Below are positions 1 through 64,000 of a DNA stretch of 64,000 nucleotides, in pieces. Below the pieces are notes generated by a model. The model searched no databases. It saw only the letters and a list, made by a program, of their open reading frames with translations, and was not told the origin of the DNA. The translations under genes and the position numbers were made by a program. The first letter of the stretch is position 1, and the number at the start of each line of letters is the position of its first letter. The DNA is from Roseobacter litoralis Och 149 (lineage in GTDB: Bacteria; Pseudomonadota; Alphaproteobacteria; Rhodobacterales; Rhodobacteraceae): assembly GCF_000154785.2 (NCBI RefSeq), contig NC_015730.1, positions 2,666,001 through 2,730,000 on the forward strand, in the 5' to 3' direction.

Positions 1-548
1 GCGCCAATCAATATCAGCGAGCCGCGGCGACAGCTCTGGCCCAGTGCCGGCGCATGGCGCGCAACAGCCTGTCGACCGGGTTGCACCGCACCTTCCCCAG
101 CGCTTATGCGGGCGGGGCGCGTGCAGGCCGCCTGAAAAACGCGCTCACAAATGTCGCGCGACAGATCCAGATCGTACCCGTCTGTCGGTTTCAAAATACA
201 GTCAATTGCCCCTCTTGAAAGCGCTTGAATGGCGGCGTCGCTGCCTTTGCTTGTCAGACTGGACAACATCACGACGGGCATCGGGCGCGCTCGCATCAGG
301 CGCGTCAGAAATTCCAGACCGCTCATGCCCGGCATTTCAATATCAAGCGTCACGACATCTGCGGCATTGGCCCGTAAAAAATCGCGCGCCTCTACGGCGT
401 CACTTGCCTCTCCCACAACCTCAAGGCGTCTGTCCGAAGCCAATACAGTGCGCAACCACATCCGGATCACCCGCGAATCATCAACGATCAAGACCTTTTT
501 GACCGATTCGTTGGATTGATGCCCGTTCGTATCGCTATGCAAAACCAT
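1..548 (-). CDS. cheB: CheB, chemotaxis protein-glutamate methylesterase (partial, C-terminus beyond the left edge)
   Basis: Only the first 182 codons lie in the window. The N-terminus is a CheY-type receiver domain: VLIVDDS supplies the acidic pair D23/D24, [11 protein letters not shown] carries the phospho-acceptor D69, and LKP supplies the conserved lysine. After a linker the frame ends in SLILIGA, the usual start of the CheB methylesterase domain (next expected: STGG). CheB removes methyl groups from chemoreceptors after phosphorylation by CheA and so resets adaptation. The ATG at 546-548 has a GGA-type ribosome site seven bases upstream. The rest of a chemotaxis operon would be expected to the left. 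A receiver-only protein is less likely because the esterase start is visible. Confidence 0.9.
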
Positions 549-675
549 GCTCTGTTCCGTTTGGAGACCCGCAGCGCGCCCTACCTCAGACGCGCCTTTC
601 CCAGATATGCCGCACAGATGTAAATTGAGGCTTAATGGCCCACGACCGCTTTTCAAAAAATCGCTGAAGCGAACG

Positions 676-1824
676 TCAGGTGCCGTGCTCGGCGATCATC
701 TGGCGCGAAATAATGACGCGCATGACTTCGTTGGTGCCTTCAAGGATCTGGTGCACACGCAGATCACGCACGATTTTTTCGATACCATAATCGGCCAGAT
801 AGCCATATCCGCCATGGAGTTGCAGCGCATCGTTTGCGACATCAAAAGCAACGTCCGTTACATACAATTTTGCCATCGCACAGTATTTAGTAGCGTCCGA
901 CGTCTTGTTATCCAGTTTTGAGGCCGCCTGCCGCAGGAATATCCGTGCGGTCTGCAACTTGACTTCCATATCCGCCAATTTGAACTGCAGCGCCTGAAAC
1001 TGATCCAGCCGTTGCCCGAAAGCCTTGCGCTCAGCGGTATAGGACAGGGCCGCATTCAGGGCCGCCTGCGCGCCACCAAGGGCGGATGCGGCGATGTTCA
1101 GTCTGCCTCCATCAAGGCCCGCCATCGCATAGGCAAACCCCTGCCCTTCCTCCCCGACCAGATTGTCCGCCGGGATCGCACAGTCATCAAACTGCACCTG
1201 TGCTGTGGGTTGCGCGCGCCAGCCCATCTTGTTTTCAAGAGCGCCAAAGGACAGACCCGCCCGCCCGTTTTCGATCAGCATGGCGGAAATACCCTTGGGG
1301 CCTGCATCCCCTGTGCGCACCATCGTCAGATAGGCGTCAGAATATCCGCCACCGGAAATAAACGCCTTCGTGCCGTTCAACACGTAGCCTGCGTTGCTGC
1401 GCTCCGCACGCGTGCGCAGGGCGGCGGCGTCCGACCCTGATCCGGGTTCGGTCAGGCAATAGGAAAACACGGTTTCCATCGCACATAGTTTGGGCAGCCA
1501 GTGTGTTTTCATGGCGTCAGAGCCATAGGTGTCGATCATTCCGCCGCACATGTTGTGGATCGACAGAAAGGACCCGACCGAGGGGCAGGCCATGGCCAGC
1601 GCTTCGAAAACCAGCGTGGCATCGAGCCGGGACAGCCCCGAGCCGCCGTGCTCTTCTGAGACATAGATCCCGGCAAGGCCAAGTTCAGCCACTTTGGGCC
1701 ACAGCGCCTTTGGAATGGTTCCGGCGGTTTCCCATTCTTGGGCAAAGGGTGCGATGTTTTCCTGGCCAAAAGCATAGGCCATGTCGAAAATCGCTTGCTG
1801 TTCTTCGGTGAGCGAAAAATCCAT
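676..1824 (-). CDS. Acyl-CoA dehydrogenase, probably isobutyryl-CoA dehydrogenase type
   Basis: A 382-residue flavoprotein of normal family length. It oxidises an acyl-CoA to the 2-enoyl-CoA and passes electrons to ETF. Visible motifs are the N-terminal [10 protein letters not shown], the FAD/substrate signature [13 protein letters not shown], the ERKAFGQ segment and the C-terminal [12 protein letters not shown], whose glutamate is the expected catalytic base. Similarity to the ACAD8-like (valine catabolism) group is a judgement from overall wording; substrate cannot be fixed from sequence alone. The start at MDFSL is preferred over an upstream in-frame ATG because GAGG sits just before it and it matches the family N-terminus. 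It stands alone between cheB and the AttH-like gene. Confidence 0.88.
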
Positions 1825-1903
1825 TGGCATCCTCAAATGATCGTGTGGCCCAAGCAGCCCAGTCCAAGGCATATCATCCCAGTCAGACGCTGCAAGGGGC
1901 CGC

Positions 1904-2953
1904 TCAGTACCCCGTCATCTCAAGATAGCCGCGCCCGCCGTGCGATCCCGTGATCTGAACGGGGCCCTCCCAATAGGGAATGGACGTGGTCATCCAGGCC
2001 GCGCCATTCAAAGCCTCCACCGTGACATCAACGCCTTTTTGCGGCAGTTGCGCGCGCCATTTGGTCGGCACGGCCCGGCCCGCCACATCCGTGGTGGCCA
2101 GCGCGGTTGCCGAAAACGCGCCATCGGGAAAGGCGGTGGTGGTGCCATCCGGTTCGATCCACGTCGCTTGCGTGTAATCGCTGCCATCCTCGTCATGCAG
2201 CGTGAACCCCATGAGGCGCACCCCGTCGTCAAAGACCATCGAGAACCAGTCCCAGCTGACCTGCGTGGCAGCCAGCGGCTGCGAGGCCCATTCACGGTCC
2301 AGCCATGCGGTGCCTGTCACCTCAACCGGACCTTCCGGCAGAAACAGCGTTCCGGCGACGGTATAAAACGGCTGTGAATAGTAGTAACTGGCCCGCCCGC
2401 TGGCGGATTTCTGCGAATAGCCCGCCTCGCCATGAAAGATCAGCGGGCCTTGCGCGGTCAGTGTGACCTCATAGCCGAAATCAGGGCCGGAGGCGCGCAT
2501 CGCAACCTCGTCGAGCGTATCGCCAGACATGTGCCAGTCATCAATCCATGCGCTGAAGGGTGCAGCGGTGACACCCGCCTGCCCGACCCCGCCGCGCGCA
2601 ATCCGTTCGGTTACGAAATGCGCATCCTCAGTGGTGACCGCCGCATGGCCCATCCACAGTTGCGGGCTGGCCCAGCCGGGTTTTTCTTCGGGCGCCATGG
2701 CGGATCGGAACAATGTCCATTGCAGCCCCATATCCCGCCCGGCGGCATCGGTCAGGTTTGCCGTAACGTACCACCACTCAATCTGGAAATCCGGATGCGC
2801 GCCGTGATCTTCGGGGAAGGAAAACACATATCCGCGCTCGGGTTGGCTGAAGGTGCTGGCGTCCCGCCCCAGACCCGCAAAACCCTGTGCTGCGGCCTGC
2901 GCGGCCACCACGATGCCGATGCAAAAGATCGACAACCAAAGTCTAACGTTCAT
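1904..2953 (-). CDS. AttH/CrtC-like lipocalin-fold periplasmic protein of an ABC system
   Basis: This 349-residue protein starts with a signal peptide (hydrophobic residues 5-20, cleavage near AQAAAQG). It carries motifs of the CrtC/AttH family: HPDFQIEWWYVTANL near residue 55, WLDREWASQPL, and WDWFSMVFDDGVRLMGF. In characterised relatives the fold is lipocalin-like. CrtC hydrates carotenoids, whereas AttH homologues sit in AttEFGH ABC systems. The start overlaps the end of the permease gene by 11 bp and an ATPase lies beyond that, so the AttH role is favoured over carotenoid hydratase. The ligand is unknown. Confidence 0.8.
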   Translation of the reverse strand: MNVRLWLSIFCIGIVVAAQAAAQGFAGLGRDASTFSQPERGYVFSFPEDHGAHPDFQIEWWYVTANLTDAAGRDMGLQWTLFRSAMAPEEKPGWASPQLWMGHAAVTTEDAHFVTERIARGGVGQAGVTAAPFSAWIDDWHMSGDTLDEVAMRASGPDFGYEVTLTAQGPLIFHGEAGYSQKSASGRASYYYSQPFYTVAGTLFLPEGPVEVTGTAWLDREWASQPLAATQVSWDWFSMVFDDGVRLMGFTLHDEDGSDYTQATWIEPDGTTTAFPDGAFSATALATTDVAGRAVPTKWRAQLPQKGVDVTVEALNGAAWMTTSIPYWEGPVQITGSHGGRGYLEMTGY

Positions 2954-5315
2954 TGCTGAATACCTTCAAAAGAGATTGCGGATCGGTGCGCGCAAGCCGG
3001 ATCGCGGGCCAAATCGCAGCCAGCAGCGCTGCAACAATCGTCAGCAGGCCGAGGCGCAGATAATCGAGCGGAAAGACATACATCGGCAACCGCCAGCCAA
3101 AGGCTTCGACATTGACGACGGCCAGCAAAACCCAGGCCAGCATCAAGCCGACGGGCAAAGCCAGCACACCAGTCAGGGTCGCAAGACAAACCGCGCGCAC
3201 GACCTCAAGCCGCGACAGCGCGCTGCGCGTAAGCCCCAAGGCCCAGACCGGCGCCAGTTGCGGCAAGCGCATCGTCGCCAGTGTCAGCAGGCTGATCAGG
3301 ATGGCAAGCCCGGCCACAGAAAGCGTCAGCACATTCAGCGCTGCCGTCACGGAAAACGTTCGCTCAAAGACCTGCATGGAAAACTGTTTGAGATCGGCCT
3401 GATTGATCAGCGCATCCTCCCCCAGCCCAAAGCGGTCGCGCAAATCGTCGGCCAGCGCCTCGGGCGTGTCCGTGCGCACCCCGAACCGCAGGCGTGGTAC
3501 ATCCGGGTAACGCATCGAGAACAGATCCTCGCCCAGCACCAGTTGGCCCACCGCATTCCCGTAATCGCTGTAGATACCGATCAAACGATCCCCGGTGGGC
3601 AATGTATCCCCCACCTGCCAGTCCTGCCGCCGGGCCAGTTGTTCGTTGATCAGCGCACCCTGCCCTGCGGCCAGCAAATCCCACACCTGTGCATCGGCGC
3701 TGAGCAACGGCCAGTTTTCGCGGTAGGTGGCATGATCGCGGATGCCAAAGACTTCAGCCGGAAGCCCGCCGAGCCGCGTGTCAATCGACACAATTGGCAA
3801 GACCGCCTCCGCCTTGTCCTCAAGATAGGCCACCAAGTCCGCAGCTTGCTCTGTATCCTGCGCATTGACGTAAAGCTCCGAGGCCAGCCGCTGGTCAAGG
3901 TAGTCCACGAAGGTCAGCCGAAAACTGGACACCATGGTGGAGACCCCGATATTGGCCGCCATCGCCAACAGCAAAGCCATCAGCGCCATCGACAGCCCCG
4001 GCAATTGCTGGCGGCTGTCCGCCCAGAACCACTGCACCAAGGCGCGTTTGCTGTGGCGTTCGGCAAAGCTCAGACATTGCGCCAGCAGAAAGGGCAGCAA
4101 CAGTGCAGAGCCGATGAGCAAACAGGCCAGCAAGGCAAAGCCAGCAACCAGACCCTGCCCGAAAGTGGCAATCGCAACGCCTGCGATGAACAGCCCAGCC
4201 GCGATCAGCGCCAGCCACTGCCCGGCGGCGAAAGCCCCGATGCTCATCGCACGCGGGTGGTTAAATGAGAGCAACGGCATATAGGCCAGCTTTGTCAGGG
4301 CCGCTGCCGCCGCAATCGCCGTGCCCCCCAACGCCATGGCCAGCCCCGACAGCCACCACGCTGCGCGCAATTGCAACTGTCCCGCGACTTCGGCCCCGTA
4401 AAGACCGCGCAAGGTCGCCGCCACATCCGGTAACAAGGCCGCCGCGATCACATAGCCCAAAGCCACACCTGCGCCACCAGCCAAGAGGGCGAACACCCCC
4501 AACTCCAGAATAAGCAGCAACATCAACCGCCTGAGCGGCATACCCAAAGCGCGCAGGGTCCGGAATACCGCCCGGCGCTGTTCAAAGGCCAGCCCAACCG
4601 CGCCGTAGACGATGAAGATCCCCACAGCAAAGGACAACAGACCGAAGGCCGTGAGGTTAAGATGAAAGCTCTGCGTCAGGCGCGCCACATCCGCCTGCAC
4701 CGAAACCTCGGCAATGCGATACGCGTCCGGCAAGGCCCCAAGGCCCCAGGGACGCTGGTTACTGACCAGCAGCCGCCTGATGTCCCCCTGTTCGCCCAGC
4801 AATCGGTCCGCCTGCGCGATGTCCATCAGGATGTTGCCGCGTGGTCGGTTTTCATCCACCCGCAAGGTCATTCCCGGCAGCGTCAGCCCGATGTCATCCG
4901 GGTGTGCGAAACCGACCGGATCATCGCCGATCATGTCGGGAAACCCACCATCCTCCGAAATACTTGCGGGCAAGGCCACAGGAAAGCTCAGCGGGTCAAT
5001 GCCGACGATGCGCAGTTCAGCACCGGCAATATCAACCGTGCCTTCCAGAACCGGGCTGACCGGCCAGCCAAGCCTGCGCAGGGTCACATATTCCTCGACC
5101 GTGAAGCTGCTGCCATCTTGTTTCAGGATACGGTTTGTGTCGCCCGCCCCCAAGACATCGGAGGCAGAGGCGTAGCTCGCGCGCGCTTCGGCGTTGATCG
5201 CCTGCACACCCGACCACAGCGCGGTGGACAGGGCCAACCCGGCCAGCAAGGTCAGCAACTGCCACGGATTGCGCCGCCAGTGGGACCAAAGTGCAAGAAA
5301 CCCTTGCCGCGTCAT
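2943..5315 (-). CDS. FtsX-type ABC transporter permease (fused, AttFG-like)
   Basis: This 790-residue inner-membrane protein has a short cytoplasmic N-terminus, a first membrane helix (WQLLTLLAGLALSTALWSG), a large periplasmic region, a central block of helices (residues about 220-460), a second periplasmic region, and a final set of helices ending in TDPQSLLKVFSNER. Two FtsX-like halves in one chain match AttF plus AttG, or a LolC/MacB-type permease duplicated and fused. Such systems use periplasmic loops to handle lipids or lipoproteins. The start overlaps the ATPase stop by 4 bp (ATGA), and the 3' end overlaps the AttH-like gene, which indicates translational coupling. Substrate is unknown. 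Confidence 0.85.
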   Translation of the reverse strand: MTRQGFLALWSHWRRNPWQLLTLLAGLALSTALWSGVQAINAEARASYASASDVLGAGDTNRILKQDGSSFTVEEYVTLRRLGWPVSPVLEGTVDIAGAELRIVGIDPLSFPVALPASISEDGGFPDMIGDDPVGFAHPDDIGLTLPGMTLRVDENRPRGNILMDIAQADRLLGEQGDIRRLLVSNQRPWGLGALPDAYRIAEVSVQADVARLTQSFHLNLTAFGLLSFAVGIFIVYGAVGLAFEQRRAVFRTLRALGMPLRRLMLLLILELGVFALLAGGAGVALGYVIAAALLPDVAATLRGLYGAEVAGQLQLRAAWWLSGLAMALGGTAIAAAAALTKLAYMPLLSFNHPRAMSIGAFAAGQWLALIAAGLFIAGVAIATFGQGLVAGFALLACLLIGSALLLPFLLAQCLSFAERHSKRALVQWFWADSRQQLPGLSMALMALLLAMAANIGVSTMVSSFRLTFVDYLDQRLASELYVNAQDTEQAADLVAYLEDKAEAVLPIVSIDTRLGGLPAEVFGIRDHATYRENWPLLSADAQVWDLLAAGQGALINEQLARRQDWQVGDTLPTGDRLIGIYSDYGNAVGQLVLGEDLFSMRYPDVPRLRFGVRTDTPEALADDLRDRFGLGEDALINQADLKQFSMQVFERTFSVTAALNVLTLSVAGLAILISLLTLATMRLPQLAPVWALGLTRSALSRLEVVRAVCLATLTGVLALPVGLMLAWVLLAVVNVEAFGWRLPMYVFPLDYLRLGLLTIVAALLAAIWPAIRLARTDPQSLLKVFSNER

Positions 5316-6004
5316 GGCACCGCCACGGGTCGCATGGGCGCGTTCGCATCCTGCACAACCCCATGCGACAGACGAATACGCCGCCCCATCCGGGCCGCCT
5401 GACGGGGGGAATGCGTGACCATCAACACGGCCGCACCCGCCTCTGCCGCGCTTTCCAGCATCAGGTTCAAAACCGTATCCGCCGTGTCCTCATCCAGATT
5501 ACCCGTTGGCTCATCCGCGAGGATCAGGCCGGGGCGCGCGGCAAGGGTGCGGGCAATGGCCACACGCTGTTGCTGCCCGCCGGAAAGCGCCTCGGGGTAT
5601 TTGGTCATATGGTCTGCCAGCCCGATCTGTTCAGCGACGTGACGCGCCCATTCCGGGTCGAAGCGTTCGCCAAGTCGGGCATGAAACGCGATATTCGCCG
5701 CGACGCTCAGGCTGGGGATCAGGTTGAACTGCTGAAAGATAATCCCGACCGTTGTGCGGCGCAGCTGTGCAGATTTTGCATCCGACAGACCAGCGACCTC
5801 TAGCCCGTCCAGCACAATGCTACCGCCCGTTGGCACATCCAGCCCGGCGATCAGGTGCAACACCGTGCTTTTCCCACTGCCGGATTCCCCTTCGAGCGCC
5901 AACGTGCCCGCGCGCGGCACCTCAAAACTCACATCCCGCAGAACCGGCACTGAAATGCCGCCAGTCTCATATTCTTTGGCAAGGTGGCTGACCGTCAAAA
6001 CCAT
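5312..6004 (-). CDS. LolD/MacB-type ABC transporter ATP-binding protein (AttE-like)
   Basis: A 230-residue ATPase with Walker [10 protein letters not shown] (about residue 38), the Q-loop [10 protein letters not shown], signature [15 protein letters not shown], Walker [13 protein letters not shown] and the switch histidine in VTHSP. The EPTGNLD wording is typical of the LolD/FtsE/MacB group that works with FtsX-type permeases, and this is the first gene of the three-gene operon. It would power the fused permease downstream. About 180 bp upstream is non-coding and would hold the operon promoter; no clear consensus was picked out. Confidence 0.9.
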
Positions 6005-6183
6005 CGGTGTGTCCCATCAAGACTGCGTTCAGACCAAGAGATGTAGCACCAAGCGCGTATCGCAAGGGCCTATGGGCAAACCATCTGCGGAAATGGAATG
6101 AAAGGGTCGGGAAATCAGTCCAGATTATGCAATTACTCTTTATGATTTGATCCAAGTACGCTGCACAAATATTCGCTCTCACA

Positions 6184-7155
6184 TCACCTAAGGTTCAGCC
6201 CTCGCGCAAGTGCCGTCGCACTGTCAAATCCGGCCTCGACGCGGCCCGCACCGCACCAGTCGCCAAATGCGCCCAGTTTGTTTTCTGTATCCAGCAAGAA
6301 CGGCTCGTCCGTAGGGCGTTCGACTTTGGCGAAGCGCCATTTGTGCAAGCTGACATATTGTGCCTCTTCAACAACCAGACCTGTGGTCTCCTGCACTGCC
6401 TGTGCCAGACTGGCGCGCACCTTGTCGGGATCAGCCTCAATATGCGCTTGGGCCCAGTCATTGCTGGATTGGCAAAGCACACTGAAACCCGTGCTGCGGT
6501 CTGGTTTCGTGCTGTTGACGGCCACCCAGGCCATTGGGCTGTTCAGGACAGTCGCAGCGTCCCAAGCCAAATCCGGCGCAGCGTCAAACCCGAGCATCAA
6601 GCTGTAACAGCCAAGCATTCTGGCATGCTCCAACGCCGGCAGATGCGAAAAACAGGCCGGCATCAGCGCGGCAGATTGTTCAGCGGGCGCAGAGGAGAAT
6701 ACCCAGTCATAGGGGCCCAACACCTCCCCCGCCAGAGACCGAAGCTGCCAATGGTCATCTCTACGTTCGAGGCTCGCGACACGGGTTTCGCGCAGCACCT
6801 CGATATCGCTGGCCATCGCTTTACACAGCGCGTTCATCCCCGGCAAGCCAACATAGCGCGGTGCCGTCCACTGCGGAATAGTTCCCCCAAAACACGTCAA
6901 TCGAGGACGCCACGCCCTGACAACGCCACGCTCAATATGAGGTGCAAGAAAGCGCTGGAAATCCTCGCCCTGTGCTGTGAAATACTGCGCACCGTGGTCA
7001 AATTGGAAGCAATCCGCGCGCCGGGTCGACATTCGGCCACCAATCCCGCGTGATTTTTCCAAAACCGTTACATCGGCCGTGGGTGATAACAGTTGCGCGA
7101 GACGCAGCCCGGAAATGCCAGCACCTATGATCGCAATACGTGGTCGTGATGTCAT
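6184..7155 (-). CDS. FAD-dependent amine-oxidase-fold oxidoreductase (renalase-like)
   Basis: This 323-residue flavoprotein opens with a Rossmann dinucleotide motif (IAIIGAGISGLRLAQLL), then an acidic strand end (VTVLEKSRGIGGRMSTRR) and FDHGAQYFTA. These are hallmarks of the renalase/NAD(P)-binding FAD oxidoreductase family common in proteobacteria. The C-terminal segment LGAFGDWCGAGRVEAGFDSA is the second FAD-contacting motif. Bacterial renalases oxidise aberrant dihydro-NAD(P) isomers; whether this one does is inference. It is monocistronic on the minus strand, and the 1 kb upstream is gene-poor. Confidence 0.8.
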   Translation of the reverse strand: MTSRPRIAIIGAGISGLRLAQLLSPTADVTVLEKSRGIGGRMSTRRADCFQFDHGAQYFTAQGEDFQRFLAPHIERGVVRAWRPRLTCFGGTIPQWTAPRYVGLPGMNALCKAMASDIEVLRETRVASLERRDDHWQLRSLAGEVLGPYDWVFSSAPAEQSAALMPACFSHLPALEHARMLGCYSLMLGFDAAPDLAWDAATVLNSPMAWVAVNSTKPDRSTGFSVLCQSSNDWAQAHIEADPDKVRASLAQAVQETTGLVVEEAQYVSLHKWRFAKVERPTDEPFLLDTENKLGAFGDWCGAGRVEAGFDSATALARGLNLR

Positions 7156-7380
7156 GTTCTTGACCTTTTGATCCGCATGACTGGGGATTTAGGTCATGCG
7201 ATCTGCGTTGCCAACACTCATCGATCCGGGAGTATCGTCGCGGGTGCGATTAAAACGGTATCTGTCATGGGAATTCTATCAGACCGTGTCAGACAGGTGC
7301 TATCGGTATCTCACGAGGACCAACGTTCTGGTATCAGGTTTTTCTGAAATTCGTGAATAAACCTTACGAAAACCAGTTGG

Positions 7381-7770
7381 CTATATCACTCTGAACCCTG
7401 CTGAGTCACTTGGCGTCAATGTGCGCTTTTCAATCATATCCGCCGTTACGCCAGGCCTGTTTTCATTCAGCAGATCACACGACCTGTCGCCGTCAATGAG
7501 GTCGATAGCAATGGCACGGTCTCGTGTCGCTCCATCATTTGCCGGGCTCGTGAACCTTCCCGCGGCTATGAATGGCCCTTTGTCAGCTCGACCTTACAAC
7601 GCCTCTCGACAGTCTCAATTTCATTTTGACTCCGCGCTCCCCTTCCACTTTTTGCACTGGAGGTAGGTTTGGAACGAAACAAGCTTACCGCTTGGCACGC
7701 CGACACCATCAAGGCCACTATCACTGGTCTTTCCCCTCACTTCTGAAATCGTAAACAGCCGACGCCCTTG
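7381..7770 (-). pseudogene. Remnant of an Mrr-family restriction endonuclease
   Basis: One minus-strand frame reads KTSDSGLDGVGV, then TYLQCKKWKGSAESK, GRADKGPFIAAGRF, ATRDRAIAIDLIDGDR and CDLLNENRPGV before stopping at 7381-7383. That order (D-G, QxK, GRADKG, LIDGDRL) is the catalytic core and C-terminus of Mrr/type IV restriction endonucleases. The frame is broken by three in-frame stops (TGA, TGA, TAA) between the KWKG motif and GRADKG. The N-terminal DNA-binding half is not recognisable upstream of about 7770. This is a decayed gene, not a functional enzyme. No ORF finder would call it because it is interrupted. Confidence 0.72.
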
Positions 7771-8097
7771 CGGCTGTTGTGCAATTCAAGCGAAGGCTTC
7801 ACGAACGTCAGAAAGCCCGCGTCTCTGATCTGCAGGATCACCCCTCTTATGAACCCCTATCGAACGCCGGCTCTGTGGGCGGCCGCGTGGGAGCGCTGTG
7901 CCGGGCGTCTTTCATGGGCCTTCACCCACACAGATTTGGCCGATGAACCAAATGCTACGTTGGCTCCGAGGTTCGGTTTCAGCCTAACGTACCGATGCTG
8001 CGACTTCTCTGGATGTGAGCTGCCATTGACAGCGCCCTTGCCAAACTAGCGCTGTTCGAAAAAGATGTAGCAAACAGTTTCAAGGAACTTGCTCATC

Positions 8098-8736
8098 ATG
8101 TTTTCGATTTATGCATTGACCTGGTTAGGTGTTCTCGCAGCCCAGATTGCTCCCGGCCCCAATCTTGCCGCGGTTGCTTCGGTCGGGTTGGCGCAAGGTC
8201 GACGGCCCGCGCTATTCGTGGTGACCGGCATTTCTTCGGGTATGCTTGTTTGGTCGATGGCAACGGCTTTGGGCCTTGGCGTTCTTGTTGAAGCGTTTCC
8301 GCTGTCGCTCTTATTTTTGAAGTTTCTGGGTGGTAGTTATCTCCTCTTTCTTGGCATCAAAGCGGCACGCGCGACGCTTAAAGGTGGAGCCAAGACAACA
8401 TTTGCACCGGATGCCCGACCGCTGACAGATGCCCTTGCATGGCGTCGTGGCGTTCTTGTTCTGCTCACCAACCCCAAAGCCGCGTTGATGTGGGCTGCGG
8501 TTGCGTCTTTTCTATTCGGTCAAGGGCTGAGCGCTTGGCACGTCCTGGCTTTCGGCCCAATGGGCGCTTTGTCGGGGTTGGTTATCTATGGAACATACGC
8601 ATGGCTGTTCTCGACTGGTGTGGCGATGCGGGGCTACTCACGTTTCGCCAGATGGTTCGAAGGGCTCTTTGCTGCGGCGTTTGGAGCCATGGGTGCAAGC
8701 CTGATTTGGGCCGGGATACGGGAAGTTCGCAACTGA
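8098..8736 (+). CDS. LysE/RhtB-family amino-acid exporter
   Basis: A 212-residue inner-membrane protein with about six hydrophobic segments and the family signature near the N-terminus (AAQIAPGPNLAAVASVGLAQGRR; compare PGP-N/D in LysE/RhtB). It also shows FLKFLGGSYLLFLGIKA and the NPKAALMW segment. Members export amino acids or small amides; the substrate here is unknown. The ATG at 8098 is preferred to a TTG three codons upstream because AAGGAA lies about 11 bases before it. It stands alone between a decayed restriction gene and the puc region. Confidence 0.85.
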   Translation: MFSIYALTWLGVLAAQIAPGPNLAAVASVGLAQGRRPALFVVTGISSGMLVWSMATALGLGVLVEAFPLSLLFLKFLGGSYLLFLGIKAARATLKGGAKTTFAPDARPLTDALAWRRGVLVLLTNPKAALMWAAVASFLFGQGLSAWHVLAFGPMGALSGLVIYGTYAWLFSTGVAMRGYSRFARWFEGLFAAAFGAMGASLIWAGIREVRN

Positions 8737-9438
8737 TTTCCCAGTCGGCAAAGCGCCGGAAACCCAACTGAGCAAAGTTTCGAGATCTGCATGTTTTTCT
8801 GATGGCAGAGGTGTTGGATGCTGCGCCGCACTGTTTCAAACCGGAAGATCGCAGGGAGTGTGGGGACCGGAATAATCGGTTGAGGCTCAGAGAACGGTTG
8901 TCATGTTGAAGCCGTGAATATTGAAGCTCTAACGTCTTAATTTACCAGAAACCCGTCAGTTCCGGTGACTGCCTTCAAATCCTTACGGCCAAATCGGGTC
9001 TTCCTCGCCGCCGACTTTCATCGGTGTGCGCCCCAATCGCTGAGCATTAAATCAACCATCTCGGTGTGCTCTTGCCCGGCCGGTATGCTGCCATGGCATC
9101 ATATCTGCACTTGCCGGCGTTCGTCATAGCACCTTCCACGGACCTACTGCCGACAGAACCACCGTGGAAACACTGGTTTATCCAAGCCCAAGCGACGGCT
9201 GGCGATTTCAGGTGAGGGCGTTCACCCAGATAAATCCTTAAGTGACAGCAACCCTCTTGACTTGTCCGGGATTCGCCTGCGCCGATCCTCGGCTCGCCGC
9301 GTTGCCTGCACCAGCTTCAACGCCGATTTCCAGCGTATTTCACGGCGCTGTCATGTCGCTTTGGACAAATATGTCAGCGAAATCATGCGTTAAGAGACGA
9401 TCGCTGCAATGCACGCACAACCAGAAAGTAAAGATAAA
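8737..9438 (+). other. Gene-poor intergenic stretch upstream of the puc promoter
   Basis: About 700 bp with only short open frames on either strand, none with a convincing ribosome site, family motif or codon pattern. A few fragments could be old coding debris, but none could be assigned. It may contain long-range puc regulatory DNA. I see no tRNA, repeat array or mobile-element ends. Confidence 0.4.
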
Positions 9439-9469
9439 TTGACACTTGTAATGTCAACATTTTCTGACA
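9439..9469 (+). promoter_or_regulatory. Nested palindromes upstream of pucBA, including a PpsR/CrtJ-type TGT-N12-ACA site
   Basis: TTGACA (9439-9444) and TGTCAA (9452-9457) form an inverted repeat with a 7-base spacer, and TTGACA also matches a -35 box. Overlapping this, TGT (9452-9454), twelve bases and ACA (9467-9469) fit the PpsR/CrtJ repressor consensus that controls puc, crt and bch genes in purple bacteria. The site lies about 120 bp before the pucB start. A repressor here would overlap the putative promoter. No convincing -10 box was identified, so the promoter itself is tentative. Confidence 0.55.
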
Positions 9470-9585
9470 CAATGGAGGGACGGTCCGAGTGTGCGCGTCG
9501 CGACCAATGAGCTGCATAGCAACACCCCGTTATTAAATCGGATGCTGTCTATGTACTTGGTTAGAAGCTGAATTGGAGAACCATT

Positions 9586-9741
9586 ATGTCCGACGACCCA
9601 GACAAAGTTTGGCCGACCGGTCTTACACTACTCGAAGCCGAAGAAGTTCACAGTTACCTGATTGATGGTACCCGTGTCTTTGGTGCAATCGCACTTGTTG
9701 CGCACATGCTCGTCGCTGCGTCGACGCCGTGGCTCGGCTAA
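9586..9741 (+). CDS. pucB: Light-harvesting complex 2 (LH2) beta subunit
   Basis: A 51-residue antenna polypeptide, the usual length for LH2 beta. H22 ([12 protein letters not shown]) and H40 (ALVAHM) are 18 residues apart, as in known LH2 beta chains. H40, in the A-x-x-x-H context, is the expected magnesium ligand for the ring bacteriochlorophyll. One transmembrane helix spans about residues 29-48, followed by the terminal STPWLG. A GGAGAA ribosome site precedes the ATG. It is first in the operon, 12 bp before pucA. The gene is shorter than many ORF cut-offs and easily missed. Confidence 0.95.
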
Positions 9742-9753
9742 GGGAGAAAAAAC

Positions 9754-10110
9754 ATGAACAATGCAAAAATGTGGCTTGTTGTTTCCCCCTCTGTCGGCGT
9801 TCCAGTATTTCTGGGCGCAGTCGCTGTAGGCTCATTCGCAGTACACGTTGCTGTCCTGAGCAATACCACCTGGGTATCTGACTTTTTGTCAGGCAATGAA
9901 CTTGGAAGCGGCGCTGCACAAGAAGCGTCAGCAAAAATCCTGGAAAACGCAGACAAAGACGTGGCAAACGCCTCTTTCGTTCTTCCATCTGCGGAAGGTG
10001 GCCAGCAAGTTCTTGTGGTTATGCCAGACGGCACGACGGCAATGGCGATGTTGCAATCACCGGCTCTCGTACAGGCAAGCGCTACGCAGCCTGTAACGAT
10101 AGAACAATAA
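9754..10110 (+). CDS. pucA: LH2 alpha subunit with a long C-terminal extension
   Basis: The protein has 118 residues, about twice the typical 50-60 of LH2 alpha. Residues 1-45 are a standard antenna: MWLVV-P-VGVP, a membrane helix, and H31 (SFAVHVAVL) as the bacteriochlorophyll ligand. Positions 44 and 45 are F and L, the pair that blue-shifts B800-820 complexes, instead of the Y/W pair of B850. Residues 50-118 are a soluble, Ala/Gln-rich tail (SAEGGQQVLVVMPDGTTAMA) that would lie on the periplasmic side; its role is unknown. GGGAG precedes the start. The tail is intact coding sequence, not a frameshift artefact, because it ends at a clean TAA before a hairpin. Confidence 0.93.
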   Translation: MNNAKMWLVVSPSVGVPVFLGAVAVGSFAVHVAVLSNTTWVSDFLSGNELGSGAAQEASAKILENADKDVANASFVLPSAEGGQQVLVVMPDGTTAMAMLQSPALVQASATQPVTIEQ

Positions 10111-10146
10111 CGCAAGGTCCCTCGTCGCTACGGCGAGGGACTTGCG
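10111..10146 (+). promoter_or_regulatory. Intercistronic stem-loop between pucA and pucC
   Basis: CGCAAG-G-TCCCTCG pairs with CGAGGGA-C-TTGCG across a loop of about eight bases. It starts directly after the pucA stop and has no T tract, so it looks like a processing/stability or attenuating hairpin. In related purple bacteria a hairpin here stabilises abundant pucBA mRNA relative to downstream genes. That role is inferred for this organism. Confidence 0.7.
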
Positions 10147-10210
10147 GCACCCATACCTGCGGGGTCATTGCGCCAGTGGGTTCAATTTGAATTAGAATGG
10201 CGGGAGGATA

Positions 10211-11668
10211 ATGTTCGAGTATCGCGCATTTGCCTTACGAAAGCTGGTATCGGTCGCCCCGCGTTATTTACCATTCGCGGATGTCGCCACCGAAGAAGTA
10301 CCGCTTTCCCGCTTACTACGGCTATCTCTGTTCCAAGTCACCGTTGGCATGGCCATCGTGCTGCTTGTCGGAACTTTAAACCGCGTCATGATCGTCGAAC
10401 TCAGCGTTCCGGCGACGCTCGTCGCGATGATGCTCGCCCTGCCCTTGCTGTTTGCCCCCTTCCGCACGTTGATCGGCTATAAATCCGATGTGAACGTTTC
10501 CGCGCTTGGGCTACGGCGGGTCCCGTTCATCTGGAAAGGGACGCTTTATCAATTCGGTGGTTTTGCCATCATGCCTTTCGCCCTGCTTGTCTTGTCTGGC
10601 TACGGTGAGGCGGTCGATGCGCCACGCTGGATGGGGCTGTCGGCGGCAGCGCTGGCGTTTCTGCTGGTTGGGGCCGGTGTGCATATGGTGCAGACCGTGG
10701 GCCTTGCGCTGGCCACCGATCTGGTCGCGGACGAAGATCAGCCAAAAGTCGTGGGACTGATGTATGTCATGCTGCTGGTCGGCATGGTGCTCAGCGCGCT
10801 GGTCTTTGGCACATTGCTGGAAAACTATTCGCCCGGGCGCCTTATTCAGGTCATTCAGGGCGCGGCAGTTGTGACCGTCGCCCTGAACCTTCTGGCGCTT
10901 TGGAAGCAAGAGGCCCGCGATCGGGTCCGTGCCCAGAAAATGCAAACAGCGCAGCACGCACCTTTCCGTGAAACATTGGCCGAACTTGTCAAGAAACCCG
11001 GTCGCAAGCGGCTTTTGGTGGTTATTGCGCTTGGCACCTTTGGCTTTGGGGCGGCCGATGTGCTGCTTGAGCCTTACGGCGCACAAGCACTTGGTTTTTC
11101 CGTGGCCGAGACAACACGGCTGACCGCCCTTCTGGCGGGAGGCACATTGATCGGCTTTGGCATCGCCTCACGCGTTCTGAGCACGAATGGCGCACCGACC
11201 CGTCTTGGGCTGATCGGTGCATTGATCGGCATACCGGGGTTTTCCGGGATCATCCTGTCGGCCTTTGGCGGCGGCGCGCCCTTGTTTCTTGCCGGAACGC
11301 TTGCAACCGGCATTGGCGCAGGCCTCTTTGGGCACGCCACTTTGACCGCCACCATGCGCTCGGCTGAGCGTGATCAGGTTGGCCTTGCATTGGGCACCTG
11401 GGGTGCGGTTCAGGCAACGGCAGCTGGTGTCGGTGTGGCGCTTGCAGGCATTGTGCGCGACGTCATCGTCAACATGTCCGCATATACAGACCTGCCCGCA
11501 CATGCCCCTTACAACGCGGTTTTCCTGATCGAGATTGTTTTCTTGGCGCTGGCATGCGCTACACTTATACCCCTGTGCGGCAAAGCAAACAGTACGCAGC
11601 ACCCAAATATACACCAACCCAAGCGGTCCATGCCGGATTCGCATCCTAAATCGGCGGAGGCATCATGA
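10211..11668 (+). CDS. pucC: PucC, LH2 assembly / bacteriochlorophyll-delivery membrane protein
   Basis: A 485-residue MFS-related membrane protein with about 12 hydrophobic segments. LSLFQVTVGMAIVLLVGTLNRVMIVEL and the FRTLIGYKSD loop are typical of the PucC/LhaA/BCH2 family, which is needed for LH2 assembly in the inner membrane. A good GGGAGG ribosome site lies just before the ATG. It follows pucBA after a 100-bp hairpin spacer and overlaps the next gene by 4 bp (ATGA), so the two are translationally coupled. Confidence 0.95.
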   Translation: MFEYRAFALRKLVSVAPRYLPFADVATEEVPLSRLLRLSLFQVTVGMAIVLLVGTLNRVMIVELSVPATLVAMMLALPLLFAPFRTLIGYKSDVNVSALGLRRVPFIWKGTLYQFGGFAIMPFALLVLSGYGEAVDAPRWMGLSAAALAFLLVGAGVHMVQTVGLALATDLVADEDQPKVVGLMYVMLLVGMVLSALVFGTLLENYSPGRLIQVIQGAAVVTVALNLLALWKQEARDRVRAQKMQTAQHAPFRETLAELVKKPGRKRLLVVIALGTFGFGAADVLLEPYGAQALGFSVAETTRLTALLAGGTLIGFGIASRVLSTNGAPTRLGLIGALIGIPGFSGIILSAFGGGAPLFLAGTLATGIGAGLFGHATLTATMRSAERDQVGLALGTWGAVQATAAGVGVALAGIVRDVIVNMSAYTDLPAHAPYNAVFLIEIVFLALACATLIPLCGKANSTQHPNIHQPKRSMPDSHPKSAEAS

Positions 11669-12714
11669 CACAAGTCATTACGCGATATTTTGAAAACGCG
11701 GCACAGGCGTCAATGATAAAACGAACGCTCGTAGTGGAACGTTTTCCCGGGCGAGACCTGAAAGTCTATACCGAGCCGAATGGTCTGGTCGAAGCACTGA
11801 GCGCTGAAAACGTCGATCCTGAAACTGCCAAAGCATACAAAAAGAAAATGGCATCCGGCGGCGCGGTTCTGTTGGCCAAAGCAACCTATGTGCCTTTGGG
11901 CGCTGCAAGGATGACCCGCGAAATCACTGCCAGAATGGGTGCGGCCGACATGGGCGATTTGACCGAAGAGGTCTACGTCAAGGATCCCCCCGGCAGAACT
12001 GCCAGCGTGTTGAGCGGGCACCCTCATATGTTGTCGCGCAGACGCGACCCTGACTCCAAGACCTATCACATGGCAGATTGGCCCATCCCCCTGATCAGCC
12101 GTCGCAAGCCCTCCGATGAATTTGCCATTCCGCGGCATGGGCGCATGGCCAATTTTCCCATCCCCCTGCTCAGCAAACGCAAGCCAAAAGACAACTTTGC
12201 CTTTTCGCGCCACGCGCGCATGGCCAATTTCCCAATTCCATTGTTGAGCAAACGCAAACCTTGGGAGGGCTTTGCATTTCCGCGCCATGCCCGGATGGCC
12301 AATTTCCCAATCCCGCTGCTGAGCAAGCGTAAGCCCTATACCGGATCAATGATCGGGCGTCACCAGCGTATGGCCAACTGGCCCTTCCCCCATCTGATCA
12401 ACGGGAAAACGGGCACGAACTCCTTAATTCCGGGCGCGCCCCGGATGGCGAATTTTCCCATTCCCCTGCTCAGCAAGCGCAAGCCTGCGGACAAGTTTGC
12501 GTTTGACCGTCACGCCCGGATGGCAAATTTCCCGCTGCCACTGCTGAGCAAGCGAAAGCCCGTTGATAAATTCGCGTTCCCGCGTCATGCGCGGATGGCG
12601 GATGCGATATTGCCCCTGATCGTGAGGCGTGCCGATACCGAAACCACCGAGGCAGATGCTGCGCGTTTCTCATTCTCCAAGCTGTTTGGGTTTCCAACGC
12701 TGCTGCGTCGCTGA
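11665..12714 (+). CDS. puc-operon protein with eight 25-residue MANFPIPLLSKRKP repeats (function unknown)
   Basis: This 349-residue protein overlaps pucC by 4 bp. Residues 1-110 look like a small alpha/beta domain (TRYFENAAQASMIKRTLVVE, AKAYKKKMASGGAVLLAKATY). From M136 eight units of exactly 25 residues begin at 136, 161, 186, 211, 236, 261, 286 and 311. The consensus is MANFPIPLLSKRKP, three variable residues, then FAFxRHAR. Unit 5 and the last unit have diverged. There is no signal peptide or clear membrane helix; the units are basic with a short hydrophobic patch and usually one histidine. Its operon position suggests a role in LH2 assembly, stability or membrane association. It is not recognisably PucD or PucE of Rhodobacter. 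No function is claimed. Confidence 0.9.
   Translation: MTQVITRYFENAAQASMIKRTLVVERFPGRDLKVYTEPNGLVEALSAENVDPETAKAYKKKMASGGAVLLAKATYVPLGAARMTREITARMGAADMGDLTEEVYVKDPPGRTASVLSGHPHMLSRRRDPDSKTYHMADWPIPLISRRKPSDEFAIPRHGRMANFPIPLLSKRKPKDNFAFSRHARMANFPIPLLSKRKPWEGFAFPRHARMANFPIPLLSKRKPYTGSMIGRHQRMANWPFPHLINGKTGTNSLIPGAPRMANFPIPLLSKRKPADKFAFDRHARMANFPLPLLSKRKPVDKFAFPRHARMADAILPLIVRRADTETTEADAARFSFSKLFGFPTLLRR
12070..12633 (+). repeat. Eight in-frame 75-bp tandem repeats inside the puc-linked gene
   Basis: ATG-GC-AA begins each unit at 75-bp steps from 12070. Units encoding the same FPIPLLSKRKP use different codons: TTTCCCATCCCC, TTCCCAATTCCA, TTCCCAATCCCG, TTTCCCATTCCC. Protein identity with scattered synonymous changes points to old repeats kept by selection on the protein, not a recent slippage expansion. 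Confidence 0.9.
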
Positions 12715-12806
12715 CGCGCCAACCTGTCATCTGCGCGGGCTGGCAGAAGCCTGAGAAACACGCGCATAGCTGTCATTCCCAAACGGTCTGACGCAGCTGA
12801 GACTGA

Positions 12807-12850
12807 AAAGGCAAAGGGCTGATCCGCGAGGATCAGCCCTTTGCTTTTTC
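12807..12850. terminator. Bidirectional rho-independent terminator between puc and mnh operons
   Basis: GCAAAGGGCTGATCC (12811-12825) pairs perfectly with 12830-12844 around a GCGA loop. It is flanked by AAAAG on the left and CTTTTTC on the right, so either transcript ends in a U-rich tail. It separates two convergent operons. Confidence 0.92.
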
Positions 12851-12868
12851 AACTGCCATCGGACCATA

Positions 12869-13258
12869 TTACGGGTCGGGCCGAACCTCGATGTCTCTGT
12901 CACCCTCCGGCACGTCCATGGTCGACCACATCGCGTCTTTTGTGGGAGCATCCGGCATGTCGCACGACCGCTTGTGAATGTTCACCTTGGCAATGAAGTT
13001 CGCCGAAATCGGGGCCGTCACAAACAGGAAGGCAAGGATCAACACCTCGTGAAACGAACCCTCCGATGTAGCAAAGGAATAAGACATCGACGCCAGCAGA
13101 AAGGACCCGATGCCCAGCGTCGCGGCTTTGGTCGGGGCGTGCAGGCGCGTCATCGGATCACCGAGTTTCAGCAAGCCAATCGCCGCCACCATGGTGAAGA
13201 CAGCGCCAATCAGTAAAAACGCAACAGTGATGTAGAGTTCAATAACCTCAAAGTTCAT
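12869..13258 (-). CDS. mnhG: Na+/H+ antiporter subunit G (MnhG/MrpG)
   Basis: A 129-residue membrane protein. The first ~100 residues carry three helices with GLLKLGDPMTRLHAPTKAATLG, the MnhG signature. An acidic C-terminal tail follows. It is the last gene of the six-gene mrp operon and overlaps mnhF by 4 bp. MrpG is a small accessory subunit of the multi-subunit Na+/H+ antiporter related to respiratory complex I. Confidence 0.93.
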   Translation of the reverse strand: MNFEVIELYITVAFLLIGAVFTMVAAIGLLKLGDPMTRLHAPTKAATLGIGSFLLASMSYSFATSEGSFHEVLILAFLFVTAPISANFIAKVNIHKRSCDMPDAPTKDAMWSTMDVPEGDRDIEVRPDP

Positions 13259-13542
13259 TCGATGATGTCCCCCCGCAATACAAACCGCGCCAGCGCCACG
13301 GTCGAAACAAAGCCAAGCATTGCGATGATCAGGGTCACTTCGAAATAGACACTTGTGCCCTGCGTGATCCCCAGCAGAACGATCAACCCGATCGCATTCA
13401 TCACCATCGTATCAAGCGCGAGGATTCGGTCCCCTGTGCTGGGCCCGATCACCAGACGTACCATCGCCATCAGCTGGCTGATGGCCAGAACGGCGAACCC
13501 GAGATAGAGGGTCATTTGTATAAGTTCCAGTGCGAAGGTCAT
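13255..13542 (-). CDS. mnhF: Na+/H+ antiporter subunit F (MnhF/MrpF)
   Basis: This 95-residue protein has three membrane helices and the typical RLVIGPSTGDRILALDTM segment of MnhF. It overlaps mnhE and mnhG by 4 bp each. In other Mrp systems subunit F has also been linked to small-anion/bile-salt efflux, but here it is simply the F subunit. Confidence 0.93.
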   Translation of the reverse strand: MTFALELIQMTLYLGFAVLAISQLMAMVRLVIGPSTGDRILALDTMVMNAIGLIVLLGITQGTSVYFEVTLIIAMLGFVSTVALARFVLRGDIIE

Positions 13543-14039
13543 TGGAAAATCTCCTTCAGACGACGCTCATAGCGGTTTTTGATTTCATCGCGCACGGCGT
13601 TTGCATCCTCTGCGTCCAGCGCATGCACCAGAAGGCTGCGGCCCTCGTTGGACAGATCAGCCGACACCGTCCCCGGCGTCAACGTGATTGTCCCTGCAAG
13701 GATCGTGATCGCTTCGGGCTGGCGCAGATCAAGCGGCACCTCCACCCATTTCGGCCTCAGCTTGGCATTCGGCTTGGTCAAAATGATCCACGCCACCTCG
13801 ATATTTGCGATAATGATGTCCCACAAAACGATGAGGCAATAGACCAGAAACTTGCCTGCCCGAATGCCTTCGGGACGGCCCGGCCACCAGACGGCGGTTG
13901 CGCGCGGAATGATGATCCCCAGAATGACACCAAAGACGACCATGCCAGCCGAGACTTCATTCTGAAGCATGACCCAGACGATTGTGAGGATGACTGTCAG
14001 CAGCGGATGTGGAAAAAGCCAGTGCAATGCACGTCCCAT
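13539..14039 (-). CDS. mnhE: Na+/H+ antiporter subunit E (MnhE/MrpE)
   Basis: 166 residues with two N-terminal membrane helices and a cytoplasmic C-terminal part containing TLTPGTVSADLSNEGRSLLVHALD, typical of MnhE. The stop of mnhD lies one base upstream and mnhF overlaps the 3' end, so the genes are tightly coupled. Confidence 0.93.
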   Translation of the reverse strand: MGRALHWLFPHPLLTVILTIVWVMLQNEVSAGMVVFGVILGIIIPRATAVWWPGRPEGIRAGKFLVYCLIVLWDIIIANIEVAWIILTKPNAKLRPKWVEVPLDLRQPEAITILAGTITLTPGTVSADLSNEGRSLLVHALDAEDANAVRDEIKNRYERRLKEIFQ

Positions 14040-14040
14040 G

Positions 14041-15582
14041 TCAGTTCCCCTCCTTCGGTTTGCTCAACTTGCCCGGCGTGTCCAGCACGGTTGCGATGTA
14101 AGGTGCGGGCGCGAACAGCTGTGCGGCTGTGGTGGTCATATAGCCGTGGATCGGCCCGGCAAATACAGTATGCGCCGTCAATAGCGCCAACAAACCACCC
14201 ACAGCGACACAGGACAGGGCCGGAGGCTTTTGAGGTTCGGGCGCATCTGCAGCGGGTGCGACGCTTTTTGCTTTCCAGAAAACGATACTGCCCGCCCGCG
14301 ATAGCCCGACAACATTCACGAGGCTAGCGATCAGGACCGTCGCAAAGACCCAGGTCATCGCATCGGTTGAAAAGGACGCCTGCAGGATCAACAGTTTTCC
14401 GATGAAGCCGGATAGGGGCGGCAGCCCCGCCATGGCAATGGCACCTGCGAAAAACAGCGCGGAAACCAGAACCGCCCCGCCGATGGCCGGTGTTGGCGTC
14501 AGTTCAAGGTGTGGGCGGCTGGATTTCACCAGATCAACAATCAGGAACAGCGTTGCCGCCGCCAATGTCGAATGGATGATGTAATACAGCGCCGCTGCGA
14601 TGCTTTCCGGGGTGAAGAGTGAGATCGTCACCATTACCATCCCCATCGAGCTGATCACCGCAAAGGTCACCATCCGGTCCAGCTTTTGGGCCGCCAGCAC
14701 CCCAGCGGCACCAAGTGCGAGCGAGAGCAGCGCAAAGGCCAGCAGCCAGTCGCCATGCAGGCCCGCGGTCGCCTCAAACTCAGGCGGGAAAACCATCGTG
14801 TAGACCCGGATAATCGCATAGGCGCCGACCTTGGTCATGATCGCAAAGAGAGCCGCCACCGGGGCCGGTGCTTCGGCATAACTGGAAGGCAGCCAGAAGT
14901 GCAGCGGCACAAGTGCTGCCTTGATGGCAAAGACCAGCAGCAACAGCACGGCGGCCACCCGGATCCCAACCGTTTCAGAGGCGTCAATCGCCTGCACCCT
15001 CTGGGCAAGGTCTGCCATATTGAGTGTACCGGTTTCGGCATAAATCGCCCCGAGCGCAAAGAGAAACAGCGTCGATCCGATCAGGTTAAAGAGCACGTAT
15101 TGCACCCCTGCCCGCAATCGCGCGTTGCCGCCCGAGTGGATCATCAAGCCATAAGAGGCGATCAGCAAAACTTCGAAGAAAACGAAAAGGTTGAAGAGGT
15201 CACCTGTCAGAAAGGCCCCCATGATGCCCATCAACTGAAACTGAAACAGCGCATGGAAATGACGACCCCGATCATCCCAGCCCGACCCAATGGCGTAAAG
15301 CAAGACCATCAACGCCAGCACTGCGGTCAGCAGCACCATGATCGTCGACAGACGATCCCCCACGAGAACAATGCCGAAGGGCGCTGCCCAATCACCAAGC
15401 TGGTATAGCGTGATCGTGCCATCGGATGCCTGCCATGCCAGCCCCGCAGCCACGGCGATCAACGCGAGAACACCAGCGATCGAAAAAACCCGCTGTATGC
15501 CGATGTGATAGCGCGCAGCCAGAATGATAAAGGGTGCAACAAGGGCCGGCAGCATCACCGGTAAAATGATCCAATGGCTCAT
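14041..15582 (-). CDS. mnhD: Na+/H+ antiporter subunit D (MnhD/MrpD)
   Basis: 513 residues, about 14 membrane helices, homologous to complex I NuoM/NuoN proton-channel subunits. Motifs include LTGDLFNLFVFFEVLLIASYGLM with the conserved glutamate, AAL-VPLHFWLPSSYAEAPAPV, and GLPPLSGFIGKLLI. It is one of the two ion-translocating subunits. It overlaps mnhC by 4 bp. Confidence 0.95.
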   Translation of the reverse strand: MSHWIILPVMLPALVAPFIILAARYHIGIQRVFSIAGVLALIAVAAGLAWQASDGTITLYQLGDWAAPFGIVLVGDRLSTIMVLLTAVLALMVLLYAIGSGWDDRGRHFHALFQFQLMGIMGAFLTGDLFNLFVFFEVLLIASYGLMIHSGGNARLRAGVQYVLFNLIGSTLFLFALGAIYAETGTLNMADLAQRVQAIDASETVGIRVAAVLLLLVFAIKAALVPLHFWLPSSYAEAPAPVAALFAIMTKVGAYAIIRVYTMVFPPEFEATAGLHGDWLLAFALLSLALGAAGVLAAQKLDRMVTFAVISSMGMVMVTISLFTPESIAAALYYIIHSTLAAATLFLIVDLVKSSRPHLELTPTPAIGGAVLVSALFFAGAIAMAGLPPLSGFIGKLLILQASFSTDAMTWVFATVLIASLVNVVGLSRAGSIVFWKAKSVAPAADAPEPQKPPALSCVAVGGLLALLTAHTVFAGPIHGYMTTTAAQLFAPAPYIATVLDTPGKLSKPKEGN

Positions 15583-15941
15583 GTCGCGTCCTCCGCGCGT
15601 TTGCTCGAAGGCTCAACAGCGTCATTCACTTTGTCATCATCCCCGCCCAGATATGCGCCCAATGCAATCATCACGACCACCGCCGTCATCCCAAACGAGA
15701 TCACGATCGCGGTCAGGACAAGCGCCTGCGGCAGAGGGTCGGAATAGATCACGCCCTCCACCCCTTTTTGCAGGATCGGTGGTGCGCCAGTGGACAATCG
15801 TCCGGACGCAAAAAGGAAAACGTTCACGGCATAGGTCAGCAGCGAAATACCAAGGATCACCGGAAAGGTGCGCATGCGGAAGAGCAGATAAAGACCCGCA
15901 GACGTCAGAACACCGATGGCAGAAGCAACCAGAAACTCCAT
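15579..15941 (-). CDS. mnhC: Na+/H+ antiporter subunit C (MnhC/MrpC)
   Basis: 120 residues, NuoK-like, with three helices: GLYLLFRMRTFPVILGISLLTYAVN and DPLPQALVLTAIVISFGMTAV. The last ~25 residues are a charged cytoplasmic tail. It lies one base from the mnhA stop and overlaps mnhD. Confidence 0.94.
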   Translation of the reverse strand: MEFLVASAIGVLTSAGLYLLFRMRTFPVILGISLLTYAVNVFLFASGRLSTGAPPILQKGVEGVIYSDPLPQALVLTAIVISFGMTAVVVMIALGAYLGGDDDKVNDAVEPSSKRAEDAT

Positions 15942-15942
15942 G

Positions 15943-18816
15943 TTACAATTCTCCCTTCGCGGTCATACTCGACGGTATATCTTCGCGCGACGGATCAATA
16001 TCCATCGGATGTTCCGCATCCGGCATCTGCTGTCTGCGCGCCAGACGCGACAGGCTTTCCAGCGCCAGCATCACCGCGCCCACAACAGCAAGAAACACGC
16101 CCAGATCAAAGAAGGCTGCAGTCGCCAGTTCGAACTCGTTGAACGGGGGAATGCGCACATAGGTGAAATCAGACGTCAGGAACGGTTTGCTCACGAACCA
16201 CGATCCGATGCCTGTGAGACCAGCGATCAGGACACCCGCCCCGATCACACCGTGGTACGGATAGCGCAGCCGCGCGGTTGTCCAGTTAAAGCCGCTGGCC
16301 ATATATTGCATCACCACACCAATCGACACGACTAGCCCCGCGATAAAGCCACCGCCGGGTTCATTGTGACCCCGCAGGAAGATGTAGAAACCGACCAGCA
16401 TCACGATAGGCATCATCACCCGCGTCAGCACCACCATCATCATCGGATGCATGTCACCGGCCCTTGGCTGATCGGGCTTGCGGTTCAACAAGCGCGCCCG
16501 CACCGGCCCGCCGAGCAGCGATTCAGTCAAGGCATAGATCAACAGCGCCGCGATCCCCAGAACGATGATTTCACCGTAAGTGTCAAAGCCCCGGAAATCG
16601 ACCAGAATGACGTTGACCATATTGGTCCCGCCACCGCCCTTGTACGAATTCTCGACGTGGAAGGCTGAGATGGTTGGCTGCACCGCATCCCGCAAAAGGT
16701 AGTGGTAGGTCAGCGCAAAAGTCGAAAGACCACCAACCACAGCCACTGCGATGTCACGACTGCGTTGAAACGCAGAGCTTTCAATCGGCGATCTGTTGGG
16801 CAGGAAATTCAGCGCCAGCAGCAACAGAATAATCGTCACTGCCTCGACGGTGAATTGCGTCATCGCAAGGTCCGGCGCGCTGAAATACACAAAACCAACC
16901 GAGACCATCAGCCCGCAAATCCCCATCAGGATCAGCGCCAGCAAACGGTTCCTGTGCAGGAAAACCATCGCAATTGCCGCGGCAACAAGCATCAGCCAGC
17001 CCGCAATCGGGACGATCCCGGCAGGCTGCATGGTGCGCGTGGCCTCACCGACCGTGCCCGTCATCCAGGCGTAGATGCCCGCGCCCACAATGGCGACTGC
17101 GGCGAAAAGCGAATAGCGCGTGAAGGAACCATCATGCAACGGGCGCACCAACCTTTGGGACAGCGCGACGATGGCCTCAACCAGACCTTCAAAGATCACT
17201 TTGGCTTCCGGCCGCGGGGCGGCGTCCCACCCTTTGAGCAGCGGTTTGAATATCGCCAGAACGATCAAACCACCAACGGTCGCGATCACGGACATATAAA
17301 GCGCCGGAACCAGCCCGTGCCATATCTTGAAATAGGCTTTTGGCACGTCAACCACGCCGCCCAGAACTGAGGCCGTGACCGTTTTGATAAAGGGTTCGGC
17401 CACAAACGGGGCCACGCCGATGACAACAACCAGAACCACCAGAATGGCGGGCGGCATCCACAGCCCGGCACCCGGATCATGCGGCGTGGCCGGATAATCG
17501 TCGCGCTTGGGGCCAAGGAAGGTGTGCGCGATCAGCCTGAAGCAGTAGGCCGCTGAGAAAAGCGAGCCCAGAACCGCAAGGCCGGGCACAAGCCAGACCG
17601 AGCCGAAGAGTTCCGTGCGGTAGACCTCTTCGAGCATCATTTCCTTTGACAGGAAACCGTTCAGCAACGGAATACCCGCCATGGACAGCGCCCCGAGCGT
17701 CGCAATCACAAAGGTAATGGGCATCAGGTGGCGCAAGCCACCGAGCTTGCGAATGTCGCGCGTATGCGTCTCGTGATCCACGATGCCCGCAGACATAAAG
17801 AGCGCCGCCTTGAAGGTCGCGTGGTTGAGAATATGAAACATCGCCGCCATGGCACCAAAGGCCGTGCTGGTGCCCAGCAGCATCGTGATCAGCCCCAGAT
17901 GACTGACGGTTGAAAAGGCCAGCAAGGCCTTGAGGTCATGCTTGAACAAAGCAATGACCGCGCCCAGCACCATCGTGATCAACCCCGCCGTCGTCACAAT
18001 CGCGATCCATTCCGGCGTGCCAGACAAGACCGGCCACATCCGCGCCATCAGGAAAATCCCGGCTTTCACCATGGTGGCCGAGTGCAGATAGGCCGAGACA
18101 GGCGTCGGTGCGGCCATCGCGTGGGGCAACCAGAAGTGGAACGGGAACTGTGCAGATTTGGTGAAACAGCCCAGCAGAATAAGCAAAAGCGCCGGCAGAT
18201 AAAGCGGGCTTTCCTGAATAAGTTCGCGGTTCTGCAGGATAACGCTGAGGTCGTAGCTGCCCGCGATCTGGCCAAGGATCAGCATTCCCCCGATCATCGC
18301 CAGACCACCCATACCGGTCACGGTCAGCGCCATACGCGCGCCTTGACGACCTTCGGGCAGATGTTTCCAATAGCCGATCAGCAGGAATGACGACAGCGAC
18401 GTCAGCTCCCAGAAGATCAGCAAAAGCAGGATGTTATCGCTCAGAACGATCCCAACCATCGCGCCCTGAAAGAGCAGCAGGTAGGTAAAGAACTCGCCCA
18501 TATTGTCGTCTCGCGACAGATAAAACCGCGCATATGCGATAATCAGCAGGCCAATACCAAGGATCAGCAAGGCAAAGAAAAAGCCAAGCCCGTCCAGCAT
18601 CAGGTTGAAATTCAAACCAAGGATCGGCAACCAATCAACGCCGACGGTCACGACCTCGCCCGCGAGAACCGCAGGCGCATTGGTCAACAGTCCGATGAAT
18701 GCGGAGAGAGACACCACGAAGGTAATACCTGCGCAGGCCTGACGACCCGCTGAATTCATAAGCCCGGGCAAAAGTGCGCCCAGGAAAGGCAAGGCAACGA
18801 TAAGGAAGAGGGACAC
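15943..18816 (-). CDS. mnhA: Fused Na+/H+ antiporter subunits A and B (MnhA-MnhB)
   Basis: A 957-residue protein. Residues 1 to about 770 are MrpA: a NuoL-like antiporter core (GEFFTYLLLFQGAMVGIVLSDN, SAQFPFHFWLPHAMAAPTPVSAY, GIPLLNGFLSKEMML) plus the MrpA C-terminal extension. Residues from about 800 on are MrpB-like (RVMMPIVMLVGFYIFLRGHNEPGGGF). A and B are therefore one chain, as in group 2 Mrp/Pha systems. The start is GTG with AGGAG just upstream. It leads the operon. Mrp complexes exchange Na+ for H+ and support marine pH and salt homeostasis. Confidence 0.94.
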   Translation of the reverse strand: MSLFLIVALPFLGALLPGLMNSAGRQACAGITFVVSLSAFIGLLTNAPAVLAGEVVTVGVDWLPILGLNFNLMLDGLGFFFALLILGIGLLIIAYARFYLSRDDNMGEFFTYLLLFQGAMVGIVLSDNILLLLIFWELTSLSSFLLIGYWKHLPEGRQGARMALTVTGMGGLAMIGGMLILGQIAGSYDLSVILQNRELIQESPLYLPALLLILLGCFTKSAQFPFHFWLPHAMAAPTPVSAYLHSATMVKAGIFLMARMWPVLSGTPEWIAIVTTAGLITMVLGAVIALFKHDLKALLAFSTVSHLGLITMLLGTSTAFGAMAAMFHILNHATFKAALFMSAGIVDHETHTRDIRKLGGLRHLMPITFVIATLGALSMAGIPLLNGFLSKEMMLEEVYRTELFGSVWLVPGLAVLGSLFSAAYCFRLIAHTFLGPKRDDYPATPHDPGAGLWMPPAILVVLVVVIGVAPFVAEPFIKTVTASVLGGVVDVPKAYFKIWHGLVPALYMSVIATVGGLIVLAIFKPLLKGWDAAPRPEAKVIFEGLVEAIVALSQRLVRPLHDGSFTRYSLFAAVAIVGAGIYAWMTGTVGEATRTMQPAGIVPIAGWLMLVAAAIAMVFLHRNRLLALILMGICGLMVSVGFVYFSAPDLAMTQFTVEAVTIILLLLALNFLPNRSPIESSAFQRSRDIAVAVVGGLSTFALTYHYLLRDAVQPTISAFHVENSYKGGGGTNMVNVILVDFRGFDTYGEIIVLGIAALLIYALTESLLGGPVRARLLNRKPDQPRAGDMHPMMMVVLTRVMMPIVMLVGFYIFLRGHNEPGGGFIAGLVVSIGVVMQYMASGFNWTTARLRYPYHGVIGAGVLIAGLTGIGSWFVSKPFLTSDFTYVRIPPFNEFELATAAFFDLGVFLAVVGAVMLALESLSRLARRQQMPDAEHPMDIDPSREDIPSSMTAKGEL

Positions 18817-19027
18817 GCGAACTCCTGATCTTTGGGGCCTGAAAAGGTCCCCCCTAATGTGGCAGATTCATCCGAACCTCAAGAGAAACCCGCCAAAATC
18901 ATCGTCGATATGGTCATTCTTCGCAAATACGCGCGCGAAAACTACGTGACTGCGGCCAGATATCGCATGCGGGTGTCAGATCGCCTTGACAGATCGCATT
19001 TGAAACGGCTCCGCGCGCGTTTTTCTG

Positions 19028-19369
19028 TCAGTTGATCGGATACTCACGAAGACATTGTTCCGCCAGCCGTTCAAAATCATCCAGCGTCTCCTGAACACCG
19101 CGACGATCACGCACGACTTCGAGGGCTGCCTTCTTTTCGGCCCATGTGCCGGAGACATGCTCCTGCAGGATGAGAAACGAAATACCAATCATCACATCTT
19201 TTTCCGGCTCCCCCATCCGGTCGGTGTCCGACAACACGATCGCGGTCAGCGCCATCATGTTTGCACAGCGCAACGCAGCGGCCTCTGCCCCTTCATAGAC
19301 GCGTGTTTTGGCATTGGCAGCCGATGCGCAAAAGACAACCAACAAAAGCGCTGAGCAGGCGCGCCTCAA
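19028..19369 (-). CDS. Small secreted protein of unknown function
   Basis: A 113-residue protein with a signal peptide (MRRACSALLLVVFCASAANA; cleavage after ANA) and a predominantly helical mature part with two cysteines (C35, C106). It appears to start at a TTG overlapping the stop of the upstream Lrp-domain gene, which implies coupling. No family was recognised. The TTG start is needed to keep the signal peptide. Confidence 0.65.
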   Translation of the reverse strand: MRRACSALLLVVFCASAANAKTRVYEGAEAAALRCANMMALTAIVLSDTDRMGEPEKDVMIGISFLILQEHVSGTWAEKKAALEVVRDRRGVQETLDDFERLAEQCLREYPIN

Positions 19370-19605
19370 AAGACCTTGAACGTCATGGTCGACATTGACC
19401 TTTCGATCCCTTTGATATTCAGCAGGTTTTCGTTGATGAACTTACCCACATCCGCGTCTTTCGGAATGTACATCTTCATCATCAAATCATACTCACCGCT
19501 GGTGGAGTAAAGCTCCGAATGTATCTCGCGCAGGGCGATTTCCTCGGCCACCTTGTAGGTGGTGCCGGGCGTGCAGCGAATCTGAACAAAAACGCAAGTG
19601 GTCAT
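19366..19605 (-). CDS. Stand-alone Lrp/AsnC ligand-binding (RAM) domain protein
   Basis: 79 residues, beginning MTTCVFVQIRCTPGTTYKVAEEI and including ELYSTSGEYDLMMKMYIP, which is the alpha-beta RAM/SAM domain of Lrp/AsnC regulators without the DNA-binding helix-turn-helix. Such short proteins bind amino acids or partner with full-length regulators; the ligand is unknown. The start at 19605 is chosen because upstream in-frame sequence runs into the hisB promoter region and lacks domain homology. It diverges from hisB by about 145 bp. Confidence 0.82.
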   Translation of the reverse strand: MTTCVFVQIRCTPGTTYKVAEEIALREIHSELYSTSGEYDLMMKMYIPKDADVGKFINENLLNIKGIERSMSTMTFKVF

Positions 19606-19750
19606 GAAACGGCTCCTTCGGGGCGTCACGCCCATGGGCGCAGGCTGGCATATCAGGCACAGGGGCCGCAATCCCTGAATGTGGCATCTTTTACTGCCGG
19701 GCAAGCCTGTTATAAGGGCCGCGACTTTGACAGGTGCGGAGACCCCTTCC

Positions 19751-20338
19751 ATGCGCAGCCATTCCATCACCCGCAGCACAGCGGAAACCGACATCGAGGT
19801 GAGCGTTCAACTGGACGGCACCGGACGCTATGACAATCAGACGGGCGTCGGATTTTTCGACCACATGCTGGATCAGTTGGCGCGCCATTCACTGATTGAC
19901 CTGAGTGTCAGGGCCAAAGGCGATCTGCATGTGGATGATCACCACACGGTCGAAGACACAGGCATCGCCATCGGGCAAGCGCTGGCTGGTGCATTGGGCG
20001 ACAAACGCGGCATCGTGCGTTATGGCTCCTGCCTGTTGCCGATGGATGACGCGCTGGTGCGCTGTGCGCTTGACCTGTCCGCACGGCCCTATCTGATCTG
20101 GAACGTCGCCATGCCCACGGCCAAGATCGGCACATTCGACACCGAGCTGGTGCGCGAATTCTTTACCGCGCTTGCCACCCATGGCGGCATCACGCTGCAC
20201 ATCGACATGCTGCACGGGATCAATTCCCACCATATCGCCGAGGCCACGTTCAAATCTGTCGCGCGCGCCCTGCGTCAGGCGGTTGAAACGGATCCGCGTA
20301 AATCTGACGCGGTCCCATCCACCAAAGGCGCACTCTGA
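19751..20338 (+). CDS. hisB: Imidazoleglycerol-phosphate dehydratase
   Basis: 195 residues, monofunctional HisB. The metal-binding histidine motifs are present: [22 protein letters not shown] and [15 protein letters not shown]. It converts imidazole glycerol phosphate to imidazole acetol phosphate in histidine synthesis. MRSHSITR is the expected N-terminus, so the ATG at 19751 is used although the frame is open upstream. hisH follows two bases after the stop. Confidence 0.96.
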
Positions 20339-20340
20339 GC

Positions 20341-20979
20341 GTGCTGACGGCGATTATCGACTACGAAAGCGGCAACCTGCATTCCGCGCACAAAGCTTTT
20401 GAGCGCATGGCCAATGAAACCGGGGGCGGCGACGTGGTTGTGACGGGCGATGCGGATGTGGTGGCGCGTGCCGATCGCATCGTGTTGCCCGGCGACGGGG
20501 CATTTCCCGCCTGCATGGCAGCGCTCAAGGGTCACTCCGGGCTCTACGCTGCGATGATCGAAGCGGTGGAGGGCAAAGGCCGCCCCTTCATGGGGATTTG
20601 CGTCGGCATGCAGCTGATGGCCACTCTGGGGCGGGAATACCGCAACACGGAGGGGCTGGATTGGGTCAGTGGCGAAGTGATCAAAATCACGCCGCATGAT
20701 TCGTCGCTGAAAGTGCCCCATATGGGCTGGAACGATCTGATTATCGATGCCCCACATCCTGTTTTTGAGGGGATCACGACCGGGGATCACGCCTATTTCG
20801 TCCACAGCTATCATATGGATGTATCAAACGACGCTGAACGGCTGGCACATGTTGATTATTCGGGCGACGTCACAGCTGTGATCGGGCGGGACAACATGAT
20901 CGGCCTGCAATTCCACCCGGAAAAGAGCCAATCCGCCGGGCTGCGCATGATCGCGAACTTTCTGGCGTGGCGGCCTTGA
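20341..20979 (+). CDS. hisH: Imidazole glycerol phosphate synthase, glutamine amidotransferase subunit
   Basis: 212 residues starting at GTG (20341). The class I amidotransferase triad is visible: C87 in MGICVGMQ, and H192 and E194 in LQFHPEKSQ. It supplies ammonia to HisF. It is directly downstream of hisB; its partner hisF lies 2.2 kb on, after two opposite-strand genes and hisA. Confidence 0.96.
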   Translation: MLTAIIDYESGNLHSAHKAFERMANETGGGDVVVTGDADVVARADRIVLPGDGAFPACMAALKGHSGLYAAMIEAVEGKGRPFMGICVGMQLMATLGREYRNTEGLDWVSGEVIKITPHDSSLKVPHMGWNDLIIDAPHPVFEGITTGDHAYFVHSYHMDVSNDAERLAHVDYSGDVTAVIGRDNMIGLQFHPEKSQSAGLRMIANFLAWRP

Positions 20980-21003
20980 GAAACCAAGCCACGCAGAACG
21001 GCA

Positions 21004-21795
21004 TCAGTTTTCTTTGCTCATCGACGTCAGAAGCTCTTGCATCGGTGTCTGGTCACTTAACAGGAACCCATGCCTTGGATTATCCAAATCCGTGATCAGC
21101 GTGATAACGCTCGCGAAGGCAAACACCATGCCCGGCAATAGTTCGGATCGTCTGCCAAAGCTGACACCGAACCGATAGCTTGTCGTGGCAAGTCCGATGG
21201 CAGACACCACATAAAGCGCCAGCCATATGGAGGGCGGAATAGCGTAGCGCACACCGACCGCGACGCGCGTTGTATGGATATCAATCACATCATTGATCGC
21301 AGTCACAGCCACTGCATGAGTTGGTGTGGGGTTCGCGCGCGCTGCTGCGACGACCGTCTGCCACATGTCAGAGTGCAGCCGCTCTGACGCGCGGATCACT
21401 GAAAAATACTCCGCGACCTTCGTTTCAGGCTGGATGATTTCGACCCGGATGCGGGTGTATTCTGCCAGCAATTCGCGCAGCTTTGAGCGGTCTTCTGCTT
21501 CAAGAAGGTCAGCCCGCAGGAACGCCGTGCCGATGGAGTTTGCCTCATCCAGAACCACGCCGCGCCGTTCGGAATAATTGGTTGCTGCAATACCAAAGGT
21601 AAAGGCGAGCAAAAAGCTGACCAGCCCAAGAATCGACCCGGTGACAATCCCGGTTGAACCGCTTTCGACAAAATCCGCATGCTCTCGCCGACGCAGGCCA
21701 ATGCGAAAACCGATTTCGGTAGCCGCAAAGAAAATAGCAAGACTGAGTGCGAATGTGCCCCACAAAGGTAAAACGTCGAAAGTTGAATTGATCAT
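21004..21795 (-). CDS. Conserved inner-membrane protein (DUF4239/bestrophin-like)
   Basis: A 263-residue protein with two N-terminal helices (ALSLAIFFAATEIGF; SILGLVSFLLAFTFGIAA), a long soluble helical middle (EANSIGTAFLRADLL, DRSKLRELLAEYTRIRVE), and two C-terminal helices before ITDLDNPRHGFLLSDQTPM. The E-A-N-S-x-G-T-A and LDxPxxG patterns resemble DUF4239-type membrane proteins. An upstream GTG would add 12 residues; the ATG at 21795 is preferred. It sits inside the his cluster on the opposite strand. Function unknown. Confidence 0.72.
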   Translation of the reverse strand: MINSTFDVLPLWGTFALSLAIFFAATEIGFRIGLRRREHADFVESGSTGIVTGSILGLVSFLLAFTFGIAATNYSERRGVVLDEANSIGTAFLRADLLEAEDRSKLRELLAEYTRIRVEIIQPETKVAEYFSVIRASERLHSDMWQTVVAAARANPTPTHAVAVTAINDVIDIHTTRVAVGVRYAIPPSIWLALYVVSAIGLATTSYRFGVSFGRRSELLPGMVFAFASVITLITDLDNPRHGFLLSDQTPMQELLTSMSKEN

Positions 21796-21882
21796 GCTGC
21801 TACTGAATTCTGCCGCCTGCCGTTGTGACACGGTAGCAGCACAATTCAGGCAGCGCCAGAACCGCGTTGCAATGGATTTGTC

Positions 21883-22269
21883 TCAGTTTACACGCGCCCA
21901 GCTCTGTTTAGAGCACAAAAGACCGCCCGCGACACAGCCTGACAATCGCATATCATCCCCATCAAGCGCGATTTTACCGCGGTAGATTTTATCGTTGCTG
22001 GGGCGCCAGACCTCTCCGGTGTATTTTCCACCGCCCTGAGGGGCCATATCGATGACCAGCGTTTTACCTTTGTTGGGTGAGGTATATTCAGAGCCACCTT
22101 TGAACGTCCGCTCGATCGTGCCGCAGAAATTCGCACCACAAGGCGCTATGACAACATATGCATATGCCCCATCGTCCGGCTCGGTCTGCCATGTTCCCAC
22201 CAATGGGTCCGCCATGGCCGTACCGCCTGCACATGTCAGTGCCGCAATTGCCAGAATGATACTACGCAT
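21883..22269 (-). CDS. Secreted DUF2147-family protein
   Basis: 128 residues with a signal peptide ([20 protein letters not shown]) followed by [25 protein letters not shown] and [29 protein letters not shown], the order of motifs in DUF2147 periplasmic proteins. The four cysteines could form disulphides. The ATG at 22269 is chosen because the signal peptide begins there; the frame is open much further upstream, which misleads ORF callers. It diverges from hisA by about 160 bp. Confidence 0.85.
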
Positions 22270-22427
22270 CGTTATGCCTCCCTTTTGACGCGAAACTACC
22301 CTGCCCTTTACGCTGGCAATCTGGCAAGCATGACCACACGTCGCGTTGCATATCGCCTGCGTGCAGTGCAAAAGCCAAGTTAACACGACGCACCGCGCCA
22401 AGGCGCGCCCAGACCGGAACTCACGAC

Positions 22428-23147
22428 ATGATCCTATACCCTGCAATTGATCTCAAAGATGGACAAGCCGTCCGGCTGGTACACGGGGACATGGACCGCT
22501 CAACGGTCTTTAATGACGACCCCGCGGCTCAGGCCAAATCCTTTGTCGACGCGGGCTGCAGCTGGCTGCATCTCGTCGATTTGAATGGTGCGTTTGCGGG
22601 CGAGCCTGTAAATGCAGCTCCGGTAGAGGCGATCCTCAAGGCGTGTCCGGTCCCCGCCCAGCTTGGCGGTGGTATCCGCGACATGGCAACGATCGAACGC
22701 TGGCTCGACAAAGGCTTGGCCCGCGTCATTCTTGGCACCGTCGCGGTGGAAAACCCCGGTCTGGTCCGCGAGGCCGCGCGCGCCTTTCCCGATCAGGTGG
22801 CGGTAGGCATTGATGCGCGCAACGGATTTGTCGCAACAAAAGGCTGGGCCGAGGAAACCGACGTGCAGGCCACTGATCTGGCAAAGTCGTTCGAAGACGC
22901 AGGTGTCGCAGCAATCATCTACACGGACATCCTGCGCGACGGCGCGATGGGGGGCCCAAACACGCAGGCAACGGCAGACCTCGCCCGCGCGGTCAGCATT
23001 CCCGTGATCGCTTCAGGTGGGGTTTCCTCGCTTCAGGACTTGCTGGCATTGCGAGCGACTGGCGTGATTTCCGGCGCAATATCAGGTCGCGCGCTCTATG
23101 ATGGGGCGATTGATCTGGCGCAGGCTCTTGAGGCACTTAAAACGTGA
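22428..23147 (+). CDS. hisA: ProFAR isomerase (phosphoribosylformimino-AICAR-P isomerase)
   Basis: 239-residue TIM barrel. The catalytic aspartates D8 (AIDLKDG) and D129 (GIDARNG) are present, along with phosphate-binding glycines in LGGGIRD and IASGGV. It performs an Amadori isomerisation in histidine synthesis. hisF follows after 75 bp. Confidence 0.96.
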
Positions 23148-23222
23148 TGCAGCAAGCCCCGCGCTGATGACGACAGCACCGACCCACTTGCTCAGCAGCG
23201 CATGAAAGCCTAGAGGTGTCGC

Positions 23223-23984
23223 ATGTTAAAAACCCGCATCATACCCTGTCTGGACGTGGCTGACGGCCGCGTCGTCAAAGGCGTGAACTTTGTTGACTTA
23301 CGTGACGCAGGGGACCCGGTCGACGCCGCCATCGCCTATGACGCGGCAGGCGCGGATGAGCTTTGTTTTCTGGATATCACCGCAACACATGAAAACCGGG
23401 CGACCATGTTTGATGTCGTCACACGGACAGCCGAACACTGCTATATCCCGCTCACCGTCGGAGGAGGCGTGCGCACCGTTTCAGATGTGCGTGCGTTGCT
23501 TTTGGCAGGCGCTGACAAGGTGTCTTTCAACTCTGCCGCTGTGGCCGACCCGGACGTCGTTGCACAGGCGGCGGACCAGTTTGGCAGCCAATGCATCGTT
23601 GTGGCCATCGACGCCAAGACAGTCTCCCCCGGCAAATGGGAAATCTTTACCCATGGCGGGCGCAAACCGACCGGCATTGATGCCGTGGCCTTCGCGCAAA
23701 CAGTGACTGCAAAGGGCGCAGGGGAAATCCTGCTGACATCGATGGATCGCGATGGCACGCGGGCGGGTTTCAACCTGCCCCTGACCCGCGCCATTTCCGA
23801 CGCAGTGGCGGTGCCGGTTATCGCCTCTGGCGGCGTCGGGACGCTCGATCATCTGGTCGAAGGCGTAACAGAGGGCGGCGCATCAGCAGTCTTGGCCGCG
23901 TCGATCTTCCACTTTGGAGATTATACGATCGCACAGGCCAAACAGCATATGGCAAATGCTGGTATTCCAATGAGGCTCGCATGA
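23223..23984 (+). CDS. hisF: Imidazole glycerol phosphate synthase cyclase subunit
   Basis: 253-residue TIM barrel with the catalytic D11 ([10 protein letters not shown]) and D130 (VVAIDAK), and phosphate loops TVGGGVR and IASGGVG. It closes the imidazole ring with ammonia from HisH and releases AICAR. hisE overlaps its stop by 4 bp. Confidence 0.97.
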
Positions 23985-24298
23985 CACTCGACGCCCTGTT
24001 CGCCACGATTCTGGCACGCAAAACCGCCGATCCCACCAGCAGTTGGACAGCGCAACTACTTTCCAAAGGGCCGGAAAAATGCGCGGAGAAATTCGGGGAA
24101 GAGGCGATTGAGGCCATCATTGAGGCCGTCAAAGGCGACAGCGACGCCCTGACTGGTGAGGCCGCGGACGTGCTCTATCATTTGCTGGTCATGCTCGCCG
24201 CCTGTGATGTGGATTTGAAAGACGTGCTGGCGGAACTTGAGCGGCGACAAAATACATCTGGGATCGCTGAAAAACAGGCCAGATCCAAGGCGCCGTAA
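23981..24298 (+). CDS. hisE: Phosphoribosyl-ATP pyrophosphatase
   Basis: 105 residues, all-alpha MazG-like fold. [21 protein letters not shown] and [13 protein letters not shown] supply the E-x-x-E and E-x-x-D metal ligands. It removes pyrophosphate from phosphoribosyl-ATP, the second step of histidine synthesis. hisI is not fused here and is not in the window. It is the last gene of the hisA-F-E run. Confidence 0.95.
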
Positions 24299-24307
24299 CC
24301 GTCAGCC

Positions 24308-24778
24308 TCAGGTCAGGCGCGAGGATATCATGCCAGTCGAAAAACCGCCCATGCGCAGTTCGCCGAACAGCCTTTGATGCTCAATCTTGGGACAACGGTT
24401 CTGAATGACGGTGATGCCGCGCGTCTGTGCTTTTTGCGCTGCAGCCTCGTGCGATACACCGATTTGCATCCATATGGTTTTCAGATCCGGCAGCGCCGCC
24501 AAGGCTTCGTCCACGATCTGCGGCACGGCCTCTGAACGTCGGAAAATGTCGACCATGTCAACCGGTAGATCAATATCGCTCAGCGTCTCGTGGACGACTT
24601 CGCCAAACAGTGTCTCGCCCGTGTGCATTGGATTGACGGGCAGCACTTTGAACCCCTTGAGGTTGAGATAGCGCGCAACAAAATAGCTGGGCCGCACAGG
24701 GTTCATGGACACACCGACGACAGCGATCGTCTTGGTCTGTTGCAATATGTTTTTGAGCGAAGCGTCCGAATAGTCCAT
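24308..24778 (-). CDS. CoA-binding domain protein (YccU-like)
   Basis: 156 residues with a Rossmann CoA-binding fold: TIAVVGVSMNPVRPSYFVARYL and GFKVLPVNP at the start, VDIFRRSEAVPQIVDEAL in the middle, and IWMQIGVSHEAAAQKA and RCPKIEHQRL towards the end. These match the YccU group of stand-alone CoA-binding proteins. The precise role is unknown. It converges on hisE. Confidence 0.9.
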   Translation of the reverse strand: MDYSDASLKNILQQTKTIAVVGVSMNPVRPSYFVARYLNLKGFKVLPVNPMHTGETLFGEVVHETLSDIDLPVDMVDIFRRSEAVPQIVDEALAALPDLKTIWMQIGVSHEAAAQKAQTRGITVIQNRCPKIEHQRLFGELRMGGFSTGMISSRLT

Positions 24779-24986
24779 GCGGCACCCTAGCCCAGCATCA
24801 CCCTGAAAAAAAGAGCGTCCAGTGCCTGAGGCAAAGGACGCTTCAAGGTACGGAACGAGGGACAGTCTAGCTTCAAAAGGCGTTCCGAGCCTTTTGACAT
24901 AATATAAAGATAGGTGCTCCGCATCGCAGTTCCAGACGGGCTCTCTATTCTGTGAAGAAAGGGTAAATTTGTCGCAGCCGCGCGCA

Positions 24987-25301
24987 TCAATCGAAAATAT
25001 CTTCGATCACGTCAAAGGCTTCTTCCAAGATATGTCGCATCAACCCCTTGCGCCGCTTCACGGGTTTGCGGCGCTGTGCATAGTCCGCCTGATACTTGCG
25101 CTTCTTGGATTTTTTTAAGGGTTTTGACGGTACATACCCACGCTCTTGTCTGTCGGTGGAACGTTCTTGTTTTAAACGTTTCATGTCATGCAAAGGGGCA
25201 CCGCAATTGGCGCAAGTCAGTTCATGGCGGTCTTTGCCAAGCACAAGTGCCGCGCGCGATCCGCAATAACAACAGGTGGCGATTTTAGTCGGATATCCCA
25301 T
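24987..25301 (-). CDS. Zinc-ribbon protein with a basic C-terminus
   Basis: 104 residues. CCYCGSRAALV and CANCGAPL form two CxxC knuckles for one zinc. A lysine/arginine-rich stretch (KPLKKSKKRK, RRKPVKRRKG) follows and suggests nucleic-acid or ribosome contact, then an acidic end (EEAFDVIEDIFD). The role is not established. It lies between the CoA-binding gene and the methyltransferase, both also on the minus strand. Confidence 0.78.
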   Translation of the reverse strand: MGYPTKIATCCYCGSRAALVLGKDRHELTCANCGAPLHDMKRLKQERSTDRQERGYVPSKPLKKSKKRKYQADYAQRRKPVKRRKGLMRHILEEAFDVIEDIFD

Positions 25302-25328
25302 TTCAGCCCTTTTCGGTCCGCGCTGTTT

Positions 25329-26102
25329 TCAGACCCTTCGTGTGGCATATAAGGCGATTGCCGCCGCATTCGATACGTTAAGCGATCCAAATTGGCCTGC
25401 CGCATCAATCCGCACGAGAGAATCGACAGTCTCTTTGGTTTTTTCGCGCAATCCCGGCCCTTCTGCCCCCAGAACCAGCGCAATCGGACGGTCCCGCTTG
25501 CCTTCAATGGCTTGTTCCAGCGTGTCGCGGGCTTCGCCGTCCAGACCCAGCACGATGTAACCCATGCCCTGTAATGCACGAATCGTATCCGCCAGATTGC
25601 GGACCCGCAAATAGGGCTGCCGTTCCAGAGCCCCACTGGCAGATTTCGCCAAGGCCCCGGTCTCAGGTGCTGAATGGTGACGCGTTCCGATCACGGCAGA
25701 CGCGCCAAACACTTCGGCAGAGCGCAGGATCGCGCCCACGTTGTGCGGGTCCGTCACCCGGTCGAGCAACATGACGCGCGGGTGCTCGGAGCCGACGCAC
25801 ACGTCTTCAAGGCTGCCCCAGTTCAGCGGCTTGACCTCCAGCGCCGCCCCCTGATGCACCGAACCGGGATCGAGCGGTGCATTGAATTTTCGAGGGTCCA
25901 CCACTTCGGGCGCGATTCCGGACGTTTCAATCGCGTCGGCCAGCTTGGCCTGCGCATTCAGCGTCACGATCAATTGCAATTTTTCACGCGCAGCATTCTC
26001 CAGCGCATCGCGCACAGCATGCAGTCCAAAAAGCCAGATTGTCTCGCGATTTTCCGTTTTTTTGTCCTGCTCCTTGCGCACGACCCATTTTGGTTTTTTC
26101 AT
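25329..26102 (-). CDS. rlmB: TrmH/SpoU-family 23S rRNA 2'-O-ribose methyltransferase (RlmB-like)
   Basis: 257 residues. Residues about 20-90 are the substrate-binding domain (IWLFGLHAVRDALEN). The SPOUT knot domain follows, with LDRVTDPHNVGAILRSAEVFGA, LVLGAEGPGLREKTKE and SLNVSNAAAIALY (motifs 1-3). RlmB methylates G2251 of 23S rRNA in E. coli; exact target here is inferred. The true start is MKKPKWVVRK at 26102: the longer open frame upstream runs antisense through tRNA-Tyr and is spurious. Confidence 0.9.
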   Translation of the reverse strand: MKKPKWVVRKEQDKKTENRETIWLFGLHAVRDALENAAREKLQLIVTLNAQAKLADAIETSGIAPEVVDPRKFNAPLDPGSVHQGAALEVKPLNWGSLEDVCVGSEHPRVMLLDRVTDPHNVGAILRSAEVFGASAVIGTRHHSAPETGALAKSASGALERQPYLRVRNLADTIRALQGMGYIVLGLDGEARDTLEQAIEGKRDRPIALVLGAEGPGLREKTKETVDSLVRIDAAGQFGSLNVSNAAAIALYATRRV

Positions 26103-26213
26103 TGTGGGCTTCCAACTGATTTTAGACGCACAAAAGCGACGGTTTTCGCCTTGACGGCTCAGGACACCGCTTGTAATCACGCTTTCACTGTTTATGCAAT
26201 GCATGAGCAGAGT

Positions 26214-26297
26214 GGGCGACAGGCCGCAAGGTGTGGCAGGGGACTGTAACTCCCTCGCGGAGACGCACGCCTGGTTCGATTCCAGGGTCGCCCACCA
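26214..26297 (+). tRNA. tRNA-Tyr (GTA anticodon)
   Basis: The acceptor GGGCGAC pairs with GTCGCCC, followed by discriminator A and an encoded CCA. The anticodon arm GGGGA-CTGTAAC-TCCCT presents GTA. There is a long variable arm (class II), and the T arm is CCTGG-TTCGATT-CCAGG. The D arm has a 3-bp stem and contains GG. It lies 110 bp upstream of, and opposite to, rlmB. Confidence 0.92.
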
Positions 26298-26421
26298 CTT
26301 CCTCATCTCTTATGTTTGTGGCGGTAACGTGCTTTGAAGCGTGTAGTGACCAGGCGTGCCTGAACCACGCACAGACCGAGAATTAGTGTTCGATAGATAC
26401 CGTCCAAGGCAGCCGGGAACT

Positions 26422-28077
26422 TTAAGCGAGGCGGCTCTTCAGCAAGTCACCGGATTTAAGAAGAATGGGGTGCCCGACCATCGAAAAAGCCGTGTTCACC
26501 TGTTTCAAGGCTCTGAGCGTTTCCTGATGGATATTACTCGTCTCGATGCTTTCAGCCAGCCCTTCACGTAGACGGCCGATATGGCTGCGTTGCAGCTTTT
26601 GTTCCACCTTGCGCACTTTTTCCTTAGCGGCCACCAGTTCGCGTGCCTCGGCCGGGTTTTGGTTCATCATGACATTCAGCGCCAGCTGCACGTTGCTTTG
26701 AACCCGGTCCGCAAAATCGCGGATCTCCTCGCGCCCTTGCGGTGAGAATTGCAAACTTTGCTTGTCCAGACGTCTGGCCAGTTCCACCATGATCCGCGCA
26801 ATCGCATCGGAGGCGGAATCAAGGCTTGATGATATGGATGCCAGTTCCATCGATCGACGGCTCAGGTCTTCGTCCAGACCCGTCTGACCCAGGCGCGCAA
26901 GATAGAGCTTGATATCAAGATGCATTGTCTTGGTGGCTTTTTCCTGATCGGCGATCTGCTTTGCCGTTACGCTGTTCCACTGGTCATAAAGGGGTTCGAC
27001 CGCGATCAGCATCTGTTCGATCTTTTGACCCATGCCAAGCAATTCGCGCGCCGTGCAATCAAGCGCCCGCTGAGGTCGATCCAGCAAAGCCGGATCAAGC
27101 GCGCTTGTGACTTCTAATGCACCGTTCATGGCAGGTTTCTCAGTCATGAGATGTGACAGTGCGGCAGTAATCAGACCCACAAACGGCAGTGCTGCGACTG
27201 CCAAAACAAGATTAAAGACCAGATGCAGGTTTATGGTTTGCCGCGCCGGGGTTGCGCCGAGATGGCTCAAGAGTTCCGGCAGGGCAGAAATCAAGACCAA
27301 GGCAAGGGCAGCCCCCCCACCGCGCAAGACCAGGTTGGCCATGACCATCTGCCGCGCCGCGGCGGGGGCCGTATAGGTCAGCAGGAATGCGATCAGGCCA
27401 CCGCCCAGATTGGCACCCAGTATCATCGCTGCAGCAGCATGGATCGGCAGGATGGATTGCCCCGCGAGCGTTACGAACAACAAAACCGCCGCGACGCTTG
27501 AATGCACGCCCCAGGCAAATACCGCGCCAATCACAAAAGCAGTTAAAAGGTCACGGCCAAGATAGGCCATCACGACCTGCGTGCCGGGGTTGGATATCAT
27601 CGGCTCTGTTGCGGCGCGTATCATGTCCAGTGATACAAAGATCAGCGCGAGCCCGATCATGATGCGACCAATCTGGCGCGTGCTGCTGCCTTCACCACGC
27701 AGAAACACCACGACGCCGACAAGCAGCAACAGTGGGATCAGGATGGGCTGACGCACCATCAAAAGCTGCGTGACGATGGCGGATCCCACATCCGCCCCCA
27801 GCAGGATCGCAAGCCCGGTCGCGGTGGCAAGCCCACCTTTGGACACGAAATTGGACACCAGAACAGCAACTGCAGTAGAGCTTTGCAAGAGCACAGCCGC
27901 ACCCATGCCGGTGCCAGCCGCAAGCAAACGGTTCTTCGCAGAATGACGCAGCCAAATACGCATTGGGGCTGCAAACCCGCGCTCAACCCCGGTACGCACC
28001 AAACGTACGGCCCAGATCAAAAGCGCTGCAGCGCCTGCGATCTGCACGAGGACTTGGAGAATGTGAGGTTCGTTCAA
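26422..28077 (-). CDS. Na+/phosphate cotransporter-family protein with PhoU-like C-terminus
   Basis: A 551-residue membrane protein. Two inverted Na/Pi-cotransporter repeats are seen: GMGAAVLLQSSTAVAVLV near residue 60 and WGVHSSVAAVLLFVT near residue 190. From about residue 320 it is soluble and helical, PhoU-like (ALDCTARELLGMGQKIEQML, SSSLDSASDAIARIMVELARRLDK). The NptA/YjbB group moves phosphate, often outward. Only 28 bp separate it from the phosphodiesterase gene upstream, so it is probably the last gene of the first Ugp-like operon. Confidence 0.88.
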   Translation of the reverse strand: MNEPHILQVLVQIAGAAALLIWAVRLVRTGVERGFAAPMRIWLRHSAKNRLLAAGTGMGAAVLLQSSTAVAVLVSNFVSKGGLATATGLAILLGADVGSAIVTQLLMVRQPILIPLLLLVGVVVFLRGEGSSTRQIGRIMIGLALIFVSLDMIRAATEPMISNPGTQVVMAYLGRDLLTAFVIGAVFAWGVHSSVAAVLLFVTLAGQSILPIHAAAAMILGANLGGGLIAFLLTYTAPAAARQMVMANLVLRGGGAALALVLISALPELLSHLGATPARQTINLHLVFNLVLAVAALPFVGLITAALSHLMTEKPAMNGALEVTSALDPALLDRPQRALDCTARELLGMGQKIEQMLIAVEPLYDQWNSVTAKQIADQEKATKTMHLDIKLYLARLGQTGLDEDLSRRSMELASISSSLDSASDAIARIMVELARRLDKQSLQFSPQGREEIRDFADRVQSNVQLALNVMMNQNPAEARELVAAKEKVRKVEQKLQRSHIGRLREGLAESIETSNIHQETLRALKQVNTAFSMVGHPILLKSGDLLKSRLA

Positions 28078-28105
28078 CGGGCGGACTTTCGTTCAGGGGA
28101 CGTCA

Positions 28106-28897
28106 TCAAAAGGGAAAAGGGCCTGCGCCAGCGACTGGCCCAATACGGATCGTTTGAAAGCCCCCGTCCCAGTGATGCAACAGGCAGCCGTCTTCTTGTA
28201 ACATATACCCCGTCGGGGCGTCAGGGCGACAGTCATAGGCAAAACTACTGCAGGGCGAGGGACATGAGATCGCAATATGGCCCCCCACATCGCTGATCAT
28301 CATGCTATGGATGTGACCGCACAGCAGGCGCAGCGGTCCGGGGTAGCCCGCCACGATCTCGCTTAGCGCGTTTTTGTTGCTTAGCCCGATGGCGTCCATA
28401 AAGCCGATGCCACAGAGAAAGGGTTGATGGTGCAGCGCCAGCAAAACCGGCGCGCCCCTTGCCTGCGACAGGGCGCCTGACAGAAACGACAGGCTCTCAG
28501 GCGCAAGCGTACCCCCGCCCTGCCCCTCTACCAATGTATCAAGGCCAATCAGGTGGAGACCGCCAATAGACCGGGTCCAGTTAAGTGAACCGGTCGGCGC
28601 AAACTGATCGGCAAAGGCGGCACGCAATGTCGCGCGCCCGTCGTGGTTGCCGGGGATCACATGGATGGGCAAATCCAGCGGAGCCATCAGCTTTTTGAAC
28701 CGCGTATAGCTTTCGGCAGTGCCATCATCGCTCAGATCACCACTGACAAGCACCGCGTCCACCGCGCCGATCTGATCGCGGATGCTGTTGATCCGCGCCA
28801 CCAATCGTTCCAACGCATCCGCTGTATCCAGCCGCCCCGACACAAGCGCGCCCTCCGGCACGATATGGGTGTCCGTGATTTGCAGGATCGTCGTCAT
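28106..28897 (-). CDS. Class III metallophosphoesterase (GpdQ/CpdA-like), operon A
   Basis: 263 residues. Metal-binding motifs are in order: ITDTHI (D8, H10), VSGDLSDDG, PGNHDG, ALHHQPF and GHIHS. This pattern is typical of glycerophosphodiesterase GpdQ and cyclic-nucleotide phosphodiesterase CpdA. There is no signal peptide, so it acts in the cytoplasm. It overlaps the upstream permease by 4 bp, which implies that it hydrolyses the imported substrate, plausibly a phosphodiester. A paralogue sits at 34756-35535. Confidence 0.88.
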   Translation of the reverse strand: MTTILQITDTHIVPEGALVSGRLDTADALERLVARINSIRDQIGAVDAVLVSGDLSDDGTAESYTRFKKLMAPLDLPIHVIPGNHDGRATLRAAFADQFAPTGSLNWTRSIGGLHLIGLDTLVEGQGGGTLAPESLSFLSGALSQARGAPVLLALHHQPFLCGIGFMDAIGLSNKNALSEIVAGYPGPLRLLCGHIHSMMISDVGGHIAISCPSPCSSFAYDCRPDAPTGYMLQEDGCLLHHWDGGFQTIRIGPVAGAGPFPF

Positions 28898-29703
28898 TTG
28901 ATCCCTGCGCGCAAGAATGCCTGAACGAACTGGCGCTGGAATATCAGGAAGGCGATCAGCAAGGGGGCCACCGACATGAGTGTCGCAGCAGAAATGATGC
29001 TGATATCAACGCCGTTTTCCGGCGCACCAAAAATCGACAGACCCACGGTCAGGGGCCGCGTATCGGGCGAATTGGTGACGATCAGCGGCCACAGGAAGTT
29101 GTTCCAATGGGTGGAGACAGAGACCAACGCATAGGCCAGATAGGTCGGTTTTGCCAAAGGCACATAGACCCGCCACAAGATACCCAGCAGGCCACAGCCC
29201 TCGATGCGCGCCGCCTCATGCAGCTCAATCGGGACCCCTTTGAACGCCTGCCGCATCAGAAAAATGCCGAACGCGCTGGCCATATAGGGCATGCCCACGC
29301 CCAGAATGGTGTCAAACAGCCCAAGGCGCGACACCATCGCATAGTTTTCCACGATCAGGACTTCGGGCAGGATAAAGAGCTGCATCAGCACCAGAATGAA
29401 GACGAAATCCTTGCCCGGAAACTGCAACTGCGCAAAGGCAAATCCGGCCAGTGTGGTCAGGAAAAACTGCCCGATCAGGATCACCGTCACCAGCAGGAAA
29501 GTGTTGAGGAAATACTTCAACCAAGGCGCCCCGGCCCATGCCACGCGAAAATTTTCCAGCGTCCACGGGGAAAACAGGTTCAGGTTGACCGCGTCGGACG
29601 TGGAATGCGTGGCGGCCCAGAACGCAAAAAGCAAGGGTGCGACCCAGATGACCGCCAGCAGGATCGCACCGAAACTATCCATGAAGTTGCTCAGGCTCTT
29701 CAT
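28894..29703 (-). CDS. Sugar-type ABC permease, MalG/UgpE class, operon A
   Basis: 269 residues, six membrane helices, with the EAA loop EAARIEGCGLLGILWRVYVPLAKPTYLAY that contacts the ATPase. It is paired with the MalF/UgpA-class permease, whose stop it overlaps by 4 bp. Both are strongly similar to the operon B permeases in order and motifs (HWNNFLWPLIVTNSPDTRPLTVGL also occurs there with one change). Confidence 0.9.
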   Translation of the reverse strand: MKSLSNFMDSFGAILLAVIWVAPLLFAFWAATHSTSDAVNLNLFSPWTLENFRVAWAGAPWLKYFLNTFLLVTVILIGQFFLTTLAGFAFAQLQFPGKDFVFILVLMQLFILPEVLIVENYAMVSRLGLFDTILGVGMPYMASAFGIFLMRQAFKGVPIELHEAARIEGCGLLGILWRVYVPLAKPTYLAYALVSVSTHWNNFLWPLIVTNSPDTRPLTVGLSIFGAPENGVDISIISAATLMSVAPLLIAFLIFQRQFVQAFLRAGIK

Positions 29704-30593
29704 TGGTAATGCGTCCTTTTATCAAGATAGCTGAACTTGATCGCCGCCACGATGGCCAGCACCACGATGACCATGATGGTCATGGCAGCCGCACTTGGCG
29801 CATCAAAGAACGCAAAGGCCATTTCCCAGATGTAATAGAGCAGCAGTTTGGAGGCGTCCGACGGCCCCCCCTTGGTGAGAATAAACAGATGGTCGATCAG
29901 TTTGACCGAATTGATCAGCGCATTGACCGCAATGAACACTGTCGTGGGCATCAGGAGCGGCAACACGATACGCCGCGTATAGGTCCAGCGGCTTGCACCC
30001 TCAATGTCTGCGGCTTCCTTCAGATCCTCGGGGATGGTCTGGAGCGCCGCAAGGTAGAAGATCATGAAAAACCCCGCCTCTTTCCAGATCGTCACGATGA
30101 TGATCGCCCAAAGTGCCGTTTCAGGTTGCCCCAGCCAGTTCACCGACGGCAGACCGAACAGGCTGCCGATCTGGTCCAGCACGCCAAGACCGGGGGTGTA
30201 GAAGAACAGCCACAGGTTTGCCGCTGCGATCATCGGCAGCACTGTCGGGGTGAAATAGGCGGTGCGCACAAAACCGCGCGCGCGGATTTTACCATTCGCC
30301 CAAAGCGCCATGGCCAGCGCAATGCCCATCGACACAGGGATCGTGACCCCGGCGTAGATCAGGTTGTTCTTGACCACGAGCCAGAAGGTCGGATCGGCAA
30401 ATAGGTCAGTATAGTTCTCAAGACCCACATATTCGACGGGTTTGCGGCGTGTGCCGCGCGAAAACAGGCTCGTCCAAAGGGTTGCAATGCTTGGATAAAA
30501 CGCAAAGGCAGACAGCAGCACCAACGCCGGAGACAGCAACAGCCAGCCATAAATGGCCTGCCTGCGACGTTCAAGGTTGGCATGTTCTGACAT
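29700..30593 (-). CDS. Sugar-type ABC permease, MalF/UgpA class, operon A
   Basis: 297 residues, six helices, with EAA loop EDLKEAADIEGASRWTYTRRIVLP. GLENYTDLFADPTFW near the N-terminus and PTVLPMIAAANLWLFFYTPG are typical of the UgpA/MalF class. It lies downstream of the binding-protein gene, separated by a stem-loop. Confidence 0.9.
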   Translation of the reverse strand: MSEHANLERRRQAIYGWLLLSPALVLLSAFAFYPSIATLWTSLFSRGTRRKPVEYVGLENYTDLFADPTFWLVVKNNLIYAGVTIPVSMGIALAMALWANGKIRARGFVRTAYFTPTVLPMIAAANLWLFFYTPGLGVLDQIGSLFGLPSVNWLGQPETALWAIIIVTIWKEAGFFMIFYLAALQTIPEDLKEAADIEGASRWTYTRRIVLPLLMPTTVFIAVNALINSVKLIDHLFILTKGGPSDASKLLLYYIWEMAFAFFDAPSAAAMTIMVIVVLAIVAAIKFSYLDKRTHYQ

Positions 30594-30615
30594 CGTGCCG
30601 CTCCGCTTTGGGAAA

Positions 30616-30650
30616 GGTCGGGCCGATGCGCTTTGTGCATCAGCCCGACC
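30616..30650 (-). promoter_or_regulatory. Stem-loop after the operon A binding-protein gene
   Basis: GGTCGGGC pairs with GCCCGACC and, inside a C/A mismatch, GATGC pairs with GCATC. The 7-base loop has no U tract on the transcribed strand. It probably raises binding-protein mRNA over permease mRNA. A hairpin lies at the same place in operon B. Confidence 0.65.
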
Positions 30651-30657
30651 GGGGGTG

Positions 30658-31926
30658 TTATTGGTAGTCGCGCAGCAAACGTTCGGCGGCGGCTTGTGCC
30701 TCGGCCAAGGCGGCCACTGGTTCTTTCGCGCCGGTCAATGCGGACTGGATCGCGTTGTTCAGACCATCGCGCACGCGCGCCGTCTCGAAGGTCGAGAACT
30801 CGGCCACGGCGTTTTCCAGTTGGTTGCGTGCAACCAGTGCAGGCGGGAATTCTTCTGTGTAGGCCTTGAGCGCCTCGGTCTCATAGGCGGCTGGCGACAC
30901 ACCCATATACCCTGTGCCGATGGACCATGCCGCCGCCTGCTCTGGTGCCGTCATGAACTGCATCAGCTTGAGGGCCGCCGCGCGCTCTTCGTCTGTTGTG
31001 TCCTTGAACAGGTAGAAGTTGCCGCCCCCCGTGGGGGACCCTTTGCGCACATTCGCGGGCAATTCGGCCACACCGAAATCAAAGCTCGCGCCATTTTTCA
31101 CCGCCGTCAGGTTACCGGTTGAGTGCCACATCATTGCTGTCTGACCCTCAAGGAAGGCCTGTCGCAATGTGCCCCATTCGACAGTGCCCGTTGGCATGAT
31201 CCCATGCTCGGCAGAGAGCGACTTCCAGAACTCCAGCGTTTCCACAACGGTCGGGTCGTCGAAATAGGTGGTCAGACCATCGCCCGACATCACCTCTTTG
31301 CCGTTCTGGATCGCGAGGGCCTGAAACATCCAATAAGGATAGCCGGTGGACGGGATCATCAAACCGTAGGTGTCGTCATTCGTCAGGGCCTTGCCCATCT
31401 CGATCATCTCGTCCCAGGTGGTGGGTGGTGCTTCGGGATCAAGGCCCGCAGCACGGAACAAATCCTTGTTGTAATAGGCCACGATGGTGGATCGCTGGAA
31501 CGGGATGCCCCACGTCTGTCCTTCGATTTTGCCATTGGCCATCAGTGCCGGATAAAAACTGTTCAGCCATGCCTGATCCGCCTCGGTGGTAGCGACCTCT
31601 TCGAACGGGATGATGAGTTCCTGCTCGATCAGGTCATAGGCGTCGATGGAAAACATCACCGCAAGCTGCGCAGGCTCGCCGGATGCAAGAGCGGACAAGG
31701 CGCGCACACGCGTGTCATCATAATTGCCCGAATAGATCGCATTAACCTTGATGTCCGGGTTTGCAGCCTCAAAATCCGCAACGATTCCGTCCACCACTTC
31801 GGTCAACGCTCCGCCGACCGCAATCGGGTAATACATCGTCAGTTCAGTCTCGGCCGTTGCTGGCACGGCAAGCCCCGCCGCCATGGCCGTGGCCAATCCC
31901 AGCCCTGTTGTCGAAAAGTGTCTCAT
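30658..31926 (-). CDS. ABC substrate-binding protein, UgpB/sugar type, operon A
   Basis: 422 residues with a signal peptide (MRHFSTTGLGLATAMAAGLAVPATA). Periplasmic type 1-sugar binding fold: ELTMYYPIAVGG, DIKVNAIYSGNYDDT, IPFQRSTIVAYYNKDLFRAAG, PTTWDEMIEMGKAL and GGGNFYLFKDTTDEER. The closest visible relative is the operon B protein, with many shared blocks. Wording is nearest the glycerol-3-phosphate (UgpB) group, but the ligand is inferred only from the phosphodiesterase neighbour. MRHFST at 31926 is chosen because the signal peptide begins there. Confidence 0.9.
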   Translation of the reverse strand: MRHFSTTGLGLATAMAAGLAVPATAETELTMYYPIAVGGALTEVVDGIVADFEAANPDIKVNAIYSGNYDDTRVRALSALASGEPAQLAVMFSIDAYDLIEQELIIPFEEVATTEADQAWLNSFYPALMANGKIEGQTWGIPFQRSTIVAYYNKDLFRAAGLDPEAPPTTWDEMIEMGKALTNDDTYGLMIPSTGYPYWMFQALAIQNGKEVMSGDGLTTYFDDPTVVETLEFWKSLSAEHGIMPTGTVEWGTLRQAFLEGQTAMMWHSTGNLTAVKNGASFDFGVAELPANVRKGSPTGGGNFYLFKDTTDEERAAALKLMQFMTAPEQAAAWSIGTGYMGVSPAAYETEALKAYTEEFPPALVARNQLENAVAEFSTFETARVRDGLNNAIQSALTGAKEPVAALAEAQAAAERLLRDYQ

Positions 31927-31973
31927 TGTTCTCTCCCTTGATTTCACTGGTGAATTTCGCCGTCCGGCAGGCA

Positions 31974-32993
31974 TTACCCCGTCAGTCGATGGCCTGCCGC
32001 GTTAAAAACGTGCAGGTTTTGGTCGTCAAACGTAATGTCGATTTCATGGCCCTCCGCCATCATCGAAAGGCCGGGCTTCAGCACGCATAAGCCCGAGGCA
32101 TCCGCATGATCCAGACCGATCAGGGTCTCTGCCCCCAAAAATTCGCTTTCACTGACCCTGCATTGCATCCGGCCTTGCCCTTTTGGCACGATCTGGATGT
32201 TTTCGGCCCTGATCCCAATGGTCTTATCCGCGCCAAAACCGCTGAAAACATGCGACGCAATCAGGGCCATGGGGGGGGCGCCGACAAATTCCGCGACAAA
32301 GGTGTTCTTTGGTCTGCCATAGAGGTCTTCGGGCGTGCCGACCTGCTGGATATGGCCATCCTTCATCAGGACGACGGTGTCCGCCATGCTCATCGCTTCG
32401 GTCTGATCGTGGGTAACGTATACAACCGTGATGCCCAGATCACGCTGCAGTTTCTTGATGTCCTTGCGCACCGCATTGCGCAGCTTTGCATCAAGGTTCG
32501 ACAGAGGTTCATCCATCAGACACAGCCGTTGCCCCGCCACAATCGCGCGCGCCAAGGCGACGCGCTGGCGCTGGCCGCCGGATAATTCGCCCGGTTTGCG
32601 GTCCTCCAGCCCAAGCAACCCGGTGATTTCCAGCGCGCGGTACAGTTTCTCTTGCCGCTCTTTCTTGGGCACGCGCCGCACCTTCAGACCGAAAACCACA
32701 TTCTCAGCCACCGACAGATGCGGAAACAACGCATAAGACTGAAAGACCATCGACAGGTTCCGGTCAGACGCAGCACTGGTCGTGACGTCCCGGCCGTCAA
32801 TCCAGATCTTGCCCTCATCAGGCAATTCCAGCCCGGCCAGCAAGCGCAGCGTCGTCGACTTACCACACCCCGACGGCCCCAGCAGCGCGGTAAAGCTGCC
32901 CTGAGCGATATCAAGGCTGATCCCTTCGACGCCAAGCTGACCGTTCCAGCGTTTTGCCACGCCATCGAGTTTCACAAACGGTGATGCCATCAT
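31974..32993 (-). CDS. ABC ATP-binding protein, MalK/UgpC type, operon A
   Basis: 339 residues. Walker A GPSGCGKST, signature ELSGGQRQRVALARA, Walker B LCLMDEPLSNLDAKLR and switch VTHDQTEAMS. A TOBE/OB region follows (IGIRAENIQIVPKG). This is the CUT1 class that pairs with two MalF/MalG permeases. It overlaps the regulator gene by 4 bp, and the binding-protein gene begins 48 bp after it. Confidence 0.93.
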   Translation of the reverse strand: MMASPFVKLDGVAKRWNGQLGVEGISLDIAQGSFTALLGPSGCGKSTTLRLLAGLELPDEGKIWIDGRDVTTSAASDRNLSMVFQSYALFPHLSVAENVVFGLKVRRVPKKERQEKLYRALEITGLLGLEDRKPGELSGGQRQRVALARAIVAGQRLCLMDEPLSNLDAKLRNAVRKDIKKLQRDLGITVVYVTHDQTEAMSMADTVVLMKDGHIQQVGTPEDLYGRPKNTFVAEFVGAPPMALIASHVFSGFGADKTIGIRAENIQIVPKGQGRMQCRVSESEFLGAETLIGLDHADASGLCVLKPGLSMMAEGHEIDITFDDQNLHVFNAAGHRLTG

Positions 32994-33769
32994 GTCCCAT
33001 GCCCTCCCGCCACAAGCAGCTTGTCATTGATCCGGGTCAGCAGCGGCGCAAATGCATCGCCCGGCCGACGATCCGTGATGATCTGATCCATGTCTGCGAT
33101 ATTATCGCCCAACGCCGGTGCTTGCCGCCCGAATTTCAGCCAATCGACGACCAGCAAGGCCTGTTGCGCATTTTCCCGAATGACTTGCCGCGCGCGCACT
33201 TCGGTCGGGAAAAAGTCGAGCAGCCCGCCATCCTCCGCAACACCAGCCACGCCGAACACCGCATATTCAGCCCTGAAGCGCCCGAAGAAATCCAGCACCT
33301 CATTGCCCAAGATATCCCGATCAGGCAGGCGCATTTCCCCGCCGGGTATCAGGATACGGTTGGACACTTCTTCGCTTAGCGCCATGGCAGCGCTGAGGTT
33401 ATTGGTAATGACCGTCAGCCCTTTGCGCCGTCGCAGGGATTGCGCAACGCGCAAGGGCGTCGAACCGATGGAAATGAAGACGGTTGAATCGTCCGGGATC
33501 AGATCCGCCGCGGCCTCGCCAATCATCTGCTTGCCGGGGTTATTTGTCTCTGTGCGCTGATCAAACGGTGTATTCAGGAACTCGCGGCTCAGCTCAATCC
33601 GACCATGTCGCCGGTGCAGCATTTCACCTTCGCACAGCGCATCCACATCGCGGCGGATCGTTTGCATGGAAACGTCAAACCGCTCAGCCAGAGACCCGAC
33701 AGCCACCGCGCCCCGTTCCAGAACAAGCTCAGAGATCGCCGCCCGCCGTTTGCGCTTCTTCGATGACAT
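32990..33769 (-). CDS. DeoR-family transcriptional regulator, operon A
   Basis: 259 residues. The N-terminal HTH is RRAAISELVLERGAVAVGSLAERFDVSMQTIRRDVDALCEGEMLHRRHG; the C-terminal DeoR sensor domain has the IGSTPLRVAQSL and TNNLSAAM phosphosugar-binding motifs. DeoR proteins sense phosphorylated sugars or polyols such as glycerol-3-phosphate. It is first in its operon, so it is likely autoregulated. MSSKKRKRR is chosen over a Cys-rich upstream extension that is not part of the domain. Confidence 0.9.
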   Translation of the reverse strand: MSSKKRKRRAAISELVLERGAVAVGSLAERFDVSMQTIRRDVDALCEGEMLHRRHGRIELSREFLNTPFDQRTETNNPGKQMIGEAAADLIPDDSTVFISIGSTPLRVAQSLRRRKGLTVITNNLSAAMALSEEVSNRILIPGGEMRLPDRDILGNEVLDFFGRFRAEYAVFGVAGVAEDGGLLDFFPTEVRARQVIRENAQQALLVVDWLKFGRQAPALGDNIADMDQIITDRRPGDAFAPLLTRINDKLLVAGGHGT

Positions 33770-33810
33770 CCTGCCTCCCCAAGCTGGCTTCCTGATGACG
33801 TTAGAACAAC

Positions 33811-33927
33811 AAAAGCAACAAAACAACATTTATGATATAAGGAATTGTGAAGTTTTTCTGACAAACTCCCCTCCTTGTAGTGCTCCGCCCCTACAGCCAT
33901 GTAGAATATGTTGCTTTGTTGCTTTTT
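33811..33927. promoter_or_regulatory. Spaced inverted repeats in the operon A promoter region
   Basis: AAAAGCAACAAA (33811-33822) and its reverse complement TTTGTTGCTTTT (33915-33926) flank about 90 bp of AT-rich DNA just before the DeoR start. GTTG(T/C)TTT-like half units recur next to each copy. They could be paired DeoR operators that allow looping. Operator function is inferred from position and symmetry only. Confidence 0.4.
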
Positions 33928-33958
33928 AGCCTTACCCAACCCCTCGCCGTTGGATCGG

Positions 33959-34759
33959 TTAAAGCGTCGCCCCGAATGGCACGATCGGCGCAACGGCTTC
34001 GAGGAATTCTGGCGTGCCGCAAGCGAAACGTATTTTGGCATTGAGCTCGATTGCGCTCCAATCCACTGTGCTGACGATGCCGATCTGCTCAAGGATGGGG
34101 AGTGCTGCCATCAGATCCCACGTGGATTCGCCCGTGCCAAGGTATCCATCGACCTGACCCAGCGCGACCTCGATCAGGGAAATCGTCGCCGAACCGCAGC
34201 AACGAAACGACATGCGGGCATCCTCCAGTACAAACTGCAGCGTATGTAGACGCTGCGCCACCGGAATGACGGGATGGAACCCGACGCCGCAGGCCGCCCG
34301 ATTTTCATCCAGCCCCGCGCGCGCCGCCATTGGCACCCCGTTCAGCGTGGCGGGCACACCGTCGCCCCCCACAAGGGTCTGGTCGCGCACCGGCGCATGG
34401 ATCACACCAAAGCTGGGCCGCCCACCCTGATACAATCCGATCGAGATCGCCCATTGGTCGCCCCCGCGCACAAAATTGAACGTGCCATCAATCGGATCAA
34501 TCACCCACGTGCGCCCGCTCGTTCCCTGGTGGGCAGCACCCTCTTCGCCGAAAACGCCATCATCGGGGAAATCGCGGATCAGGCGCTTGGTGATAAATGC
34601 CTCCACCTCCTGATCGGCGGCTGTGACCAAATCAAGATGCCCCTTGGATTCGACAGATACCGTTGCCAGTGTCCGGAAATGAGAGAGCGCTAACGCCCCT
34701 GCATCCCGCGCCAGGCGTTCGATCTTGCTCGCTTCGTCGTCGGATACGGTCAGGGTCAC
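33959..34759 (-). CDS. Inositol-monophosphatase-family phosphatase, operon B
   Basis: 266 residues. Metal-binding motifs: VTAADQEVE, FGEEGA, WVIDPIDGTFNFVRG (D-x-x-D-G-T) and STWDLMAALPI near residue 215. The family includes inositol, histidinol and fructose bisphosphate phosphatases. It is the last gene of operon B and overlaps the phosphodiesterase by 4 bp. It could release phosphate from a sugar- or polyol-phosphate made by that enzyme. HisN-type histidinol phosphatase is possible but disfavoured by the operon. Confidence 0.88.
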   Translation of the reverse strand: MTLTVSDDEASKIERLARDAGALALSHFRTLATVSVESKGHLDLVTAADQEVEAFITKRLIRDFPDDGVFGEEGAAHQGTSGRTWVIDPIDGTFNFVRGGDQWAISIGLYQGGRPSFGVIHAPVRDQTLVGGDGVPATLNGVPMAARAGLDENRAACGVGFHPVIPVAQRLHTLQFVLEDARMSFRCCGSATISLIEVALGQVDGYLGTGESTWDLMAALPILEQIGIVSTVDWSAIELNAKIRFACGTPEFLEAVAPIVPFGATL

Positions 34760-35535
34760 AGTTCTACATACCTTGTGTGAATGGACACCGATGTTGGGCC
34801 GGTCATCCGGTGAATGAAATAGGCATAGGGTTCGCGCACGATCCCCGGCTCCGTGGTGTCCGTGCCAAGCGCCAGTTCATGCTGGAACGCGGGGCCACCG
34901 CTGACCGCACAAAATGCGCCATGCCACAGGGTTTGAAACGGTCGGTGAATGTGCCCCGCCAAAATCCGCAGCGGCCCGACATAGGCGGCGATCAACTGCT
35001 CGAAGCCATCGCGCCCTTCCTGCAGCGTCATCGCATCCAGCGCCGCCATCTGCGAGGGAAACGCAGGGTGATGCATCAGGATCAGCGTCAGCCCATCGTG
35101 ACGCTCACCAAGCCGCGCCGCGAACCAGTCGAGTTGCGCGCTGTCAAGCCGCCCGGCCACATGCCCGTCCCACAGGGTATCCAGCGCGAGGATGCGGATT
35201 TCCCCCACCCGCGCCTGATAGTTCAGAAACGGCCCCGCCCCGAACAGCAAGGTATCGCCAAAAGCTGCGCGCAGGCCGGGGCGCGCATCGTGATTGCCGG
35301 GCACGACGAAAACCGGCACGTCAATCGGCGACAGGATATCCTGCAACAGCGCGTAATCCTCTGCCGACCCACCGTCCGTCAGATCGCCGGTGAACATCAC
35401 CGCGTCAATCCGGGGCGCGAAACCAGCGACATCGGCCACCACCTTGCGCGCCGCATCCGCCGCATCCGCGCGCACCACAGAGGTTTCCGGCGCCTTGGCG
35501 AAAACGTGGAAATCAGAGATATGGGCGATCAGCAT
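34756..35535 (-). CDS. Class III metallophosphoesterase (GpdQ/CpdA-like), operon B
   Basis: 259 residues, paralogue of the operon A enzyme. Metal motifs: ISDFHV, FTGDLTDGG, VPGNHDARPGLRAAFGD, LILMHHPAF and AGHIHRPF. It has no signal peptide. MLIAHISDFH is the family N-terminus, so 35535 is preferred to an upstream ATG that overlaps the permease gene. It lies 13 bp after the permease stop. Confidence 0.88.
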   Translation of the reverse strand: MLIAHISDFHVFAKAPETSVVRADAADAARKVVADVAGFAPRIDAVMFTGDLTDGGSAEDYALLQDILSPIDVPVFVVPGNHDARPGLRAAFGDTLLFGAGPFLNYQARVGEIRILALDTLWDGHVAGRLDSAQLDWFAARLGERHDGLTLILMHHPAFPSQMAALDAMTLQEGRDGFEQLIAAYVGPLRILAGHIHRPFQTLWHGAFCAVSGGPAFQHELALGTDTTEPGIVREPYAYFIHRMTGPTSVSIHTRYVEL

Positions 35536-35548
35536 TCTGCGCTCCGGC

Positions 35549-36361
35549 TCATTTGATGCCTGCGCGCATGAAGTTCGCGACAAACTGGCGCTGAAACAGG
35601 ATGAACGCGATGATCAGCGGCGCGGTCGTCATCAGCGTCGCGGCATTGACCAGCGACCATTCCACACCGCTGTCGACCGTGGCGAAAACGCTCAGGCCCA
35701 CCGTTAGCGGACGCACTTCGGGGGAGTTGGTGACGATCAGTGGCCACAGGAAATTATTCCAGTGAAAGCTGACAGAGACCAGCGAATAGGCCAGATAAAC
35801 CGGCCACGCGAGGGGTACATAGATGTTCCACAGGATGCGCCATGCACTTGCGCCTTCGATCTGGGCCGCTTCATCCAGTGACTTGGGCACGGTCATAAAG
35901 GTCTGGCGCAACAGGAAAATACCAAAGGCCGATGTCAGGTAAGGCAGCGCTATGCCGATGATCGTATCCGTAAGGCCCACGCGCGACAGGATCAGATAGT
36001 TTTCCACGATCAGAATTTCGGGCGAGATCAACAACTGCACCATGATGAGCGCAAACAAAATCCCGGCCCAACGGAAGCGGTAGCGCACAAAGGCATAGGC
36101 GACGAGCGTGCACAGGATCAGGTTTGCGACCAGAACGATGGTGATCAGGATCAGGGTGTTGGCGAAATACATCGCAAAGGGCGCCGCATGCCAAGCCTCA
36201 ATGAAATTGACAATTGTCCAGGGCGCGTCCCATTGGAAATTGGCCGCATAGCGTTCGTCGTGAAAGGCCGTCCAGACCGAATAGATGAATGGCAGACCCC
36301 AAAGGGCGGCCGCGACAGATGTCAGCGTGCCCAGCAGAATTTTATTCAGACCCCGGTTCAT
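35549..36361 (-). CDS. Sugar-type ABC permease, MalG/UgpE class, operon B
   Basis: 270 residues, six helices, EAA loop DEAAQIEGASAWRILWNIYVPLAWPVYLAY. It shares HWNNFLWPLIVTNSPEVRPLTVGL with its operon A counterpart and ends in the same NFMRAGIK-like tail. It overlaps the partner permease by 4 bp. Confidence 0.9.
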   Translation of the reverse strand: MNRGLNKILLGTLTSVAAALWGLPFIYSVWTAFHDERYAANFQWDAPWTIVNFIEAWHAAPFAMYFANTLILITIVLVANLILCTLVAYAFVRYRFRWAGILFALIMVQLLISPEILIVENYLILSRVGLTDTIIGIALPYLTSAFGIFLLRQTFMTVPKSLDEAAQIEGASAWRILWNIYVPLAWPVYLAYSLVSVSFHWNNFLWPLIVTNSPEVRPLTVGLSVFATVDSGVEWSLVNAATLMTTAPLIIAFILFQRQFVANFMRAGIK

Positions 36362-37233
36362 TGGTAATGCGCCTTTCGGTTCAGCACCCAGAACTGGATG
36401 ATCGCAAGAAAGCCCAGCAGCACCACCATCAGAACAGTCAGCGTCGCGCCATAAGCGAAATCGCGTTGCCGGAAGGTGACCTCGTAGATGTAGTAGAGCA
36501 GCAGCGCGCTGGAATTATTCGGCCCGCCTTCGGTCATCACAACCACATGGTCAACCAGCCGGAAGGCGTTGATCAGCGCGTTGACCGCCACGAAAATCGT
36601 CGTCGGGCGCAGGAGCGGCAGCACCACGTCGATGAACACGCGCACGCGGCCTGCCCCTTCGAGTTTTGCCGCATCCTTGAGGTTGGTCGGGACGGATTGA
36701 AGGGCCGCGAGGTAAAAGATCATGAACAACCCCGCCTCCTTCCAGATGGCGACGAACATCATCGAGCCCAGCGCGGTTTCCGTCTGCCCCAAAAAGTTTA
36801 TCGACGCCAGGCCGAACAGCCCAAGTATCTGCGAGGCAAGCCCGATGCCCGGCGCATAGAAAAACAGCCAGATATTGGCGACCGCGATCATCGGGAGCAT
36901 CGTGGGCAAAAAGAATGACAGCCGCATGAAGGCCGTCCCCGGCAGCCGTGAATTCACCAAAAGCGCCATGCCAATCGCCAACCCGATGGCCAAGGGCACT
37001 GTGCCGACCGCGTAAATCGTGCTGTTGATCAACACCTGCATCAGGCGGTCGTCTTCGAGCATCGCCTGATAATTGTCGGCCCCGACAAAGCGCGAAGGGC
37101 GGCGCGAACTTGCGTTATTCCAGAACGAATTTATCAGCGCCATGATGGCCGGATAATGGGTGAACGCCACCAAAATAGCACAAGGGATCACCAGCATGAT
37201 AATGGCTGGCCCTGTGGTCAGTTTTTTACTCAT
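36358..37233 (-). CDS. Sugar-type ABC permease, MalF/UgpA class, operon B
   Basis: 291 residues, six helices, EAA loop TNLKDAAKLEGAGRVRVFIDVVLP. FLPTMLPMIAVANIWLFFYAPG matches the operon A paralogue closely. It follows the binding-protein gene after a GC-rich hairpin. Confidence 0.9.
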   Translation of the reverse strand: MSKKLTTGPAIIMLVIPCAILVAFTHYPAIMALINSFWNNASSRRPSRFVGADNYQAMLEDDRLMQVLINSTIYAVGTVPLAIGLAIGMALLVNSRLPGTAFMRLSFFLPTMLPMIAVANIWLFFYAPGIGLASQILGLFGLASINFLGQTETALGSMMFVAIWKEAGLFMIFYLAALQSVPTNLKDAAKLEGAGRVRVFIDVVLPLLRPTTIFVAVNALINAFRLVDHVVVMTEGGPNNSSALLLYYIYEVTFRQRDFAYGATLTVLMVVLLGFLAIIQFWVLNRKAHYQ

Positions 37234-37266
37234 GTGACTTTACCTTGATGCCGGATGATTGCGCGC

Positions 37267-37295
37267 GCGCCCCGCGCCAATGACACGCGGGGCGC
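37267..37295 (-). promoter_or_regulatory. Stem-loop after the operon B binding-protein gene
   Basis: GCGCCCCGCG (37267-37276) pairs perfectly with CGCGGGGCGC (37286-37295) around a 9-base loop. There is no U tract. It matches in position the hairpin in operon A. Confidence 0.68.
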
Positions 37296-37305
37296 ACGCA
37301 ATGGC

Positions 37306-38586
37306 TTAGTTATATTCGCCAAGCACGTCATCCGCGCCTTCTTGCGCCTTCTTCAGTGCTTCGGCGGGTTCAGCGTTGCCAGTGACGACGCTTTCGATGG
37401 CATCCACCAGATATTGCGTGACCTTTGCGCGCTGGAAGGTGGCGAACTCACGCTCGGCATAGGGCAGTTGTTCAAGGGCGACCAGCGCCTGCGGCAAACG
37501 CTCAACGTAGGCTTTCATCTCAGGCGTCTCCCATGTGTCAGGGCGCGGTGCGACATACCCTGTTGCAATGCTCCACTTGGCAGCACTGGCGGGGGAGGAC
37601 ATGAATTTGATGAAATCAAGCGCGGCTGCGCGTTCCTCATCTGTGGTGTCCTGGAAGATATAGAAGTTACCGCCGCCAATGGGCGCGCCCGGCCCGTCAC
37701 CACCGGGCAGGAACCCGACGCCCCAATCAAATTCGGCGTTTTCCTCGATGAAGGCGAGGTTCCCTGTCGAGGTCCAGATCGATGCCGTCTGCCCTTCGAG
37801 GAAAGCCTTGGGCGTGTCGCCCCAGCTGATGCCGCCGGGGGCCATCACGCCCTCATTGGCCAGATCCAGCAAAAACTCAAGCGAGGCGACGGTCGCGGGC
37901 GTATCCATGCGCGCCTCGGTCCCGGTATCGGTTGTCAGAACATCGCCTTTGGACACAACCAGACCACCAAAGAGCCACGCGCCACCAAGGCCCAGCGTCG
38001 GAATGCGCGTGCCCCATTGGGTGACGTTGCCATTGTCGTCCTTGACGGTCAGCTTCTTGCCGACCTCAATCATTTCGTCCCATGTGGTGGGCGGCGCTTC
38101 CGGGTCGAGGCCCGCCGCACGAAACGCGTCCTTGTTATAGTAGAACACCGGGGTCGAGCGCTGGAAAGGAATGGCATAGGTTTTCCCCTCAAACTGCGAA
38201 TCCTTCATGAAACTGGGGTAAAACCCGTCGATCCATGCCTTGTCTTCATCGGATGTGGCGATATCCGAGATCGGCAAAATGACGTCTTCCTCGACCAACG
38301 TGAACAGATCAATCGACAACAGAACCGCCACTTGCGGTGGGTCACCGGCATTTGCAGCCGTCAGGGCCTTGGTTGTCGTTTCCTCATAGTTGCCGGCATA
38401 GATGGCTTTGACCGTGTGCTGCGGGTTCATCGCGGCCCATTCATCGGTCAACTCCTGAATTGTGGCCACAGCCGGGGCGTTGACCCCAACCGGAAAATAG
38501 AATTCAAGGTCGGCAGCACTCAGGGCCGTGGCCCCCATCAATGCGGCGATGCCAAATGGGATCGCTGTCTTTGTTTTAAAGGTCAT
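37306..38586 (-). CDS. ABC substrate-binding protein, UgpB/sugar type, operon B
   Basis: 426 residues with a signal peptide ending ALSAA. It shares with the operon A protein IPFQRSTPVFYYNKDAFRAAG, PTTWDEMIEVGKKL, GGGNFYIFQDTTDEER and the SATGY-like block. An acidic Ca/ligand loop seen here (VKDDNGNVTQWG) is absent from A, so the ligands may differ. The start has a GGAGG-type site (AGGAGGAGAACG) just upstream. Confidence 0.9.
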   Translation of the reverse strand: MTFKTKTAIPFGIAALMGATALSAADLEFYFPVGVNAPAVATIQELTDEWAAMNPQHTVKAIYAGNYEETTTKALTAANAGDPPQVAVLLSIDLFTLVEEDVILPISDIATSDEDKAWIDGFYPSFMKDSQFEGKTYAIPFQRSTPVFYYNKDAFRAAGLDPEAPPTTWDEMIEVGKKLTVKDDNGNVTQWGTRIPTLGLGGAWLFGGLVVSKGDVLTTDTGTEARMDTPATVASLEFLLDLANEGVMAPGGISWGDTPKAFLEGQTASIWTSTGNLAFIEENAEFDWGVGFLPGGDGPGAPIGGGNFYIFQDTTDEERAAALDFIKFMSSPASAAKWSIATGYVAPRPDTWETPEMKAYVERLPQALVALEQLPYAEREFATFQRAKVTQYLVDAIESVVTGNAEPAEALKKAQEGADDVLGEYN

Positions 38587-38636
38587 TTTTCGTTCTCCTC
38601 CTGCAAGTATTAAACGGCACGTGGTACACCGTTGCG

Positions 38637-39695
38637 TTATGGGTCAGGCGCAATGCGCTGGCCGGTCGATTTCGAAAACAAATGGGTTTCGGCGCTGGTC
38701 CAGCCCACGGTGATTTCATCGCCCTGGGCAGGCACGTCCTGCCCCGCATAGGACAGGATGAAGGGCGATCCGGAGGGCGACATCAGGTGCACGAGAAACA
38801 CGCTGCCCTCATATTCGACGCTCGCCACATGGCAGGTCACGGACAATGCCATCCCCTGCCCCGGCACGGTCATGGCTTCGGGGCGCACACCGATCAAAAC
38901 ATCCGCCACATCCAGACCCGCCCCGATATCGCCGTTGAGTGCAACGTCAGATGCAGGCAGCAGGTTCATCGGCGGTGTTCCGATGAACCCGGCGGCAAAG
39001 ACTGTCGCGGGCGCGTCGTATAGCTCTTTGGGGGTGCCGATCTGTTCGGCCCGCCCCGCGTTCATCAAGACCACCGTATCCGACATCGACAAAGCTTCGC
39101 TTTGATCGTGGGTGACATAGACGATGGTGATGCCCAGCTTTTTGTTCAGCGCCCTGATTTCGCTGCGAATTTCCACCCGCAACTTGGCATCCAGATTCGA
39201 GAGCGGCTCATCCATCAGGACCAACGGACGCTCAGACACCAAGACCCGCGCCAAGGCGACACGCTGTTGCTGCCCGCCCGAAAGCTGCGCAGGTTTACGC
39301 TCCAGCAGCGGCCCAAGCGCCATCAGATCAGCGACCCGTGCGACCGACGCGATACGCGTGGCTTTGGCCACTTTACGCACCTTGAGACCGTAGGCGATAT
39401 TGTCGCGCACGGTCATATGCGGAAACAGTGCGTAGTTTTGAAACACCATCCCGATGTTGCGCTGATCGGCGGGCTGTTGGGTGACCTCCTTGCCCTCGAT
39501 CAGGATATTGCCGTCACTGACCTCATCAAGGCCCGAGATCAGCCGCAAGGCCGTGCTTTTGCCACAGCCCGACGGCCCCAGCAGCGTCAGGAACCCACCC
39601 GGCGCAATATTGAAATCGACGCCCCTCAAAACCTCTGTCTGACCCCAGGTTTTGCGCAGGTTTTGTACATCAAGCGAGACGCCGGTTTGTGTCAT
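38637..39695 (-). CDS. ABC ATP-binding protein, MalK/UgpC type, operon B
   Basis: 352 residues. Walker A GPSGCGKST, signature [15 protein letters not shown], Walker B LVLMDEPLSNLDAKLR and switch VTHDQSEALS. The C-terminal TOBE domain includes VLIGVRPEAMTV. It overlaps the DeoR gene by 4 bp and lies 50 bp before the binding-protein start. Confidence 0.93.
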   Translation of the reverse strand: MTQTGVSLDVQNLRKTWGQTEVLRGVDFNIAPGGFLTLLGPSGCGKSTALRLISGLDEVSDGNILIEGKEVTQQPADQRNIGMVFQNYALFPHMTVRDNIAYGLKVRKVAKATRIASVARVADLMALGPLLERKPAQLSGGQQQRVALARVLVSERPLVLMDEPLSNLDAKLRVEIRSEIRALNKKLGITIVYVTHDQSEALSMSDTVVLMNAGRAEQIGTPKELYDAPATVFAAGFIGTPPMNLLPASDVALNGDIGAGLDVADVLIGVRPEAMTVPGQGMALSVTCHVASVEYEGSVFLVHLMSPSGSPFILSYAGQDVPAQGDEITVGWTSAETHLFSKSTGQRIAPDP

Positions 39696-40471
39696 ACCAA
39701 GACAAGCTCCAGATCGGCGTCTTTGACATCGGCGATCGTGCCTGAATCAAGTTCGCGGTTGGTAATGATGCCCGTTATCTGATCGAAACATGACGTGCGC
39801 ATGAAGGCATTGGGTTTGAACTTGCTGGCATCCGCGATCACAAAGCAGCGGCGAGTATTGAGGATGACCTCTTTTTGAACCTGCGCGTAAACTTCGCTGG
39901 CGACGCTGATGGACCGTTTGGGAACATCCACCGCCGAGCAGCACAAAAAGGCGATATCAAACGACAAGGACCGCAAGGCCGATATCGCCAAGGTTCCCGC
40001 GAATGAATCGTTCACCGGCTCGTAGGAGCCTCCGATCATGTAGAAATTCACGATCCCCTGCGCTTGCAACTGATTGGCCACGCCCAGCGAAGTCGTGACA
40101 TAGGTACAGCGTGATTTTTTATGGGCATGGGCCGCCACGGCATGCGCAGTTGTGCCTGCATCCAGAAACACCACCTCATCGTCAGAGAGCATTTCGATTG
40201 CAGCCTCGCCGATCCGTCGCTTTTCTGCCGCGCCGACAGCTTTGCGCTCTTCATTCGGCAGATCGACCCGGACGTTGGCGTTCATCAAAACGCCGCCATG
40301 TGTCCGCACAACAATGCCTTCATCGTCCAGCGTCTTGAGATCCCGTCGAATTGTTGCCTCTGATACACCGAATTGCAGACCAAGATCACGAATGCCCATG
40401 GCGCCACGCGCTCTGACCAACTCCGCAATTTTGCGCCGTCGCACGGCTGCGAGATCAAAATTTTCTGACAT
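39692..40471 (-). CDS. DeoR-family transcriptional regulator, operon B
   Basis: 259 residues. HTH RRRKIAELVRARGAMGIRDLGLQFGVSEATIRRDLKTLDDEGIVVRTHGG followed by the sensor domain (LDAGTTAHAVAAHA, TTSLGVANQLQ, VIADASKFKPNAF). It resembles GlpR-like repressors more than the operon A regulator does, and the two are not close copies. It is first in operon B. Confidence 0.9.
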   Translation of the reverse strand: MSENFDLAAVRRRKIAELVRARGAMGIRDLGLQFGVSEATIRRDLKTLDDEGIVVRTHGGVLMNANVRVDLPNEERKAVGAAEKRRIGEAAIEMLSDDEVVFLDAGTTAHAVAAHAHKKSRCTYVTTSLGVANQLQAQGIVNFYMIGGSYEPVNDSFAGTLAISALRSLSFDIAFLCCSAVDVPKRSISVASEVYAQVQKEVILNTRRCFVIADASKFKPNAFMRTSCFDQITGIITNRELDSGTIADVKDADLELVLV

Positions 40472-40520
40472 CTACCCCCCAGCAGACCGGCGCTCGCACC
40501 AAGGCTAACGCTCACATCCA

Positions 40521-40545
40521 ATCACATATGGACATAAATGTGCAT
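40521..40545. promoter_or_regulatory. Palindromic site upstream of operon B
   Basis: CACAT and ATGTG flank ten bases in the sequence CACATATGGACATAAATGTG, about 55 bp before the DeoR start. It is a candidate operator for that regulator; only the symmetry and position support it. Confidence 0.35.
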
Positions 40546-40692
40546 AACTGATCACAACACGCCGGGCAACACATTTCTTGATGACGCCTTAGCTGACCCG
40601 CGCCCTGCGGATTACCCGCAGGCCGGCCAACAAAGACGTCCTCGCACTAGCCCTACGCTGGGCAAACGACTTTTTTTGCTAAAAACGCGCTG

Positions 40693-43158
40693 TCAGATAC
40701 CGCCGGAGGTCTCGAAGAGCTGCACTTTCAATTCAAGCCAAGCCTCTGCATGGCAGTGCTCGATGGCTTGTAAATTTGCGTGCGTCGCGCTTTGCCCCAG
40801 AACCGCGGCTGATCCGCTGAGTTTGTGCGCTTTAGTGCGAGCTTCGTCCGTCAAATCGGCCAAGCCTTCAAGCTCTGCATGCAATTCATCCAGCTCGGCT
40901 CTGAATGATTTCAGGGCCTCTTGATACTTGACCGCGCCAAACTGCGCCTTGAAATCCGCACCGTTGGTTTCCGACGCCGAAATAGGAGCGTTGCCTTGAT
41001 CCCGGGTCAACACTGACGCCAGTTTGGCCTGAATTTCTCTTGGGTGAACGGGCTTTACCAAAAGGTCAAGAAATGACGCCTGCATGATCGCGTGGTGATC
41101 TTTGGGCGCGGCATGGGCCGTTACCGCGATGGCGGGCAGATTGCGCCAGTCCACCTTGAGTTGACGTATGCGGTTCAGGGTTTCGATCCCGTCTATCCCC
41201 GGCATGCTGATGTCCAGAAAGACAATATCAAAAGGTTTTTCCGATATGAGGTTTATCGCCTCAATCCCGTCGGCGGCCTCTTCCACGCACAGCCCGGCTT
41301 CCTGCAGCATTTCACAAAGGATCATCCTGTTGATTTCGTTGTCATCCACAACGAGGGCGCGATGTTCCTGCGATAGGTTTCTTTGCGTTTTAACCGAGTG
41401 TTGTGTCCCTGTGCGGGTCTCAAACGGTACGGCGGGCAATGGGATGCGCAAGGTAAACAAGCTGCCCTCGCCCAGCAGGCTGTCCGCTTCGATTGTGCCC
41501 CCCATGATCTCGACGAGGCGTTTGGTAATAGCAAGGCCCAGCCCGGTACCCGCGTTCTGACGAGAGTAGGCCGTGTCGATGGTTACAAACTCGTCAAATA
41601 TCCGGTCCATGTTTTCCGGTGCAATACCAACGCCAGTGTCCGAAACGCGAATTTCCACAAGATCGCCGCCGTTCAACCGCTCAGCCTCTGCCGAGATTTC
41701 ACCGCTCGCCGTGAACTTGATGGCGTTGCCGAGAAGATTAACCAGACACTGTTGCAGCGAACGTTTGGCACCGGTGACGCTTGCCAGACCCTCCGACAGA
41801 CAGGTGAACGACAAGCTGTTGCCCCGCGCCTCGGCATTGGCCATGAGGCTGTCTGTCACTTGCCGCAACAAGTCCGTGATGTCGAAGATCACCTTTTCTC
41901 GGGGCGATGTCTCTTTTTCAAGGCTGGACAGATCAAGCACATCATTGACGTGTGACAATAACAATTCACCAGACACGGAAATCGAATTCAAGAGCCGCTT
42001 GTGACGGTCATCAAAGCTGTCCTTGTCAAGCAAAGCGAGAGATCCCAGAATGCCATTGAGCGGCGTTCGCATCTCGTGACTCATGACGGTTAAAAGGTTG
42101 GACTTGGCCCTTTCGCCCTCCTGTGCTTTGTCTCGGGCGGCGCGCAATTGCGCCTCTGCCTCCAACTCCCCGGTAATGTCGCGCAGAAAGGATACGAATA
42201 CCCGCTCTCCGTTTACTTCGGAAAGCGAGATAGACAGTTCAACCGGAAAAACCGCGCCGGATTTTCGCAACGCTTCCAATCGGACGCGACCTGCGCCGAC
42301 GATCTTTTGGTGACCTGTCTCAAGAAAACGCGCCATCCCCTTGCGGTGCATGTCGCGCATGTGTTGCGGTACGATCATCTCGGCCATATCACCGCCCAAG
42401 GCTTCGGCACGCGTGTAGCCAAAAACTGTTTCCGCCGCACCGTTGAAGTCTATGATCGAGCCGTCTGTGTCCACAACCAGTACAGCATCAAGTGACGAGG
42501 CAATCGCGGCTTCAAAGCGGGATCGCAAAACCTCGCTCTCGTGCGCAACTTGCTGTCCCTTGCGGTGCAACTTGAGCAGCGTTGCAAGCGCAAACAAAAG
42601 AAACACGATCAATCCAAAGATTGAAGCCGCCAGTTTCACAAGCGTCTGCGAGAATGCCGCACGTCGCTCTGCATCTTCCCTCGCGAAAACCTGTATGCCC
42701 GCCAACGACAGGTCCCTGACCTGAGGCCGCAATTCCTCTACCCGGCGCTGGATATCGGGAAGCGCGGCACGCAGGCCCGCATCAGGGCCGTCAACAATCG
42801 GCGTTATGCTGTTGATAAAGTCGGTGATCGCTGCCAACCCGATCTGCGCATCCGGGTCCTTTTTTATAACCTTGTAAAATGCGCTTTGCGTCAGCGTTCT
42901 GACACGGCTGTAATAGATGTCATACCGCTTGCGAAAACTGGAAAGGTCGCTGTCATGGCCATGAACCGCGTCATGGGTCGCACTGTCGAGATTGAGCGTC
43001 TCAATCTCAAGCTGTGACATGTTCCAACTGATGTCGTCATGGCGCGCCGTGGACAGGGCATCAAGATCGCCCACGACAGTGCGTCCCAGGTAGGTGATGA
43101 AGGTAACACCAACGACCAGAAAACACGCAAAGAATATGACGGAAATCCGACCCATCAC
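40693..43158 (-). CDS. Hybrid sensor histidine kinase with PAS, receiver and HPt domains
   Basis: 821 residues. Helix 1 spans about 5-24 and helix 2 about 173-197, with a ~145-residue helical periplasmic sensor between. PAS lies about 215-330, HisKA at VMSHEMRTPLNG with H361, HATPase with GNAIKF and GTGLGLAI, receiver with D649 (FLDISMPG), and HPt with H778 (AHKLSGSAAVLG). Phosphate would pass H361, D649, H778 and then to a separate regulator, plausibly the NarL-type protein at 43957. It directly follows the molybdopterin-fold periplasmic gene. Confidence 0.92.
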   Translation of the reverse strand: MMGRISVIFFACFLVVGVTFITYLGRTVVGDLDALSTARHDDISWNMSQLEIETLNLDSATHDAVHGHDSDLSSFRKRYDIYYSRVRTLTQSAFYKVIKKDPDAQIGLAAITDFINSITPIVDGPDAGLRAALPDIQRRVEELRPQVRDLSLAGIQVFAREDAERRAAFSQTLVKLAASIFGLIVFLLFALATLLKLHRKGQQVAHESEVLRSRFEAAIASSLDAVLVVDTDGSIIDFNGAAETVFGYTRAEALGGDMAEMIVPQHMRDMHRKGMARFLETGHQKIVGAGRVRLEALRKSGAVFPVELSISLSEVNGERVFVSFLRDITGELEAEAQLRAARDKAQEGERAKSNLLTVMSHEMRTPLNGILGSLALLDKDSFDDRHKRLLNSISVSGELLLSHVNDVLDLSSLEKETSPREKVIFDITDLLRQVTDSLMANAEARGNSLSFTCLSEGLASVTGAKRSLQQCLVNLLGNAIKFTASGEISAEAERLNGGDLVEIRVSDTGVGIAPENMDRIFDEFVTIDTAYSRQNAGTGLGLAITKRLVEIMGGTIEADSLLGEGSLFTLRIPLPAVPFETRTGTQHSVKTQRNLSQEHRALVVDDNEINRMILCEMLQEAGLCVEEAADGIEAINLISEKPFDIVFLDISMPGIDGIETLNRIRQLKVDWRNLPAIAVTAHAAPKDHHAIMQASFLDLLVKPVHPREIQAKLASVLTRDQGNAPISASETNGADFKAQFGAVKYQEALKSFRAELDELHAELEGLADLTDEARTKAHKLSGSAAVLGQSATHANLQAIEHCHAEAWLELKVQLFETSGGI

Positions 43159-43194
43159 AGGCGGCTGAAAACGGTTAGCTGTGACATCGTCAGT

Positions 43195-43689
43195 CTACTT
43201 TTCTGTGATGACCTCAATCCGGTCGAGTTGCCAGATACTACGTGAATAATACTCTTCAGACTTATAAATTTCGTTACCATCAAACGGATATATGATCCAC
43301 AAGGGGCCTTTATTTCGGATCGACATTTCCGATCCATTTTGCGCATAGGCCACCACCGCCCCCCCCGCGACTGCATCAGCCATGGGAATAGACACAGCAT
43401 AGTCATTCAGCGCGACAGCCCGGATTGAACTTCCCGTCGCGCCCACATGCGCCAACAGATCGACCAGAGAGACACCTTCAAAGGTCTGAGTGCCGGTCGT
43501 CCAGATTGTCGTTGTTTCGATACGGGCAGCGGGCAACTGCCTGAGAGATGCCATGTCGAAAGTCCACGCCTCCCCTTCGGCTGGCTGTGCAACCGCACCG
43601 GTGACGGTCAGAATCGTCTCATCCGCCAAAACCGGCGCGGCAAGTGACATAAAGAAAATGAGCGCCGCGTGGCGAAAAGGGGCAAACAT
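43195..43689 (-). CDS. Periplasmic molybdopterin-oxidoreductase-fold protein
   Basis: 164 residues with a signal peptide ending VLA. The mature part (LTVTGAVAQP, WTFDMASLRQLP, FEGVSLVDLLAHVGA, VALNDYAVSIPMAD, GPLWIIYPFD) matches the sulphite-oxidase/YedY-type fold, but it is short and lacks a clear cofactor cysteine, so it may sense rather than catalyse. It is co-transcribed with, and 37 bp ahead of, the hybrid kinase and may present a signal to the kinase's periplasmic domain. Confidence 0.82.
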   Translation of the reverse strand: MFAPFRHAALIFFMSLAAPVLADETILTVTGAVAQPAEGEAWTFDMASLRQLPAARIETTTIWTTGTQTFEGVSLVDLLAHVGATGSSIRAVALNDYAVSIPMADAVAGGAVVAYAQNGSEMSIRNKGPLWIIYPFDGNEIYKSEEYYSRSIWQLDRIEVITEK

Positions 43690-43775
43690 GATGATTTCTC
43701 CTTCGAGGGACAGGTTCGTGCAGTATTCCTATCGCATGATCGCGCTTCACCGATCTTGCGCAGGGGTTCAGCCCG

Positions 43776-43803
43776 CTATACTTTGGTATAGTTTAAATAA
43801 ACT
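43776..43803. promoter_or_regulatory. Two overlapping palindromes between the kinase operon and the response regulator
   Basis: CTATAC-TTTG-GTATAG (43776-43791) overlaps AGTTTA-AA-TAAACT (43790-43803). They lie in the divergent 267-bp spacer, about 90 bp before the minus-strand start. This is a possible binding site for the adjacent NarL-type regulator. Confidence 0.45.
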
Positions 43804-43956
43804 AAAGCACGTTAACACCTTGCTGGGCGCTATGCCTTAAGACTTCGAGGTGACATGATGACAGGGGCGGTGCAAAAAGAAATGATCCCGACGCATCGAT
43901 CCCGCGCGCGTGCGCTATGTGGTGTATACGGTGAAAGAACTTAGCAGGTAACGGTA

Positions 43957-44571
43957 ATGCGGATATTGTTGGCAGATGATCACGGGCTGGTCCGCGACAC
44001 GATCTCGGCCTATCTGGAGGCGGAAGGGCGCGCGGCTGTAATCGCCGTTGAAGACTATGCCGAAGCGATGAAGGTGCTGAGCAACAAGGGACCCTTCGAT
44101 CTGGTTCTTCTGGATTTCGGCATGCCCGGCATGAATGGGCTGGACGGTTTGTCCGATGCGATCAAGAAGCATCCCAATCAGCCGTTTGCGATCCTGAGCG
44201 GCACCGCCCCGAACCGAATTGCACAACAGGCGGTCGAGCGTGGCGCCATCGGATATCTGCCCAAATCAATGGGCGCAAAATCACTGGTCAATGCGGTGCG
44301 GTTTATGATTGCCGGGGAAACATATGTACCGGCCTCCCTTATGGGAGAGAGCGGCGAGACGCCCGAAACCGAGTTTAGCAGGAAACTGAGCCAACGGGAA
44401 AGACAGGTGTTGAGCGGGTTGTGCACCGGCAAATCAAACAAGGAAATCGCGCGCGATCTGGATCTGCAGGAAGTCACGATCAAGTTGCATGTGCGCACCT
44501 TGTGCAAAAAGCTCGACGCAAAGAACCGCACGCAGGCCGCCATGATTGCGCGCAACGCAGGGTTTGAATAA
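43957..44571 (+). CDS. NarL/FixJ-type response regulator
   Basis: 204 residues. The receiver has D7/D8, phospho-acceptor D53 (LLDFGMPG) and K in GYLPKSM. The LuxR-type HTH is SQRERQVLSGLCTGKSNKEIARDLDLQEVTIKLHVRTLCKKL. It is divergent from the hybrid kinase operon, and is its likely partner. A ribosome site (CAGGTAACGG) is modest. Confidence 0.92.
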   Translation: MRILLADDHGLVRDTISAYLEAEGRAAVIAVEDYAEAMKVLSNKGPFDLVLLDFGMPGMNGLDGLSDAIKKHPNQPFAILSGTAPNRIAQQAVERGAIGYLPKSMGAKSLVNAVRFMIAGETYVPASLMGESGETPETEFSRKLSQRERQVLSGLCTGKSNKEIARDLDLQEVTIKLHVRTLCKKLDAKNRTQAAMIARNAGFE

Positions 44572-44734
44572 GCCGCCTTCCTGATGGACGAAACTGTCAA
44601 ACTGCACCTATCCTTTTGGTCATAGTGCACCTCTTTTTTGTGCGTGACCCATCCCTCCGCATGCGGGTGCTGGCCGTCTTGGATCGCTAGATAACATCTC
44701 AATTGAAGTTAAGTGACCAGTGATGGAGTCGACG

Positions 44735-45298
44735 ATGAATACCCCCGAGCGCCCAAAAGGCGGCAGTTCCTTTTTGATTGCAAACTGCGTTTTGTTGCTT
44801 TGCACTATCACGGTGGCTTTTGTCGCAAGTCTGTTCGTGATCTCGCAAGCTTCTGCCGTGACGCATGTCCAAGCCCCCGTGCCGCCGCTGGTAAAGCTGG
44901 ACGATCAGATTGCCCATCTTTTGCACGAGGCAAAGAATGAGCTTGTTGAAAAAGACAAGGCCCTCGAAGCGCTGCGCGATGAGCTCAACAATGGGTATGT
45001 CGTTGCAAAAGACATCGACGTCACCGAAAGCGATCAAGCCTATTGGTTGTCAGAGCCAAAGTTGATGTTGGGCGTGAACCGTCTTTCGGGCGGCAGTCTC
45101 CTGATCAGCTTCGCCGATCAGCAGGAGATCATCTCCATCGGTCAGCGCATCGACTTCAAGGTTGACGACTGCGACTGTTTCCTGCTCCTGAAGTCGAGCA
45201 CCTTTGGCCATGCCAGCTTTCGATATGCCTGTACTCCGGCCACGCAGGAACCGGTCCGCGATGTGCGAAACACATTCATCGACGCAAAGCTGAACTGA
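44735..45298 (+). CDS. Single-pass membrane protein of unknown function
   Basis: 187 residues from the ATG at 44735, which has GGAG eight bases upstream; ATG 44723 or GTG 44720 would add 4-5 residues. One helix (CVLLLCTITVAFVASLFVI) is followed by a short coiled-coil-like stretch (LLHEAKNELVEKDKALEALRDELN) and a beta-rich periplasmic domain containing DDCDC. No family was recognised. Confidence 0.7.
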   Translation: MNTPERPKGGSSFLIANCVLLLCTITVAFVASLFVISQASAVTHVQAPVPPLVKLDDQIAHLLHEAKNELVEKDKALEALRDELNNGYVVAKDIDVTESDQAYWLSEPKLMLGVNRLSGGSLLISFADQQEIISIGQRIDFKVDDCDCFLLLKSSTFGHASFRYACTPATQEPVRDVRNTFIDAKLN

Positions 45299-45315
45299 AC
45301 CTTGACCGGTCCTTT

Positions 45316-45420
45316 AGAGCGTCTGACGAAATACCATAAACATGAAGTGTCACGTAACGCGTTGAAATCTTTGATTTCAGGCAGCGCTACGTGATTCAGC
45401 TTTTTCGCATGACGCTTCAG
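45316..45420. repeat. Nested palindromic intergenic element (MITE/REP-like)
   Basis: Outer arms AGCGTC-NNN-CGAAA and TTTTCG-NNN-GACGCT enclose a strong inner hairpin: CACGTA...TGAAATC-TTT-GATTTCA...TACGTG (45351-45393). About 105 bp in all, non-coding, with two nested levels of symmetry. This structure is typical of dispersed intergenic palindromes. Copy number elsewhere could not be tested. Confidence 0.55.
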
Positions 45421-45535
45421 GCTGCGAGCAACGCGCGTTTCAAAAACCAGACCCTGCATGAATGCATCCACTTGCGGTTGGAAAACCTGTGGGCTGTGGA
45501 TATAGATGCCAAGGGCTGGAAACGGAGCGAAGAGC

Positions 45536-46087
45536 ATGCAGACATTTCATTTAATCCGACACGCGCAATCGATGCATAACGCGTTGCAGCAAGCAGGACA
45601 GCCTGATCCGATGGTGCATGACGCCGCGCTGACCGAACTGGGTCTGGAACAGGCGCAGCGGCTGGGGACCGAGATCGCGGAGGCACCGGCCTTTGATCTC
45701 GTCGTGGTCACGCCCTTCACCCGCGCCTTGCAAACTGCCTTGCGGGTCTTTGGCCAGAGCACGGCCCCGCGCATGATCCTTGATCTGCACCGCGAATATC
45801 TGGAAAACTATTGTGACGTGGGCCGCAGCCCTGCCCACCTTGGCAAGCTCTTTCCGATGTTCGACTTTGCGCACCTGAATGATCCTTGGTGGTATGTGGA
45901 TCACACCTCGGATGCCGTTTACGAAAAAGAGCCTGCATCGGTTTCAGCTCGGCGGGTGGAGGATTTCAGCGCATGGCTCAAAGCGAGACCGGAACAAACC
46001 ATTGGTGTCGTCGGCCATGGCACGTTTCTGCATGCTTTGACCGGCCACAGGTTCGACAACGCGGAACGCCTGATCACCAGCCTCTGA
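45536..46087 (+). CDS. Histidine phosphatase (phosphoglycerate-mutase-like) protein
   Basis: 183 residues. FHLIRHAQSMHN carries the catalytic RH; VVTPFTRALQTA, then the second-site histidine in VGHGTFLHALTG. REYLENYCDVG and WWYVD place it near fungal/plant-like PGM-like phosphatases. Substrate unknown. The ATG at 45536 follows CGGAGCGAAGAGC and starts immediately before the RH motif, as is usual. Confidence 0.88.
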   Translation: MQTFHLIRHAQSMHNALQQAGQPDPMVHDAALTELGLEQAQRLGTEIAEAPAFDLVVVTPFTRALQTALRVFGQSTAPRMILDLHREYLENYCDVGRSPAHLGKLFPMFDFAHLNDPWWYVDHTSDAVYEKEPASVSARRVEDFSAWLKARPEQTIGVVGHGTFLHALTGHRFDNAERLITSL

Positions 46088-46156
46088 ACCCGTTCTCAGA
46101 CCCCAGTGGCGGGCAGCAGTTGAAGCCCCGCCCGGTATGATTCCAATTGACAGTTT

Positions 46157-46385
46157 TTACCCCAGCTCAATTCCGGCCGCCTCCTGATCCGGCAACAGGG
46201 TTTTGACCTCACCCATCGCGAGGTCAAATCTCACTGCGGTTGTCGCGCCGAGGAAGGAAACCGTTGCCACGGTCGCACGAAATCCTTGCCTGGGCAGGCG
46301 CAAGATGACGGAGACATCGCCGCCCGGCGTTTGCTGACTGTGCGGAAATCCGGCATCATTGAGCGAGGCATCCGCCCCGCCTCAT
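46157..46385 (-). pseudogene. Remnant of an iron/spermidine-type ABC ATPase (TOBE domain only)
   Basis: The frame reads GGDVSVILRLPRQGF, then RATVATVSFLGATTAVRFDL, MGEVKTLLP and a stop at 46157-46159. This is a C-terminal TOBE domain such as ends FbpC/PotA-type ATPases. No Walker A/B or signature remains upstream, so only the tail survives. Confidence 0.5.
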
Positions 46386-46391
46386 TAACCC

Positions 46392-46830
46392 TCAAGCCCG
46401 ACCCGTTCCATCCACATGGCGCGAAACGATCATCAACAACAGGATTAGGATCAACAGCCCAAAGATCAGCACCGTCGCCAGCGCCGTTAACCCGGCCTCA
46501 CAACTGCGCGGTAGTTTCAGGAAGGACCCCTACGCAGGATTACCTGTGAGCGTTGTGAACCCTTTGGTGCCCAGAATGATCCGGCTTGCGATGAACACCA
46601 GCCCGACCAGCACCAGCAGGACAACACCGTAGACGGAGGCCTCGGGTGGCGAATATCACCCGGTCAATTGGGTGCGTTGGCCCAGCAGCGCCAGCGTAGA
46701 GCCCAGCATCGTCGCCCCGGGTGCCACGATCAACGCAACCAGAAGGGTCGAGGGCAAGGCGCCACTGCCCCAGATTATGATCCCGACGGCGCATCCCGGA
46801 ACCGGCGCATGTATAGGTCGCCATCAGCTT
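46392..46830 (-). pseudogene. Degenerate membrane-permease remnant
   Basis: Different frames give GALPSTLLVALIVAPGATML, a stop, VYGVVLLVLVGLVFIASRI, a stop and then LTALATVLIFGLLILILLLM before a stop at 46392. These are hydrophobic helices of a broken membrane protein. Their position just upstream of the ATPase tail suggests a permease from the same lost ABC operon. The family is not certain. Confidence 0.42.
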
Positions 46831-47021
46831 CTTTACGCAGGGCCGCCAATATATAAAGCGCGGCCAATTGATTTACCTTGCCCGCACAGATAGCGTCATA
46901 TCTCATGCACAATCAGCTGCAGAACGCTGTGCGGGCCGGGCTTTTTCTGGCAGTTCAATCTGAACGAACACGGCGGTTGCCTGGCTCCGACATTCGCAAG
47001 TACTGCGGAAAGGAACGACAA

Positions 47022-47339
47022 ATGAAACTGAAAGCACTCTCCCTTGTTTTCGCAGTATGCGCCTCAAGCGCGGCCGCCGACCTGATTGTCATTAACGACC
47101 GATACGTGGTTCCCAAAGAGGATGTGCGCGGATATTTCTACCGTGATCGCGACAGTTTGACGGTTTTTGACATCCGCTGGAGCGACTGGTCGACGCAATA
47201 CAGATGCGCGGATGAATACGACCGCGCCAGCGTGACAGCGGCGTCACTGAACCTTGTCGTGCAGATGAAAGACGCCCTGTCCCTCGACTTCGGAGAGTTT
47301 CTGGAAAGCGAAGGATTCACCGATTGCCGGAAGTTTTGA
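47022..47339 (+). CDS. Small secreted protein of unknown function
   Basis: 105 residues with a signal peptide (MKLKALSLVFAVCASSAAA) then a mature domain DLIVINDRYVVPKEDVRGYFYRD and two cysteines (C64, C102). An AAGGAACGAC ribosome site precedes the ATG at 47022; the longer frame upstream is not coding-like. No family was recognised. Confidence 0.7.
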   Translation: MKLKALSLVFAVCASSAAADLIVINDRYVVPKEDVRGYFYRDRDSLTVFDIRWSDWSTQYRCADEYDRASVTAASLNLVVQMKDALSLDFGEFLESEGFTDCRKF

Positions 47340-47509
47340 CGAGACCGTTAAGGCCGATTTGAAGTGCGGGGATCGTCCTGAAATGAGCGACGAGGATGCC
47401 GTTCAGAAGCGGCACTTGATACAGGTTTTCTCTAGCGGGTAAGAGATTTGCAGCCGGTCAAGCGTTTTTACAGCCCGGTTTTCGTTTCATGAAGCCACAC
47501 GGCAGATGA

Positions 47510-48250
47510 TTACACGGCGCCCAGAATAGCTGCCAGATCATCCTGAGGTTCCTGACGCGCCTCCATGTTGAGGCCCGCCTGAATGTGCGTGAGGTGCGAT
47601 ATCAACAGTTGCTCGGCCAGTTCCGGGTTCTGTGACCGGATCGCCTCGAGGATGTTACTGTGTTCGTCATCCGGGCAACTGACTTTTTCTGATGACCCGA
47701 ACAGGCCGACGATCAGTGACGTTCTTGTGACGAGCTCGCGCATCATGCGAAACACGAATTTGTTGCCGGTCGCCTCGGCCAGCTTTGTGTGGAATTCACC
47801 TGACAACCGAATGATTTCGGTACGCTGTTTTTGCGCGCGGGCCTTGTCCTCCAGAGCGATATGTTGGGTGAGCAGCGTCAGATCAATATTACCGGCGTTT
47901 TGTGCCAGTTGACGCACCAAGGGCGGTTCGATCAGCAGCCGGGCCGCGAAAACGTCGTTCGCCTCGGATTTATCCGGACAGGCGACATAGGCCCCTCGAT
48001 TTGAATGCAGCTCTATAAGGCCCTGACTCGACAGCAGCAAAAGCGCCCGTCGGACCCGCATCCGCCCTACCCCAAAAGTTTCGCACAGGCGCGCTTCGCT
48101 CAACTTTGTGTTCGGGGCCAGCCGTTGCTCCATCACCGCTTTGTAGATGCGCTCAACGATGAAATTCTCATCCGTTCCCGACTTAGGGTCTGATGTTGCA
48201 CCGCTTTTCTGTTGCGGGCTGGAGGACACAGGATCACTTTCGAGACGCAT
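47510..48250 (-). CDS. GntR-family (FadR/VanR-type FCD) transcriptional regulator
   Basis: 246 residues. The winged HTH is about residues 30-95: ERIYKAVMEQRLAPNTKLSEARLCETFGVGRMRVRRALLLLSSQGLIELH. The FCD ligand domain follows (ARLLIEPPLVRQLA, EFHTKLAEATGNKF, DDEHSNILEAI, ISHLTHIQAGL) with metal-binding histidines. It diverges from a branched-chain-type transporter and is its probable regulator. ATG 48250 is preferred to GTG 48262, but both are possible. Confidence 0.88.
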   Translation of the reverse strand: MRLESDPVSSSPQQKSGATSDPKSGTDENFIVERIYKAVMEQRLAPNTKLSEARLCETFGVGRMRVRRALLLLSSQGLIELHSNRGAYVACPDKSEANDVFAARLLIEPPLVRQLAQNAGNIDLTLLTQHIALEDKARAQKQRTEIIRLSGEFHTKLAEATGNKFVFRMMRELVTRTSLIVGLFGSSEKVSCPDDEHSNILEAIRSQNPELAEQLLISHLTHIQAGLNMEARQEPQDDLAAILGAV

Positions 48251-48341
48251 TCTTTTTACCACTTCGGCTGCTCGCCAACGCTTAAACCTTCATCATTGTT
48301 AGGCCAAGCATCAGAACTTGTCGACAGATTTGACAAAAGTG

Positions 48342-48362
48342 TTGACAATTATTGTTAACAAT
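48342..48362. promoter_or_regulatory. GntR operator candidate and -35-like box before the transporter operon
   Basis: ATTGTTAACAAT (48351-48362) is a perfect 12-bp palindrome. It overlaps the space after a TTGACA box (48342-48347) and lies about 96 bp before the binding-protein ATG, between divergent genes. FadR-subfamily GntR proteins bind short palindromes like this. Confidence 0.5.
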
Positions 48363-48458
48363 CGTGAAGTGACGCTGCGGCACGCGTGGAGTTTCCATTC
48401 AACTGCCGGCCAAGAACGGCGTGGATCACGCCAAGTTAGATTTCAACGGGAGTTAAGA

Positions 48459-49646
48459 ATGCAACGAAGATCACTAATGAAGGCAGCTGCGACAGCTGCA
48501 ACTCTGGCAGTATTTGGTGCAACCACAGCCGCGGCCGAGAATCCGGTTTTGAAAATCGGCTTTGTGGGCGTGACCAGTGGCCCAGCTGCTGCATGGGGTA
48601 TTTCCAACCAACGCTCAATGGAGGCCCGCGCTGCCTGGATCAACGAGACCGGCGGCTACACGATTGGTGATACCACTTACGATATCGAGATCGTGTCGTT
48701 TGATGACCAGAAAGACCCCAAGCGCGCCATCGCGGGCATGGAAAAAATGGCCCAAGAGGGTATTCACTATGTCGTTGGACCAAACGTTGATGATGGCGCG
48801 GCCGCTGTTCGCCCCGTCGCCGAAGCAAACGACATCATGTATTTTCCATATGCGTTCCCGAAGGAGTTGTATTCCGCGCCTGCGTCAAACGCCGTGCTGG
48901 GTATGATCGCCAACTATCAATCAGGTCCTGCGATTTATAAGCACCTGATGGAGAACGAAGGCGTCAAAACGGTTGCTTTCATTGCCGCCAATGAATCTGA
49001 TCCACTGAGCCAGCGCGAAAGTGGCGTAGCTGCAGCAAAAGAGCTGGGTCTGGAAGTCGTTTCTGACAACGTCACCTATCAGGTGGACACCACAGACTTC
49101 ACACCTGTGCTGACGCCAATCCTGCGTGCCCGCCCTGACCTGCTTGTGCTGTCGGGTGTGTCGCCTGCCAACGCGCCACAGCTCATCCGCTCCGCACGTG
49201 AGTTGGGTTTTCAAGGCATGATCTCGACCGAAACCGCACAGGATGCAGGCGTTCTGGCCGAAGGTGCCGGTGATCTTGCCAATGGCTTTATCTCGGTGGG
49301 TGGCGCGTCCACACCAGAGCTGGCGTCCCCGATGATGAATGAATTCGTCGAGCGCTACACAGCCATGTTTGGTGAGTACAACGACGAATCCAACACCAAG
49401 GTCTACGCGCTTGAGTATATCCTTGAGACACTCAAAGCCACGCCGGGCGCCATTGAAGATGTAGCTGCATTTCAGGCGTCCATGGACGATTTCTCAGCGC
49501 CAAACCCCTATATGAACGGCGACGAGCAACTGACCTATGTGGGCATGACCTCCTTCGGCCAAAAGCGTCAGATCGCTGTGCCCCTTGTTGTCAACGTCTA
49601 TCAGAACGGTGCGTTTGAAACGATGTTCATCGCGCGCGTCGACTAA
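48459..49646 (+). CDS. Branched-chain-amino-acid/urea-type ABC substrate-binding protein
   Basis: 395 residues with an Arg-rich signal peptide (MQRRSLMKAAATAATLAVFGATTAAA). The mature part is a Leu/Ile/Val-type fold: VLKIGFVGVTSGPAAAWG, NQRSMEARAAWINE, KRAIAGMEKMAQEGIHYVVGP, VAFIAANESDPLSQRE. The ligand is not defined; the operon ends in a hydantoin-racemase-like gene, so a cyclic amide or related N compound is plausible. GGGAG precedes the ATG. Confidence 0.9.
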   Translation: MQRRSLMKAAATAATLAVFGATTAAAENPVLKIGFVGVTSGPAAAWGISNQRSMEARAAWINETGGYTIGDTTYDIEIVSFDDQKDPKRAIAGMEKMAQEGIHYVVGPNVDDGAAAVRPVAEANDIMYFPYAFPKELYSAPASNAVLGMIANYQSGPAIYKHLMENEGVKTVAFIAANESDPLSQRESGVAAAKELGLEVVSDNVTYQVDTTDFTPVLTPILRARPDLLVLSGVSPANAPQLIRSARELGFQGMISTETAQDAGVLAEGAGDLANGFISVGGASTPELASPMMNEFVERYTAMFGEYNDESNTKVYALEYILETLKATPGAIEDVAAFQASMDDFSAPNPYMNGDEQLTYVGMTSFGQKRQIAVPLVVNVYQNGAFETMFIARVD

Positions 49647-49663
49647 ACCATCACACACGATAC

Positions 49664-49691
49664 ACTGCTTCCGGCATTGCCCGGAAGCAGT
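49664..49691 (+). promoter_or_regulatory. Stem-loop after the branched-chain-type binding-protein gene
   Basis: ACTGCTTCCGG pairs with CCGGAAGCAGT across a 6-base loop. No T run follows. It probably protects the binding-protein mRNA, as at two other places in this window. Confidence 0.7.
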
Positions 49692-49738
49692 TCCCACCCG
49701 ACGGATCGTTCGGGGTTAACCACAGAAAGAAAGTGCTC

Positions 49739-50608
49739 ATGGAACAGGTAATGGCCAATGGGGTCTATCTGGGATCTCAGTATGCGATGATCGCACTCGG
49801 ATTGACCCTGATTTTCGCCTTGATGAATGTTCTCAACTTTGCCCATGGGCAGATGTATGTCATCGGCGGGTTCGTCACATATACATTTTACGGACAATGG
49901 GGCGTGCCGTTTGTACTGGCCCTGTTCATGTCCTGCATGACGCTGGCTATCATCGGCGCGCTGATTGAACGATACCTATTCGCCCCGGTGATTAAGGGCT
50001 CTGCGCGGGAAGAAAGCACAATGCTGCTCGCGGCGGGTATCGCGTTTTTGCTGGATGCGCTGATCCTGTTGATCTTTGGCGAAAAGCAACGCGGTGTTCC
50101 CAAGATCGTCGACGGAGTCTTCAACTGGGATTTCCGCCTGATCATGCCCTATGACCGTATATTGATCTGCGTGCTCGCCATTCTCTCAATCGTCGCCTTC
50201 ATCGCCCTGATGCAATATTCCAAGACGGGCCGCGCGCTGCGAGCGCTGGCGCAAGACCGCACAGCCGCGCAATTGATGGGCGTCAATGTTGACCGCTATT
50301 CGATGATCGGTTTCGCGCTTGGTGCCATGCTGGCGGGACTGGTCGGTGGCTTGCTGGTCACGATCACCGGCGTCAACCTTGGCATGGGCGGTCCGACCTC
50401 GATCAAAGCCTTCATGATGGTGATGATTGGCGGCGCTGGTGTGATTTCGGGTGCGATCTGGGGCGGGTTCATCCTCGGCTTCATGGAAGCCTTCGGCCTC
50501 GCTTACCTGTCGCAATACGGTGACATCACATATCTGCTGATCTTTGTATCGCTGATGATTTTCCTCGCGATCCGGCCTCAGGGCCTGATGGGCAAACCCT
50601 GGGGGTGA
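49739..50608 (+). CDS. LivH-type ABC permease
   Basis: 289 residues, about eight helices, with LNFAHGQMYVIGGF near residue 35, GRALRALAQDRTAAQLMGVN, and GAGVISGAIWGGFILGF. It is the first permease of a HAAT-family transporter, 93 bp after the binding-protein gene. ATG 49739 is used rather than a GTG two codons before it. Confidence 0.92.
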   Translation: MEQVMANGVYLGSQYAMIALGLTLIFALMNVLNFAHGQMYVIGGFVTYTFYGQWGVPFVLALFMSCMTLAIIGALIERYLFAPVIKGSAREESTMLLAAGIAFLLDALILLIFGEKQRGVPKIVDGVFNWDFRLIMPYDRILICVLAILSIVAFIALMQYSKTGRALRALAQDRTAAQLMGVNVDRYSMIGFALGAMLAGLVGGLLVTITGVNLGMGGPTSIKAFMMVMIGGAGVISGAIWGGFILGFMEAFGLAYLSQYGDITYLLIFVSLMIFLAIRPQGLMGKPWG

Positions 50609-50615
50609 TGGCGTC

Positions 50616-51593
50616 ATGAACTTTTCAAAAATCCAAATCCTCGGCGTTCTGGCCTTTCTGGCTGTGGTCTTCGTGGGCATCCCCATCTTCATCGCAGCAA
50701 CGGGCCGGTGGGACTTTTACTTCACGCTGACCTCTGTCGCGCTGCTGGCGATTGCAAGTGCGGGCGTCTGGCTGACCTTCTATATCGGCCGGATCAACAT
50801 CGGACAGGGCGCATTTGCGCTGGTCGGGGCCTATGTCTCTGCGATCCTCGTGGTCAAGGCGGGGTGGTCCTTTTGGATCTCGCTGCCAGCGGCAGGGCTC
50901 TTCGCGGCCTTGGTTGCGGTTCTGATTGGCCTGCCGATCCTGCGCCTGCGGGGGGTCTATTTTGCGATGATCACCTTGGTGTTGACGCAGGTGGCGACGT
51001 TGACTGCACTGGCCCTGCCCATCACGAACGGGGCCAAGGGCATCACCAATATCCCCCTGCCCGGCGCGATCTCGGTCTTTGGCATTCCGCTGGTTCCTGA
51101 TTTCGCCACGTTGGAAAACTCCCGGATGGCGTTCTATTTCACGGCAGTCATCCTGATGGTCATCACTTACGCCGCACTTTACCGGCTCGTGAACTCGCGT
51201 CTGGGGCACCTGTGTCGCTCCATGCAGCAGAACGAGGAGCTGGCCAGCTCCATCGGGGTGAACATTACCTACATCCGCATCCTGATCTTTGCGATCTCCA
51301 GCTTCTTCGGGGGCGTGGGGGGCGCGATGTTCGGGTCGATCTCGCAGTCGGTCTATCCTGCGACCTTCGTGGTCAAGGACTCGGTTGATTTCATGCTGAA
51401 CTGCTTCCTCGGCGGTCTGGGCTTTGTCTTTGGCCCCATGCTCGGGACACTGGTTCTCTATTTCGGCTGGGACCTGCTGTTTGAATTCGGAAAGTATCAG
51501 ATGCTGATCTATGCAACGCTGCTGATCCTGATCATCCGGTTTCTGCCAAACGGGTTGCTGAGCCTTCGTTTCGGTAAAGGAGGTGGCAAATGA
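50616..51593 (+). CDS. LivM-type ABC permease
   Basis: 325 residues with about nine helices: GRINIGQGAFALVGAY, GLPILRLRGVYFAMITL, MQQNEELASSIGVNI, and GGLGFVFGPMLGTL. It pairs with LivH. It overlaps the LivG-type gene by 4 bp. Confidence 0.92.
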   Translation: MNFSKIQILGVLAFLAVVFVGIPIFIAATGRWDFYFTLTSVALLAIASAGVWLTFYIGRINIGQGAFALVGAYVSAILVVKAGWSFWISLPAAGLFAALVAVLIGLPILRLRGVYFAMITLVLTQVATLTALALPITNGAKGITNIPLPGAISVFGIPLVPDFATLENSRMAFYFTAVILMVITYAALYRLVNSRLGHLCRSMQQNEELASSIGVNITYIRILIFAISSFFGGVGGAMFGSISQSVYPATFVVKDSVDFMLNCFLGGLGFVFGPMLGTLVLYFGWDLLFEFGKYQMLIYATLLILIIRFLPNGLLSLRFGKGGGK

Positions 51594-52372
51594 GCGCGCT
51601 TCTTCAGGTCAAGGACGTCACCAAGAAATACGGCGGCCTGATCGCCAACAACGCGATCAGCTTCGATGTGGCGGAAAACGAAATCCTGTCGGTGATCGGG
51701 CCAAACGGGGCTGGCAAATCAACCCTGTTCAAGATGATATCTTCGTTCACGCCGACTTCGTCTGGCGAGGTGCTCTATCGGGGCGAGCGTATCTCCAACC
51801 TCAAACCCCATATCGTCGCGCGCAAGGGCGTGGTGCGGACCTTTCAGGAAACCACGATTTTCAAAAGCATGACGGTGCGCGAAAGCGTTGTCGTGGCCCA
51901 GCACCTGCGTGCCAAGGCGTCCCTTGCGGGATATTTCTGGGGCTCGAAAGTCGCCCATGACGACATCACGGCCTTTGAGAAATACGCCGACGAACTCCTC
52001 GAATTTCTGGGGATGAGCGAGATCAGCGCCGAACAGGCCAGCAACCTGCCGCAAGGTAGTTTGCGCGCGCTTGGCATTGCAATCGGGCTTGCGACAGACC
52101 CAAAGGTCTTGCTGCTTGATGAGCCTTTCGCGGGCATGAACCACGATGAGACCATGCGCATGGTCGATCTGGTGCGCTCCGTGCGCGATGAGCGCGGCGT
52201 GACGGTCATGCTGGTCGAACACGACATGCCAGCGGTCATGACCATCTCGGACCGGATTGTCGTGTTGAACTTTGGCGAAAAGATTGCCGAGGGCACACCG
52301 TCCGAAATCCAGAACAATGAAAAAGTCATCGAGGCCTATCTGGGCAGCGCCGACGACGAAATCGGGATGTAG
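51590..52372 (+). CDS. LivG-type ABC ATP-binding protein
   Basis: 260 residues. Walker A GPNGAGKST; the usual signature is altered to NLPQGSLRALGIA instead of L-S-G-G-Q; Walker B VLLLDEPFAGMN; switch VEHDMPAV. The altered signature is typical of this family's degenerate LivG proteins (LPxGxxRxL). Confidence 0.92.
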   Translation: MSALLQVKDVTKKYGGLIANNAISFDVAENEILSVIGPNGAGKSTLFKMISSFTPTSSGEVLYRGERISNLKPHIVARKGVVRTFQETTIFKSMTVRESVVVAQHLRAKASLAGYFWGSKVAHDDITAFEKYADELLEFLGMSEISAEQASNLPQGSLRALGIAIGLATDPKVLLLDEPFAGMNHDETMRMVDLVRSVRDERGVTVMLVEHDMPAVMTISDRIVVLNFGEKIAEGTPSEIQNNEKVIEAYLGSADDEIGM

Positions 52373-52375
52373 ACC

Positions 52376-53098
52376 ATGACAGCCATGTTGGATTTCAAAG
52401 ACGTCGAACTTTACTATGACCATGTCTATGCGCTGAAAGGTGTCTCGCTGACCGTCAATCAGGGTGAAACCATCGCGTTGATCGGCGCCAATGGGGCGGG
52501 CAAATCCTCGATCCTGCGCGCCATCACGGGACTTGCCAAACCGGCCAAAGGTTCGGTGAGTTTTGAGGGCGAACGTGTCGATGGCACCGACCCGTCCGAT
52601 ATCGTGAAACGCGGCATCGCGATGGTTCCCGAAGGACGCCGTGTCTTTCCCTATATGTCGGTCAAGGACAACCTGATGATGGGGGCCTTTACACGCAGCG
52701 ATAAATCCGAAATTCAGGATACGCTCGACAGTATCCTGACCCGTTTTCCCCGCCTCAAAGAACGGTATTCACAAGCCTCGGGGACGTTGTCCGGCGGTGA
52801 GCAGCAGATGATGGTGATCGGACGCGCCCTGATGGCAAAACCCAAGCTGTTGCTGCTGGATGAACCCAGCCTTGGCATCGCGCCCAAACTCGTGCAGGAC
52901 ATTGCGCGCTCGATCGTGGCGATCAACCGGGATGAAGGTGTCTCCGTGTTGCTGGTCGAACAGAACTCGCGCATGGCGCTGAGCATCTCGCACCGGGCTT
53001 ATGCAATGGCGACCGGTAATGTGGTGATCGAAGGCAACTCCAAGGATCTTTTGCATGATGACCGGATCAAAGCCGCATACCTTGGCGGCGAGGTCTGA
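52376..53098 (+). CDS. LivF-type ABC ATP-binding protein
   Basis: 240 residues. Walker A GANGAGKSS, signature TLSGGEQQMMVIGRA, Walker B LLLLDEPSLGIAP and switch VEQNSRMAL. It lies 3 bp after the LivG gene. It forms the second ATPase of the transporter. Confidence 0.93.
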   Translation: MTAMLDFKDVELYYDHVYALKGVSLTVNQGETIALIGANGAGKSSILRAITGLAKPAKGSVSFEGERVDGTDPSDIVKRGIAMVPEGRRVFPYMSVKDNLMMGAFTRSDKSEIQDTLDSILTRFPRLKERYSQASGTLSGGEQQMMVIGRALMAKPKLLLLDEPSLGIAPKLVQDIARSIVAINRDEGVSVLLVEQNSRMALSISHRAYAMATGNVVIEGNSKDLLHDDRIKAAYLGGEV

Positions 53099-53104
53099 CT
53101 GCGC

Positions 53105-53788
53105 ATGAAAATCCTGATAATCAATCCGAATACAACATCCTCCATGACCAAAAAGATCGGGGTGGCGGCGCGCGCGGTTGCACGCCCGGACACCGAGATT
53201 GTCGCGACCAATTCGCAATCCGGTCCTGCCAGCATTCAGGGGTTTCTGGATGTCGCAACCTGTGTGCCGGGGCTGCTCGAAGAGATCGCGCGCCACCCGG
53301 ATGTCGACGCCATCGTCATCGCCTGTTTTGACGACACCGGGCTTGACGCTGTGCGCACGCAAGTCTCCGTGCCGGTCCTTGGGATCGGCGAGGCCGCTTA
53401 TCACGCCGCCAGCATGATCGCCAACAAGTTCAGCGTGATTACCACCCTGTCCCGGTCCGTACCCGGCTTGGAAAACAACCTGATGAAATACGGGCTCGCT
53501 CAGAAATGCGCGCGTGTTCGGGCAACGGATATCCCCGTGCTCAAGCTCGAAGAAGGCGATCCGGCCACACTGTACAAAATCCGCTCAGAAATCCGTGTGG
53601 CCATTGAACAGGACGGCGCAGAGGCGATCGTTCTGGGATGCGCAGGCATGGCGGACCTGATGTCAGATCTGAGCGCTGAGTTCGGCCTGCCCGTTATTGA
53701 CGGGGTCGCCGCCGGCATCACCTTCGTTGAAGCTTTGGTGAACAACGGCCTCAGCACTTCAAAAATCGGCGCATACGCCAGCATGTAA
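53105..53788 (+). CDS. Hydantoin/allantoin racemase-like protein (Asp/Glu racemase superfamily)
   Basis: 227 residues. MKILIINPNTTSSMT is typical of hydantoin racemases (HyuE/AllR-like). Two catalytic cysteines are expected in IVIACFDDTGLD and IVLGCAGMADL, as in the superfamily. It sits 6 bp after the LivF gene as the last operon gene, and so links the transporter to hydantoin, allantoin or amino-acid derivative use. Maleate isomerase is a less likely alternative. Confidence 0.87.
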   Translation: MKILIINPNTTSSMTKKIGVAARAVARPDTEIVATNSQSGPASIQGFLDVATCVPGLLEEIARHPDVDAIVIACFDDTGLDAVRTQVSVPVLGIGEAAYHAASMIANKFSVITTLSRSVPGLENNLMKYGLAQKCARVRATDIPVLKLEEGDPATLYKIRSEIRVAIEQDGAEAIVLGCAGMADLMSDLSAEFGLPVIDGVAAGITFVEALVNNGLSTSKIGAYASM

Positions 53789-53790
53789 TC

Positions 53791-53825
53791 GGTATTGGCC
53801 TGCGCGTTCCGCGGCGGCCAATACC
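53791..53825 (+). promoter_or_regulatory. Stem-loop just after the racemase gene
   Basis: GGTATTGGCC pairs with GGCCAATACC over a 15-base loop. It has no following T run. A proper terminator follows 16 bases on. Confidence 0.55.
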
Positions 53826-53840
53826 AGACCCGAAACGTCG

Positions 53841-53880
53841 CACCCCAACATCAAACCAAGTGCCTGTTGGGGTGTTTTAT
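53841..53880 (+). terminator. Rho-independent terminator of the branched-chain-type operon
   Basis: CACCCCAACA pairs with TGTTGGGGTG around a 14-base loop, followed by TTTTAT. It ends the five-gene operon. Confidence 0.85.
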
Positions 53881-54104
53881 CTGACGACGTCGTCGCCAAC
53901 CTCTTGAAGCGTTCGGCGTCGGATTTCGAGCGACCTCACCCCTATAACGTCTTGCTATACCGAGAATTTCTACCAGAGAGGGAGAAATTCATTGACCGTT
54001 CGACAGACCGACACCTAAGGTTAACGTCTCGGCGCGTCCGAGCAGAGACTGCCCAGGGAGGGCCTTCCCGGGCAAGCTAAGACCTTAAATTCTGGGAGGA
54101 AAAA

Positions 54105-55397
54105 ATGGCTCATTACACATCTATCTCCGCGCTGTCTGTTGGTGCGGCACTTCTCGCGGGAACGGCGCTGCTACCCGCGTCCGCTTTTGCGCAAAACGGC
54201 ATGAACACCACGAGCCTGCAATATGAGGTCGTGCTGGAGGGGCTGAACGAGCCATGGGACATGGCATTCCTTGATGATGGCACAATGCTGTTCACCGAGA
54301 AATGCTCGGGCCTGTCGGTGCGCCTGCCCGACGGGTCGGTCAATGCGCTCTACGGTGTGGGTGAGACCGCAGGCTATGCCTCAAATGGCGCGGACCTCTT
54401 TTGCGAAGGTCAGGCAGGCATGATGGGCGTCGCCTTCGATCCGGATTTCGCGGACAACCGCCGCATCTATGTCTATTCGACGTCGAATATGTCGGACCCG
54501 CACACCAACCGGCTGATGCGTTTCACGCTGAGTGAGGATTTCACGGCAGTTTCGGATCGAACAGACATTGTCGATGACGTGCCGTATAAAATGGCGGCTT
54601 CGGATCACCCCTTTGGCGGCCCCGGCGCACATAACGGCGGGCGTGTGCGGTTTGATGCCAATGGTCACCTCTTCCTGACCACGGGCGACACTCACAACGG
54701 TGAAGTTCCGCAAAGCCCGACGAAGATGGGCGCGAAAGTTCTGCGCATGGATACGGATGGGAAGGCGATCGCTGAAAACAGCCCCCCCGACGGTTTTGAC
54801 GCACGAACCTACACCTACGGCCATCGCAACGTTCAGGGGATCGCGTTTCACCCCGAAACAGGCGCCGCAATCGCAGCTGAACACGGGCCATGGCATTCTG
54901 ATGAGATCACGATCCTCGAAAATGGCGGCAATGCTGGCTGGGACCCTCGGCCAAACATGGCAGGCCGTGGCGACTGCCCGGACAACTATTGCGGCTATAG
55001 CCCCAATCAGGAAACCGGTATGAACCGCTATGAACGGGCGGCCTCCATGCCAATGACGGATTTCGACACATATCCTGACGCGATGGCGCCGATCTGGAAC
55101 AACAACGGCTGGTCGCAGGGCACCTCGTCGGCTGCGTTTCTGGAAGGTGAGGCCTGGGGCGACTGGGACGGCGCGATGGTCGTCGGGATCATGGGCATCG
55201 GCTTCGGCGGCACCCCCATCGGCCAACGCATCGATGTTATCATGTTCAATGACGACAACACGGATGTTGAGGACGTCACTGAGATGACCCTCCCTATGGA
55301 ATCGGGACGCTTCCGCTCGGTCGTCATGGGTCCTGATGGCAGCCTTTACACGGCCATCGATGAAGGTGAGATCTACAAGCTGACACCCGGCGGGTAG
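54105..55397 (+). CDS. PQQ-dependent sugar (aldose) dehydrogenase, periplasmic
   Basis: 430 residues with a signal peptide ending ASAFA. It belongs to the soluble GDH/Asd beta-propeller family: LNEPWDMAFLDDGTMLFTEK, GVAFDPDFADNRRIYVYST, GGPGAHNGGRVRFDANGHLFLTTGD, TYTYGHRNVQGIAFHP, EHGPWHSDEI, and GRFRSVVMGPDGSLY at the end. It would oxidise a sugar in the periplasm with PQQ and Ca2+. A short GC-rich palindrome (54050-54074) and a GGGAGGAAAAA site precede the ATG. Confidence 0.85.
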   Translation: MAHYTSISALSVGAALLAGTALLPASAFAQNGMNTTSLQYEVVLEGLNEPWDMAFLDDGTMLFTEKCSGLSVRLPDGSVNALYGVGETAGYASNGADLFCEGQAGMMGVAFDPDFADNRRIYVYSTSNMSDPHTNRLMRFTLSEDFTAVSDRTDIVDDVPYKMAASDHPFGGPGAHNGGRVRFDANGHLFLTTGDTHNGEVPQSPTKMGAKVLRMDTDGKAIAENSPPDGFDARTYTYGHRNVQGIAFHPETGAAIAAEHGPWHSDEITILENGGNAGWDPRPNMAGRGDCPDNYCGYSPNQETGMNRYERAASMPMTDFDTYPDAMAPIWNNNGWSQGTSSAAFLEGEAWGDWDGAMVVGIMGIGFGGTPIGQRIDVIMFNDDNTDVEDVTEMTLPMESGRFRSVVMGPDGSLYTAIDEGEIYKLTPGG

Positions 55398-55847
55398 TAC
55401 CTCGTGTAACCATGCGGTATCGGCGCATGGTCCAAATTAAGTTGATCAACGCTTCCCCAATGTCGGAGCGTTGATCGCGCCCCCTGTAGAGTAAAAGACC
55501 GCTTCACTGCCGGGCACGGTGCGCCTTTAACGCTTGCGAACCGTCGATTTTGCAGAACTGCACGGAGGCCAAGGATGGTGCCTTTCGTGCTCGCAACGCC
55601 ACTCAAGTCTTCCTTATCGAAAGCACGATCTTGCACCAACGGGGCGTTGAAGCAGGATGAGGATAAAAGCGTTCGGTTCTGCCGATCGGCTGAGTTGCTG
55701 GGCCGCTGTATCTTTGCCCAGCAGGGGCCGCTTTGTCGCACACGCTCAGGTGCCGGCGCGCCAGAACGATGGCGAGAGGGGTTTCCAGGGGACGACCCAG
55801 ACCACCAACTGGGGGTTCAGCGGCACGATGGGCTGGGTCTTCAGACC
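55398..55847 (+). other. Intergenic stretch without recognisable genes
   Basis: About 450 bp with overlapping short frames on both strands that show no family motifs, good start sites or repeats. A protein-coding function is not supported. Confidence 0.4.
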
Positions 55848-56045
55848 TTAGGAACGCTTTGTCACGCCATATGGGTCCGTCACAGATTGGTCTGGCTTTA
55901 ATCTGGGGTCAGGCGTCGTGCGCGCAAGGCTGGAGGGCCGGTCGTTGTCGCTGTCCAACTCACGCTCTGTACGCCATTTGCTCCATAGCGCGAATGCGAT
56001 GGCGGCACCCAGAGTGGCAAAAGTAAGGATTGGTAATAGTCCCAT
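55848..56045 (-). CDS. Small single-pass membrane protein
   Basis: 65 residues: MGLLPILTFATLGAAIAFALWSKW is a membrane helix, followed by a hydrophilic tail ending DPYGVTKRS. AGAGGAGA is well placed before the ATG at 56045, which supports it over a longer frame. No family was recognised. Confidence 0.6.
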   Translation of the reverse strand: MGLLPILTFATLGAAIAFALWSKWRTERELDSDNDRPSSLARTTPDPRLKPDQSVTDPYGVTKRS

Positions 56046-56184
56046 TGTGTATCTCCTCTTAGCTACATCGTTGCGGTGACAACGCGCCATCCGTTCCATG
56101 GTTCCACCGCAGCACGACTATTTTTCTTGGAACGTTTTACCTGTCACTGCGTTGGTCAGCCAAGCAACCAATGGAGGATTTTCG

Positions 56185-56634
56185 ATGAATATCAAATCAA
56201 GCAACGGAATTTTCGGAGACGACGCTGAGCGCGCTTTGCAAACTCTTATGACCCGGTTGAAGGACGTAAAGAACGGGTTTGAAAAATTGGTTTCAGAGGC
56301 GCAGGAAGACCTCGAACCTATCGCTCGCGAGTTTAAGGCGCTGCACGACAAACACATCGACAAACTGCGCGGCAAGCTGGAAGAACACGGCTACGACGTC
56401 AGCGAAGATGGCTCTTTCATGTCGCAGGTAAACGAAGCAGTGATTGCAGCGCGGTCTTACTTAGGAACGGTGGATGAAAACGTGATGGCGTCGGTGCGCA
56501 ATGGTGAGCAGCACGTGATCAACGCCTTCGATGACGCCATTAACAAGGTAGAAAACAGTAAGCTTTGTGACGAACTTGGCACGATGCGCAGCGAACTGCG
56601 CGACTGTGTCGAGCGGACGCGCCATATCGGCTAA
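56185..56634 (+). CDS. DUF2383/PA2169-like ferritin-fold protein
   Basis: 149 residues, all helical: ERALQTLMTRLKDVKNGFEKLVSEAQ, a second pair containing HDKHIDKLRGKLEEHGYD, then SYLGTVDENVMASVRNGEQHVINAFDDAIN and LRSELRDC-like ends. This order matches PA2169-type four-helix proteins of unknown role, often stress linked. The ATG follows ATGGAGGATTTTCG. Confidence 0.82.
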   Translation: MNIKSSNGIFGDDAERALQTLMTRLKDVKNGFEKLVSEAQEDLEPIAREFKALHDKHIDKLRGKLEEHGYDVSEDGSFMSQVNEAVIAARSYLGTVDENVMASVRNGEQHVINAFDDAINKVENSKLCDELGTMRSELRDCVERTRHIG

Positions 56635-56910
56635 GTCTCACCAGATCACCGGGCGGTCCTCGCCCGGCACCCAACCTTGTGAACAGGTTTATCATAACTC
56701 GTGTACCTTGTTCGGGGTTGGGCCTTTCCAGCATATTTTTGAATGGTTCGCATACGTCCCCGACGTGGTGAAGGGAACTTCGGTCGTTTCGCTACGTTGA
56801 CCGGTTGCATTAATGAAGGCCATTGAAATGATCACATCAGGATTTACGCAAAAACCGCGCAAAGTGTAAAAACCGGAGATGACAGCGCGGCCTCGTCACT
56901 TCTGACCTAC

Positions 56911-57789
56911 GTGCGGCGCATGACAGGATGGCATCAAGTCGCGGTGTGTACTCTGGCAGCCTTCGTTGCGCTCCTCAATCTCGCGCCGATTGAGTTACAA
57001 CGCCGCATCGTGAACGAAGTGGTTGAAACACGCGATGTTGCGGTTCTGGTGCAATTCGGCATCGCCTACTCCGTGATTATCTTGATGCACCAAGCTTTCA
57101 AATACGCCTTGTGGCTTTATCAATCATGGCACACTGAAAGCACCAACCGATACACCCGCGCTCACCTTCTCACACTTTATGGCGACAAAAGCAGCTCCGC
57201 CGAGGACGGCGCCGGACGCGCTGTGTCGGTGGTGGGTGCAGAGGTTGAAAAGCTGGGTGGATTTGCAGGCGAAGCGCTTTCGGGCGCCTGCGCCAACGGT
57301 GCCATGTTGATTGGTGTTGCCGCCTACGTGCTCTACGTGGAGCCGCAGATTGCCGTTTTTGCACTTGCATTCCTGTTCCCACAGGTGGTGATCACGCCTT
57401 TTTTACAACGTAAACTCAACGTGTTGATCGAAGAGCGTGTCGTGCTGTTGCGCGATCTCGGGGACGGCATCTCAGGCATGAAGACGAACGCAAGCTCGGA
57501 CCCTGACCATGTTGTGAACAGCATCTTTACAAATCGGATGCGGTTTTTTGTCTTAAAGTTCGCAATGAAATCCGCTTTGAATTTGCTCAACGCTTTAGGA
57601 CCGTTGACCGTTTTATTGTTCGGCGGGTATCTGGCCATGCAAGGCGACGCTCAGCTTGGCGTCATTGTCGCTTTCATTTCTGGCTTCGAGAAAATCTCAT
57701 CGCCACTGCGCGAGCTCATCGGGTTCTACCGGATCACGGCACAGGCGAATGTGCAGCACCGTATGATCGCTAAGTGGATGGCGTCGTAG
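56911..57789 (+). CDS. ABC transporter-like membrane domain without an ATPase
   Basis: 292 residues with four to five helices (AVCTLAAFVALLNLAPI, VLVQFGIAYSVIILMH, GAMLIGVAAYVLYVEPQIAVFALAFLFP, LGPLTVLLFGGYLAM). The layout matches one half of an ABC exporter membrane domain, ending at VQHRMIAKWM, where an ATPase would normally begin. No Walker motifs follow. The frame is open for another ~90 bp upstream without ATG, GTG or TTG, so the N-terminus is uncertain. It may be a truncated ABC half-transporter or a genuine stand-alone partner. Confidence 0.65.
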   Translation: MRRMTGWHQVAVCTLAAFVALLNLAPIELQRRIVNEVVETRDVAVLVQFGIAYSVIILMHQAFKYALWLYQSWHTESTNRYTRAHLLTLYGDKSSSAEDGAGRAVSVVGAEVEKLGGFAGEALSGACANGAMLIGVAAYVLYVEPQIAVFALAFLFPQVVITPFLQRKLNVLIEERVVLLRDLGDGISGMKTNASSDPDHVVNSIFTNRMRFFVLKFAMKSALNLLNALGPLTVLLFGGYLAMQGDAQLGVIVAFISGFEKISSPLRELIGFYRITAQANVQHRMIAKWMAS

Positions 57790-57983
57790 ATCATTATGGG
57801 CTCCCTCAATCCGTTGGCCGCCGAGCAAGAAATCGGTGAGCAACGCGGAGCCAAGCGTTGGATTGTGCAGTAGACGCCGAGCAATCGTGGAGTATACTTT
57901 GGAATACTGTGAAGGGGAAGAAAGCACGTGTTTCCCTCGCATCCCTTTTACTTGGATCACATCTCTGGAACACCCAAGAAAGA

Positions 57984-58073
57984 TGGCGGAGGAGGTGGGA
58001 TTCGAACCCACGGTACGCTTTCACGCACGCCGGTTTTCAAGACCGGTGCATTCGACCACTCTGCCACTCCTCC
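57984..58073 (-). tRNA. tRNA-Ser (TGA anticodon)
   Basis: Read on the minus strand: acceptor GGAGGAG/CTCCTCC with CCA encoded, anticodon arm CCGGT-CTTGAAA-ACCGG presenting TGA, a long variable arm, and T arm TGGG-TTCGAAT-CCCA. About 90 nt, class II serine tRNA. Confidence 0.95.
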
Positions 58074-58269
58074 GGTGGCACCCTCCTAGTGGGTGATAAC
58101 CGATTCTGAAACCATGAATTTTCATTGCTGACGGATCGGGGATTATTGCCAGTTTGCCCTGTTTCACCTTCCCAGAGCGTTGATCCCAAGCTAAGTTAGC
58201 CCAAAGACCCTGTTCAAATCGGGGCGATGAGGTAACTCGCCCGTGCGGCAATCAGGCTAGGACAGCAAA

Positions 58270-59112
58270 ATGAGCATATCTCAATTCCCTCCTTTTATGG
58301 CGATTTGCGGCCTCAGACTTCCCGCTATGATTGCGCTCAGCGTTTTATTGTCTGGCTGTGACGACGCAGGTTCCTTCGATGTGCAAAGTGTTTTCAAGGC
58401 TGATCAGGATGAGGCGAACACCACCCCTGAACCCACTGCGAATACAGACTTCACAGAAAAAGATGTTGAAGCCCCCGAAGTCTTTTCGGCTCAAGAGGCC
58501 GGTTTGTGGGATGGGCGTCCGTCGTTGGGCGGCGTATGGGTCGCGCACCCGGATGTCGCGGAGCCTGAACGCGTGTTGATCCGCAATCAGGTGAATGGGC
58601 AATCGGTCGTGGGCGCGCTATTTCGGAGGGAACGTGACATACCGGGCCCGCGCTTGCAGTTGTCGTCTGACGCAGCCGAAGCGCTCGGCGTACTGGCAGG
58701 CGCACCGGTTGAGTTGAATGTCGTGGCCTTGCGCAAAGAAAAAGTTGCCGTATCCCCACCCGAACCGCAAACACCACAAACCGAAGAGACGATCACCGAG
58801 ACGCTGGACCCGATCGCAGTCGCCAGTGCCGCCATTGACGCAGCCGAACCGGTACAATCCAGCTTGCCTGTATCGTCGCTCGACAAACCCTATGTTCAGG
58901 TTGGCATCTTCAGCGTCGAGACAAACGCAGAGCGTGTCGCACAACAAATGCGCAGCGCTGGAATGGTGTCATCCGTGCGCGCACAGGAATCCAGCAGTAA
59001 AGCGTTTTGGCGGGTGTTGGTCGGGCCGGCCAGCACGGCATCAGAGCGCAAAAAACTGCTCGCACAAATCAAGGCAGAAGGCTATTCAGACGCCTATGCC
59101 GTAACAAATTGA
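58270..59112 (+). CDS. SPOR-domain lipoprotein
   Basis: 280 residues. The lipobox LLSGC puts the lipidated cysteine at C30. Residues about 100-155 resemble a double-psi-like fragment of RlpA (VLIRNQVNGQSVVGALF, AAEALGVLAGAPVELNVV). The C-terminal SPOR repeat (PYVQVGIFSVETNAERVAQQMRSAG ... FWRVLVGP) binds denuded septal peptidoglycan. A carboxypeptidase gene follows 20 bp on, supporting a cell-wall role. Confidence 0.88.
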   Translation: MSISQFPPFMAICGLRLPAMIALSVLLSGCDDAGSFDVQSVFKADQDEANTTPEPTANTDFTEKDVEAPEVFSAQEAGLWDGRPSLGGVWVAHPDVAEPERVLIRNQVNGQSVVGALFRRERDIPGPRLQLSSDAAEALGVLAGAPVELNVVALRKEKVAVSPPEPQTPQTEETITETLDPIAVASAAIDAAEPVQSSLPVSSLDKPYVQVGIFSVETNAERVAQQMRSAGMVSSVRAQESSSKAFWRVLVGPASTASERKKLLAQIKAEGYSDAYAVTN

Positions 59113-59132
59113 TCCGTCAGCGAGGAAAAAAT

Positions 59133-60302
59133 ATGTTTCGTATCGTTCTTGCCGCTTTTGTTCTGGTCGCATCAACATTGAGCGCAGCCGCCTTTGAAAC
59201 CAGAGCCGGTGCTGCCTTTGTGATGGATCAGACGACCGGCACCGTGCTGCTCAATAAGAATGCCGACGCGCCCTTGCCGCCGGCCTCCATGTCGAAATTG
59301 ATGACGCTTTACATGGCATTCGAGGCCGTGCGGCGGGGCAAAGCCGACGGCGGGCTGGACCTGAATGAGCTCTTACCCGTGTCAGAACACGCACAGTCCT
59401 ATGGCGGTTCCAGCATGTTCTTGCGCTCGGGCGAAACGGTCAGCGTTGAGGATTTGTTGCGCGGTATCATCGTGGTCTCCGGCAACGATGCCTGCGTGGT
59501 CATTGCCGAAGCGCTTTCCCCCGATGGAACGGAATACGGGTTTGCACGCATGATGACACAACGGGCACAGCAACTTGGCATGAACAATTCCACCTTCATT
59601 AATGCAAGCGGGTGGCCGCAAACCGGGCATGTGATGTCCATGCGCGATCTCGCCATTCTTGCAGACCGGCTGATCACCGATTTCCCTGAGTTCTACCCGA
59701 TGTTTGCAGAAACCGAGTTTCCATTCGACAACCGCGTGCCCAGCAACAGCCGCAATCGCAACCCGGTCCTGACCATGGGCATTGGGGCGGACGGGCTTAA
59801 AACCGGCCACACGCAAGAGGCCGGATACGGTCTTGTCGGGTCGGCCAAGCAGGGCGACCGGCGGGTTATCTTTGTGATCACCGGGTTGGAGACTACAGCG
59901 GCGCGTGCGCAGGAAAGTCAGGCCATCGTAAACTGGGCCTTCAGACAGTTCGCCATGCGCGACATTGGCAAGGCAGGTCAGGAATTTGCCAAGGCGGACG
60001 TCTGGATGGGCAGCAGCCCACAGGTCGGGCTGGTCGCAGCCGAAGACATGAACGTGTTGATGCCCGCCCTTGCGGATCGTGAAATTGAGGCCGAGGTCGT
60101 ATTTACCGGACCGATCGAGGCCCCAATTGCCAAAGGCGATCCGCTGGGAGAGCTCGTTTTCACCCCCGAGGGGTTGCCGGAAATGCGCCTGCCTCTGGTG
60201 GCCGATCAAGACGTGCCGAGTGGCGGTTTTGTCAGCCGCATGATGACAGCAGCCATGGTTCTGGTCACGACGCTGATACAGGGGCCAGAGGGGCAGTCGT
60301 GA
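59133..60302 (+). CDS. D-alanyl-D-alanine carboxypeptidase (PBP5/6-type, DacA/C-like)
   Basis: 389 residues with a signal peptide ending AAA. Active-site motifs: S52-x-x-K55 (SMSK), S116-G-N, and K223-T-G. A PBP5 C-terminal domain and a final amphipathic helix (MMTAAMVLVTTLIQG) follow. It trims peptidoglycan stem pentapeptides. The ATG at 59133 follows CGAGGAAAAAAT; the longer frame upstream is spurious. Confidence 0.93.
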   Translation: MFRIVLAAFVLVASTLSAAAFETRAGAAFVMDQTTGTVLLNKNADAPLPPASMSKLMTLYMAFEAVRRGKADGGLDLNELLPVSEHAQSYGGSSMFLRSGETVSVEDLLRGIIVVSGNDACVVIAEALSPDGTEYGFARMMTQRAQQLGMNNSTFINASGWPQTGHVMSMRDLAILADRLITDFPEFYPMFAETEFPFDNRVPSNSRNRNPVLTMGIGADGLKTGHTQEAGYGLVGSAKQGDRRVIFVITGLETTAARAQESQAIVNWAFRQFAMRDIGKAGQEFAKADVWMGSSPQVGLVAAEDMNVLMPALADREIEAEVVFTGPIEAPIAKGDPLGELVFTPEGLPEMRLPLVADQDVPSGGFVSRMMTAAMVLVTTLIQGPEGQS

Positions 60303-60937
60303 TATCGCGCGCAGGCGACAACGGACTTTTCATCTCCTTTGAGGGCATCGACGGGTCGGGCAAATCCACCCAATCCAAAAGGCTTGCCGAACACTTACGC
60401 GTCAGGGGCCACGAGGTCGTCGAAACCCGAGAGCCGGGTGGCTCTCCGGGGGCGGAGGAAATCCGCGCGCTTGTCTTGCAGGGCGATCCCGACCGCTGGT
60501 CCGCTGAAACGGAGATCCTGTTGTTTACAGCCGCGCGGCGCGACCACATGGAGAGGTTGATCCTCCCTGCCCTTGCGGATGGAAAAATCGTCATATGTGA
60601 CCGGTTTGCCGATAGCACTCGCATGTATCAGGGCCTCTCGCGCGGGGATTTGCGACAGGTCGTGGATACGCTGCATGATCTGATGATTGGTCGAGAGCCT
60701 GACCTCACCGTACTGATTGATATGGACCCGGCCATTGGACTGTCCCGGGCGCTATCGCGGCAAACAGCCGATGAGCGTTTTGAGGCCTTTGGCGAGGATT
60801 TGCAGGCCAAGATGCGCGCCGGTTTTCTGGCACTGGCGCAAGAGTTCAAGGCGCGTTTTCGCCTTGTGGATGGGGGGCGTGATGCGGACAGCGTCACCCA
60901 AGACGTGATCAACGTCGTCGATCAGGCGTTGGCATGA
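60299..60937 (+). CDS. tmk: Thymidylate kinase
   Basis: 212 residues starting at GTG overlapping the carboxypeptidase stop (GTGA). P-loop FEGIDGSGKST (residues 14-24), DR-box ICDRFADST and the LID R-motif. It phosphorylates dTMP to dTDP. It overlaps holB by 4 bp. Confidence 0.95.
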   Translation: MISRAGDNGLFISFEGIDGSGKSTQSKRLAEHLRVRGHEVVETREPGGSPGAEEIRALVLQGDPDRWSAETEILLFTAARRDHMERLILPALADGKIVICDRFADSTRMYQGLSRGDLRQVVDTLHDLMIGREPDLTVLIDMDPAIGLSRALSRQTADERFEAFGEDLQAKMRAGFLALAQEFKARFRLVDGGRDADSVTQDVINVVDQALA

Positions 60938-62040
60938 CAGCCCCGGATCAAATCGAAGGGGCACCGCACCCGCGCGACACGCTGCAGGTTTTTGGTCAGG
61001 CGACTGCAGAGCAGACCTTTCTGGATGCCTTTGCCACGGGGCGGCTTCATCACGCGTGGTTGCTGACTGGGCCACGCGGGGTCGGCAAGGCGACGCTGGC
61101 ATGGTCCATTGCGCGGTTCCTGCTGGCCACGCCGCTGCAAGAAGACGATGGCCTTTTGGGTGTACCACCGGCCCCCACATCCCTCGCGATTGACCCCGAG
61201 CATCCTGTCGCAAGACGGATTGTAGCGGGCGCAGAACCGGGTCTGAAATCCATCATAAGGTCAGAAAATGAAAAAACCGGGCGGATGCGTGATGTCATTT
61301 CTGTCGATGACATCCGCAGCCTGTCTTCGTTCTTTCAACTTTCCGCCACAGATGGCGGGCGGCGGGTGGTCATCGTGGATGCTGCGGATGACATGAACCC
61401 ACAGGCCGCAAACGCCCTTTTGAAGATGCTTGAGGAACCCCCGGCGCGCGCCACGTTGATCCTGACCAGCCATCAACCGTCCAGTCTTTTGCCCACGATC
61501 CGCTCTCGGTGCCGCGTGTTACGCTTGGGCACTCTGCCGCCCGACGACATGCAAAAAGCCTTTACGCAGGCGGGGATTGATCCTGGCGGGAACGCACCTG
61601 CATTGGCCGAACTGTCGGGCGGGTCGGTTGGGGCGGCTGTACGACTGTCAAACCTCGATGGCCTCAAGACATATGCCGAGCTTGTTCAACTCATCAACGC
61701 GCTGCCGCAGTTCGACCGGGTGCGCGCATTGAAACTGGCCGAAGCGGCCGCAGCGCGCGGGGCTGAGACGAAACGTGATCTGCTGTTCGTGCTGCTCGAT
61801 TTGCTTATGTCGCGTCTGGCGCGCGCCGGGGCAACTGGCCTACCCCCTTCTATCGAGGCCACGCCCGGCGAGGCGGCAACCTTGATGCGGCTCTCGCCAG
61901 ACCCTGCCGCAGCGCGCGCCTGGGCCGAGATCGCGCAGGAGACCGGCGCACGTGCGCGCCATGGACTTGCAGTGAACCTTGACCCTGCGGCTCTCGTCCT
62001 AGATACCCTCATCAAGATCAGCCAAACACGTGTGACCTAG
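60934..62040 (+). CDS. holB: DNA polymerase III delta-prime subunit
   Basis: 368 residues. Clamp-loader AAA+ with LLTGPRGVGKATLA, DAADDMNPQAANALLKMLEEPPARATLILTSH and the SRC motif (IRSRCRVLRL). It is longer than the E. coli protein, as is usual in alphaproteobacteria. Gene order tmk-holB-tatD is common in this class. Confidence 0.95.
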   Translation: MTAPDQIEGAPHPRDTLQVFGQATAEQTFLDAFATGRLHHAWLLTGPRGVGKATLAWSIARFLLATPLQEDDGLLGVPPAPTSLAIDPEHPVARRIVAGAEPGLKSIIRSENEKTGRMRDVISVDDIRSLSSFFQLSATDGGRRVVIVDAADDMNPQAANALLKMLEEPPARATLILTSHQPSSLLPTIRSRCRVLRLGTLPPDDMQKAFTQAGIDPGGNAPALAELSGGSVGAAVRLSNLDGLKTYAELVQLINALPQFDRVRALKLAEAAAARGAETKRDLLFVLLDLLMSRLARAGATGLPPSIEATPGEAATLMRLSPDPAAARAWAEIAQETGARARHGLAVNLDPAALVLDTLIKISQTRVT

Positions 62041-62073
62041 CACACGATGCGCGGTGGCAGTATTGAGCAGACC

Positions 62074-62880
62074 ATGAGCACGCAACCACATATCACCGAC
62101 AGCCACTGCCATCTGGATTTTCCCGATTTCAAAGGGCGTATCGACGAGGTTGTGGCCAATGCCGCAGAGGCTGGCGTCATGCGCATGGTGACGATCTGCA
62201 CCAAACTAAAGAACGAACCCGATGTGCGCGCCATCGCAGAGGCACATGCACCGATCTTTTATGCCGCCGGAACGCACCCGATGAGCGCGGCAAGCGAGCC
62301 ACTTGCGACCGTTGATGGGCTCATCGCGCTTGCGCAGCATCCAAAGTTTGTGGGTATCGGCGAAACCGGGCTCGATTACCACTACACCGCCGAGAGTGCG
62401 GAGGTACAGAAAACCTCGCTCCATACCCATATCGATGCGGCGCGGGAAACCGGTTTGCCGCTGATCATCCACGCGCGTGATGCGGATGACGATATGGCCC
62501 GCATCCTGCGCGCCGAATATAATCGTGGCGCATTCACCTGTGTGATGCATTGCTTTTCATCCTCTGCCGAATTGGCCACAGCAGCGCTTGATCTGGGGTT
62601 TTATCTTTCGATGTCGGGCATCACGGCCTTTCCCAAATCTCAGGCCCTGCGCGACATTTTTGCCGCCGCCCCGCTTGATCGCATTTTGGTAGAAACCGAC
62701 GCGCCTTATCTGGCGCCCCCACCCCATCGGGGCGAGCAAAACGAGCCTGCCTATACCGCCCACACAGCGCGGCGGGCAGCGGAAACCTTTGGGATGGACT
62801 ACACCGAATTTGCAGCGCAACTTGAGTTGAATTTCGACCGCCTATTCGCCAAGGCCGCAGCCTTTGAGGCCGCCGCATAA
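62074..62880 (+). CDS. tatD: TatD-family metal-dependent deoxyribonuclease
   Basis: 268 residues. Metal-binding motifs ITDSHCHLDFP, GIGETGLDYHY, IHARDADDD, CVMHCFSSSAE and VETDAPYLAPPPHRG. It likely acts as a 3'-5' exonuclease/DNA repair or quality-control nuclease. The start MSTQPHITDSHCHLDF is preferred to an ATG nine codons upstream; its stop overlaps the next start. Confidence 0.92.
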   Translation: MSTQPHITDSHCHLDFPDFKGRIDEVVANAAEAGVMRMVTICTKLKNEPDVRAIAEAHAPIFYAAGTHPMSAASEPLATVDGLIALAQHPKFVGIGETGLDYHYTAESAEVQKTSLHTHIDAARETGLPLIIHARDADDDMARILRAEYNRGAFTCVMHCFSSSAELATAALDLGFYLSMSGITAFPKSQALRDIFAAAPLDRILVETDAPYLAPPPHRGEQNEPAYTAHTARRAAETFGMDYTEFAAQLELNFDRLFAKAAAFEAAA

Positions 62881-63680
62881 TGGGTGAAATACAATTCACC
62901 ATATTAGGATGCGGATCATCCGGCGGCGTGCCACGGCTCGGTGGCCTCTGGGGTGATTGTGATCCGAACAATGCCAAAAACCGGCGGCGGCGGTGTTCAT
63001 TATTGGTCGAACGCATTGGCGCTGATGGCAAAACCACCGTGCTGATTGATACATCCCCCGATGTGCGCGAACAGCTTCTGGGCGAAAACATCGGGCGACT
63101 TGACGGCGTTGTCTACACCCACAGTCACGCCGATCATGTACACGGTATCGACGATTTACGCATGATCGTTTTCAACATGCGCGCGCGCCTGCCCGTCTGG
63201 GCTGATATCCCGACAAAAGACGCGTTGATGCAGCGCTTCAGCTATGTTTTTGTGCAACCGGAAGGGTCGAATTACCCGCCCATCCTCGATATGAACATTA
63301 TTGACGGGGATGTGACGATTGACGGTGCCGGGGGCCCTGTGACGCTATCGCCGTTTTTAGTTGGACATGGCGGCATGGACGCGCTGGGGTTTCGGATCGG
63401 TGATGTCGCCTATCTGCCGGATGTTGCGCATATCCCGGATGACGTCTGGACCAAATTGGACGGACTGGACTGCTGGATCGTAGATGCGCTGCGGCGCGAC
63501 CCGCATCCAACCCATTCCCATCTGGCGCAGACGCTTGAATGGGTTGAACGGCTCAAACCGAGGTCTGCCGTGCTCACGAATATGCATATCGACCTTGACT
63601 ACGAAACGGTGATGGCGGAAACGCCGGATCACATACAACCGGCCTATGATGGCCTGCGGCTGACCTACCCCGTTACCTAG
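62880..63680 (+). CDS. Metallo-beta-lactamase-fold hydrolase (PhnP-like)
   Basis: 266 residues. ILGCGSSGGVPRLGG at the start, then THSHADHVHGIDDL (HxHxDH), HGGMDALGFRIGDVAYLPDV and the C-terminal SAVLTNMHIDLDYETV. PhnP-type enzymes hydrolyse cyclic phosphodiesters; here it follows TatD, so a role in nucleotide clean-up is plausible but unproven. It begins at the stop of tatD. Confidence 0.9.
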   Translation: MGEIQFTILGCGSSGGVPRLGGLWGDCDPNNAKNRRRRCSLLVERIGADGKTTVLIDTSPDVREQLLGENIGRLDGVVYTHSHADHVHGIDDLRMIVFNMRARLPVWADIPTKDALMQRFSYVFVQPEGSNYPPILDMNIIDGDVTIDGAGGPVTLSPFLVGHGGMDALGFRIGDVAYLPDVAHIPDDVWTKLDGLDCWIVDALRRDPHPTHSHLAQTLEWVERLKPRSAVLTNMHIDLDYETVMAETPDHIQPAYDGLRLTYPVT

Positions 63681-63739
63681 GCGCACCTTTATTTTGACCA
63701 CCCTCGCCGCCCAGACCCGCAGCGGCATAAAGAGGCACC

Positions 63740-64000
63740 ATGCAAACCCTTCTTGATGTCATCCTGCCCGTCTTTCTCGTAATCGGGTTCGGATATATCG
63801 CCGTGTGGAGAGGGTTATTTCCGGTATCCGGCATAGACGGTGTCATGCGGTTTACCCAAGGGTTCGCTATCCCCTGCCTGCTGTTCAAGGCCATCGCAGA
63901 AATCGACCTGAGCAATTCCTTTGACCCCGGCCTTTTGGTAAGTTTCTACGCCGGGGCAACATTGTGTTTTATCGCGGGCATGGCTGGTGCTCGTGTGTTG
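63740..64000 (+). CDS. AEC-family (auxin efflux carrier-like) transporter, partial
   Basis: 87 codons to the right edge: MQTLLDVILPVFLVIGFGYIA, RFTQGFAIPCLLFKAIAEIDL, then FIAGMAGARVL. The N-terminal helix order and G-F-G-Y motif are typical of AEC/malonate-type transporters. The rest lies outside the window. Confidence 0.85.
   Translation, partial: MQTLLDVILPVFLVIGFGYIAVWRGLFPVSGIDGVMRFTQGFAIPCLLFKAIAEIDLSNSFDPGLLVSFYAGATLCFIAGMAGARVL

Follow-up and report, generated by a model that had tools for sequence, protein, structure and literature searches.

The locus raises the question of what the repeat-built, 349-residue product of the last gene in the puc operon of Roseobacter litoralis has to do with the light-harvesting complex LH2. 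The gene was analysed within a 64,000-nucleotide stretch of DNA (the window), in which the following operon features were placed:

9452..9469, + strand: TGT-N12-ACA palindrome 5' of pucB (pattern match only)
9586..9741, + strand: presumed pucB (LH2 β), an ORF in a gene order that is the same at related loci
9754..10110, + strand: presumed pucA (LH2 α, 118 aa, long C-terminal tail), an ORF with relatives at related loci
10111..10146, + strand: hairpin in the pucA-pucC spacer (z -4.2 for 10108-10165 relative to shuffled sequence)
10211..11668, + strand: pucC (LH2 assembly factor; Pfam PUCC, E 1.3e-138)
11665..12714, + strand: the repeat gene, a probable fusion of a PucD-type domain and a PucE (LH2 γ)-type repeat protein, 349 aa, about 39 kDa (ORF; ATGA overlap with pucC; two-step repeat homology)
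12804..12851, + strand: strong hairpin with a T-rich arm, 3' of the repeat gene (z -7.8 against shuffles for 12795-12860)

The identities of pucB and pucA were assumed from the usual make-up of such operons. The gene order is pucB-pucA-pucC-orf with the repeat gene in final position, its ATG at 11665 overlaps the pucC stop codon (TGA 11666-11668) as ATGA and a GGAGG sequence precedes its start, in agreement with the coordinates, the pucC overlap and the operon-end position given in the initial annotation. The palindrome 5' of pucB, which we take to resemble PpsR/CrtJ sites, is of a pattern found in the window at about chance frequency (13 matches against 10.95 expected). The hairpin between pucA and pucC is likely an mRNA processing or stability element and the one 3' of the repeat gene is likely the operon terminator; terminator-like sites occur around 12804..12851 on both strands, with 5 in the region against 4.8 expected. 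PucA (118 aa) has an unusually long C-terminal tail in the window and at most Rhodobacteraceae loci carrying the repeat gene, and an LPDGT-like motif was seen by eye to recur in these tails.

The protein itself was divided into a folded domain and a repeat array:

11665..11994, + strand: N-terminal folded domain, residues 1-110, β-α-β-α-α-β-α-β, PucD-like (AlphaFold block pLDDT 75-92)
12070..12669, + strand: eight 25-residue units in exact spacing (starts 12070, 12145, 12220, 12295, 12370, 12445, 12520, 12595; pLDDT <50 for residues 134-349; charge +28)
12370..12444, + strand: unit 5, conserved but distinct from the other units (NWPFPHLINGKTGTNSLIPG; unit 5 of different species 77% identical on average)
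12673..12711, + strand: ninth, C-terminal anchor motif (FSKLFGFPTLLRR), 26 residues after anchor 8 and, by eye, like the C-terminus of PucE (FSNTFGLATIQRR)

All eight of the 25-residue units proposed initially were located, starting at residues 136, 161, 186, 211, 236, 261, 286 and 311 with a spacing of exactly 25 and a span of 136-335, and the net charge over residues 136-349 is +28. Their description as nearly identical in protein held for units 2, 3, 6 and 7 (84-88% amino acid and 71-80% nucleotide identity) and failed for the others, as units 1 and 4 are 56-72% identical to one another and to units 2, 3, 6 and 7, unit 5 (MANWPFPHLINGKTGTNSLIPGAPR) is only 32-44% identical to other units and unit 8 (MADAILPLIVRRAD...) is degenerate, with little beyond the anchor retained. 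The repeats are old and under purifying selection, as had been suggested from their many synonymous differences: the 21 pooled pairs of units 1-7, which are not independent, gave a pS of 0.69 against a pN of 0.26, while pairs among units 2, 3, 6 and 7 gave pS values of 0.58-0.90 and pN values of 0.09-0.16 with synonymous sites near saturation. A check for repeats identical in DNA found that even the most similar units differ at this level.

Conservation of the array was surveyed in 43 long homologues, hand-picked from long-form loci and the 120 top matches listed and hence biased towards full length, of which 41 possessed all eight units and 2 lacked one unit. The histidine that had been described as usual in the units lies at unit position 23 and is near-invariant in units 1, 2, 3, 4, 6 and 7 (39/43, 41/41, 43/43, 43/43, 43/43 and 42/43, respectively), mostly absent from unit 5 (4/43) and absent from unit 8 (0/43) of the aligned long homologues. 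Between species, unit 5 was on average 77% identical to its counterpart, whereas its identity to units 1-4, 6 and 7 of the other species was 33-35%, indicating that the place of this variant in the array is fixed. Units 2, 3, 6 and 7 were 0.67-0.76 alike within one protein against 0.63-0.67 for unlike units of this group between species, and this somewhat higher likeness within proteins shows that some homogenisation occurs.

Distribution analysis of the family tied it to the LH2 operon, as the initial annotation had supposed. A match was found in at least 46 of 394 Rhodobacteraceae genomes, a lower bound since two genomes scored as negative (G147, G207) were found on inspection to possess the gene. 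All 46 had a PucC match, which was strong in 45, and in the 46th genome (G296) the puc genes and the copy of the repeat gene are both broken. Homologues in genomes without puc genes were thus not found within the 394 Rhodobacteraceae genomes that the context test covered, homologues known only as database proteins carrying no context. Of 55 matched pieces, 48 shared strand and contig with pucC and lay downstream of it, often with overlap or close spacing, and the other 7 were three additional copies (G001, G185, G378) and four pieces at contig ends or broken loci. Decayed-looking puc operons with a broken pucC and broken repeat-gene copies were seen at two loci (L082 in G126; L084 in G296).

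The family takes three forms: a long form with 25-residue units, one with shorter GHLVPGHKF-like repeats, and a short form, mostly of about 195-235 aa. Short-form members yielded 0-4 anchors to a simple pattern, often 23-27 residues apart. Second long-form copies away from puc genes, which weigh against an LH2 role, were observed at L072 (1142-2179), L078 (6264-7361) and L080 (6499-7689), each in a genome with a short form beside pucC, and the copies in L078 and L080 carry MAKFPFGHLVPGHKF-type repeats. At L067 (5172-5855 and 6066-7169) a long-form copy and then a short-form copy follow pucC in tandem. Repeat modules standing alone without the N-terminal domain were observed in a Rhodobacteraceae bin (L177, 3742-4149, - strand) and in Rhodovulum euryhalinum (L179, 3725-4120, - strand), in both cases divergent and upstream of pucB; these modules are candidates for a free γ chain.

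Members were also found outside the Rhodobacteraceae. Profiles based solely on Rhodobacteraceae sequences detected members about 2 kb or nearer to pucC (E 3e-10 to 4e-26) in records of Hoeflea, Halieaceae, Granulosicoccus, Kiloniellales, Rhodovibrionaceae, Roseiarcus, Lysobacteraceae and Chromatiaceae, many of which are metagenome bins. After a profile of 11 distant members was added, a member or PucE-like ORF was present at 56 of the best 80 loci from a PucC scan of named genomes, 11 of these matching by construction. The remaining 24 loci had no detectable member in the available DNA, some contigs being incomplete, and every one of the eight loci with a Betaproteobacteria or Burkholderiales label is among them. 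Congregibacter litoralis belongs to the Halieaceae, a family with the repeat gene in two bins. One study reports that LH2 was not detectable in this species (PMC2654016). The fused gene was also absent from all seven short-PucA Rhodobacteraceae LH2 loci examined (L114-L120; G051 and the genomes with weaker PucC matches, G015, G074, G083 and G364, were outside this set), where profiles A1 and A2 likewise gave no match. One of these loci, L117, is the same stretch as R. euryhalinum L179 and carries its divergent, upstream stand-alone repeat module. The many LH2 operons without a fused gene (7/7 short-PucA loci; 24/80 named pucC loci) indicate that LH2 itself does not require it.

The initial annotation recognised no described PucD, PucE or other antenna factor in this protein, a statement that did not survive comparison with Rhodobacter species. 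A profile of the C-terminal region of short members matched the R. capsulatus 'B-800/850 gamma chain', which we take to be the product of pucE, at E 5.7e-19, and the window repeats alone matched the short-form C-terminal profile at E 1.8e-12 over the same region that matches the γ chain. Compared directly, the window protein and PucE gave no significant match (E 8.9 with phmmer, 0.19 at best with blastp), and a profile of the 43 long members scored PucE at E 0.10-0.23, a level that the best shuffled PucE also reached; the homology is therefore established in two steps and rests on the short members. The N-terminal domain of the window protein matched an ORF of Rhodobacter aestuarii between pucC and the γ-chain gene at E 1.7e-17, a place that presumably corresponds to pucD. 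Both modules are encoded in R. aestuarii by two consecutive ORFs after pucC, in the same gene order, and their separation there leads us to read the window gene as a PucD-type domain fused to an enlarged PucE. By eye, PucE (R. capsulatus, 118 aa) resembles the family in anchors about 25-27 residues apart and in its C-terminal motif, but it is a separate protein with about four anchors, whereas the window protein has nine, eight of them in 25-residue units.

Searches for a described family left the protein without a Pfam or NCBIfam assignment, so that a known family explains it only as far as its relation, through short members, to the R. capsulatus γ chain. The window protein matched no Pfam family at E 1, YflT included, gave a single chance match in NCBIfam (E 0.32) and had no PDB match of value. 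YflT (PF11181) was weakly matched by 7 of 35 family members (best E 0.0013), in which respect the window protein differs from these relatives. In the AlphaFold prediction from 43 sequences residues 1-110 were confident and residues 134-349 had pLDDT values below 50, the N-terminal domain of a short relative (26 sequences; block pLDDT 88-96) had its elements in the same order, and structure searches returned only common folds.

We regard as established the two-step homology of the repeats, the homology of the N-terminal domain to the R. aestuarii ORF, the placement in the puc operon and the age and selection of the repeats. Taken together, it is probable that ORF 11665-12714 encodes an LH2 γ-type (third) subunit, composed of a PucD-type domain and an enlarged PucE-type chain. 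Its presence in LH2, its location, its stoichiometry and its effect we infer from sequence and gene placement. In R. capsulatus the loss of pucD or pucE lowers or destabilises LH2, and PucE stabilises or paces ring assembly. The repeat protein would be made together with PucC at the membrane, and its N-terminal domain would recognise PucC or nascent LH2 and deliver the chain during PucC-assisted assembly. The repeat chain, basic and unstructured, most likely runs like a strap around the LH2 ring on its cytoplasmic rim, with aromatic-Pro-x-Pro-Leu-Leu anchors bound to one α-β pair after another and acidic lipid head groups also helping to hold it. It would stabilise or pace ring assembly as PucE does. 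The scaffold touching LH2 rings that was first envisaged for this protein is thus plausible.

A different role for the same features can be envisaged, in which the protein is an assembly or targeting factor that acts with PucC and is absent from the mature ring, its repeats serving as linear motifs that transiently hold α and β chains or lipids. Such a factor would fit a gene that is translationally coupled to pucC by overlap in the window and overlaps it or lies close to it at many related loci, and it would also fit the disordered, basic repeats and the folded N-terminal domain of aligned members. We consider it unlikely, as the R. capsulatus relative carries the UniRef name of γ chain of B800-850 and so counts as a component, and as some repeat modules stand alone and lack the folded domain (PucE; L177, L179).

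The γ-type subunit could also take a stronger form, compatible with the reading that we prefer, in which each unit ligates an extra bacteriochlorophyll and adds absorption near 800-806 nm. A report on Rhodopseudomonas palustris LH2 describes its γ chain as a ribbon that extends near the cytoplasmic side and is made of six repeats, in which each repeat holds a bacteriochlorophyll by a serine and the six added pigments raise 800 nm absorption, and gives γ as found solely in Rhodopseudomonas (PMC9618040). This chain (PDB 7zcu chain S) offers a working likeness to our candidate in its tandem short repeats, Pro-Leu-Ile/Leu core and extended, cytoplasmic-side position; it differs in its 16-residue period (25 in the window protein), its six repeats in 97 PDB residues and its lack of an N-terminal domain. 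The near-invariant histidine of units 1-4, 6 and 7 could serve as the pigment ligand, but units 5 and 8 lack it, as do, by eye, many short members. When the Pro-Leu-Leu and Pro-Leu-Ile anchors are aligned by eye, the Mg-ligating serine of R. palustris, three residues before the core, meets Phe or Trp in each of units 1-7 and a residue other than Ser in unit 8, so that it has no in-register counterpart. To our knowledge, the R. capsulatus γ chain binds no pigment.

Comparison of family sequences with R. palustris γ was similarly divided. In a PDB sequence search γ was the top match of L167 (E 0.0062) and L178 (E 0.023), and 4 of 18 distant members (L167, L173, L178, L181) scored 12-19 bits against it, ranking at 0-0.4% of 1000 column-permuted versions. 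The remaining distant members reached at most 5.5 bits, Rhodobacteraceae sequences at most 4.9 bits (30 of 53 scored), PucE 0.4 bits, and the 52 scoring of 150 unrelated control ORFs submitted, which are not repeat proteins, at most 2.4 bits. Ranks below 1% were obtained by 2 Rhodobacteraceae sequences against 1 of 52 controls, and as 8 of 52 controls ranked below 5% the rank test alone is lenient. No match to γ was found with the profile of 11 distant members (A4) or L168, the stand-alone modules L177 and L179 showed no resemblance to it, and the window protein did not match it in the PDB at E 1, its own repeats showing no significant relation to γ. Caution over weak γ matches is also required because whole-genome searches with γ as query brought up repeat-rich ORFs that are unrelated to it, at E 1.2e-4 and 0.003. 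The likeness of the distant members to R. palustris γ is suggestive only, and a common origin with the family is no more than possible.

In a review, R. litoralis, Dinoroseobacter shibae and Hoeflea phototrophica are each listed with just one peripheral band, at 804-806 nm, and bands of this kind are linked to the α F44 L45 motif (PMC12654162). The repeat gene was located in R. litoralis and in related Hoeflea, and the band is compatible with extra pigment on the repeat protein without being evidence for it. Overall, we judge that pigment binding of this kind is rather improbable. More doubtful still is a full-circle γ chain, in which nine anchors would match nine α-β pairs, the chain acting as a ruler that closes or counts the ring, unit 5 marking a half-way break and histidine-held bacteriochlorophylls adding to the 806 nm band. 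A transcription regulator, as implied by the 'PucR family transcriptional regulator' label on NCBI and UniRef entries of some homologues, is highly implausible, as the label is unsupported by any domain search, Pfam and NCBIfam gave the window protein neither a PucR nor a helix-turn-helix match at E 1 and the listed structure matches indicate no DNA-binding family.

In summary, the γ-type third subunit is the reading that we prefer. A third LH2 subunit was already known, if little studied, from R. capsulatus, and what is probably new is its long, repeat-built and fused relative. A search of a large protein set gave 383 homologues at E 0.01, and those of the 120 listed that carry a name are called 'PucR family transcriptional regulator', hypothetical or uncharacterized, labels that obscure their relation to LH2. 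As LH2 is usually drawn with α and β alone, a third subunit would mean that the antennas of many aerobic anoxygenic phototrophs contain a part missing from most structural models, and the old observation on R. capsulatus PucE would widen to a broad family. With a nearly fixed number of repeats, both ring counting and the binding of extra pigment can be tested directly. If the full-circle arrangement were true, LH2 straps would form a single superfamily whose members, among them PucE, the fused short forms and the R. palustris ribbon, differ in length.
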